DNA of 46,573 nucleotides from Modestobacter excelsi (lineage in GTDB: Bacteria; Actinomycetota; Actinomycetes; Mycobacteriales; Geodermatophilaceae): NCBI RefSeq assembly GCF_005930495.1, contig NZ_SJEX01000037.1, positions 1-46,573 on the forward strand, given 5' to 3'. The first letter of the stretch is position 1. Every line of letters begins with the position of its first letter. A program made the translations under genes and the position numbers. The notes under the pieces are model-generated. The model was not told where the DNA came from. It made no database searches and saw only the letters and a list, made by a program, of their open reading frames with translations. Positions 1-46,573 of this stretch are shown here, one piece after another.

Positions 1-138
1 GTGGTGGGCGGCGCCGGGGAGGTGCTCGGGCTCGACCGCAGCCTGCTGGTGCTCGCCGTGCTACCGCTGCTCGGTGCGCTCGGCCTGGTCCGCAGCATCC
101 GGGCGGACCGGCGCGACCCGGGAACTCGCACCCCTTAG
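1..138 (+). CDS. C-terminal end of a probable membrane transporter (partial)
   Basis: Frame 1 is open from the window edge to a TAG at 136-138 and gives 45 residues. They contain a hydrophobic stretch (about residues 15-30, rich in Leu, Val and Ala) followed by a basic, charged tail ending in RTP. A last membrane helix followed by a short Arg-rich cytosolic tail is typical of the end of MFS-type or other polytopic transporters. Too little is present to name a family. The next gene has its own promoter-like hexamer about 35 bp later, so this is probably the end of a separate transcription unit. Confidence 0.5.
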   Translation: MVGGAGEVLGLDRSLLVLAVLPLLGALGLVRSIRADRRDPGTRTP

Positions 139-173
139 TGGTGCTCACCATCCGGGGCGCTCCCGGGCTGGGC

Positions 174-179
174 TAGCGT
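174..179 (+). promoter_or_regulatory. -10 element for a leaderless S9 peptidase transcript
   Basis: TAGCGT fits TANNNT and ends 7 nt before the ATG at 187. No Shine-Dalgarno sequence precedes the ATG. In actinobacteria this spacing places the transcription start on or next to the start codon. Confidence 0.5.
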
Positions 180-186
180 GCGGTGC

Positions 187-2244
187 ATGCGGCCGACCGA
201 CCTGTCCCTGCTGCGCGTCCCGGGTGTGCCGACGGTGTCCCCGGACGGGACGACCGCCGTCGTCTCCGTCACCCGTCTGGACCTCGACGCCGACGAGTAC
301 CGCAGCCAGCTGTGGACCGTGCCGACGGACGGATCGGCGCAGGCCCGCCCGCTCACCCACGGGCACCGCGACACCGAGCCGGTGTTCTCCCCGGACGGCC
401 GCTGGCTGGCCTACCTCTCGGCCGAGCCGAAGGGCAAGCCGCAGCTGCACGTGCTGGCGACGGACGGGGGAGTGGCGCGCGCGCTCACCGAGCACCACCT
501 CGGCGCCGGGGCACCGGTCTGGTCGCCGGACTCCCGCCGGCTGGCCTACACCGCGCGGGTGCCCGAGGCCGGCCGCTACGGCACCGACGAGGAGGTGCCG
601 CCGGCGGCCGAGGCGCCGCGGCTGATCACCACGCTGGAGTACCGCGCCGACGGGGTCGGCTTCACCAACGACCGGCGCAGCCACGTCTTCGTGGTGGACC
701 TGCCCGCCGAGACCGAGGACGACGGCGTCGCACCGCCCCCGCCGTTCCAGGTCACCGGCGGGGACGTCGACGACACCGACGTCGCCTGGAGCCCGGACGG
801 CGCCGAGCTGGCCTTCGTCTCCGCCCGGCACGAGGGCGCGGACACCGACCGGGTCACCGACGTCCACACCGTGCGCCCGGACGGCACCGGGCTGCGGAAG
901 GTGACCGAGTCCCGGTCCGCGGTCGCCCACCCGGCCTACGACCCCGAGGACCCCGCCGGCAGCACCATCTACCTCACCGCGCAGCCCGACCTCGGTCCGC
1001 TGGGCCGCGACTTCGTCGGCCGGAACTCCACGCTGTGCCGGGTGCCCGCCGCCGGCGGTCCGGTGGAACCGCTGCTCGACCCCGAGGAGCACGACCGGGG
1101 TGACGAGACCCCGGCGACGGTGGTCGCCGGCGGGGCGGCGTTCATCGGCATCCAGCGCCGCGGCGCGGTCGAGCTGCTGCGCGTGCCGCTGTCCGGCGGG
1201 GCTCCCGAGCCGCTCGTCGACGGGCACTACACGGTGCGCGGGATCGGGGTGGGCGGCGGCGTCGTCGTGGCCACCGTCGCGCACGACCGGTCCGCCGGCG
1301 AGCTGATCGCGGTCACCCCGGGCCGGCGCCGGCTCATCACCGGGTTCGGTGCTCCGCTGCAGGCCACCGGCCGGCTGCACCGGATGCGGGAGACGACGGC
1401 GACCGCACCCGACGGCTACCCGGTGCACGGCTGGGTCACCACCCCGCCCGGCCCGGGGCCGCACCCGGTCCTGCTCACCGTGCACGGCGGCCCGTTCGCC
1501 CAGTACGGCTGGACGCTGTTCGACGAGACGCAGGCCTACGTCGAGGCCGGCTACGCGGTGGTCCAGTGCAACCCGCGGGGCTCCTCCGGTTACGGCCAGG
1601 CGCACGGGCGGGTCGTCAAGGAGCACATGGGCGAGCGGGACGCGGACGACGTCCTCGCGTTCCTGGACGCCGCGCTCGAGGACCCGACCCTGGACTCCTC
1701 GCGGGTCGGCATCATGGGCGGCTCCTACGGGGGGTTCATGACGACGCTGCTGCTCGGCCGGACCGACCGGTTCGTCGCCGGCATCAGCGAGCGGGCCTTC
1801 AACGACCCGGTCAGCTTCGTCGGCTCCTCCGACATCGGGTTCTTCTTCCCCGACGAGTACGTGGGCACCGACCCCGAGCGGATCGCCGCCCAGTCGCCGA
1901 TGGCGCACGCGCACCGGATCACGACGCCGACGATGGTCATCCACTCCGAGGAGGACTGGCGCTGCCCGCTGGAGCAGGGCACCCGGCTGTACGTCGAGCT
2001 CAAGCGCCGCGGCGTCCCGACCGAGCTGCTGCTGTTCCCGGGCGAGGGGCACGAGCTGTCCCGGTCCGGCCGGCCGAAGCACCGGCAGGCCCGGCTGGAG
2101 CACGTGCTGCGTTGGTGGGGGCGGTGGTTGCCGACGTCGCGGAACAGCTCGGCGGTGGGCGCCCTCCCGGCCGGGTCGGCCGCGTCGAACGGTCGTGCCC
2201 CGCACGCCGAGCCGCTGACGGTCGAGGCGACGCGGGTGCGGTGA
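187..2244 (+). CDS. S9 family prolyl oligopeptidase-type serine peptidase
   Basis: A 685-aa cytosolic protein (no signal peptide) with an N-terminal beta-propeller of repeated 'SPDG'-type blades (residues about 5-390) and a C-terminal alpha/beta-hydrolase domain. The nucleophile is Ser513 in GGSYGG, with Asp590 in EEDWRCP and His622 in GEGHELS, so the catalytic triad is complete. The family (acylaminoacyl-peptidase/DPP-like) cleaves short peptides or removes N-acylated residues; the exact substrate cannot be told from sequence. I chose ATG 187 over GTG 178 because of the -10-like hexamer 7 nt upstream; GTG 178 would overlap that hexamer. After the hydrolase fold there is a 38-residue Ala/Ser/Pro/Arg tail with no recognisable domain. 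Confidence 0.93.
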   Translation: MRPTDLSLLRVPGVPTVSPDGTTAVVSVTRLDLDADEYRSQLWTVPTDGSAQARPLTHGHRDTEPVFSPDGRWLAYLSAEPKGKPQLHVLATDGGVARALTEHHLGAGAPVWSPDSRRLAYTARVPEAGRYGTDEEVPPAAEAPRLITTLEYRADGVGFTNDRRSHVFVVDLPAETEDDGVAPPPPFQVTGGDVDDTDVAWSPDGAELAFVSARHEGADTDRVTDVHTVRPDGTGLRKVTESRSAVAHPAYDPEDPAGSTIYLTAQPDLGPLGRDFVGRNSTLCRVPAAGGPVEPLLDPEEHDRGDETPATVVAGGAAFIGIQRRGAVELLRVPLSGGAPEPLVDGHYTVRGIGVGGGVVVATVAHDRSAGELIAVTPGRRRLITGFGAPLQATGRLHRMRETTATAPDGYPVHGWVTTPPGPGPHPVLLTVHGGPFAQYGWTLFDETQAYVEAGYAVVQCNPRGSSGYGQAHGRVVKEHMGERDADDVLAFLDAALEDPTLDSSRVGIMGGSYGGFMTTLLLGRTDRFVAGISERAFNDPVSFVGSSDIGFFFPDEYVGTDPERIAAQSPMAHAHRITTPTMVIHSEEDWRCPLEQGTRLYVELKRRGVPTELLLFPGEGHELSRSGRPKHRQARLEHVLRWWGRWLPTSRNSSAVGALPAGSAASNGRAPHAEPLTVEATRVR

Positions 2245-2339
2245 CCTCGCTCCCGCTGCTCGCCGCGCCGGAGCTCGCCGCCACCGCCCTGCGGACGGTG
2301 CGCGCCCATGCGCTGCTGTACCTGGACGAGCAGCACTGA
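2241..2339 (+). CDS. Possible 32-aa ORF coupled to the S9 peptidase
   Basis: A GTG at 2241 overlaps the TGA of the peptidase (GTGA) and opens a 32-codon frame ending at 2339. The translation is Leu/Ala-rich with one weak hydrophobic stretch and matches nothing I recognise. The 4-nt overlap is a classic coupling arrangement, but no independent ribosome-binding site or promoter is visible. It could be a real small protein, the old C-terminus of the peptidase after a frameshift, or chance. Confidence 0.22.
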   Translation: MTSLPLLAAPELAATALRTVRAHALLYLDEQH

Positions 2340-2357
2340 CTGGGGCAGGGTCGGGGC

Positions 2358-3572
2358 GTGGTCGAGCGCCGGGTCCCTCGCTGGTCGGAGTTCTCCGAGC
2401 TGGTCCGGCCCCGCCGGCTGCCGGGCGACGCCACCGACCGCCGGCTGGCCCGGGCGGCCACGATCGATGACCTGCGCGAGCTGGCCCGCCGGACGGTGCC
2501 GCGCGCGGTCTTCGACTACACCGACGGCGCCGCCGGCGCGGAGATCTCGCTGCGGCGCTCGCGCGAGGCCTTCGAGCGGGTCGAGTTCTGCCCGCGGGTG
2601 CTGCGCGACGTGAGCGTGGTGGACCCCTCGACGACGCTGCTCGGCGCCCCGTCGGCCCTGCCGCTGGCCTTCGCGCCGACCGGCTTCACCCGGCTGATGA
2701 ACAGCGAGGGCGAGTCCGCCGTGGGCCGGGTGGCCGAGCGGGTCGGCGTCCCCTACGCCCTGTCGACCATGGGGACGACGTCGGTCGAGGCGCTGGCCGC
2801 CGCGGCGCCGGCGGCCCGGAAGTGGTTCCAGCTGTACCTGTGGCGGGACCGGGACGCCAGTGCGGCGCTGGTCGAGCGGGCCCGGGCGGCCGGCTACGAG
2901 GCGCTGGTGCTGACCGTCGACACCCCGGTCGCCGGGCCCCGGCTGCGCGACGTGCGCAACGGCTTCTCGATCCCGCCGGCGCTGACCCTGCGCACCATGG
3001 CGAACGCCGCCGTCCACCCGCGCTGGTGGGTCGACCTGCTCACCACCCCGCCGCTGGAGTTCGCCTCGCTGCGCTCGTGGGGCGGCACCGTCGCCGACCT
3101 GGCCGACCGCGTCTTCGAGCCGGCGGCGACGCTGGCCGACGTGGAGCGGCTGCGCGCGTCGTGGCCGGGTGCGCTGGTGGTCAAGGGCGTGCAGGGGGTG
3201 GACGACGCGCGGGCGGTCGTGGACGCGGGAGCCGACGCCGTGGTCGTCAGCAACCACGGTGGCCGGCAGCTGGACCGCTCACCCACACCGCTGGAGCAGC
3301 TGCCCGCCATCGCGCGGGCCGTCGGGGACCGGGCGGAGGTCTACGTGGACGGGGGCGTCCTCGACGGCGCCGACGTGGTCGCCGCGGTCGCCCTCGGGGC
3401 GCGGGCCTGCCTGGTCGGCCGGGCCTACCTGTACGGCCTCATGGCCGGCGGTGAGCGCGGGGTGCAGCGGGCGGCCGACATCCTGACCAGGGAGATCACC
3501 CGCACGATGCAGCTGCTGGGGGTCACGAGCGTCGCCGAGCTGACCCCGGAGCGCGCCCGGCTGCGTCCCTGA
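2358..3572 (+). CDS. lldD: FMN-dependent alpha-hydroxy-acid dehydrogenase/oxidase, LldD-like
   Basis: A 404-aa single-domain TIM-barrel protein of the FMN-dependent alpha-hydroxy-acid oxidase family. The active-site block SNHGGRQLD places the catalytic base at His300 with the conserved Arg three residues later. LTVDTPV, KWFQLY and RDVRNG match family positions, and the whole sequence resembles mycobacterial LldD2. The family oxidises L-lactate or related 2-hydroxy acids to 2-oxo acids, passing electrons to quinone (dehydrogenases) or O2 (oxidases). L-lactate is the likeliest substrate, by inference. The GTG start at 2358 follows a CAGGGT hexamer (2346-2351) by 6 nt, suggesting a leaderless mRNA. 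No permease or partner subunit lies alongside, so it appears monocistronic. Confidence 0.88.
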   Translation: MVERRVPRWSEFSELVRPRRLPGDATDRRLARAATIDDLRELARRTVPRAVFDYTDGAAGAEISLRRSREAFERVEFCPRVLRDVSVVDPSTTLLGAPSALPLAFAPTGFTRLMNSEGESAVGRVAERVGVPYALSTMGTTSVEALAAAAPAARKWFQLYLWRDRDASAALVERARAAGYEALVLTVDTPVAGPRLRDVRNGFSIPPALTLRTMANAAVHPRWWVDLLTTPPLEFASLRSWGGTVADLADRVFEPAATLADVERLRASWPGALVVKGVQGVDDARAVVDAGADAVVVSNHGGRQLDRSPTPLEQLPAIARAVGDRAEVYVDGGVLDGADVVAAVALGARACLVGRAYLYGLMAGGERGVQRAADILTREITRTMQLLGVTSVAELTPERARLRP

Positions 3573-3592
3573 CCTGGGCTTGCTTCCCGTCC

Positions 3593-3598
3593 TAGGGT
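3593..3598 (+). promoter_or_regulatory. -10 element for the acetamidase gene
   Basis: TAGGGT lies 5 nt before ATG 3604 with no Shine-Dalgarno sequence in between, the leaderless pattern. It rules against the upstream TTG at 3580, which would lie before the promoter. Confidence 0.5.
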
Positions 3599-3603
3599 GC
3601 GTC

Positions 3604-4605
3604 ATGGACGTCGTCGAGGTCACCCCGTCTCCTCAGCAGTACGCGTTCACCTTCGGCGGCATCGCACCGCTGATGCGCGTCCGACCGGGGACGGCGCTGC
3701 GGTTGTGGTCCGACGACGCGTTCGGCGGCGCGCTGCGCTCGGTGGCGGACCTGTCCAGCGAGAAGGTCGACCTGCGCTTCGTCAACCCGCAGACCGGCCC
3801 CTTCTACGTCGAGGGCGCCGAGCCCGGCGACACGCTGGCCCTGCACCTCGTGTCGCTCGAGCCCGCCCGGGACTGGGGCGCGTCGGCCGCCATCCCGTTC
3901 TTCGGCGGGCTCACCAGCACCGACCGGGTGGCCACCCTCCAGGACCCGCTGCCGGACACGACCTGGATCTACGAGCTGGACCGTGCCCGCAACACGGTCA
4001 CCTTCGTGGCCGGCTCCAGCGACTTCTCGGTGGACCTGCCGGTCGAGCCGATGCTCGGCACGGTGGGCGTCGCGCCGCCCGGGGGAGAGGCGCGCAGCTC
4101 GCTGGTGCCCGAGCGCTTCGGCGGCAACATGGACACCCCGCAGATGCGGGCCGGGACCACCTGCTTTCTCGCGGTCAACGTCGAGGGCGCGCTGTTCTCC
4201 GTCGGGGACGGGCACTACCGCCAGGGCGAGGGGGAGGCCTGCGGCACCGCCGTGGAGGGCGCCATGACGACGACCCTGATCGTCGACCTGGTCAAGGGCG
4301 GGGCGCCCGCCTGGCCGCGGCTCGAGGACGACACCTCCTGGATGACCGTCGGCTCCTCGCGCCCGCTGGAGGACGCCTGGCGGATCGGCCAGGTCGAGCT
4401 CGTGCGCTGGTTCGGCGAGCTGTACGGCCTGGCCCCGATGGACGCCTACCAGCTGCTCTCGCAGATCACCGAGGCCCCGATCGCCAACGTCGTCGACGCG
4501 AACTACAGCGCCGTCGTCAAGGCGCGCAAGTCCCTGCTGCCCCGGGCCGCGGCGTACGGCGGCCTGCACGACGACCTGCGCGCCCGCGCGGCGACCCTCC
4601 GCTAG
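3604..4605 (+). CDS. Acetamidase/formamidase family protein
   Basis: A 333-aa protein of the acetamidase/formamidase (FmdA/AmdA) family, zinc- or metal-dependent enzymes that hydrolyse formamide or short amides to ammonia and the acid. Family-like blocks are the FxxGPFYVEGAEPGD region near residues 62-75, the NMDTPQM stretch about residue 176, and GDGHYRQGEGEACGTAVEGAM near residue 200. It has no signal peptide and is probably cytosolic. Its stop is 12 nt before the SDR gene, so the two may be co-transcribed. Substrate choice (formamide, acetamide or another amide) cannot be decided here. Confidence 0.85.
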   Translation: MDVVEVTPSPQQYAFTFGGIAPLMRVRPGTALRLWSDDAFGGALRSVADLSSEKVDLRFVNPQTGPFYVEGAEPGDTLALHLVSLEPARDWGASAAIPFFGGLTSTDRVATLQDPLPDTTWIYELDRARNTVTFVAGSSDFSVDLPVEPMLGTVGVAPPGGEARSSLVPERFGGNMDTPQMRAGTTCFLAVNVEGALFSVGDGHYRQGEGEACGTAVEGAMTTTLIVDLVKGGAPAWPRLEDDTSWMTVGSSRPLEDAWRIGQVELVRWFGELYGLAPMDAYQLLSQITEAPIANVVDANYSAVVKARKSLLPRAAAYGGLHDDLRARAATLR

Positions 4606-4617
4606 ATCGGACCGACC

Positions 4618-5379
4618 ATGGACCTTCAGCTGACCGGCTCCCGCGTGCTCGTCACCGGTGGCACCCGCGGCATCGGGCGGGCGATCGTCGAGGCGTTCGC
4701 CGACGAGGGCGCCGCCGTCGAGTTCTGCGCCCGCGACGCCGGGGAGATCGAGGCGACCGAGAAGGCGCTGGCCGGCCGTGGCGCCGGCGTGCGCGGCGTG
4801 CAGCTCGACGTCCGCGACGGCGCGGCGCTGACCGCATGGGTGGCGGCAGCGGCCGGGCGGCTGGGCGGCCTCGACGCCGTCGTGGCGAACGTGAGCGCGC
4901 TGGCGACCGAGGACACCGAGGAGAACTGGCGCACCTGTTTCGAGGTGGACCTGATGCACACCGTGCGGCTGGCGACGGCGGCGGTGCCGCACCTGGAGGC
5001 CAGCGGCAACGGCTCCGTCGTGGCCGTCTCGAGCGTCTCGGGCCGGGAGTCGGACGTGGTGTCCGGCCCGTACGGGACGATGAAGACGGCGATCGTCGGC
5101 TACATCTCCGGGCTGGCGTTCCAGCTGGCCGGCCGGGGCGTGCGGGCCAACGTCGTCTCGCCGGGGAACACCTACTTCCAGGGCGGGTTCTGGCCCGCCG
5201 TGGAGCGGGCCGCCCCGGACGTCTTCGCCTCGGCGCTGGCGCTGAACCCCACCGGCCGGATGGGGACGCCGGAGGAGATGGCCAAGGCCGTGGTCTTCGT
5301 GTCCAGCCCGGTCTCGAGCTTCACCACGGGCACGAACCTCGTCGTCGACGGCGCGCTGACCCGCGGCATCCAGCTCTGA
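4618..5379 (+). CDS. SDR family NAD(P)-dependent oxidoreductase
   Basis: A 253-aa classical short-chain dehydrogenase. The cofactor loop TGGTRGIG is at residues 13-20; the catalytic Tyr152 and Lys156 sit in YGTMK with the preceding SSVSG serine. The usual NNAG motif is replaced by ANVSA, a tolerated variant. It resembles the FabG/3-oxoacyl reductase branch, but this is a very broad family and the substrate is unknown. The 12-nt gap after the acetamidase gene suggests one transcript. Confidence 0.88.
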   Translation: MDLQLTGSRVLVTGGTRGIGRAIVEAFADEGAAVEFCARDAGEIEATEKALAGRGAGVRGVQLDVRDGAALTAWVAAAAGRLGGLDAVVANVSALATEDTEENWRTCFEVDLMHTVRLATAAVPHLEASGNGSVVAVSSVSGRESDVVSGPYGTMKTAIVGYISGLAFQLAGRGVRANVVSPGNTYFQGGFWPAVERAAPDVFASALALNPTGRMGTPEEMAKAVVFVSSPVSSFTTGTNLVVDGALTRGIQL

Positions 5380-5437
5380 CCCCCCGGCCGGCGTGATCGC
5401 GGGGACGACGGGGTCGCGGGGAGCCCGCGGCGGGCCC

Positions 5438-5443
5438 TAGCGT
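5438..5443 (+). promoter_or_regulatory. -10 element for the 92-aa protein gene
   Basis: TAGCGT ends 6 nt before ATG 5450; no Shine-Dalgarno sequence is present. The arrangement matches the leaderless starts elsewhere in the window and supports this small gene being real. Confidence 0.5.
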
Positions 5444-5449
5444 GCACGG

Positions 5450-5728
5450 ATGGCGCTCATCTACCCCGTGCAGGCCGACGCTCCCGAGCCCGACGAGGAG
5501 AGCGAGCCCGACTTCGCCGAGCTCGCCGCCGACCTGTCCGACACCTGGCTGGTCGAGATCGCGGTCGGTGAGGACGGCGACGACGCCTGCTTCGGCCCGC
5601 TCACCGCACGGGCCGCCTGGGACCTGGCCGTCGACCTCGACGACCGGCGCCCCGAGTGGACGGTGTCGGTCGTGCCGCTGCACGTCGCCGGGACGGCGGA
5701 CGAGCTCGTCGAGCTGTTCGAGGACTGA
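5450..5728 (+). CDS. Small acidic protein of unknown function
   Basis: A 92-aa, strongly acidic protein (many Asp/Glu in residues 10-30 and at the C-terminus, ending LFED) without membrane segments or signal peptide. The middle reads as a small alpha/beta domain (TWLVEIAVG, then WTVSVVPLHV). I do not recognise the family. Its start is supported by the -10-like hexamer at 5438-5443 and by actinobacterial codon usage. A minus-strand frame runs antisense through almost all of it, but the antisense translation is Ser-rich low complexity, so this plus-strand gene is the better call. Confidence 0.65.
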   Translation: MALIYPVQADAPEPDEESEPDFAELAADLSDTWLVEIAVGEDGDDACFGPLTARAAWDLAVDLDDRRPEWTVSVVPLHVAGTADELVELFED

Positions 5729-6162
5729 CGCCGCCGACGGCGCAGGGCCGCGGCACCGACGAGGACCAGCGCGCCGGCCAGCGCCGCCTCGACGGCGCGC
5801 GCCCGGCCACTGGCGCGGACGATGCCGAGCGCGTCGGGCCGTGCCCGGCGGGTGCCCAGCAGCAGGCCGCCGAGGGCGGAGTCCACGCCGGCGCCGACGG
5901 TGACGACGTCCTGGGCCGGGGAGCGCAGCCGGGCGGTGAGCCCGGCGCCGGCCAGCGCGTCGGCCAGGTCGCCGACGTCCGCCCTCCCCGGCCGGATGCC
6001 GGTCCGCGCGGTGGCCGCCTCGCGGAGGGCGAGCGCGAGGCCGCGGACGTCATCGGCGACCACGTCCAGGTCACCGCCCTGGGCGGTGACCCGCACGGGC
6101 GCGCCGTCGACCTCCAGGGACAGGTCGGCGGTCACGTCGAGGCGGGTCACCTCCGCGGTCAT
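5461..6162 (-). CDS. Unknown protein with a C-terminal membrane anchor; 3' end uncertain
   Basis: The ATG at 6162 overlaps the stop of the preceding minus-strand gene (ATGA), a strong sign of translational coupling. Residues 1-120 look like a globular domain. A hydrophobic segment at about residues 123-140 is followed by five arginines (141-145), the layout of a C-tail-anchored cytosolic protein. Beyond residue 146 the frame enters the antisense of the 92-aa plus-strand gene and stays open to 5461, where the translation becomes Ser/Thr-rich and non-protein-like. Either the true product ends near residue 146 and the stop has been lost, or the two genes overlap by almost 270 bp. I do not recognise the family. 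Confidence 0.5.
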   Translation of the reverse strand: MTAEVTRLDVTADLSLEVDGAPVRVTAQGGDLDVVADDVRGLALALREAATARTGIRPGRADVGDLADALAGAGLTARLRSPAQDVVTVGAGVDSALGGLLLGTRRARPDALGIVRASGRARAVEAALAGALVLVGAAALRRRRRQSSNSSTSSSAVPATCSGTTDTVHSGRRSSRSTARSQAARAVSGPKQASSPSSPTAISTSQVSDRSAASSAKSGSLSSSGSGASACTG

Positions 6163-6467
6163 CCCTGGGTGGCGTTCTCGGCGGTGGTGATCCGCAGCGT
6201 GCCGTTGAGCCGCCAGGTCGCGCGCGGGGCGTCCGCACCGGTCTCCCGCGGCACCGCGACCACCATGTCGACGAACTCGTAGTTGATCGCCGCGCCCTTG
6301 CCGGTCAGGTAGGACCACATCTCCTTGCCGAGGTCGGCGAAGCTCGTGGTGTCGTGGGACGTGATGTCCCGGCTACCGGTGGCGGCGTCGTTGCTCGTCA
6401 TGGAATGGGCTCTCCTCGGGTCGGTCGGGGTCCCGGCCGGCGGGCCGGGACGGACGCCGTGCGACAT
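6159..6467 (-). CDS. Small soluble protein of unknown function, first gene of a coupled pair
   Basis: The conserved-looking core (LGKEMWSYLTGKGAAINYEF) and a beta-rich second half carry no membrane segment. Two starts are possible. ATG 6467 has an ideal AGGAGG 6 nt upstream and gives 102 aa with a Pro/Gly-rich N-terminus. ATG 6401 has an AGGAGA at a looser spacing and gives 80 aa. I give the longer form because of its ribosome-binding site, but the Pro/Gly-rich extension makes the shorter form quite possible. The TGA overlaps the ATG of the membrane-anchored partner, so the two are probably made together. Function unknown. Confidence 0.55.
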   Translation of the reverse strand: MSHGVRPGPPAGTPTDPRRAHSMTSNDAATGSRDITSHDTTSFADLGKEMWSYLTGKGAAINYEFVDMVVAVPRETGADAPRATWRLNGTLRITTAENATQG

Positions 6468-6591
6468 CGGTCGCCTCCTACCCGGCGGTGCGCAATCGAA
6501 CCGGCCACCGCCGCACCCCGCGACGGGCGGGCCGCCCGGGTGACCGAACGCGGGGCTTGTCGCGACATCGCGTCGCCCGGCACCATGGGTC

Positions 6592-7059
6592 ATGAGCACC
6601 CCGTTCGTGGTCCCGCCCGGCGAGGGTCGACTGCTCGACCTGGGCACCTTCGAAGCGGAGGTCATCGCCGAGGGCGCTCGGACCGAGGAGTCGTTCTCCC
6701 TCATCCACACGCGACGGGAGCCTCCGGGTTTCGGCCCGCCCCTCCACCGCCACCAGGACGCCGCTGAGGCCTTCTACGTCCTGGAGGGCACCTACCTCGT
6801 GTACACGGACGACCGGCAGGACCTGTGCCCTCCGGGGAGCTTCGTCTACGTCCCGCGGAGGGTCCCGCACACCTTCACGGTGGTGTCCGAAGGAGCCGGA
6901 CGGAAGCTCAACCTGTTCGCACCGGCGGCCATGGTGGGCTTCTTCGAGGAGCTGTCACGCGCCCAGGCGCACGGCGAGGCGACGCCCGACCTCCTCGACC
7001 GGATCGCCGGGGCGCACGACATGGAGGTCCTGGGCCCGGTGCCGGACTCGTACCTCTGA
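6592..7059 (+). CDS. Cupin domain protein
   Basis: A 155-aa single-domain cupin. Motif 1 supplies His52, His54 and Glu59 (HRHQDAAE) and motif 2 supplies His93 (PGSFVYVPRRVPH), a full metal-binding set. Such small cupins include dioxygenases, isomerases and sensors; none can be picked from sequence alone. The ATG lies 5 nt after CACCAT (6581-6586), which has a TTGTCG 17 nt further upstream, so a leaderless promoter is plausible. It is divergent from the unknown minus-strand pair and converges on the MBL hydrolase with only 16 bp between their stops. Confidence 0.82.
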   Translation: MSTPFVVPPGEGRLLDLGTFEAEVIAEGARTEESFSLIHTRREPPGFGPPLHRHQDAAEAFYVLEGTYLVYTDDRQDLCPPGSFVYVPRRVPHTFTVVSEGAGRKLNLFAPAAMVGFFEELSRAQAHGEATPDLLDRIAGAHDMEVLGPVPDSYL

Positions 7060-7075
7060 CGGCCCGAGGGGCGGT

Positions 7076-7741
7076 CTACCAGCCGCGTGCCCGCCACTCG
7101 GGGACGTGCGGGCGCTCCGCGCCGAGGGTCGAGTCCTTGCCGTGCCCGGGGTAGAACCACGTCCCGTCGTCCAACGTCCCGAAGACCCGTTCCTCCAGGT
7201 CGTCCATGAGGGACGCGAAGTCCGCCGGGCTCGTCGTCCTCCCCGGACCGCCCGGGAAGAGGCTGTCCCCGGTGAACACGTGCGTCCCGGCGCCTCCAGG
7301 GCCGCGCCAGACCAGTGCGATGCTGCCGGGCGTGTGCCCGCGCAGGTGCACCACCTCGAGCACCTGGTCACCGACGGCGACCGTGTCGCCGTGCTCGACC
7401 GGGCGGGTGACCGGGACCGGCAGGTCGGCCGCGTCGGCCGGGTGCGCGACGGTCTGCGCGCCGGTCGCCTCGACCACCTGGGGCAGCGCCCGGTGGTGGT
7501 CCCAGTGCCCGTGCGTGGTGACCACCGTGCGCACGTCGGCACCGGCGACGAGCTCCAGGAGCGCCGCCGGCTCGGCCGCGGCGTCGATGAGCAACGCCTC
7601 GCCGGTGGCGGGGGAGGTGAGCAGGTAGGCGTTGTTCGCCATCTCGCTCACGGCCAGCTTGGCGATGGTCAGCCCGGGGAGCTCCCGGACGTCGGCCGGC
7701 CCACCGACCTGCACGTCCCCGGTGTACGACTGCCCGCTCAT
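7076..7741 (-). CDS. MBL-fold metallo-hydrolase, glyoxalase II-like
   Basis: A 221-aa metallo-beta-lactamase-fold protein. Metal ligands are His77, His79, Asp81 and His82 (THGHWDHH), His136 (GHTPGS), Asp159 (TGDSLF) and His200 (PGHG), the full binuclear set. The order and spacing fit hydroxyacylglutathione hydrolase-like enzymes. Actinobacteria lack glutathione, so a mycothiol thioester or another thioester/lactone is a likelier substrate (inference). The start codon is separated from the divergent amidase start by 47 bp, so both promoters must fit in that gap. An AGCG/GGAG stretch 8 nt before the ATG is a modest ribosome-binding site. Confidence 0.88.
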   Translation of the reverse strand: MSGQSYTGDVQVGGPADVRELPGLTIAKLAVSEMANNAYLLTSPATGEALLIDAAAEPAALLELVAGADVRTVVTTHGHWDHHRALPQVVEATGAQTVAHPADAADLPVPVTRPVEHGDTVAVGDQVLEVVHLRGHTPGSIALVWRGPGGAGTHVFTGDSLFPGGPGRTTSPADFASLMDDLEERVFGTLDDGTWFYPGHGKDSTLGAERPHVPEWRARGW

Positions 7742-7775
7742 CGCGCTCCGATCTGAGACTGTCGGTGACCCCGGT

Positions 7776-7781
7776 TAGGTT
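7776..7781 (+). promoter_or_regulatory. -10 element for the amidase gene
   Basis: TAGGTT ends 7 nt before ATG 7789. This favours ATG 7789 over the GTG at 7765, which lies upstream of the hexamer. Confidence 0.5.
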
Positions 7782-7788
7782 CGACCGC

Positions 7789-9219
7789 ATGGACGCTAGT
7801 GCAGCCCCGCTGCCGGGCCCCGAGGTCGCCGACCGGGCCCTCGTCGGGCTGCCGGCCACGGAGATCGCCGCGCGGGTCCGGTCGGGGGAGCTGTCCGCCG
7901 TCGAGGTGGTGCGCGCCCACCTGGCCCACCTGGCCGACGTCGAGCCACGGATCGGCGCCTTCCGGGTGGTGCGCACCGCCGCCGCGCTCGCCGAGGCGGC
8001 CGCCGTCGACAGCTCCCCGCGGCGGGCCGAGCTCCCGCTCGCCGGCGTGCCGGTCGCGGTCAAGGACAACGTCGCGGTCACCGGCGAGGTCGCCACCGAC
8101 GGCTCGCGGGCCCACGCCCCCCGCCCGGCGTCGGCGGACCACCCCGTCGTGGCCCGGCTCCGCGCCGCCGGTGCGGTCGTCGTCGGCATCACCCGGGTCC
8201 CCGAGCTGTGCATCTACTCCGCCACCGACGGTCCGGGCACGGTCACCCGCAACCCCTGGGACACGGCGCGCTCCTCCGCGGGGTCCTCCGGCGGCAGCGC
8301 GGCCGCGGTCGCCGCCGGTGTGGTGCCGCTGGCCCACGGCAACGACGGGATGGGGTCGCTCCGGCTGCCCGCGGCCGCCTGCGGGCTGGTCACGCTCAAG
8401 CCGGGCCGGGGTGTCGTGCCCGGCCCGGTGGGCGCCAACTCGTGGTTCGGGATGGCGGAGCACGGCGTCCTCGCGACCACCGCCGCCGACCTCGCGGCCG
8501 GCCTGGCCGTCGTCGCCGGCCGGCCGGTGGCCGAGCCGGAGGCGCCGGTCGCCCCGCTGCGGATCGCCGTCTCGACCCGGTCGCCGGTCCCCGGGGTCCG
8601 GCTGGACGCCGCCGGCCGGGCCGCGGTCGACGTCGTCGTGGGCGAGCTGCGGGCGGCCGGGCACACCGTGCTGCGCAGGGACCCGGTGGTCACCCCCGGC
8701 GCCGCGCTCGGCACCGTCGCCCGGTGGCTGGCCGGGGCCGACGCCGACGCCGAGGCGCTCGCCCTCGACCCGGCGGGGATGGAGCCGCGCAGCCGCACCC
8801 ACGCCCGCCTCGGCCGCTGGGTGCGCCGGGCCGGGCTGGTGCGGCCGCGCACCGCGGAGGCGTTCCGCGCGCGGATGACCGACTTCTTCACCGACGTCGA
8901 CGTGCTGCTCACCCCGGTGGTCACCGGTCCGCCGCTGCCGGCCCGGCCATGGCACGAGCGCGGCTTCCTGGCCAACATGACGGCCAACGCGCGGTGGGCG
9001 CCGTGGACCCCCGCGTGGAACCTGGCCGGGCTCCCGGCCCTCGTGCTGCCCGCCGGGCCCGGTCGGTCGGGCCTGCCCAGCTCGGTGCAGCTCGTCGGCC
9101 CGGCCGGGTCCGAGACGCGTCTACTCTGGCTTGCCGGGGAGGTGGAGCGCCGGCTGCCCTGGCGCCGGCACGCACCCGTCTTCGTCCCCGGTCAGCCGGC
9201 CGGGAGCCGCGCCGGCTGA
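7789..9219 (+). CDS. Amidase signature family protein
   Basis: A 476-aa amidase-signature enzyme with Ser-cisSer-Lys chemistry. Lys92 is in VAVKDN, the cis-Ser is in the GSSGGS segment (residues about 165-170), and the nucleophile position is Ser190 in [13 protein letters not shown]. The usual block is GGSIR-P, so the Met and Leu here are variants, but the Ser and Arg are kept. The family hydrolyses amides, from aryl/alkyl amides to amino-acid amides, in the cytosol. It is not GatA: no gatB or gatC is adjacent and the sequence departs from GatA. ATG 7789 is chosen from the -10-like hexamer 7 nt upstream. Confidence 0.87.
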
Positions 9220-9409
9220 CCCTGCTCGTCCCGGGCAGCGATGCCCGCCGGGGAGACCTGCGCGACACGCCGCGCCGGGAAGCCCGCCTCCCGGCACACC
9301 GTTCGACTGGTCGATGAACGACACGCGGCCACCGCTCCGCCCCGCACCACTGTCCCTCGCCCCGCCGCGAACGGACCAGCACCAGCACACTGCGACCGAC
9401 AGGGATCAC

Positions 9410-12337
<2,928 letters not shown>

Positions 12338-12357
12338 CCGCAGCGCACACCGGCTGA

Positions 12358-12387
12358 CCGGGCGGGGGTCGCGCGACCTCCGCCCGG
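12358..12387 (+). terminator. Terminator hairpin after uvrA
   Basis: Arms 12358-12371 and 12374-12387 pair over 14 bp with one G-U and only CG between them (in RNA the top pairs open to form the loop). It begins 21 nt after the uvrA stop. No U-tract follows, as is usual in high-GC actinobacteria. Confidence 0.65.
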
Positions 12388-12495
12388 CGCGCCCGGCACC
12401 CCGGCCCGGTGACCGCGTCCAGACCCCAGCGTCCGCGGCAGCTCTGTGACTGCCTGGGCTCCTCACCGCAGCGTTGCGTCGGGAGGTGCTCGGTC

Positions 12496-12784
12496 GTGGA
12501 GCTCAGCCGTCGTTCGTTCCTTGCCGGAGCGGTAGCCGTCCCGTCGCTGGCGGCCTGCGCCGGCACCGTCGTCCAGCCCGGTGACCTCTCCCGGCTGCGG
12601 ATGATGGTCCCGGCCAGCCAACTACATCCCGTACTCCGGCGGCGGATAGTCGCTCGCCGCGCTGCTCGGCAACCAGGTCGCCGCCGGCATCTCCGGCACC
12701 GCGGACTCCGGCGAGCAGGGCGGGCTGGACGAGGTCCTCGCCGAGCTGGTCAGCTGGACCGACCAGCGCGTGCCCCCGCGCTGA
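12496..12784 (+). pseudogene. Decayed TctC/Bug-type substrate-binding protein
   Basis: A good ribosome-binding site (GGAGGT at 12482-12487) precedes GTG 12496, which opens a twin-Arg lipoprotein signal (SRRSFLAG, lipobox LAAC) followed by LRMMVPAS, the start of a TctC-family mature domain. The expected glycine-rich PGGG segment is missing. From 12620 the match continues in another frame with NYIPYSGGG, then a TAG stop (12647) where the family normally has Glu, then SLAALLGNQVAAGISGTA and a C-terminal LDEVLAELVSWTDQRVPPR ending at 12784. This is a roughly 320-aa binding protein reduced by at least one large internal deletion, a frame change and a nonsense codon. No TctA/TctB membrane genes are nearby. 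Confidence 0.82.
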
Positions 12785-13595
12785 CCCGGCGGCCGACGCC
12801 GACCTCGCGCCAGAACGCGTCCGCCCGGGCGTTCCACTGCTCGGGCACCTCCTGGAACGGCTGGTGCGACTCGCCCACCTGCACCTCGAAACGTGCGCCG
12901 GGGACGGCCTCGGCCACCGCGCGCCCCAGCTCGGGACGCGCGGTCGGGTCGAGGCTGCCGGCCAGCACCAGGGTCGGCACCGCGATGCGCTGGACCCGGT
13001 CGATGGTCCGGTGCTCGGTGAACGCGTCCAGGGTCCGCTGGGTGTCCTCCGGGGACTGCTTGAGCGGGAACGCGATCGCCTCGTCGATGATCGCCGCCAC
13101 GGTCCCGTCGTTGTGCGCGCGGGGGGTGTAGATCGCCAGGAAGAAGCCCTCCAGGAAGGCTCGCTCGCTGGGAGCCGCGCCGACCAGCCAGCGGATGAAG
13201 CCGGCCCACGACCGCAGGTAGCCGTCCATGGCGCCCCACGTGCTCTGCAGCACCAGGCTGCGGACCCGGGCGGGGTGCCGCAGCGTCAGCTCCTGGCCGA
13301 TGATGCTGCCGCCGGAGAACCCGGCGACGTGCGCCGAGTCGATGCCGACGGCGTCGAGCACCGCCGCCGCGTCGTCGGCCATCGCCGCCACGGTGAGAGG
13401 TCCGTCGAGCATCGCCGTCCGGCCGGCTCCCCGGTTGTCGAGGGCGGTGAGCCGGTAGCGGTCCTGCAGGCCGTCGAGCTGGAACTGCCAGGACTCCACC
13501 GTGTCGCCCAGGCCGCCGATCAGCAGCACGTCGGGCCCGGTGCCCACCTGCTCGACCCAGACGTCGAGGTCGCCTGCGCGCACGTGCCGGCCCAT
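12750..13595 (-). CDS. Alpha/beta-fold hydrolase
   Basis: A 281-aa alpha/beta hydrolase with nucleophile Ser94 in GFSGGS, acid Asp216 in GSLDPTARPE and base His244 in GESHQPF. The oxyanion-side motif after strand 3 is GGLGDT. The family includes esterases, C-C hydrolases and haloperoxidase-like enzymes; the substrate is not predictable. ATG 13595 has GGAGGAG 7-8 nt upstream. The last 35 bp overlap the 3' end of the TctC pseudogene on the other strand, and the final 15 residues are Arg/Ala/Gly-rich, so the original stop may have been lost when the neighbouring DNA was rearranged. It is divergent from uvrC. Confidence 0.85.
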   Translation of the reverse strand: MGRHVRAGDLDVWVEQVGTGPDVLLIGGLGDTVESWQFQLDGLQDRYRLTALDNRGAGRTAMLDGPLTVAAMADDAAAVLDAVGIDSAHVAGFSGGSIIGQELTLRHPARVRSLVLQSTWGAMDGYLRSWAGFIRWLVGAAPSERAFLEGFFLAIYTPRAHNDGTVAAIIDEAIAFPLKQSPEDTQRTLDAFTEHRTIDRVQRIAVPTLVLAGSLDPTARPELGRAVAEAVPGARFEVQVGESHQPFQEVPEQWNARADAFWREVGVGRRVSAGARAGRSS

Positions 13596-13742
13596 GCCCA
13601 GCTCCTCCCGAGCACCGTCGTCGAGGTGCCCGTGAGGCTCCTCTCCGCCCACGGCGGGTGTCAACGCGCCGGGTCGCCCGCGGGGCGGATCGGCGTTACC
13701 GCAGGTCGGCGAGGGGTCGCCCGGAGTGTCGGCGGTCGGACC

Positions 13743-13748
13743 TAACCT
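13743..13748 (+). promoter_or_regulatory. -10 element for uvrC
   Basis: TAACCT ends 6 nt before the uvrC ATG at 13755, with no Shine-Dalgarno sequence. It would drive a leaderless uvrC-rapZ-yvcK transcript. Confidence 0.5.
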
Positions 13749-13754
13749 GGGCCC

Positions 13755-15824
13755 ATGGCCGATCCGTCCACGTACCGCCCAGCGGTCGGCAGCATCCCCG
13801 AGGACCCCGGCGTCTACAAGTTCCGCGACCCGGCGGGCCGGGTCATCTACGTCGGCAAGGCGAAGAACCTCCGGCAGCGGCTGAACAGCTACTTCGCCGA
13901 CGTGTGGGGCCTGCACCCGCGCACCCGGCAGATGGTCACCACCGCGGCCAGCGTGGAGTGGACCGTCGTCGGCACCGAGGTCGAGGCGCTCCAGCTCGAG
14001 TACAACTGGATCAAGGAGTTCGACCCCCGGTTCAACGTCCGCTACCGCGACGACAAGAGCTACCCGTCGCTGGCGGTCACGCTGAACGAGGAGTTCCCGC
14101 GGCTGCAGGTCATGCGCGGGCCCAAGCGCAAGGGCGTCCGCTACTTCGGGCCCTACGCCCACGCGTGGGCGATCCGGGAGACGCTGGACACCCTGACCCG
14201 GGTCTTCCCGGCGCGCACCTGCTCCACCGGCGTCTTCAAGCGGGCCGGCCAGATCGGCCGGCCCTGCCTGCTCGGCTACATCGGCAAGTGCGCCGCGCCC
14301 TGCGTCGGCCGGGTCAGCGCCGAGGAGCACCGGGAGATCGTCGACGACTTCTGCGACTTCATGGGCGGCCGCACCGAGCAGATGATCCGCCGGCTCGAGC
14401 GCCAGATGGCCGAGGCCGCGGAGGAGATGAACTACGAGAAGGCCGCCCGGCTGCGCGACGACCTCGGTGCGCTGCGCCGGGCGCTGGAGAAGCAGGCCGT
14501 CGTCCTCGGTGACGGCACCGACGCCGACGTCGTGGCCTTCGCCCAGGACGAGCTGGAGGCCGCCGTCCAGGTCTTCCACGTCCGGGGCGGCCGGGTCCGC
14601 GGCCAGCGCGGCTGGATCATCGACAAGGTCGAGGAGGTCACCACCGGCCAGCTCGTCGAGCAGTTCCTGCTGCAGGTCTACGGCGGGGTCGACGAGCAGA
14701 CCGGCACCGGCGAGGCGGGGGAGGCGGTGCCCCGCGAGGTGCTCGTCCCCGAGCTCCCCGACGACGCCGAGGTCTACGCCGAGCTGCTGTCGGAGCTGCG
14801 CGGCTCCCGGGTGTCCCTGCGGGTCCCGCAGCGCGGTGACAAGCGCAGCCTGATGGAGACCGTCGAGCGCAACGCCAAGGAGTCCTTCGCCCGGCACCGG
14901 GTGAAGCGGGCCAGCGACCTGACCGCCCGGTCGATGGCGCTGTCGGAGATCCAGGAGGCGCTGGACCTGCCGGATGCCCCGCTGCGGATCGAGTGCATCG
15001 ACATCTCGCACGTGCAGGGCACCAACGTGGTGGCCAGCATGGTGGTCTTCGAGGACGGCATGGCGAAGAAGTCGGACTACCGGCGCTTCTCGGTCGCCCA
15101 GGGCACCGACGACACCGCCGCGATGGCCGAGGTCGTCCGCCGCCGTTTCGCCCGGCACCTCAAGGAGGAGGCCGACCGCAAGGACGAGCAGGGCGTCGCG
15201 GCGGAGGAGGGCCGGCCGCGCCGGTTCGCCTACCCGCCCAACCTGCTCGTCGTCGACGGCGGCCAGCCGCAGGTGACGGCCGCCAGCCGGTCGCTGGCCG
15301 AGCTCGGCGTCGTCGACGTCGCGGTCTGCGGCCTGGCCAAGCGGATGGAGGAGGTGTGGCTGCCCGACGACCCCGACCCGGTCATCCTGCCGCGCACCTC
15401 CGAGGCGTTGTACCTGCTCCAGCGGGTCCGCGACGAGGCACACCGGTTCGCGATCACCTACCACCGGCAGAAGCGATCCAGCACGATGCTGGTGTCGCTC
15501 CTGGACGACGTCCCAGGGCTCGGTGACACCCGGCGAAAGGCGCTGATGAAGCAGTTCGGATCCCTCAAGCGGCTGCGCGCGGCCACGGTCGAGGAGCTGA
15601 CCGCGGTACCCGGCATCGGTCGGCGCACCGCGGAGGCGGTGCTCGCGGCCGTGGCCGAGCCCGTGGCGGCAGGCGCCGACCCCGACCGGGTGGCCGAGGA
15701 CGCGGTGGAGCTGGAGGAGGCGCCCGTGGGCGCGGCCGCCCCCGTCCGCCCGGTGCACGGCGCGGATGCCGGCGACACCGCCGAGGTCGGCCGGGTCCAG
15801 CAGGCGGAGGTGAGCGGGCGATGA
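13755..15824 (+). CDS. uvrC: Excinuclease ABC subunit C, UvrC
   Basis: A 689-aa dual-incision nuclease of nucleotide excision repair. The N-terminal GIY-YIG domain is at residues about 15-95 ([20 protein letters not shown]), and the Cys-containing segment with [13 protein letters not shown] follows. The UVR/UvrB-binding motif is near residues 210-245 ([15 protein letters not shown]). The RNase H-like endonuclease half begins about residue 410 ([28 protein letters not shown]), and a helix-hairpin-helix tail ([21 protein letters not shown]) ends the conserved part. The last 50 residues are acidic/Ala-rich. Its TGA overlaps the rapZ ATG by 4 nt. Confidence 0.97.
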
Positions 15825-16774
15825 CCGTCGACGAGCGCGCCGGCGAACCGGTCGCCGGGGACACCGGCTCGCCGGGCGACGTCCTCCCCGCCGCGGAGGT
15901 GCCGGGCACCGACCCGGCGCCGCTGGACGTCGTGGTCGTCACCGGGCTGTCCGGGGCGGGCAAGAACAGTGCCGGCCGGGTGCTGGAGGACCTGGGCTTC
16001 TTCGTCGTCGACAACCTGCCGCCGGCCCTGCTGCAGCCGATGGTGGAGCTCGGTGCCCGCGGCGACGTCCGGCGGTTCGCCGCCGTCGTCGACGTCCGCA
16101 GCCGGGCGTTCTCCAGCGACCTGCAGGAGTCGATCCGGCTGCTCGCCGAGGCCGGCCACCGGCCCCGGGTGGTCTACGTGCACGCCCGCAACGAGGTGCT
16201 GATCCGGCGCTACGAGTCCAACCGCCGCGAGCACCCGCTGCAGGGCAGCGGGCGGCTGGTCGACGGCATCGACGCCGAGCGGGAGCTGCTCACCGGGATC
16301 GCCGGCGAGGCCGACCTGTGGGTCGACACCAGCGACCTCAACGTGCACCAGCTGCGGGCCACCCTCGAGTCGGCGTTCGTGGACCACGACGCGCCGCCCC
16401 AGGTGGTCGCCACCGTGCTCAGCTTCGGCTTCAAGTACGGCCTGCCGCTGGACGCCGACCTGGTCGTCGACGCCCGCTTCCTGCCCAACCCGCACTGGGT
16501 GCCCGAGCTGCGGCCGATGACCGGCCGGGACGCCGAGGTCCGCGACTACGTGCTCGGGCAGGACCACGCGTCCGAGTTCCTCGACGAGTACATGAAGGTG
16601 CTGGGGCTGCTGCTGCCCGGCTACCGGCGGGAGGGCAAGCGCTACCTGACCCTCGCCGTCGGCTGCACCGGCGGGAAGCACCGCAGCGTCGCGATCGCCG
16701 AGGAGTTCGCGCGGCGGCTCTCCGCCGAGGGCGTCCCGGCCAACGCCCGGCACCGCGACCTGGGGCGGGAGTAG
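15821..16774 (+). CDS. rapZ: RapZ/YvcJ family nucleotide-binding protein
   Basis: A 317-aa P-loop protein of the RapZ (YvcJ) family. In Escherichia coli RapZ is an RNase adaptor controlling glmS mRNA; in Gram-positives it binds and hydrolyses nucleotides, with a role in competence or envelope growth. The actinobacterial role is unclear. The N-terminal 35 residues are a low-complexity extension. The P-loop at 42-50 reads GLSGAGKNS, with Asn where Ser/Thr normally holds the Mg ion. Family blocks [25 protein letters not shown]-like and [10 protein letters not shown] are all present. The start overlaps the uvrC stop (ATGA) and its TAG overlaps the yvcK GTG, so the three genes form a coupled operon. 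Confidence 0.93.
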
Positions 16775-17811
16775 TGGAGCCCACGCCGGACGCCGGCCCG
16801 GTGCGGATGGCCGCGCCGCCGCCGGTGCCTGCGCCCACCGGCGGCGAACGCCGGGCGGCCGGGCGCGAGCGGCTGCGGGTGGTCGCGCTGGGCGGCGGCC
16901 ACGGCCTCGCCGCGGCGCTGACCGCCTGGCGGCGGCTGGCCGGCGAGCTGACCGCGGTGGTCACCGTCGCCGACGACGGCGGCTCGTCGGGGCGGATCCG
17001 GCGGGAGATGCCGGTGCTGCCCCCCGGTGACCTGCGGATGGCGCTGGCCGCGCTGGCCGGTGAGGAGCCGCGCACCCAGGAGATGGCCCGGCTGCTGCAG
17101 CACCGCTTCGGCGGCAGCGGGGTGCTGGCCGGCCACCCGGTGGGGAACCTGATGCTCACCGGCCTCACCGAGATGCACGGTGGCGACAGCGTGCGGGCCT
17201 TGGGCGTGCTGGAGCAGCTGCTGGGCGCCCAGGGCCGGGTGCTGCCCATGGCCGAGGTGCCGCTGGACCTGGTGGCCACGGTGGACAGCACCGATCCCGA
17301 CGACCCGCAGGACACCCGGCGGATCCGCGGCCAGGTGGCGATCGCCTCGACCCCGGGGCGGGTGCGGGAGATCCGCGTCTCGCCGGCCGACCCGCCGGTG
17401 CCGCCCTCGGTGCTGCAGGCGATCGCCGAGGCGGACGTGATCAGCCTCGGCCCGGGCTCCTGGTACACGTCGGTGCTGCCGCACCTGCTGGTGCCGCGGC
17501 TGCGCCAGGCGCTGGCCGAGACCACCGCCCGGGTGGTCGTCGTGCTCAACCTCGAGCCGCAGCCGGGGGAGACCGACGGCTTCTCACCCGAGGAGCACCT
17601 GCGGGTCCTGCAGGCCCATTGCGAGGGCGTGTCGCTGCACACCGTCATCGCCGATGCGGTTGCGGTTGTTGACCGGCGTGGTCTGCTGTCTGCTGTGCAG
17701 ACATGTGGTGCGGAACTGGTGCTCGCACCGGTCGCTGCACCCGACGGTGCACCACGGCACGATCCTTCACGGCTCGCCGCCGCACTGGCCTCCGTGGTCG
17801 GTGCGCGGTGA
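16774..17811 (+). CDS. yvcK: Gluconeogenesis factor YvcK/CofD-like protein
   Basis: A 345-aa protein of the YvcK/YbhK (CofD-like) family. The nucleotide-sugar-binding glycine loop is LGGGHGL near residue 42, followed by [13 protein letters not shown] and [10 protein letters not shown]. In Bacillus and mycobacteria (CuvA) this protein is needed for growth on gluconeogenic carbon sources and for normal cell-wall synthesis, and it binds UDP-GlcNAc. The GTG start at 16774 shares a base with the rapZ TAG. The first 35 residues are Pro/Ala/Gly-rich, so a later GTG or ATG (16807) is possible. Third-position bias is looser over the last 60 codons, but the reading frame is intact. Confidence 0.93.
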
Positions 17812-17820
17812 CCGGACGGA

Positions 17821-17866
17821 CCCGGGCAGGTTCCCGGGACGACCGGGGCACCTGTCGGCACACAGG
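17821..17866 (+). other. Two small hairpins in the yvcK-whiA gap
   Basis: Arms 17821-17826/17833-17838 (CCCGGG each, 6-nt loop) and 17851-17855/17862-17866 (CCTGT/ACAGG, 6-nt loop) sit in the 73-nt gap before whiA. The second ends just before the GGGGGAAAGGA ribosome-binding region. They could modulate whiA expression, but each is short. Confidence 0.3.
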
Positions 17867-17884
17867 GGGAAAGGAACAGCACGC

Positions 17885-18862
17885 ATGGCCATGACAGCGA
17901 TGGTGAAGGACGAGCTCTCCCGCGTGGAGTGCACCAAGACCTCCGAGCGCAAGGCCGAGGTGACGGCGCTCCTGCGCTTCTCCGGCGGCCTGCACATCGT
18001 GGGTGGCCGCGTGGTCATCGAGGCCGAGCTCGACACCGGCTCGGTGGCCAGACGGCTGCGGCGCGACATCAGCGAGGTGTACGGCTACACGAGCGGGGTG
18101 AGCGTGCTCGCCGGTGGCAACATCCGCCGCGGCGTGCGCTACCTCGTGCGGATCGCGAAGCACGGCGAGGGCCTGGCCCGGCAGACCGGGCTGGTCGACC
18201 AGCGTGGCCGGCCGGTGCGCGGCCTGCCGCCGTCGGTGGTCTCCGGCGGGATCGGGGACGCCGAGGCCGCGTGGCGCGGCGCCTTCCTGGCGCACGGGTC
18301 GCTGACCGAGCCGGGGCGCTCGTCGTCCCTCGAGGTCACCTGCCCCGGGCCGGAGGCGGCGATGGCTCTCGTCGGCGCCGCCCGCCGGCTGGGGATCGCG
18401 GCCAAGGCCCGGGAGGTGCGCGGCACCGACCGGGTCGTCGTCCGGGACGGCGACGCGATCAGCGCCCTGCTCACCCGGATGGGTGCCCACGACGCGGTGC
18501 TCGCCTGGGAGGAGCGGCGGATGCGCCGCGAGGTCCGGGCGACGGCCAACCGGCTGGCCAACTTCGACGACGCCAACCTGCGCCGGTCCGCCCGCGCCGC
18601 GGTCGCGGCGAGCGCCCGGGTCGAGCGGGCCCTGGAGATCCTGGCCGACGAGGCCCCCGAGCACCTGCTGGTGGCCGGCCGGCTGCGGCTGGAGTTCGGC
18701 CAGGCGTCGCTGGAGGAGCTCGGCCAGCGCGCTGACCCACCGATGACCAAGGACGCTGTTGCCGGGCGCATAAGGCGTCTGCTGGCGATGGCCGACAAGC
18801 GCGCGAAGGACCTCGGCATCCCGGACACGGAGTCCGTCGTCACCGACGACATGCTCACCTGA
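17885..18862 (+). CDS. whiA: DNA-binding regulator WhiA
   Basis: A 325-aa WhiA protein. The N-terminal and middle parts form the LAGLIDADG-homing-endonuclease-derived fold (residues about 15-210, e.g. [10 protein letters not shown]), and the C-terminal helix-turn-helix is near residues 270-315 ([14 protein letters not shown]). In Streptomyces WhiA works with WhiB to switch on sporulation septation genes; in Geodermatophilaceae-like organisms it probably serves cell division or differentiation (inference). ATG 17885 follows AAAGGA at 9 nt; an in-frame ATG 6 nt later is a second option. The conserved order rapZ-yvcK-whiA supports the call. Confidence 0.97.
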
Positions 18863-18879
18863 GGGCACGCCGGGACTGA

Positions 18880-20088
<1,209 letters not shown>

Positions 20089-20090
20089 CG

Positions 20091-21299
20091 ATGCGCTCAG
20101 TCGACGAGCTCCTCGCCGGCGGGGTCTCGGGTCGGCGCGTGCTGCTGCGCGCCGACCTGAACGTCCCGCTGGACAAGACAGCGTCCTCCAACGGCACGAC
20201 GAAGATCACCGACGACGGCCGGATCCGGGCCAGCCTGCCGACGATCGCCGCGCTCCGCGACGCCGGGGCCCGGGTCGTCGTCGCCGCCCACCTCGGGCGG
20301 CCGAAGGGCGAGCCGGACCCGCAGTTCTCGCTGGCGCCGGTCGCCGCCCGGCTCGGCGAGCTGCTCGGCACCGAGGTGCCGCTGGCCGCCGACGTCGCCG
20401 GCCCGGACGCCTCGGCGAAGGCCGCGGCGCTGACCGACGGTCAGGTGCTGCTGCTGGAGAACGTCCGCTTCGAGGCGGCCGAGACCAGCAAGGACGACGC
20501 GGTGCGCGGCGAGCTCGCCGACCGGCTCGCCGGGCTGGCCGAGCTCTACGTCGACGACGCGTTCGGCGCGGTGCACCGCAAGCACGCCTCGGTCTACGAC
20601 GTCGCCACCCGGCTGCCGCACGCGGCCGGCCGGCTGGTGGCGCGCGAGCTGGACGTGCTCGCCCAGCTGACCTCGACGCCGGTGCGGCCCTACGTCGTCG
20701 TCCTCGGCGGGTCGAAGGTCAGCGACAAGCTCGGCGTGATCGAGGCGCTGCTGCCCAAGGTCGACCGGCTGCTCATCGGTGGCGGGATGACCTACACCTT
20801 CCTCGCCGCCCGCGGCCTGGAGGTGGGCACCTCGCTGCTGGAGGCCGACCAGGTCGACACCTGTCGCCGGCTGCTGGACGAGGCCGGTGACCGCATCGTG
20901 CTGCCGGTCGACGTCGTGGTCACCCCCGAGTTCAGCGCCGACGCGCCGACCCGGGTGCTCCCGGCCGGGGAGATCCCGGCCGACGAGATGAGCCTGGACA
21001 TCGGTCCGCGCAGCGTCGAGCTGTTCGCCGAGGCGCTGGCCGGCGCCCACACGGTCTTCTGGAACGGGCCGATGGGCGTGTTCGAGCTGGCGCCCTTCCA
21101 GGCCGGCACGCGCGGCGTCGCGCAGGCCGTCGCCGGCGTCGACGGGCTCTCCGTCGTCGGCGGCGGCGACTCGGCGGCCAGCGTCCGGCAGCTGGGCCTG
21201 GACGAGGCGGCCTACGGCCACATCAGCACCGGTGGCGGTGCGTCGTTGGAGTACCTCGAGGGCCGGGAGCTCCCCGGCCTCGCGGTGCTCGCGGACTGA
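20091..21299 (+). CDS. pgk: Phosphoglycerate kinase
   Basis: A 402-aa monomeric phosphoglycerate kinase that moves the acyl phosphate of 1,3-bisphosphoglycerate to ADP. The substrate-binding N-terminal domain begins [13 protein letters not shown], with [12 protein letters not shown] near residue 65 and [14 protein letters not shown] near residue 155. The nucleotide domain has [14 protein letters not shown] and the end motif [15 protein letters not shown]. The start is 2 nt after the gap stop, and tpiA follows 11 nt after its stop, so the three are one operon. Confidence 0.97.
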
Positions 21300-21310
21300 G
21301 GGGCGCGACG

Positions 21311-22120
21311 ATGGCACGCACCAAGCCCAAGCCGCCCCGCGAGGGCCGCCGGCCGCTGATCGCCGGCAACTGGAAGATGCACCTCACGCACCTGGAGGCC
21401 ATCGGGCTCGTCCAGAAGCTGGCGTTCTCGCTGACCGAGGCTCAGCTGGACGCGGCCGAGGTGGTCGTCGTCCCGCCGTTCACGGCGCTGCGCAGCGTGC
21501 AGACCCTGGTCGCCGGCGACAAGCTGGAGATCGGGTACGGCGCGCAGGACCTCGCAGCAGCCGACTCCGGCGCGTACACCGGCGAGGTGAGCGGGGCGAT
21601 GCTCGCCGCGCTGGCCTGCCGGTACGTGCTGGTCGGCCACTCCGAGCGGCGCACCCTGCACGGCGAGGACGACGCCGTGGTCGCGGCCAAGGTGCAGGCC
21701 GCGGTCCGGCACGGCCTGGTGCCGATCCTGTGCGTGGGGGAGGGGCTCGACGTCCGCCGGGCCGGCAGCCACGTGCCGCACTGCACCGACCAGCTGGACC
21801 TGGCCCTGGCCGGCCTGAGCGCCGAGCAGGTCCAGGACCTGGTGGTCGCGTACGAGCCGGTGTGGGCGATCGGCACCGGCGAGGTGGCCACCCCGGACGA
21901 CGCGCAGGAGGTCTGCACAGCACTCCGGGCGCGGCTCGCCGAGCGCTACGGCCCGGAGACGGGGGCGGTCATCCGTATCCTCTACGGCGGGTCGGTGAAG
22001 GCCGGCAACACCGCCGGCATCCTCGCCGGGCCGGACGTCGACGGAGCGCTCGTCGGCGGTGCCAGCCTGGACGCCGACGAGTTCGCACAGATCTGTCGTA
22101 CCGCTGCCGGTGGGAGCTGA
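21311..22120 (+). CDS. tpiA: Triosephosphate isomerase
   Basis: A 269-aa TIM-barrel enzyme interconverting dihydroxyacetone phosphate and glyceraldehyde-3-phosphate. The catalytic residues are Lys22 (AGNWKM), His110 (GHSERR) and Glu182 ([11 protein letters not shown]); the phosphate loop YGGSVKAGN is intact. The first 13 residues are a basic extension. No terminator is evident before the downstream lipoprotein gene 37 nt away, so that gene may be transcribed with it. Confidence 0.97.
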
Positions 22121-22157
22121 CCGCCGCCGGCACTGACCGGGCGGAGCAGCAGCCACG

Positions 22158-23930
22158 TTGAGCACCAGCACCGAACGACGGCCGGTCCGCCGCCGCGACC
22201 TCCGGGGAGCGGGGCGGCCGGCCGTCGTGCTGGTCGTGGTGGCACTGCTCGCGGTGCTGACCGGCTGCGGCAGCGGCAACAGCGGCGCGGCCGGGGTGCC
22301 CACCCAGGCCGGGGAGGCCGACAGCGGGGTGGACGGCGTCCGGGCGCCGTCCGACGCGACCGGCGGCACGCTGCGGCTGGTGACGGGGGAGATCGACAGC
22401 CTGGACCCGCAGCGCTCCTACGTGCCGGGCGTGTGGAACCTGATGCGGTTGTACGCCCGCACCCTGGTGACCTACTCGTCCGACCCGGGGAAGACCGACG
22501 AACTGGTCCCCGACCTGGCCACGGACACCGGCACGACGCCCGACGGCGGGCGGACCTGGACGTTCACCCTCAAGGACGGCGTCCGCTTCGAGACCGGGCG
22601 ACCGATCACCTCGCGGGCCGTCAAGTACGGCATCGAGCGGTCCTTCGCCTCCGACGTCATCGTCGGTGGGCCGACGTACGTCCTGGACCTGCTCGACGAC
22701 CCGGACGACCCCTACGCCGGGCCGTACCAGGACGAGTCGGCCGACAAGCTGGGGCTGGCCTCGATCGCCACGCCGGACGACCGGACGATCACCTTCACGC
22801 TCACCACCGCGACGCCGGACTTCCCGTTCGTGATGGCGCTGCCCTCGAGCAGCCCGGTGCCGGTGGAGAGCGACACCGGCGGGGCGTACGGCTCCCACCC
22901 GGTCAGCTCCGGCCCCTACCTGGTCTCCTCGGTCGACCCGCTGACCGGGGTCGTGCTGGACCGCAACCCGCAGTGGGACCCGGCCACCGACGAGGTGCGG
23001 ACCGCGCTGCCGGACCAGGTCGTCGTGCGCAGCGGGCTGTCCGGTGTGGCGCGGGACCAGGCGCTCCTGGCCGGGTCGGCCGACGCCGACCTCTCCGGGA
23101 CCGGTGTGCAGATGGCCACCACGAGCCGGCTGGACGACGACGCCCTGGCCGGCCGGATCGACGACGTGACGACCGGGTCCCTGCGGTTGCTCGCCCTGCC
23201 GACCACCGTGGCACCGATGGACAACGCCGACTGCCGCGCCGCCGTGGCCGCCGCGGTCGACCGGGGGGCGGTCCAGGAGGCGCTCGGCGGGCCGGGCAAC
23301 GTGGTCCGCTCCTCGTTGCTGTGGCCGCGCGCGCTCGCCGGCGGCCCCGACGACCCGGACCCCGGCCCGGACCTGGCGGCGGCCCGGGCGTCCTTGACCG
23401 CCTGCGGCAAGCCGGACGGCTTCAGCACGGTCCTCGCCGTCCCGGACGCCCCGAACACCGTGGCGGTGGCGAACGCGATCGCCGCCGACCTGGCCGAGGT
23501 GGGCATCCAGGCCGAGGTGCGGCCTCTGGATCCCACCACGTACTACGCCTCCGACGTCGGCAAGCCGGCCAACGTGACCGCCCAGGGCTACGGGATCGTG
23601 CTGGCCACCTGGACCGCGGACTTCCCGACCGCCGCGTCCATCCTCGTCCCGCTGGTCGACGGCCGGTCCATCCGCGAGGTCGGCAACACCAACTACGCCC
23701 GGCTGGCCGACCCGGGCGTCACCGGGCTGGTCGACGCCGCCCGCGTGGTGAGCGACCCGGCGGCCGCGGCGGACGCCTGGCGCCAGGTGGTGGCCGCAGT
23801 GGACGCGACGCACGCCTACGTCCCGCTCGCCGAGAACCGCGTCCAGCTGCTGGCCGGCCAGCGGCTCCGCAACGGCGTGGTGATGCAGCCCTACGGCGGC
23901 TACGACGTCGTGACCGCCGGGGTCAGCTGA
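22158..23930 (+). CDS. Solitary ABC transporter substrate-binding lipoprotein (family 5, peptide type)
   Basis: A 590-aa lipoprotein. The basic N-terminus (RRPVRRR) and a hydrophobic stretch lead to the lipobox LTGC with Cys37. The mature part is a family-5 solute-binding protein: TLRLVTGEIDSLDPQRS, then the LVPDLA and WTFTLKDGVRFETGRPITS blocks, and the C-terminal lobe with WTADFPTA. The family delivers peptides, nickel or other solutes to an ABC permease, but no permease or ATPase gene is adjacent. A TTG at 22158 is the only start that keeps the full signal peptide; a weak CGGAGCA lies upstream. It separates tpiA from secG. Confidence 0.85.
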   Translation: MSTSTERRPVRRRDLRGAGRPAVVLVVVALLAVLTGCGSGNSGAAGVPTQAGEADSGVDGVRAPSDATGGTLRLVTGEIDSLDPQRSYVPGVWNLMRLYARTLVTYSSDPGKTDELVPDLATDTGTTPDGGRTWTFTLKDGVRFETGRPITSRAVKYGIERSFASDVIVGGPTYVLDLLDDPDDPYAGPYQDESADKLGLASIATPDDRTITFTLTTATPDFPFVMALPSSSPVPVESDTGGAYGSHPVSSGPYLVSSVDPLTGVVLDRNPQWDPATDEVRTALPDQVVVRSGLSGVARDQALLAGSADADLSGTGVQMATTSRLDDDALAGRIDDVTTGSLRLLALPTTVAPMDNADCRAAVAAAVDRGAVQEALGGPGNVVRSSLLWPRALAGGPDDPDPGPDLAAARASLTACGKPDGFSTVLAVPDAPNTVAVANAIAADLAEVGIQAEVRPLDPTTYYASDVGKPANVTAQGYGIVLATWTADFPTAASILVPLVDGRSIREVGNTNYARLADPGVTGLVDAARVVSDPAAAADAWRQVVAAVDATHAYVPLAENRVQLLAGQRLRNGVVMQPYGGYDVVTAGVS

Positions 23931-23969
23931 CAGGTACGGGAGCATCGCGGGGGCGGGCGCCGCGTCGGC

Positions 23970-23975
23970 TAGGCT
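23970..23975 (+). promoter_or_regulatory. -10 element for secG
   Basis: TAGGCT lies 69 nt before the secG ATG. It puts the transcription start near 23982 and leaves a leader of about 62 nt containing a strong hairpin. Confidence 0.45.
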
Positions 23976-23992
23976 GGTGCGTCGTGCCCCCG

Positions 23993-24024
23993 GCCCACCG
24001 GGTGCGAGTCCACACCCCGTGGGC
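23993..24024 (+). promoter_or_regulatory. Hairpin in the secG 5' leader
   Basis: A 6-bp outer stem (23993-23998 with 24019-24024), a C-C mismatch, a 5-bp inner stem (24000-24004 with 24013-24017) and an 8-nt loop. The AGGAGG at 24025-24030 begins at the very next base, so folding or protein binding here could control ribosome access to secG. Confidence 0.5.
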
Positions 24025-24044
24025 AGGAGGACAGGAGACTGACG

Positions 24045-24278
24045 ATGATCGAGCTGGTCCTCAACGTGCTGCTGGTCCTCACCAGCGTGCTGCTGATCGT
24101 GCTCATCCTGCTGCACCGCGGCAAGGGCGGCGGTCTGTCGTCGATGTTCGGTGGCGCGGTCTCCTCCCAGCTGTCCGGCAGCTCCGTGGTGGAGAAGAAC
24201 CTCAACCGGCTGACCGTCTTCGCCGGACTGGTCTGGGCGGTCTGCATCGTCGGTCTGGGCATCCTGCTCAAGGTCTGA
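24045..24278 (+). CDS. secG: Preprotein translocase subunit SecG
   Basis: A 77-aa membrane protein with two transmembrane segments (residues about 2-23 and 55-75) joined by the family's Gly/Ser loop (HRGKGGGLSSMFGG). SecG assists SecYE and SecA in protein export across the inner membrane. The ATG has GGAG sequences upstream (24025-24030 and 24033-24036). Position after the tpiA region is the usual actinobacterial setting, although here a binding-protein gene intervenes. Confidence 0.95.
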   Translation: MIELVLNVLLVLTSVLLIVLILLHRGKGGGLSSMFGGAVSSQLSGSSVVEKNLNRLTVFAGLVWAVCIVGLGILLKV

Positions 24279-24340
24279 CGGAGGACCCCCTCTCTCCCCA
24301 CCTCCGCAGGCTCAGGGCGGGCCCCTGAGAGGGGGCCGGG
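24279..24340 (+). terminator. Terminator-like repeat element, copy 1 (after secG)
   Basis: A 9-bp stem (24286-24294 with 24327-24335) closes a 32-nt loop containing CGCAGGCTC and GCGGG. The same flank (GACGRAGGAC) and nearly the same loop, with a different stem, recur after sufT at 44040-44100. It probably acts as the secG terminator. Confidence 0.6.
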
Positions 24341-24467
24341 CCAGGCGGCTGGACGGTCGACCGCCGGTCTGACCAGGCACTCGGTGCCACGGCTGGTTTT
24401 CGACGGACGGTCGCGTGCCGGTACTCAGGGTGTCCGCATCGTGACCTGAGACGGACCGGAGAGGCCC

Positions 24468-24473
24468 TAGACT
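24468..24473 (+). promoter_or_regulatory. -10 element for rbpA
   Basis: TAGACT precedes the rbpA GTG by about 57 nt, giving a leader of roughly 50 nt. No GGAAT-type SigR -35 is visible. Between this and the upstream terminator-like element I see nothing else. Confidence 0.4.
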
Positions 24474-24530
24474 GCCCCGAGCGGTGATCAACTGGGACCG
24501 CGATCGAAGCCGACGATCAGGGGGCCGCTC

Positions 24531-24872
24531 GTGGCTGGTGGGAACGCGATCCGGGGGAGCCGGGTCGGTGCGGGACCGATGGGTGAAGCAGAGCGCGGCG
24601 AGACGGCGCCCCGGAACCGGATCGGCTTCTGGTGCGCCAACGGACACGAGTCGCGGATCGCCTTCGCGGCCGACATCGAGGTCCCGGAGACCTGGGACTG
24701 CCCGCGCTGCGGTCTCCCGGCCGGGACCGACCAGGAGAACCCGCCGCCGGCCCCCCGCACGGAGCCGTACAAGACGCACCTGGCCTACGTGCGTGAGCGG
24801 CGCAGCGACGAGGACGGCGACGCCCTCCTCGAGGAGGCGCTGAGCCGCCTCCGCGCCCGCCGAGGCGCCTGA
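24531..24872 (+). CDS. rbpA: RNA polymerase-binding protein RbpA
   Basis: A 113-aa actinobacterial RbpA, which binds the beta' subunit and the primary sigma factor and stabilises open complexes. Signatures are the N-terminal AIRGSRVG, a zinc-ribbon-like core with Cys pairs (CANGH, CPRCG), the basic linker before KTHLAYVRERRS and the C-terminal sigma-interaction helix (ALLEEALSRLRARR). The zinc Cys pattern (C-x-x-x-H and C-x-x-C) is intact, as in the Streptomyces type. GTG 24531 is selected because homology begins there. It converges on pgl with only 40 bp between stops. Confidence 0.9.
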   Translation: MAGGNAIRGSRVGAGPMGEAERGETAPRNRIGFWCANGHESRIAFAADIEVPETWDCPRCGLPAGTDQENPPPAPRTEPYKTHLAYVRERRSDEDGDALLEEALSRLRARRGA

Positions 24873-24874
24873 GT

Positions 24875-24911
24875 GGAGGACCCCCTCCCCGGCCCGGGGA
24901 GGGGGTCCTCC
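24875..24911. terminator. Bidirectional terminator between rbpA and pgl
   Basis: Two perfect 18-nt arms (24875-24892 and 24894-24911) around a single C. It starts 3 nt after the rbpA stop and ends 2 nt before the pgl stop, so it fills the whole gap and can serve both strands. Confidence 0.85.
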
Positions 24912-24912
24912 C

Positions 24913-25725
24913 TCATCCTCGGGGCAGCGCGCTCGCCGCTGCCTGGTCGAGCAGCCAGCGGGTGGCCCGGCGTCCCCGCGCGCCGGCGGCGGGGAGGTCC
25001 GAGCGCGCGGCCCCACTGAGCGCGCGGGCGACGGCCTCCGCCTTGCCCTCGCCGCTGACCAGCAGCCAGACCTCCTCCGCGGAGGTGATCGCGGAGAAGC
25101 CGAGGCTGATCCGGGTCGGGGGCGGCTTGGGGCAGTCGCGCACCGCGACGACCGGGCGCTCGTCGGAGACGGCCGGGGAGTCCGGGAAGATCGACGCGAC
25201 GTGGCCCTCCGGCCCCATCCCCAGCATCAGCACGTCGATGCGGGGGACGACCCGGCCGCCCTCCGCCGCGGCGGCCAGCTGCTCGGCGTACCAGGCCGCG
25301 GCCTCCTCGGGCTCGTCGAAGCCGGCGTCGGAGGAGGGCATCGGGTGGATGCGCTCCGGGTCCAGCCCGACCCGGCCGAGGAAGGCCTGGCGGGCGCCGA
25401 GCTCGTTGCGGTCGCTGGAGTCGGCCGGGACGAAGCGCTCGTCGCCCCACCACACGTCGACCTGCTGCCAGTCGACGACGGCGTGCTCGGGCTCGGCGGC
25501 CAGGTCGGCGACCCGCTGCAGCACGGCGGTGCCGATGCCACCGCCGGTGAGCACGACCGACGCCGTCCCGTGCACGGCCTGGGCGGCGGCGAGCCGGGCC
25601 ACCAGCGCTGAGGACACCGCCCGGGCCAGCCGGTCGGCGTCCGGCTCGATCACGACGTCCGGCGTCGGCAGCCCCTCGTCGGACAGCGCCTCCTCGACCC
25701 GCTCCCCGGGACCGAACTGGCTCAT
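24913..25725 (-). CDS. pgl: 6-phosphogluconolactonase
   Basis: A 270-aa DevB/SOL-type lactonase that hydrolyses 6-phosphogluconolactone in the oxidative pentose phosphate pathway. Family blocks are VVLTGGGIG near residue 60, VDVWWGDERFVPADSSDRN near 90-107, and the active-site LGMGPEGHVASIFP near 165-180. It ends the tkt-tal-zwf-opcA-pgl block; its ATG overlaps the opcA stop (ATGA). Confidence 0.95.
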   Translation of the reverse strand: MSQFGPGERVEEALSDEGLPTPDVVIEPDADRLARAVSSALVARLAAAQAVHGTASVVLTGGGIGTAVLQRVADLAAEPEHAVVDWQQVDVWWGDERFVPADSSDRNELGARQAFLGRVGLDPERIHPMPSSDAGFDEPEEAAAWYAEQLAAAAEGGRVVPRIDVLMLGMGPEGHVASIFPDSPAVSDERPVVAVRDCPKPPPTRISLGFSAITSAEEVWLLVSGEGKAEAVARALSGAARSDLPAAGARGRRATRWLLDQAAASALPRG

Positions 25726-26906
25726 CGGGTCCCGGCCTCCTCGGCGGCCTGGACGGCCTGCTGCTCGTCGGAGTCGTCGGCGGGGGAGTCGTGCTCCCCG
25801 CTGAGCGCGATCTCGTCGGTGTCACCGGGGACGTCGGGCACGGTCGGCGCCGGGGCGTCCGCCGCCGAGCGGGGCCCGCCACCGTTGCCGTCGGCGGGCT
25901 CCTCCGACTGCTCCGGGCGCATCGGGTCGAACCAGACGTGGTCGCGGCACGCGGCCCGCTCGGAGAGCCCGACCGCCCCGGTGACCGCCTCCAGCGCCTC
26001 GCTGTACGGCTCGTCGGAGTCCAGCCGCCGCAGCTCCTCACCGATGAGCTCGCCCAGGCTGCGGTCGGGCAGCGCGACGACGGACTCGGGCCGGAAGGGC
26101 TGGTCGATGACGGCACCGCCCTTGCGGTCGTCCTGCAACCGGACCTCCTCGTCCTGGTCCAGCCGCAGCAGGACGGAGTCGATGCCGGACGCGCCGGGCG
26201 CCCGGCTGCCGAGCACGACCGGGATCGCGCAGCCGCACCGGGACGCCAGCCAGCCGGCGACCAGCTGGGCCGTCGCGCTCTCCGGGTCGCCCTCCACCTG
26301 GCCGCCCTGCACCCGCACCGGCTCGCCGCGGCGGCCGGACACCGAGTCCAGGGTGGAGGCGAGCGTGGCCCGCCACGGGGTGCTGCGGGTCCAGGTCAGG
26401 TCGGTGTCACCGGGCGCGTAGTCCTCGGCGCGCACGCGCAGCGCTGCCATCGGATCCGCGGCCATCGAGGCGTCGGTGATCCGGCGGTCGGCGATCACGC
26501 CCAGCGGGTCGCGGGCGATCTGGTCCGGCGGCGCCTCGTGCCACCAGGTGACCACCGGCGCGTCCGCGGCCAGCAGCGGCAGCACGACGGACTCGGCGTG
26601 CAGGCCCAGCCGGCCGTACATCCGCATGACCACCGCCTCGCCGGGACCCAGCCGGCCACCGACGAGCACCTCGGCGTCCAGCCGGGGAACCGGTGCCTCG
26701 ATCTGCCGGCGGACGACGATGAGCAGCCGGCACGGGTGCACCTCAGCGGCGGCGGTCGCCGCCTGCTCGGCCTCGGTGACCCGGCTCTCGTCGGCGACGA
26801 CCACCAGGGTCAGCGCCACGCCGCTCATCACCGCACCGCCGGTGCGCCGCTGGACGGCCAGTTCCTTGACGACCGCGGATCCGGTGGTGTCCCACAGCGT
26901 GGTCAT
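25722..26906 (-). CDS. opcA: Glucose-6-phosphate dehydrogenase assembly protein OpcA
   Basis: A 394-aa OpcA protein, a partner that assembles and redox-regulates glucose-6-phosphate dehydrogenase in cyanobacteria and actinobacteria. It starts MTTLWDTTGSAV, has the family central block VVTWWHEAPPDQIARDPLG, and a C-terminal acidic/low-complexity tail of about 60 residues. ATG 26906 has GAGGAGA 4-5 nt upstream; the longer frame into zwf is rejected. It lies between zwf (34 nt away) and pgl (4-nt overlap), which is the usual order. Confidence 0.95.
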   Translation of the reverse strand: MTTLWDTTGSAVVKELAVQRRTGGAVMSGVALTLVVVADESRVTEAEQAATAAAEVHPCRLLIVVRRQIEAPVPRLDAEVLVGGRLGPGEAVVMRMYGRLGLHAESVVLPLLAADAPVVTWWHEAPPDQIARDPLGVIADRRITDASMAADPMAALRVRAEDYAPGDTDLTWTRSTPWRATLASTLDSVSGRRGEPVRVQGGQVEGDPESATAQLVAGWLASRCGCAIPVVLGSRAPGASGIDSVLLRLDQDEEVRLQDDRKGGAVIDQPFRPESVVALPDRSLGELIGEELRRLDSDEPYSEALEAVTGAVGLSERAACRDHVWFDPMRPEQSEEPADGNGGGPRSAADAPAPTVPDVPGDTDEIALSGEHDSPADDSDEQQAVQAAEEAGTR

Positions 26907-26940
26907 GACTTCTCCTCGGACGGACGCGGGGGCGTGCGGG

Positions 26941-28458
26941 TCACGGACGGCGCCACTGGCGCCCCTCGGCGGCGAGCATGTCCTCGGCGGCGCGCGGACC
27001 CCACTCCCCGGCCCGGTAGGAGTGCGGCGCGGTGTCCGCCCAGTACTCCTCCAGCGGGTCGATGACCGCCCAGGAGGCCTCGACCTCGGCGTTGCGGGGG
27101 AAGAGGGTCGCATCGCCGAGCAGCACGTCGAGCAGCAACCGCTCGTAGGCCTCCGGGCTGGCCTCGGTGAACTGCTCGCCGTAGAGGAAGTCCATCGCGA
27201 CGTCGCGGACCTCCATCACGCTGCCCGGCACCTTGGAGCCGAACTTCAGCGTCATGCCCTCGTCGGGCTGCACCCGGATCACCAGCTGGTTGTGGCCCAG
27301 CTCCTCGGTGTCCGTGGGCGCGAAGGGCAGGTGCGGGGCGCGCTTGAAGACCAGCGCAATCTCGGTGACCCGGCGGGGCAGCCGCTTGCCGGTGCGCAGG
27401 TAGAACGGGACGCCCGCCCAGCGGCGGGTCTCCACGCCCAGCCGGACGGCGGCGTAGGTCTCGGTCGTGGAGTCCGGGCTCACCCCCTCCTCCTGCCGGT
27501 AGCCGGTGGCCCGCTGACCGGCCAGCCAGCCCTGCTCGTACTGACCGCGGATGGCGAAGCGGGCCTTGTCCTCGGGCACGGACACCGCCCGCAGCACCTT
27601 CAGCTTCTCGGTGCGGATCTCCTCGGCGGAGAACTCGACCGGCTCCTCCATGGCGGTCAGCGCCAGCAGCTGGAGCAGGTGGTTCTGCAGCACGTCGCGG
27701 GCCGCGCCGGTCTTCTCGTAGAAGCCGGCCCGGCCACCGATGCCGACGTCCTCGGCCATGGTGATCTGCACCGAGTCGACGTGGTGGCCGTTCCAGACCG
27801 GTTCGAACAGCTCGTTGGCGAAGCGCAGGGCCAGCAGGTTCTGGACCGTCTCCTTGCCCAGGTAGTGGTCGATCCGGAACACGTCGTCGGCGGTGAAGAC
27901 CGAGTCGACCAGCGCGTTGAGCTCGCGGCTGGACTGCAGGTCGTTGCCGAACGGCTTCTCCACGACGACCCGCCGCCACCGGTCGGGGGTGCTCTCGGCC
28001 ATCCCGGTGCGCTCCATCTGCTTGAGCACCGTGGGGAACATGGCCGGCGGGATGGACAGGTAGAACGCGGCGTTGCCGCCGATGCCGTGGGTGCCCTCCA
28101 GCTCGGCCAGGTTGCTGGCCAGCTCGTCGAAGGCGTTGTCGTCGTCGAAGGAGCCCTGGACGAAGCGGACGCTGTTGGCCAGCCGCTCCCAGACCTCCTC
28201 GCGCCACGCGGTGCGGGCGTGCTCACGGGCGGCCGAGCGGGCGAGCTCGGAGAACTCCACGTCACCCCAGTCGCGGCGGGCGAAGCCCAGCAGCGCGAAG
28301 TTGGTCGGCAGCAGGCCGCGGTTGGCCAGGTCGTAGACCGCCGGCAGCAGCTTCTTGCGCGCCAGGTCCCCGGTGATCCCGAAGACGACCAGAGCACAGG
28401 GCTCCGGCACCCGGGGCAGCCGCCGGTCCCGCGGGTCCCTCAGCGGGTTCGTGGGCAT
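26941..28458 (-). CDS. zwf: Glucose-6-phosphate 1-dehydrogenase
   Basis: A 505-aa NADP-linked G6PDH, first step of the oxidative pentose phosphate pathway. The cofactor motif FGITGDLARKK is at residues 26-36, EKPFG at 167-171, and the substrate/catalytic RIDHYLGKE at 195-203 (His198 the base). Length matches the family. The ATG at 28458 has GAGGACGG about 6 nt upstream and lies 30 nt beyond a strong hairpin that separates it from tal, so it may have its own transcript or be attenuated. Confidence 0.97.
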   Translation of the reverse strand: MPTNPLRDPRDRRLPRVPEPCALVVFGITGDLARKKLLPAVYDLANRGLLPTNFALLGFARRDWGDVEFSELARSAAREHARTAWREEVWERLANSVRFVQGSFDDDNAFDELASNLAELEGTHGIGGNAAFYLSIPPAMFPTVLKQMERTGMAESTPDRWRRVVVEKPFGNDLQSSRELNALVDSVFTADDVFRIDHYLGKETVQNLLALRFANELFEPVWNGHHVDSVQITMAEDVGIGGRAGFYEKTGAARDVLQNHLLQLLALTAMEEPVEFSAEEIRTEKLKVLRAVSVPEDKARFAIRGQYEQGWLAGQRATGYRQEEGVSPDSTTETYAAVRLGVETRRWAGVPFYLRTGKRLPRRVTEIALVFKRAPHLPFAPTDTEELGHNQLVIRVQPDEGMTLKFGSKVPGSVMEVRDVAMDFLYGEQFTEASPEAYERLLLDVLLGDATLFPRNAEVEASWAVIDPLEEYWADTAPHSYRAGEWGPRAAEDMLAAEGRQWRRP

Positions 28459-28487
28459 CTCTTCCGTCCTCGATGTGCTCGCAGGAG

Positions 28488-28527
28488 CTCCCGCCGTCCG
28501 GCGCGGCGCTGGACCGGACGGCGGGAG
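28488..28527 (-). terminator. Hairpin between tal and zwf
   Basis: Perfect 14-bp arms (28488-28501 and 28514-28527) with a 12-nt loop, on the minus strand after the tal stop and before the zwf start. It could terminate part of the tkt-tal transcription, so that zwf-opcA-pgl are made at a lower or separately controlled level. Confidence 0.65.
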
Positions 28528-28577
28528 GGTGTTCCGGGTTCTGCGGGTGCCGCCGGGGGCGGCACGGGGTCAGGCTG

Positions 28578-29684
28578 TCAGGCCTTGTCCTGGAGCTGCT
28601 CCTCGACCGAGCCGGTCAGCTCGTCCCAGGCGTCGACGAACTTCTGCACGGCCTCCTCCTCCAGCACCCGGAAGACGTCGTCGAGGTCGACACCGGCGTC
28701 GGTGACGGCAGCCAGGACCTTCTCCGCGTCGGCGTAGGAGGACTGCACCGGGGCGCCGGCCTGGCCGTGGTCGGCGTAGGCCATCATCGTCTTCTCCGGC
28801 ATGGTGTTGACCGTGTCCGGGGCGATCAGCTCGGAGAGGTAGAGCGTGTCGGAGTACTCCGGGTTCTTCACGCCGGTCGAGGCCCACAGCGGGCGCTGCT
28901 TGCTGGCGCCCTTGGCCTCCAGCGCCTTCCAGCGGTCGGAGGAGAAGACCTCCTCGTAGGCCTGGTAGGCGAGCTGGGCGTTGGCGACGCCAGCCTTGCC
29001 CTTGAGCGAGGCGTCGGCCCCGGATGCGTCCAGCCGCTTGTCGATCTCGGTGTCGACGCGGGACACGAAGAACGAGGCGACCGACTCGATGCCCTGGAAG
29101 GAGGCCTCCGGGTCCTCGGCCAGCCGCTGCTCGAGGCCGGTGAGGTAGGCGTCCATGACTGCCTTGTAGCGCTCGATGCTGAAGATCAGCGTGACGTTGA
29201 CACTGATGCCCGCCGCGATCGAGGTGGTGATCGCCGGCAGGCTCTCCACGGTCGCGGGGATCTTGATGAACAGGTTCGGCCGGTCGACCAGCCACCACAG
29301 GTGGGCTGCCTCGGCGGCGGTGGCGTCCCCGTCGTGCGCCACGCCGGGGGAGACCTCCAGCGAGACGCGACCGTCGCGGCCGGTGCGGGCGGCGACCGGC
29401 GCGAGCAGGTCGCAGGCGTCCCGGACGTCGGCGGCGGTGATGGTGCGCAGCGCCTCCTCGACGCTGACCTTCCGCACGGCCATCGCGTGCAGCTGGTCGT
29501 CGTAGGACTTCGACCCGCTGATCGCCGCGGCGAAGATGCTCGGGTTCGTGGTGACGCCGACGACGCTGTGCTCGTCGACCAGCGACTGCAGGTTCCCGCT
29601 GCGGATCCGGTCACGGGAGAGGTCGTCGAGCCAGACGGCGACCCCCGCCTTGGACAGCTGTGCCAGGTTCTCGTTCTGGGCCAT
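28578..29684 (-). CDS. tal: Transaldolase
   Basis: A 368-aa transaldolase of the longer actinobacterial type, exchanging dihydroxyacetone units between sedoheptulose-7-phosphate and glyceraldehyde-3-phosphate. The TTNPSIF segment is at 45-51, the Schiff-base Lys141 lies in LFIKIPAT, and [13 protein letters not shown] follows. The ATG has GGAGGG 8 nt upstream. It starts 33 nt after the tkt stop, so the two are co-transcribed. Confidence 0.97.
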
Positions 29685-29717
29685 GTCGTGCCCTCCTGTC
29701 GGTTTCGGTTGGGTCGT

Positions 29718-31949
<2,232 letters not shown>

Positions 31950-32108
31950 GTGGCGCTCGGTGCTCCCTCGGGGATCGGTCGGAGTCGGACCCGCCCGGGG
32001 GGCACGGGGGGCATCCCGCCCCGGGCGGACGACGGTGCACACCACGGCCGCCCCGGTCGGCGCGGTCGGGGAGTCGGAAGCGTGGGCGCGACGTCGTCCT
32101 CGACCTCG

Positions 32109-32136
32109 GCCCTACCCGCTCCACGCGCAGAGTCAA
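32109..32136 (-). promoter_or_regulatory. Promoter for the tkt operon
   Basis: On the minus strand, TTGACT (32136-32131) is followed after 16 nt by TAGGGC (32114-32109). This is one of the best -35/-10 pairs in the window. The leader to the tkt ATG would be about 150 nt; I see no other structure in it. Confidence 0.5.
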
Positions 32137-32185
32137 CGTGATCGAACCCTAGTGGTGCCCGCCCATTCCTGGAGAGGCGCCGGGC

Positions 32186-32191
32186 TAGAGT
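32186..32191 (+). promoter_or_regulatory. -10 element for ctaB
   Basis: TAGAGT would start transcription near 32198. The GTG at 32190, which opens a longer frame, overlaps this hexamer and is therefore an unlikely start. Confidence 0.4.
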
Positions 32192-32226
32192 GGGGTGGCA
32201 ACCCATCCCCGGCGGAGAAGGACCTC

Positions 32227-32274
32227 GTGGTGCCCTGCTGCCCGCGCGACGCCGCGCTCCCGGGCACCCGGTGA
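32227..32274 (+). CDS. Possible 15-codon leader peptide before ctaB
   Basis: A GGAGAAGGA (32213-32221) precedes GTG 32227, which encodes VVPCCPRDAALPGTR. Its TGA (32272-32274) overlaps the ctaB GTG (32271-32273). The adjacent Cys codons recall cysteine-rich leader peptides of actinobacteria. It may couple ctaB translation to an upstream signal, or be chance. Confidence 0.35.
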   Translation: MVPCCPRDAALPGTR

Positions 32275-33194
32275 CGGCCATCGCCGACCGGGACCTCGGC
32301 CGCGCCTCGACGCTCCGCTCGGGCCGCGCGACGGTCGCCGCCTACGTGTCGCTGACCAAGCCGAAGCTCGTCGAGCTGCTGCTGGTCACCACGCTGCCGG
32401 CGATGATGCTGGCCGCCGGGGGCTGGCCGGGCACCGGGCTCGTGCTGGCCACGCTGGTCGGCGGGATGCTCGCCGCCGGGGCCGCCAACACGATCAACTG
32501 CTGGTACGACCGGGACATCGACCGGCTGATGTCCCGCACCCGGGACCGGCCGATCCCCAGCGGGGTGATCCGGCCCCGCAACGCGCTGGTCTTCGGCGTC
32601 CTGCTGGCGTGGGTCTCGCTGGTGCTGCTCGGCCTGTTCACCACGCCGCTGGCCACGGCGCTGGCAGCTGCCGCCGTGCTGGCCTACTCGGTGCTCTACA
32701 CGATGGTGCTCAAGCGCCGGACCCACCACAACACCGTCTTCGGCGGGCTGCCGGGCGCTGCGCCGGTGCTGATCGGCTGGGCCGCGGTCACCGGGTCGCT
32801 GGACTGGCCGGCCGTCGTCTTCTTCGGCATCGTCTTCTGCTGGCAGATGCCGCACTTCTGGGCGCTGGCCAGCCGGTTCCGCTACGACTACTTCCGGGCC
32901 GGGGTGCCGATGCTCTCGGTGGTGGCCGGGCCGGTCAGCGTCGCACGCCAGTCCCTGGCCTGGGCCTGGGGCACCCTGCTGGTCTCGCTGCTGATGGTGC
33001 CGGTGACGCCGCAGCTGGGCTGGACCACAGGGATCGCCACGCTGGGCCTGGGCGCCTGGTACGTCGCGGAGTCGCACGCCTGGCTGAACCGGATCAAGGC
33101 GGGCGTGCCCGACCGGCCGATGCGGCTGTTCTCGGTGTCCATCACGTACATGACGCTGCTCTCGATCGCCCTGGTCGCCGACGTCCTCGTCTGA
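32271..33194 (+). CDS. ctaB: Protoheme IX farnesyltransferase (haem O synthase)
   Basis: A 307-aa UbiA-family membrane prenyltransferase that adds farnesyl to haem B to make haem O for cytochrome oxidase. The first prenyl-diphosphate motif is NTINCWYDRDIDRLMSRTRDRP, the second region reads YDYFRAGVPM, and about eight or nine hydrophobic segments follow. The start is not obvious: GTG 32271 gives a normal family length and overlaps the stop of a possible leader peptide. It is divergent from tkt and convergent with ctaA, its pathway partner. Confidence 0.94.
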   Translation: MTAIADRDLGRASTLRSGRATVAAYVSLTKPKLVELLLVTTLPAMMLAAGGWPGTGLVLATLVGGMLAAGAANTINCWYDRDIDRLMSRTRDRPIPSGVIRPRNALVFGVLLAWVSLVLLGLFTTPLATALAAAAVLAYSVLYTMVLKRRTHHNTVFGGLPGAAPVLIGWAAVTGSLDWPAVVFFGIVFCWQMPHFWALASRFRYDYFRAGVPMLSVVAGPVSVARQSLAWAWGTLLVSLLMVPVTPQLGWTTGIATLGLGAWYVAESHAWLNRIKAGVPDRPMRLFSVSITYMTLLSIALVADVLV

Positions 33195-33214
33195 CGGGAC
33201 TGCAGGCGGTCCCG
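33195..33214. terminator. Small hairpin between ctaB and ctaA
   Basis: CGGGAC (33195-33200) and GTCCCG (33209-33214) pair across an 8-nt loop right after the ctaB stop. A second CGGGA/TCCCG pair follows within 30 nt. Weak but suitably placed between convergent genes. Confidence 0.4.
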
Positions 33215-33281
33215 TCCACGACTGCGGGAGCGCGTCCCGACGAGGGGGGCCGGAGGCTCTCCGAGGAGGGACCTCAGCGGC

Positions 33282-34247
33282 TCATCGCACTTCGGGGACG
33301 GCTCCTGGCAGCGTTGCCGTCCGGAGGACGGCAGTGTCATCGCCGAGGGGCAGCTCGGACGCGGGGCCGCGGACCGACCAGAGCAGCCGGGCCGTGTAGA
33401 CGGTGATCAGCACCGCGCCGGCCATGTGCAGCAGCACCAGCAGCGCGGGCAGGTGGGTGAAGTACTGCACGTAGCCGATGACGCCCTGCAGCAGCTCCAC
33501 GACGAGCAGGTCGCGGGCCGCGCGGCGGACCCGGCCGGGGGAGTCGGTGGCGGCCAGCGCCACCAGCAGCGCGACCGTGAGCCCGATGAGCAGGAACACG
33601 ACGTCGGCGTGCAGCTGGCTGACCAGCTCCGGGTCGAAGCCGGTGCGCCCGGCCTCGGGGTCGCCGCTGTGCGGGCCGCTGCCGGTGACCACGGTGCCCA
33701 CCACGAGGACGGCGGCCACCGTGACGGCGATCCCGGTCGCCAGCAGCGCGAACGGACGGCGGACCACCAGCTGGCCGACCCCCGGTTCGCGGGAGCACAG
33801 CCACAGCACGGTCGCGACCGCCACCAGCACCATGGAGAGCAGGAAGTGCGCGGCGACCGTCCAGGGGTTCAGCCCGGTCAGCACGGTCACCCCGCCGAGC
33901 AGCGCCTGCGCGGGGATGCCCAGCAGGCTCAGCACCGCCAGCCGGCGCAGGTCCCGGCGCACCGAGGCGAAGACCGCGACGACGGTGGCGACGGCGACGA
34001 CCACCAGGGCGAAGGTCAGCATCCGGTTGCCGAACTCGATCAGCCCGTGACCGGCCAGCTCCGGGGTGGGCCGGATGCTCCCGTCGGTGCACTCGGGCCA
34101 GGTGGGGCAGCCGAGGCCGGACCCGGTCAGCCGGACGGCGCCGCCGGTCACCACGATGACGCCGTTGGCGACCACGTTGGCCAGGGCTGCCCGGGAGACG
34201 ACGGACGGGTTCATCCGAGAGCGGAACGACGCGGGAAGAACCGGCAC
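33282..34247 (-). CDS. ctaA: Haem A synthase (CtaA/Cox15)
   Basis: A 321-aa polytopic membrane protein that converts haem O to haem A. About eight transmembrane segments are arranged as two four-helix bundles; conserved haem-ligand histidines occur in GHGLIEFGNR (His67), AAHFLL, QLHAD and LLHMAG. An extracellular Cys pair (GCPTWPEC) is present in the first loop, as in Bacillus CtaA. The GTG at 34247 is chosen over the ATG at 34214 because a minus-strand TAGCAT ends 7 nt upstream, the leaderless pattern. It faces ctaB, its upstream enzyme. Confidence 0.93.
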   Translation of the reverse strand: MPVLPASFRSRMNPSVVSRAALANVVANGVIVVTGGAVRLTGSGLGCPTWPECTDGSIRPTPELAGHGLIEFGNRMLTFALVVVAVATVVAVFASVRRDLRRLAVLSLLGIPAQALLGGVTVLTGLNPWTVAAHFLLSMVLVAVATVLWLCSREPGVGQLVVRRPFALLATGIAVTVAAVLVVGTVVTGSGPHSGDPEAGRTGFDPELVSQLHADVVFLLIGLTVALLVALAATDSPGRVRRAARDLLVVELLQGVIGYVQYFTHLPALLVLLHMAGAVLITVYTARLLWSVRGPASELPLGDDTAVLRTATLPGAVPEVR

Positions 34248-34254
34248 GCTCCCG

Positions 34255-34260
34255 ATGCTA
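34255..34260 (-). promoter_or_regulatory. -10 element for ctaA
   Basis: On the minus strand TAGCAT (34260-34255) lies 7 nt before the GTG at 34247, with no Shine-Dalgarno sequence. Confidence 0.5.
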
Positions 34261-34418
34261 CTTACCCCGGCGCCCCCGCCCCCCGGCTCGATCAGCCGGC
34301 CGGCGGCACCGCCCGACGCGCGCAGACCGACGAGCTCGACACACCGCCGGAGCAGTGCGCAGCGTCCGCGGTGGGCACATGAGCGCCGACCCGATCCTAC
34401 GAGAGGTCCACCTCAGAC

Positions 34419-36974
34419 ATGACCAGCGGTTTCCCGGGCGCGCCCTTCGGTGGCGACCCCTTCGACGACTTCTTCCAGGCCTTCCTCGGCGGCCCCGGCG
34501 CGCGCCGGGGCATGCAGCGGGTGGACATCACCCAGCTGCTCAGCTCGCACTCCCGTGAGGTGGTGTCCGCCGCGGCGCGGCAGGCCGCCGAGTGGGGGAG
34601 CCCGGACCTGGACACCGAGCACCTGCTCTGGGCCCTGGCCCGCCACGAGCCCACCCGCACGCTGCTGTCCCGCAGCGGGACCGACCCCGACCGGCTCGAG
34701 AGGGACCTGGCCGGCCAGCTGACCCGGGGTGAGCCGACCGGGCGGGCCCCGGCGCTGACCCCCGCGGCCAAGCGGGCGCTGCTCGACGCCCACCAGGTGT
34801 CCCGGGCCAGCGGCTCGACCTACATCGGCCCTGAGCACCTGCTGTTCGCGCTCGCGCTGAACCCCGACTCCGGGGCCGGCCGGGTGCTGGGCGGCGCACG
34901 GGTGACCCCCGAGGCGCTGCAGCGGGCCGCGGCCGGCGGCCCCGTCCCGACCGGGGCCGGGAGCGGCGGCGGCGAGCAGCCGCCGTCGAGCACCCCGACC
35001 CTCGACGAGTTCGGCCGTGACCTCACGGCCATGGCCCGCGACGGCAAGATCGACCCGGTCATCGGCCGGGCGCAGGAGATCGAGCAGACGATCGAGGTGC
35101 TGTCGCGGCGCAACAAGAACAACCCCGTGCTCATCGGTGAGGCCGGCGTCGGCAAGACCGCGATCGCGGAGGGCATCGCCCTGCAGATCGTGGACGGCGA
35201 CGTCCCCGAGTCGCTGCGCGGCCGGCGGCTGGTCGAGCTGGACCTGACCGGCCTGGTCGCGGGCACCCGGTACCGCGGGGACTTCGAGGAGCGCCTGAAG
35301 AAGGTGATGGACGAGATCCGCGAGCACAGCGACGAGGTGATCGTCTTCATCGACGAGCTGCACACCGTCGTCACCGCGGGCGGCTCGGAGGGGTCGGCCG
35401 GCGCGGGGAACATGCTCAAGCCGGCGCTGGCCCGCGGCGAGCTGCACATCATCGGCGCGACGACGCTGGAGGAGTACCGCCGCAACATCGAGAAGGACGC
35501 CGCCCTCGAGCGGCGCTTCCAGCCGGTGCTGGTCCCCGAGCCGAGCACGCTGGACACCATCGACATCCTGCGCGGGCTGCGCGACCGGTACGAGGCCCAC
35601 CACCAGGTGCGGTTCACCGACGAGGCGCTGGTGGCCGCGGCGGAGCTCTCCGAGCGGTACATCACCGACCGGCACCTGCCGGACAAGGCGATCGACCTGA
35701 TCGACCAGGCCGGCGCACGCACCCGGCTGCGGGTGAAGCGGCCGACCACCGACCTGCGGGAGGTCGAGCAGCGGCTGCTGGAGCTGCAGCGGGAGAAGGA
35801 CCAGGCGGTCGCGGCCGAGCAGTACGAGCGGGCCTCCGGGCTGCGTGACGAGATCGCCACCGCCCAGGCCGACCTGGACCGGGCCCGGTCCGGCGGCGAG
35901 GGCGGCATCCCCGAGGTGGGCGTGTCCGAGATCGCCGAGGTGGTCTCCCGGGCCACCGGCATCCCGGTGGCCCAGCTGACCCAGGAGGAGCGCGACCGGC
36001 TGCTCCGGCTGGAGGACGTCCTGCACGAGCGGGTCATCGGCCAGGACGAGGCGGTCGAGGTCGTCGCCGAGGCGATCCGCCGCTCGCGCGCCGGGCTCGG
36101 TGACCCGGACCGGCCGATCGGCAGCTTCCTGTTCCTCGGCCCCACCGGCGTCGGCAAGACCGAGCTGGCGCGGGCGCTGGCCGAGGCGCTGTTCGGCGAC
36201 TCGGACCGGATGGTCCGGCTGGACATGAGCGAGTTCCAGGAGCGGCACACGGTCAGCCGGCTGGTCGGCTCGCCTCCCGGCTACGTCGGGTACGAGGACG
36301 CCGGGCAGCTGACCGAGGCGGTGCGGCGCCGTCCCTACTCGGTGGTGCTGCTCGACGAGATCGAGAAGGCCCACCCGGACGTGTTCAACACGCTGCTGCA
36401 GCTGCTGGACGCCGGCCGGCTCACCGACTCCCAGGGCCGCACGGTCGACTTCGGCAACACGGTGGTGATCATGACCAGCAACCTGGGGTCGGAGGCGATC
36501 GTGAACGCGGGCCGCGGCCCGCTCGGGTTCACCGCCAACGGCAACGCGGGCGACGACATGCGCGACCAGGTGATGCGGCGGCTGCGGGACTCGTTCCGGC
36601 CCGAGTTCCTCAACCGGATCGACGAGATCGTGGTCTTCCGGCAGCTCGAGGCCGAGCAGCTGGCCAGGATCACCGACCTGCTGCTGGACGAGACCCGGCG
36701 CCGGCTGGCCGCCCAGGACATCGCCGTCGAGGTCTCCCCGGAGGCGGTGGCCTGGCTGGCCGAGCGCGGGCACGAGCCGCAGTTCGGTGCGCGGCCGCTG
36801 CGCCGGGCGATCCAGCGGGAGGTCGACAACCGGCTGTCCCGGCTCGTCCTCGGCGGGGAGCTGCAGCCCGGTCAGCTGGTGACGGTCGACGTGGTCGACG
36901 GCAGCCTGGACCTCCAGGTGTCCGACCGGCAGCCGAACACCGTCGCCGAGGCGGAGACGCCCGCCTCCGTCTGA
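34419..36974 (+). CDS. clpC: ClpC-type ATP-dependent protease ATP-binding subunit
   Basis: An 851-aa Hsp100/Clp unfoldase. It has a Clp-N double repeat (residues about 35-170), a linker, AAA1 with Walker A GEAGVGKT from residue 240, a UVR-type coiled middle segment ([12 protein letters not shown]-like, about 455-490) and AAA2 with Walker A GPTGVGKT from residue 574, plus a ClpP-docking loop GRGPLGF. These make it ClpC rather than ClpB. The N-terminus (Gly/Phe/Pro/Asp-rich) differs from classical ClpC1, so it may be a second ClpC paralogue. GAGAGG lies about 12 nt before ATG 34419. It feeds substrates to ClpP in the cytosol. Confidence 0.9.
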
Positions 36975-37009
36975 CCGTGACCGTGTGACATCGCTCTCCC
37001 GGGAGCGCC

Positions 37010-37049
37010 GGGAGCCCGCAAGTAAGGTCCGCCTTGCTTGCGGGCTCCC
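37010..37049. repeat. 18-bp inverted repeat between clpC and sufR
   Basis: Arms 37010-37027 and 37032-37049 match at 17 of 18 positions (the odd pair is G-U in RNA) around TCCG. It may end the clpC transcript, and its right arm covers the -35 region of the sufR promoter, so it may also be an operator. Its core matches a DtxR/IdeR iron box only partly (11 of 19). Confidence 0.65.
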
Positions 37050-37059
37050 CGAATAAGCA

Positions 37060-37074
37060 CACAATCGTGTTGTG
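37060..37074 (+). promoter_or_regulatory. Candidate SufR operator over the sufR -10 and start codon
   Basis: CACAA (37060-37064), five spacer bases, TTGTG (37070-37074): a perfect palindrome covering the CACAAT -10 element and the GTG start of sufR. SufR homologues repress their own operon by binding palindromes of this type. Confidence 0.5.
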
Positions 37075-37887
37075 GAAACCGCTGCGGTGCGTGCCGCCTT
37101 CCCCTCGCCGGCCGTGCCGGCCGAGGACGGGCGCACTCGCGACCGGGTGAGCGGGCTGCTCCTGGAGCACGGTCCGCAGAGCGCCGCCGAGCTGGCCGCC
37201 CGGCTGGGCATCTCCCCGGCCGCCGTCCGCCGGCACCTCGACGGCCTGGTCGCCGCCGGTCGGGTGGACGAGCGGGTGGCACCCGGTGGCCGGCGCGGCA
37301 GGGGCCGGCCGGCCCGCCGCTTCGCCCTCACCGACGCCGGCCGCTCCTCCTTCCCGCACGCCTACGACGACCTCGCGCTCACCGCGCTGCGGTTCGTCGC
37401 CGAGCACGGGGGCCCGGACGCGGTCCGCGCCGTCGCCGAGCAGCAGCTGGCCGGCCTCGCGGAGCGGTGCACCACCGCGGTCGAGGCCGCCGAGGCCCAG
37501 CCCGGGGCCACCGTCGACCGCGCCCAGGTGCTGGCCGCCGCGCTGACCGCCGAGGGCTACGCCGCCACCACCTCCGCCATCTCCAGCGGTGGTCAGCTGT
37601 GCCAGCACCACTGCCCGGTCGCCCACGTCGCGGCCGAGTTCCCGCAGCTGTGCGAGGCTGAGACGGCGGTGATCAGCAAGCTCGTCGGCACCCACGTGCA
37701 GCGGCTGGCCACCATCGCCCACGGCGACGGGATCTGCACGACCCACATCCCGGCCCAGCTCACCCCGACATCTCGGAACAAAGCAACCCCTGCACGCCCT
37801 GTACCTGCTGGTAGCGCCGTGGCGCACGACGCCGGCGCCAGCACGAGCAGCACCCCCTCGATCGACCGGGAGAGGACCCCCGCATGA
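37072..37887 (+). CDS. sufR: Fe-S cluster-sensing repressor SufR
   Basis: A 271-aa winged-helix regulator. The helix-turn-helix is near residues 36-62 ([22 protein letters not shown]) with a basic wing ([13 protein letters not shown]). Cys177, Cys181 and Cys194 (CQHHC, then 12 residues, then C) and Cys222 (CTTH) are the set that binds a 4Fe-4S cluster in SufR. The family represses the suf operon when clusters are plentiful and responds to iron, oxidants and NO. GTG 37072 lies 6 nt after CACAAT. The last 40 codons are Ser/Thr/Pro-rich and locally use A/T third bases, unlike the rest; the TGA overlaps the sufB ATG (ATGA). Confidence 0.93.
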
Positions 37888-39323
37888 CCAGCACCCAGCA
37901 GCCGGTGAGCACCCCGCTCACGCAGGACGAGGCGATCGACTCCCTCGGCCGCTACAAGTACGGCTGGGCGGACGCCGACGTCGCCGGTGCCTCGGCGACC
38001 CGCGGCATCAACGAGGACGTCGTCCGCGACATCTCCCGTCGCAAGAACGAGCCCGAGTGGATGCTCGAGCGGCGCCTGAAGGCGCTCAAGATCTTCGGCA
38101 AGAAGCCCATGCCCGACTGGGGCTCGGACCTGTCCGGGATCGACTTCCAGAACATCAAGTACTTCGTCCGGTCGACCGAGGCGCAGGCCGCCTCGTGGGA
38201 CGACCTGCCCGACGACATCAAGAACACCTACGACAAGCTGGGCATCCCGGAGGCCGAGAAGCAGCGGCTGGTCTCCGGTGTCGCCGCCCAGTACGAGTCC
38301 GAGGTCGTGTACCACAAGATCCGCGAGGACCTCGAGGAGCAGGGCGTCCTGTTCCTGGACACCGACACGGCGCTGCGCGAGCAGCCGGAGCTCTTCCGTG
38401 AGTACTTCGGCTCGGTCATCCCGGCCGGTGACAACAAGTTCGCCGCGCTGAACACCGCGGTCTGGTCCGGCGGCTCGTTCATCTACGTGCCCAAGGGCGT
38501 GCACGTCGAGATCCCGCTGCAGGCCTACTTCCGGATCAACACCGAGAACATGGGCCAGTTCGAGCGGACCCTGATGATCATCGACGAGGGCGCCTACGTG
38601 CACTACGTCGAGGGCTGCACCGCGCCGATCTACAAGACCGACTCGCTGCACTCCGCGGTCGTCGAGATCATCGTCAAGAAGAACGCGCGCTGCCGGTACA
38701 CGACCATCCAGAACTGGTCGAACAACGTCTACAACCTGGTCACCAAGCGGGCCGTGGCCCACGAGGGCGCGACCATGGAGTGGGTCGACGGCAACATCGG
38801 CTCCAAGGTGACGATGAAGTACCCCGCCGTCTGGATGACCGGTGAGCACGCCAAGGGCGAGGTCATGTCCATCGCCTTCGCCGGCGAGGGCCAGCACCAG
38901 GACGCCGGCGCCAAGATGGTGCACGCCGCGCCGCACACCTCCTCGACGATCGTCTCGAAGTCGGTCGCCCGGGGCGGTGGCCGCACCTCCTACCGCGGCC
39001 TCGTGCAGATCGACGAGGGCGCCTACGGCTCGAGGTCGACGGTCAAGTGCGACGCGCTGCTGGTCGACACGATCAGCCGGTCGGACACCTACCCCTACGT
39101 CGACGTCCGCGAGGACGACGTCGCGATGGGCCACGAGGCGACCGTCTCCCGGGTCAGCGACGACCAGCTCTTCTACCTGATGAGCCGCGGCCTGTCCGAG
39201 GACGAGGCGATGGCGATGGTCGTGCGCGGCTTCGTCGAGCCGATCGCCCGGGAGCTCCCGATGGAGTACGCCCTCGAGCTCAACCGCCTGATCGAGCTGC
39301 AGATGGAAGGTGCCGTCGGCTGA
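37884..39323 (+). CDS. sufB: Fe-S cluster scaffold SufB
   Basis: A 479-aa SufB, the scaffold partner of the SufBCD complex that builds Fe-S clusters from cysteine sulfur. The key cluster-site residues are present: Cys389 in VKCDALLV and His417-Glu418 in MGHEATVSR. The N-terminal helical part ([19 protein letters not shown]) and beta-helix core are full length. ATG 37884 has GGGAGAGGA about 8 nt upstream and overlaps the sufR stop. No intein is present, unlike Mycobacterium tuberculosis SufB. Confidence 0.97.
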
Positions 39324-40648
39324 TGTCGGCCAACAACACCGGTACTGACGACCAGACCACCCTGACCACGGACACCGCCGCCCTCGCCTCGGAGCTGTTC
39401 GCTCCGGGCGTGGGCGCCCAGGCGGGCCCGCCGACCACCCCGGCGCCCGGCACCGGCAGCGCCGGCGACACGCCCCCGGGGGCGCACTCGCACGGCGGCC
39501 CGGCGCCGACCGGCTCGCCGGCCGAGCGCTTCACCTCCCCCGACCCGGACGCGTTCCCGCGGCCCACGGGCCGCGAGGAGGAGTGGCGGTTCACCCCGCT
39601 CCGCCGGGTGCGCACCCTGCTGGACGGCGCGCCGTCCACGGCCCGCCTGCAGTGGGACACCGACCTCCCCGAGGGCGTCGAGCTGACCTCCGTGCCCGCC
39701 GGCGACCCGCTGCTCGAGGGGCTGCCCGAGCCCGTCGACCGGCTCGCCGCGCTCACCCGCCGCAACAGCGACGGCGCCGACGTGCTGCGGATCGCCAAGG
39801 AGGCCGTGCTCGACCGCCCGGTCAGCCTGCGGCTGTCCGGCACCGGCAGCGAGGACGTCGTCTGGGGCCAGCTGGTCGTCGAGGTCGGGCAGTTCGCCCA
39901 GGCCACCGTCGTGCTCGACCACGCCGGCCTGGCCCGCTACTCCGGTGGCGTGGCCCTCCTGCTCGGCGACGGGGCGCAGCTGACCGTCGTCTCGGTGCAG
40001 GAGTGGGCCCCGGGCGCCGTGCACGGTGGTCAGCACGACGCCGTCGTCGGCCGGGACGCCACCCTCAAGCAGGTCGTGGTCACCCTCGGCGGTGACCTGG
40101 TCCGGCTGGTCAGCAACGTGCAGTACGCCGGCCCCGGCGGCTCCGCCGACCTGTACGGCGTGTACTTCGCCGACGAGACACAGCACCAGGAGCACCGGCT
40201 CTGGGTCGACCACGGCACGCCCAACTGCCGGAGCAACGTCGTCTACAAGGGCGCGCTGCAGGGCGAGAACGCCCGCACCGTCTGGATCGGTGACGTCCGG
40301 ATCCGCCCCGCGGCCACCGGCACCGACACCTACGAGCTCAACCGCAACCTGGTGCTCACCGACGGCGCCCGCGCCGACTCGGTGCCCAACCTGGAGATCG
40401 AGACCGGTGAGATCGTCGGCGCGGGGCACGCCAGCGCCACCGGCCGGTTCGACGACGAGCAGCTGTTCTACCTGTGCTCCCGGGGCATCGACGCGGAGAC
40501 CGCCCGCAGGCTGGTCGTGCGCGGCTTCTTCGCCGACGTCGTCCAGCACATCGGCATCCCCGACCTCCAGGACCGGCTGATGACGACCATCGAGGCCCGC
40601 CTCGGTGCGCTGCCGGACCTCGAGGACCAGCCGGTCGAGGTGGCCTGA
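39323..40648 (+). CDS. sufD: Fe-S cluster assembly protein SufD
   Basis: A 441-aa SufD. Its ATG shares the A of the sufB TGA. Residues 1-80 are a Pro/Gly/Ala/Thr-rich extension with a HSHGGP patch; the conserved domain starts at PTGREEEWRFTPLRRV. The cluster-site His369 lies in AGHASATG, followed by FDDEQLFYLCSRG. SufD pairs with SufB and SufC and may help iron entry. The true start could be later in the low-complexity region, but TGATG coupling favours this one. Confidence 0.95.
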   Translation: MSANNTGTDDQTTLTTDTAALASELFAPGVGAQAGPPTTPAPGTGSAGDTPPGAHSHGGPAPTGSPAERFTSPDPDAFPRPTGREEEWRFTPLRRVRTLLDGAPSTARLQWDTDLPEGVELTSVPAGDPLLEGLPEPVDRLAALTRRNSDGADVLRIAKEAVLDRPVSLRLSGTGSEDVVWGQLVVEVGQFAQATVVLDHAGLARYSGGVALLLGDGAQLTVVSVQEWAPGAVHGGQHDAVVGRDATLKQVVVTLGGDLVRLVSNVQYAGPGGSADLYGVYFADETQHQEHRLWVDHGTPNCRSNVVYKGALQGENARTVWIGDVRIRPAATGTDTYELNRNLVLTDGARADSVPNLEIETGEIVGAGHASATGRFDDEQLFYLCSRGIDAETARRLVVRGFFADVVQHIGIPDLQDRLMTTIEARLGALPDLEDQPVEVA

Positions 40649-40651
40649 CCG

Positions 40652-41008
40652 ATGGCCTTCGAGCGGGTGTGCGCCCGGTCCGAGGTGCCCGAGGACGGGT
40701 CGCTGCGGATCGAGCTGCCGGACGTGGACGTCGCGGTCGTCGACTTCGACGGTGAGCTCTACGCCCTCGAGGACCGCTGCTCGCACGCCGACATCCCGCT
40801 GACCGACGGTGAGGTCGAGGAGTTCGACGGTGCGCCCACCATCGAGTGCGCGCTGCACGGCTCCTGCTTCGACCTGCGCACCGGCGAGCCCACCAACCTC
40901 CCGGCCACCGAGCCGGTCCCCGTCTACCCGGTCCGGGTGGAGGGTGACGACGTCTACGTGGACCTGACTGCCGACGTCGACACCCCCCTCGCCGCGGCCA
41001 CCCACTGA
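40652..41008 (+). CDS. Rieske-type [2Fe-2S] ferredoxin
   Basis: A 118-aa Rieske protein of the non-haem-iron-oxygenase ferredoxin type. Ligands are Cys43 and His45 (RCSHADI) and Cys66 and His69 (ECALHGSCF). It starts 3 nt after the sufD stop and ends 14 nt before sufC, so it belongs to the operon. It may carry electrons for cluster assembly, or test or accept a cluster; its precise role in suf operons is not settled. Confidence 0.92.
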   Translation: MAFERVCARSEVPEDGSLRIELPDVDVAVVDFDGELYALEDRCSHADIPLTDGEVEEFDGAPTIECALHGSCFDLRTGEPTNLPATEPVPVYPVRVEGDDVYVDLTADVDTPLAAATH

Positions 41009-41022
41009 GGAGCAACGACCCC

Positions 41023-43189
<2,167 letters not shown>

Positions 43190-43190
<1 letters not shown>

Positions 43191-43666
43191 TGCAGCTGCA
43201 GTCGATGTACCAGGACATCATCCTGGACCACTACCGGAACCCCCACGGGCGCGGACTCCGCGACCCGTTCGAGGCCGAGGTGCACCACGTCAACCCGACG
43301 TGCGGCGACGAGGTGACCCTGCGGGTGCACCTCGAGGGCGACACGATCGCCGACGTCTCCTACGAGGGCATGGGCTGCTCGATCAGCCAGGCGTCGGTGT
43401 CGGCGATGTACGACCTGGTCATCGGCAAGGACGTGACCACGGCGCTGGGCACCGGCGAGCAGTTCATGCGGCTGATGCAGAGCAAGGGCGACACCGCGGT
43501 GGCCGAGGAGCTCGAGGACGACCTGGAGGACGCCGTCGCGTTCGCCGGCGTCTCCAAGTACCCGGCCCGCGTCAAGTGCGCACTGATGAGCTGGATGGCG
43601 CTGAAGGACGCGAGCGCCCGCGCTCTCTCCGCCCCGTCGTCCACCCCGATCGAGAAGGCTGGCTGA
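43190..43666 (+). CDS. sufU: Fe-S assembly sulfur-transfer protein SufU
   Basis: A 158-aa zinc-dependent SufU. The conserved Cys38, Asp40, Cys63 and Cys130 (PTCGD, GMGCSIS, ARVKCALM) are all present, together with the SufU-specific insertion absent from IscU. SufU takes persulfide from SufS. The start overlaps the sufS stop (TGATG), and the stop is 1 nt before the sufT ATG. Confidence 0.96.
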
Positions 43667-43667
43667 C

Positions 43668-44039
43668 ATGACCGAGCCCACCACCCCCGACGCCGGCCTC
43701 TACGGCGGCAAGTCCGCCCTGCTCGAGGACGTCGAGGAGGCCATGCGCGACGTCGTCGACCCCGAGCTGGGTGTCAACGTCGTCGACCTGGGCCTGGTCT
43801 ACGGCCTCGACGTCGACACCGAGGCCAACGTCGCGATCATCGACATGACGCTGACCTCGGCGGCCTGCCCGCTGACCGACGTCATCGAGGACCAGGCGCG
43901 TCAGGCCCTGACCGGTGGCCCCGGCCCCGGCCTGGTCGACGACATCCGGATCAACTGGGTCTGGATGCCGCCGTGGGGCCCGGACAAGATCACCGACGAC
44001 GGCCGGGAGCAGCTGCGCGCGTTGGGTTTCCGGGTCTGA
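43668..44039 (+). CDS. sufT: MIP18/DUF59 family Fe-S assembly factor SufT
   Basis: A 123-aa DUF59 protein with DPELGVNVVDLGLVYGL (residues 31-47) and TLTSAACPL containing Cys67. SufT proteins help mature Fe-S clusters in target proteins. It is the last gene of the operon; a terminator-like hairpin follows immediately. Confidence 0.95.
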   Translation: MTEPTTPDAGLYGGKSALLEDVEEAMRDVVDPELGVNVVDLGLVYGLDVDTEANVAIIDMTLTSAACPLTDVIEDQARQALTGGPGPGLVDDIRINWVWMPPWGPDKITDDGREQLRALGFRV

Positions 44040-44100
44040 CGAAGGACCCTTCCGCCCCCCACCCCTCGCAGGCTCGGAGCGGGACCCTGCGGAAGGGCCA
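44040..44100 (+). terminator. Terminator-like repeat element, copy 2 (after sufT)
   Basis: A 9-bp stem (44047-44055 with 44089-44097) closes a 33-nt loop nearly identical to that of the element after secG, while the stem sequence differs. The pair defines a repeat family. It probably terminates the suf operon. Confidence 0.65.
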
Positions 44101-44113
44101 TCCGCTGGTTGCG

Positions 44114-44728
44114 TTGCTCGACCAGCTGGCCGTTGGCGCAGCGCCGGCGGCTGACGCGAGCGTGACGACAGTGCCCGCACCCTCCGGGGTGCGGGCACTC
44201 GTCGTCGGTGGCACGGCGTGGCACGTCGTCGCGGCCGACGTCGACCCGGCGTGGGTCGCCGCACAGGTGGCGCGCGACCGGATCGAGGTCCCGCTCGGTG
44301 CCCGGTTCCTGGCGGCGCTCGCCGACCGGGTCGGCGCCGAACCGGGCGTCCTCGACGGGCTGCTCGTCGCGCCGTCGGCGCCGCTGCGCCCCGGGGTCGA
44401 GCTGGTCCAGGCGCAGCCGTCGGCGCACCCCCGGGTGCAGCGGTCGCTGCGGCACCGCACCGACGTCCGGGTGTGGACGACCCCGGACGCCGACGGGCTG
44501 GTCACCCTCGGCCGGGGCGTGTGCGGCCGGTGGGAGGTCGGCGTGGAGGTGGAGCCGTCCGCGCGCGGACGGGGGCTGGGCACCGCCCTGGCGGTGGCCG
44601 CCCCCGGCCTGGTGCCCGACGGTGCGCCGGTCTGGGCCCAGGTCGCGCCGGCGAACACGGCGTCCCTGCAGTCCTTCCTGGCCGCCGGCTGGCGCCCCCT
44701 CGCCGCCGAGGTCCTCTTCACCCCCTGA
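44114..44728 (+). CDS. GNAT-like N-acetyltransferase
   Basis: About 204 aa. The C-terminal half has the acetyl-CoA-binding pattern (EVEPSARGRGLGTAL) and the family end NTASLQSFLAAGWRPLAAEVLF; the N-terminal half (WHVVAADVDPAWV) looks like the related actinobacterial regulatory-type acetyltransferases. No ATG is available: the family N-terminus (LLDQLAVGAAPAAD) points to TTG 44114, with GTG 44162 as an alternative. It lies 17 nt after a terminator-like hairpin and has no visible promoter or ribosome-binding site. Substrate unknown. Confidence 0.75.
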   Translation: MLDQLAVGAAPAADASVTTVPAPSGVRALVVGGTAWHVVAADVDPAWVAAQVARDRIEVPLGARFLAALADRVGAEPGVLDGLLVAPSAPLRPGVELVQAQPSAHPRVQRSLRHRTDVRVWTTPDADGLVTLGRGVCGRWEVGVEVEPSARGRGLGTALAVAAPGLVPDGAPVWAQVAPANTASLQSFLAAGWRPLAAEVLFTP

Positions 44729-44737
44729 CCCCGGTGG

Positions 44738-44797
44738 CCCGACCGCCAAGGGCACGCCTTCGGCGGTCGGGGCCGTGGCCAAGGGCATGCCTCTGGC
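44738..44797. terminator. Tandem hairpins between convergent genes
   Basis: Hairpin 1: a 10-bp outer stem (44738-44747 with 44762-44771), an inner 4-bp stem and a bulged C, 5-nt loop GCACG. Hairpin 2 (44778-44797): the same plan, GCCA and AGG arms, loop GCATG and a bulged C at the same place. They lie between the GNAT and membrane-protein stops and can serve both strands. Confidence 0.65.
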
Positions 44798-44806
44798 GAG
44801 GGGTGG

Positions 44807-46573
44807 TCAGCGCATGTCGGCGAGGGAGGCGACCGCCTCGCGGGCCTGGCGGCGGCTCTCGTAGCTCGCGCCCACGCCCAGCAGCAGCACGCCGGCGACG
44901 GCCACCGCGACCGACCCGGCCGCCGGCAGCACCGCGGCCAACCGGCCGACGGCGACGACGACGAGGCTCGTCGCGCCCACCAGGAACGGGGCCCGCACCC
45001 CCTCGCCGGTGGCCGTGATCGTGGTGAGCGTGGCGGCGACGACGAGCAGCACCCGCAGCAGGTCGGGCTGCACGAGGCCCAGCACCACCGACGGGCCGAA
45101 CGCCGCGAGGAGGGCCGGCCCCCACGACCCCCACGAGTCGCCGGTGCGCAACCGGCGGCCGGCGTACAGCAGCAGCACCGCGGCCAGGGGGAGGGTGTAG
45201 GCCTCCGGGACGCGCACCCCGGCGTCCCCGACGGCGAGCCAGGCGGCTCCGACGAGCGCCGCACAGCCGACCGCACGCGCCGGGACGCGCTCGGTGCGGT
45301 CGGCGTAGCCGACCAGGGCGGCGCCCAGCACGGCGAGCGCGACCGAGGCGGCAGCCGCGTGCCCCGTGCGCGCGACGTGGGCCACGGCGACCGCGCCCAC
45401 CACCACGGCGGAGACCGCCAGCGGCACCTCGGCCCGGGAATGGCGTTCCAGGGTGGCCGCGGCGAGCGCGACCACCGCCAGCGTCAGCAGCAGCGGCCCG
45501 GTCCAGCCCGGGGCCAGCGACCCGTCGGCCTCGGCCAGCAGGGCCGACCCGGCCAGGCAGCCCACCATGACGGGCAGCGCGCCGGGCCGGTCGGCCGGCT
45601 GCCGGGCGGCGACCAGCACCGCCGGCGCCGCGGCGGTGAGCAGCAGCAGGGCCAGCGCCGTCCCGTGGCCGTCGACCAGCAGCCGGACGACGGACGCCCC
45701 GGTGGCCGTGGCGGCGAGCGCGAGACCGGCCGGGCGCAGCAGCGACCGGGGGTGGGGGGAGGCGAACTGGCCGACCAGCGCCGCGGTGACCAGCCCGACG
45801 TAACCCGCCGCCGGGACGCCCGCCGGCCCGAGCGCCTGCAGCACCCCGGCGACCGCGGCGCCGGTGACCCCACCGGCCAGCACGGGCACCGCCGGGCGGG
45901 GGCCGAGCAGCGGCCGCAGGGACGGCCGGCGGCGCAGCGCGAGCAGCGCGCCCGCCGCGGCGACGAGCAGCAGCCCGACGAGGACGGCGGCAGGCCCGGA
46001 GGACGTCGTCCACACCAGGCGCAGGCCCGCGACGACGCCGGTGACCCACCACGGCGCCGCGGTGACCAGTGCGATCTCCGACACCGGCCGCCGGGCGCGC
46101 AGCGCGACCAGCAGGCCGGCGACGGCGGTGCCGAGCACCGCCGCGACCTGGGTCAGCGATGCCGCGTCCCCGCCGGTCAGCGCGGTGAGCACGGCGAACT
46201 GGGCAGCGAGCCACGCAGCGACCGGCCAGGTGACGGTGCTCCGGGCGATCCGCCCGAGCAGCCACCAGAGCCCGGCGAGCAGCCCGAGCACCAGCACGCC
46301 CCGGCCCGTCGGAGAGGCGCGGTCGCCGAGCACCGACAACGACACCGCCGCGATGGCCAGGGTCTCCTCCGAGGCCCGCAGGCCGCGCCGCGCACTGCGC
46401 ACGGACGCCGCGAGGGCGGCCAGCGCCAGCACGGTGGAGCCCAGCCGGCCGATCACGCTGAGGGACGCGGCCCCCGCGACCACGAGGGCGACGGCGCCGG
46501 CGGCCAGCAGCACCTGCTGCGGTGCCACCCGGCGCAGGCCCTCGCCGGCCGGCGGGGCGGGCGGGGGCGGCAG
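44807..46573 (-). CDS. SCO7613-type multi-pass membrane protein (partial)
   Basis: At least 588 codons, open through the right edge of the window: upstream of GTG 46528 the frame continues with a Pro-rich linker (LPPPPAPPAGEG), so the N-terminus, often a zinc ribbon in this family, is missing. The visible part holds about 18-20 hydrophobic segments with short Arg-rich loops, and a C-terminal stretch (SWGSWGPALLAAFGPS, VLLLYAGRRL) resembling 'SCO7613 C-terminal domain' membrane proteins. Function is unknown. It ends in a short charged tail (YESRRQAREAVASLADMR). Confidence 0.8.
   Translation of the reverse strand: MPPPPAPPAGEGLRRVAPQQVLLAAGAVALVVAGAASLSVIGRLGSTVLALAALAASVRSARRGLRASEETLAIAAVSLSVLGDRASPTGRGVLVLGLLAGLWWLLGRIARSTVTWPVAAWLAAQFAVLTALTGGDAASLTQVAAVLGTAVAGLLVALRARRPVSEIALVTAAPWWVTGVVAGLRLVWTTSSGPAAVLVGLLLVAAAGALLALRRRPSLRPLLGPRPAVPVLAGGVTGAAVAGVLQALGPAGVPAAGYVGLVTAALVGQFASPHPRSLLRPAGLALAATATGASVVRLLVDGHGTALALLLLTAAAPAVLVAARQPADRPGALPVMVGCLAGSALLAEADGSLAPGWTGPLLLTLAVVALAAATLERHSRAEVPLAVSAVVVGAVAVAHVARTGHAAAASVALAVLGAALVGYADRTERVPARAVGCAALVGAAWLAVGDAGVRVPEAYTLPLAAVLLLYAGRRLRTGDSWGSWGPALLAAFGPSVVLGLVQPDLLRVLLVVAATLTTITATGEGVRAPFLVGATSLVVVAVGRLAAVLPAAGSVAVAVAGVLLLGVGASYESRRQAREAVASLADMR

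Follow-up and report, generated by a model that had tools for sequence, protein, structure and literature searches.

The hairpins after secG and sufT of Modestobacter excelsi belong to a repeat family of the Geodermatophilaceae, probably a REP-like mobile element

The window (the whole stretch of 46,573 nucleotides of Modestobacter excelsi DNA that was analysed) contains two hairpins, located directly behind the genes secG and sufT, that raise the question of whether such structures end the transcripts of the preceding genes or are copies of an element that moves. The first-pass annotation had placed them at 24279-24340 and 44040-44100, considered them terminators that form a repeat family, and proposed that their conserved loop could be the trace of a mobile element. 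The features of the window that bear on this question are as follows.

24276..24278, plus strand: stop codon TGA of secG (SecG, PF03840), followed by 3 nt (24279-24281) before AGGACC (24282-24287)
24279..24337, plus strand: element copy after secG, 74.2 bits with covariance model R1, ending with GGCC
24286..24294, plus strand: 5' arm of the outer stem of the secG copy, CCCCCTCTC, pairing with 24327-24335
24304..24313, plus strand: constant loop of the secG copy, CCGCAGGCTC (consensus TCGCANGCTC)
24327..24335, plus strand: 3' arm of the outer stem of the secG copy, GAGAGGGGG
24875..24911, no strand assigned: plain palindrome between the convergent genes rbpA and pgl (both identified by Pfam), carrying GGAGGACC at each end and lacking an inner stem-loop
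44037..44039, plus strand: stop codon TGA of sufT (FeS_assembly_P, PF01883), followed by 3 nt (44040-44042) before AGGACC (44043-44048)
44040..44099, plus strand: element copy after sufT, 84.7 bits with R1
44047..44055, plus strand: 5' arm of the outer stem of the sufT copy, CCCTTCCGC, pairing with 44089-44097
44062..44065, plus strand: 5' arm of the inner stem of the sufT copy, CCCC, pairing with GGAG at 44076-44079 with one C.A mismatch
44066..44075, plus strand: constant 10-nt loop of the sufT copy, TCGCAGGCTC
44076..44079, plus strand: 3' arm of the inner stem of the sufT copy, GGAG
44089..44097, plus strand: 3' arm of the outer stem of the sufT copy, GCGGAAGGG

The two hairpins were borne out at these places: the 9-bp outer stems of the secG and sufT copies have different sequences and each pairs along its whole length, and the orthologue of the sufT copy in genome G008 shows a compensatory change in its outer stem (CCCCTCCGC/GCGGAGGGG). 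The secG copy is slightly decayed, with one inner-stem base missing, and its minimum-energy fold on the gene strand is not the family hairpin. Compared with shuffled sequences, the fold stability of the two window copies gave a weak signal (gene strand: z of +1.31 and -1.48; opposite strand: z of -0.32 and -2.14). The name sufT is that of the first-pass annotation; Pfam gives FeS_assembly_P, with a NifU_N protein encoded just upstream, and the window protein is 100% identical to a protein of Geodermatophilaceae bacterium URHA0031. Judged by eye from the element-free Klenkia and G007 sequences, the frame of the next gene (window 44040-44190) seems to overlap the sufT stop, and the window copy, also by eye, lies within this conserved frame and keeps it open.

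The palindrome between rbpA and pgl shares GGAGGACC with the element and lacks its inner part, as had been described, and is kin to the element in design and not a full copy. The AGGACC motifs at its two ends are located 4 and 3 nt from two stop codons, one foot motif for both genes.

That the hairpins belong to a repeat family was confirmed in the host genome, where the pattern CGCAGGCTCRGRGCGGGNCCCTG, allowing 3 mismatches at most, gave 159 matches vs 4 for the reversed control. The covariance model R1, constructed from the 34 copies of alignment A1 (which match it by construction), detected at least 150 copies, the weakest of these with E=1.7e-6; this figure corresponds to the best 150 of 11,581 first-look candidates and is a lower bound. 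In a sample of 825,613 bases of the host genome, composed of the window and stretches of six long contigs and therefore not a random draw, 41 R1 matches were found, 3 of them below 40 bits, and the other 38 extrapolate to about 240 copies for the 5.26-Mb genome if the sampled contigs are typical. Two simpler markers were uninformative: the plain 9-mer CGCAGGCTC gave 148 matches vs 106 for its control, and a 17-mer within the window alone gave 6 matches with 5.4 expected. At the gathering cut-off no match to Rfam 15 was detected in the window, and permissive scans produced at both copies only matches far below it.

The exact core of the element is present in 99 of 112 Geodermatophilaceae genomes, with 0 to 181 copies per genome. 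Whole-genome searches covered one order, and among its 397 genomes the core was found in 71 of 75 within the family and, with one match each, in 5 of 322 outside it, a control-like figure given that the reversed control matches 3 of the same 322. R1 matches were detected in 39 of 79 genomes (host genome included) and in none of the 32 among these that come from other families, the copy counts being lower bounds based on the best ~66 matches per genome. The 13 family genomes from which the exact core is absent comprise nine of genera g6, g8 and g10, which are small and fragmented, together with G039, G079, G025 and G142. Genome G025 still yields 5 R1 copies, thus absence of the core is not absence of the element; in G039 R1 detected 0 copies. 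Both G039 and G079 are near-complete genomes, and same-genus sister species of each hold tens of cores.

Read on the gene strand, the element follows the order stop codon, 3 nt, AGGACC, outer stem of ~9 bp, CCCCCA, inner stem of 4 bp, loop TCGCANGCTC, inner stem, CGGGNCCCTG, outer stem and GGCC, an anatomy drawn in part from 59 strict pattern matches. It measures ~60 nt, or ~76 nt with a tail like GTTCCAGCACGTCACC, which was found at a fixed place in 36 of 124 parsed copies (up to 5 of 16 mismatches) and at a control place in 0 of 122; a tail-motif scan with 3 mismatches had been too loose (118 vs 23 for the control in the host sample, among the matches listed) and was replaced by this fixed-position test. 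A second 3' half occurs soon after the tail in 20 of the 36 tailed copies, and at locus L132 one copy is followed by two more 3' halves, each of them tailed. In most copies the inner stem consists of 4 covarying bp, to which an A.C mismatch plus three C-G pairs are usually added. The unusually conserved loop pointed out by the first-pass annotation is real in its centre, the 10 constant nucleotides TCGCANGCTC; most of the 32 nt that had been taken as loop form a second paired region, which covaries. Two loci (L128:1867-1933 and L138:1777-1842) carry the inner loops GCGCTCCGC and GCGCTGCGC, respectively, in place of TCGCANGCTC, with unchanged outer design, and perhaps represent a second subfamily.

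Selection for the fold, which had been proposed from the two window copies, agrees with the covariation found in the 124 parsed copies and in alignment A2 (41 copies). In A2, which was aligned to the model and hence leans toward it, 13 of 19 pairs show changes in both partners, against a shuffle mean of 9.5, and 2 of 500 shuffles reach 13; the covariation score was 0.358, whereas shuffles gave 0.120 and sliding by 1-3 columns gave 0.102 or less. The parsed copies (58 from the window genome) were kept only if 6 or more pairs of the outer stem were Watson-Crick, a filter that favours pairing there. In this set the outer stem has no strand bias (10 G.T vs 10 A.C), whereas the inner stem on the gene strand has 31 A.C vs 2 G.T, with fixed A.C at two positions in 102 and 118 of the 124 copies. 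As an A.C on the gene strand corresponds to a G.U/G.T wobble on the other, this asymmetry points to a fold of the opposite strand. In addition, the opposite strand has the lower predicted energy for 124/124 copies (means of -37.9 vs -29.9 kcal/mol), part of which arises from base composition since that strand is G-rich. Altogether, there is moderate evidence that selection acts on the fold of the strand opposite the gene, which would fit a single-stranded DNA step better than a role in mRNA.

The placement of the copies was analysed in a set of 115 that required the core pattern, 62 of them from the window genome (loci L172-L238 and copies less than 320 nt from a locus start were skipped). A coding-like frame ends within 17 nt upstream in 104 of the 115, with TGA as stop codon in 94, TAG in 7 and TAA in 3, and the distance between stop and AGGACC is exactly 3 nt in 75 copies, 63 of which have NGA as spacer. 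According to a codon-usage gene finder, the nearest upstream predicted gene is on the same strand for 37 of the 41 sample matches. An inverted element lies directly past the stop codon of sufT at locus L161, breaking the orientation rule. The register is striking in the genus of the window; in Geodermatophilus obscurus (12 copies in 400 kb) only 3 of 12 copies are at 3 nt and 4 of 12 have no stop within 29 nt, a looseness that argues against a strict family-wide rule. The covariance-model search proposed with the first-pass annotation returned numerous copies across the host genome and its relatives, most of them after stops and covarying; they are neither confined to the window nor a set of coding-sequence segments lacking covariation.

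Sampled intergenic DNA contains, on both strands, 3027 TGA triplets that are not stops vs 605 TGA stops. With so many non-stop TGA available and the copies at stops, TGA as a DNA target word is insufficient, and it was rejected as the sole cause of the placement.

The proposal that the element is the trace of something mobile found support in insertion polymorphism at orthologous sites. The site after sufT is filled in the window genome and G008 and empty in G007 and three Klenkia; among the best 80 of 583 sufT loci, an element occupies 6 of the 14 that belong to the family by name, in one case inverted, and none of the 66 others. Conversely, the gap between tkt and tal holds a copy in G007 and none in the window genome or G008. 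Two sites of contig C92 have a copy in the window genome and are empty in G006 and G008, and at one of these, by eye, the copy stands in place of the gene's final codons and provides a TGA. At another site the window genome and G008 are both filled with quite different stems. An element follows secG in 19 of 50 loci, which comprise the 30 best matches and 20 chosen by hand, several of the latter from genomes with few copies (107 genomes had a match in all); none was present there in G039 and G079.

Nested copies, placed in an arm or in the inner loop of another element, were recognised by eye at locus L251 after secG (G120) and in G006 contig C77 near 37,500. At L317:445-508 of G007 an element is located inside a coding region, replacing part of a gene that continues in G008 (frame judged by eye). 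No target duplication was recognised in the few filled/empty pairs, the boundaries of which are blurred by divergence; the termini of the element are the stem arms themselves, and at some sites target DNA was replaced, unlike in clean transposition. Any individual empty site could reflect loss rather than a site that was never filled. Nesting, together with the mixed state of the sites, shows movement of the copies. Vertical inheritance as the sole account was rejected, as orthologous sites are empty, filled or occupied by a different variant.

The family is present in high copy number in many species and combines a constant 10-nt loop enclosed by two covarying stems, a post-stop register, orthologous sites that are filled, empty or differently filled, nesting and tandem 3' halves. 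Based on these observations, it is probably a non-autonomous, REP-like mobile hairpin of the Geodermatophilaceae. Copies would spread, with the help of some mobilising enzyme, through a single-stranded DNA stage during which it is the strand opposite the gene that folds. In mRNA, the foot of the hairpin would lie ~4-6 nt past the stop codon and, given the position of the ribosome entry relative to a stop codon in the A site, would be near that entry while the stop is read. As excerpts of PMC12306157 (citing Liang 2015) describe stalling of ribosomes by E. coli REPs placed within 15 nt of a stop, and as the foot would stand near the ribosome entry, any effect on the host would likely concern translation termination and mRNA decay, and not the end of the gene's own transcription.

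Profile searches of 108 family genomes gave no support to mobilisation by Y1 or Y2 transposases or by a reverse transcriptase. Y1_Tnp (RAYT, PF01797) matched 0 of 108 at E <= 0.001, with a control that was positive in 5 of 14 genomes, E. coli included. Y2_Tnp gave one strong match in the 108 genomes, in a genome without the exact core, its control being positive in 0 of 14. RVT_1 occurs in 47 of 108 genomes with no correspondence to copy number, and G004, of the same genus as the window, has 160 exact cores and no RVT_1. The window genome encodes two RVT_1 domains (G000:C139:28265-28915 and G000:C102:45974-46348).

How the register with the stop codons arises admits another reading, to which we assign a low probability, namely that insertion or survival is keyed to stop codons as such (TGA, TAG or TAA, 3 nt before AGGACC) and not to a DNA word, either by transposition coupled to translation termination or because an RNA element acting on terminating ribosomes was spread by a mobiliser.

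The original assignment as terminators of the preceding gene was not sustained. In its best form, which we consider rather unlikely, these would be lineage-specific terminators devoid of a T-tract that spread by copying and whose constant loop binds a termination factor. Terminators without a T-tract are frequent in high-GC Actinobacteria, and the reading would agree with a GC-rich hairpin right past stop codons, with the existence of plain palindromes on the GGAGGACC foot (rbpA/pgl) and with the gaps in which the element is found, in the sample 7 of 43 convergent and 21 of 197 codirectional ones between 60 and 1000 nt long (32 of 38 sample copies were assignable to a gap). Against it, in none of the 124 copies does the best 8-nt window just past the hairpin reach 5 T, and T counts on the gene strand resemble the intergenic background; these were counted directly, as standard terminator scans, which came out empty, admit loops of 3-8 nt only and are blind to this hairpin. 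Moreover, the G007 copy in the tkt-tal gap falls between genes whose window counterparts, separated by 33 nt, begin a row that by gene order is operon-like (transketolase, transaldolase, G6PD, OpcA and 6-phosphogluconolactonase), and 9 of the 21 codirectional gaps with an element are shorter than 100 nt in total, mostly filled by the element itself and with scant space for a new promoter. The wobbles of the inner stem, favouring the other strand, and the secG genes of G039 and G079, which do without the element, also speak against this reading. Weak or partial termination on the gene strand may nevertheless occur.

A terminator acting on the opposite strand, which would halt antisense or convergent transcripts before they reach the 3' end of the gene, is improbable. 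That strand is predicted to fold better, T is more frequent in its 3' flank TCCTTCNTCA (at least 3 T in 8 nt in 103/124 copies vs ~14% of sampled intergenic windows), and adjacency to stop codons would suit a guard of gene ends; against this, 5 or more T in 8 nt occur in only 2 of 124 copies, some of the T are the complement of the stop codon itself, and the element is found in 21 codirectional vs 7 convergent gaps, no opposite transcript being expected between codirectional genes.

Similarly improbable is a 3'-UTR RNA element with little true mobility that acts in translation termination, by pausing or read-through, and whose 3-nt spacing is under selection. The extension of the register across TGA, TAG and TAA, the location of copies at the stops when 3027 non-stop intergenic TGA stand against 605 stops, and the ribosome stalling by REPs within 15 nt of stops mentioned in part of PMC12306157 would be in line with this idea. 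A needed function is hard to reconcile with the polymorphism among near relatives and with species that have very few copies; the A.C mismatches, which weaken the gene-strand hairpin, and the nested copies also count against this reading. An attC-like site of a tyrosine recombinase is very improbable: attC sites are likewise located behind stop codons and recombine through their folded bottom strand, in agreement with the position and strand asymmetry found here, but the copies are dispersed beside housekeeping genes, the attC core boxes were not seen in A1, and there was no Rfam match at the gathering score.

Among known systems, the probable mobile hairpin described here is closest in kind to REP-like and MITE-like palindromic repeats, beside which it is set as a variant since the family genomes searched gave no match to the enzyme that defines REP systems and its anatomy is different. 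REP hairpins have a GTAG-type tetranucleotide at the foot; here the foot in the 34-copy A1 is, by inspection, GAAGGACC/GGCC, with no GTAG. The two covarying stems, one inside the other, with their constant loop of 10 nt, and the lack of a Y1 transposase match in 108/108 family genomes, further separate it from the REP/RAYT system. As outlined in sections of PMC12306157, REPs resemble it in being short extragenic palindromes with hundreds of copies, some just past stops; yet ~11% of E. coli REPs are within 15 nt of a stop, compared with a 3-nt register in 75 of 115 copies here.

The BOX, RUP and SPRITE repeats of Streptococcus pneumoniae belong to another host phylum and differ in sequence, while the stop-codon register and the lack of a gene-strand T-tract characterise the present family. 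In BOX the number of sub-units varies. According to parts of PMC10969869, these small repeats nest in each other, as the Geodermatophilaceae copies do, and the palindromic elements of Rickettsia can be inserted in frame into coding sequence, a likeness to the one G007 coding-region copy; they differ from the family studied here in that 104 of its 115 copies are within 17 nt past a stop. The ERIC/IRU repeats of enterobacteria, as portrayed in extracts of PMC2229807, are likewise found in transcribed intergenic DNA and have an orientation-dependent effect on mRNA, but they measure 127 bp, generate a target duplication and have TA termini, against ~60 nt and no duplication recognised in few pairs in this case. 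With intrinsic terminators the element shares a GC-rich hairpin just past genes, and it differs from them in the missing gene-strand T-tract, the constant loop, the copy in an operon-like gap and its mobility. A literature search, beyond whose reach lay most subscription papers, found no description of the element.

The family adds to the Actinobacteria a high-copy, family-wide mobile hairpin, copies of which annotators may misread as terminators. Genomes G039 and G079 represent natural knock-outs that are useful in the hunt for the mobiliser. The register with stop codons offers a handle on the question of whether REP-like elements near stops are placed there by insertion or are kept by an effect on the ribosome, and the range of 0 to 181 cores per family genome, together with filled and empty orthologous sites, makes that question testable.
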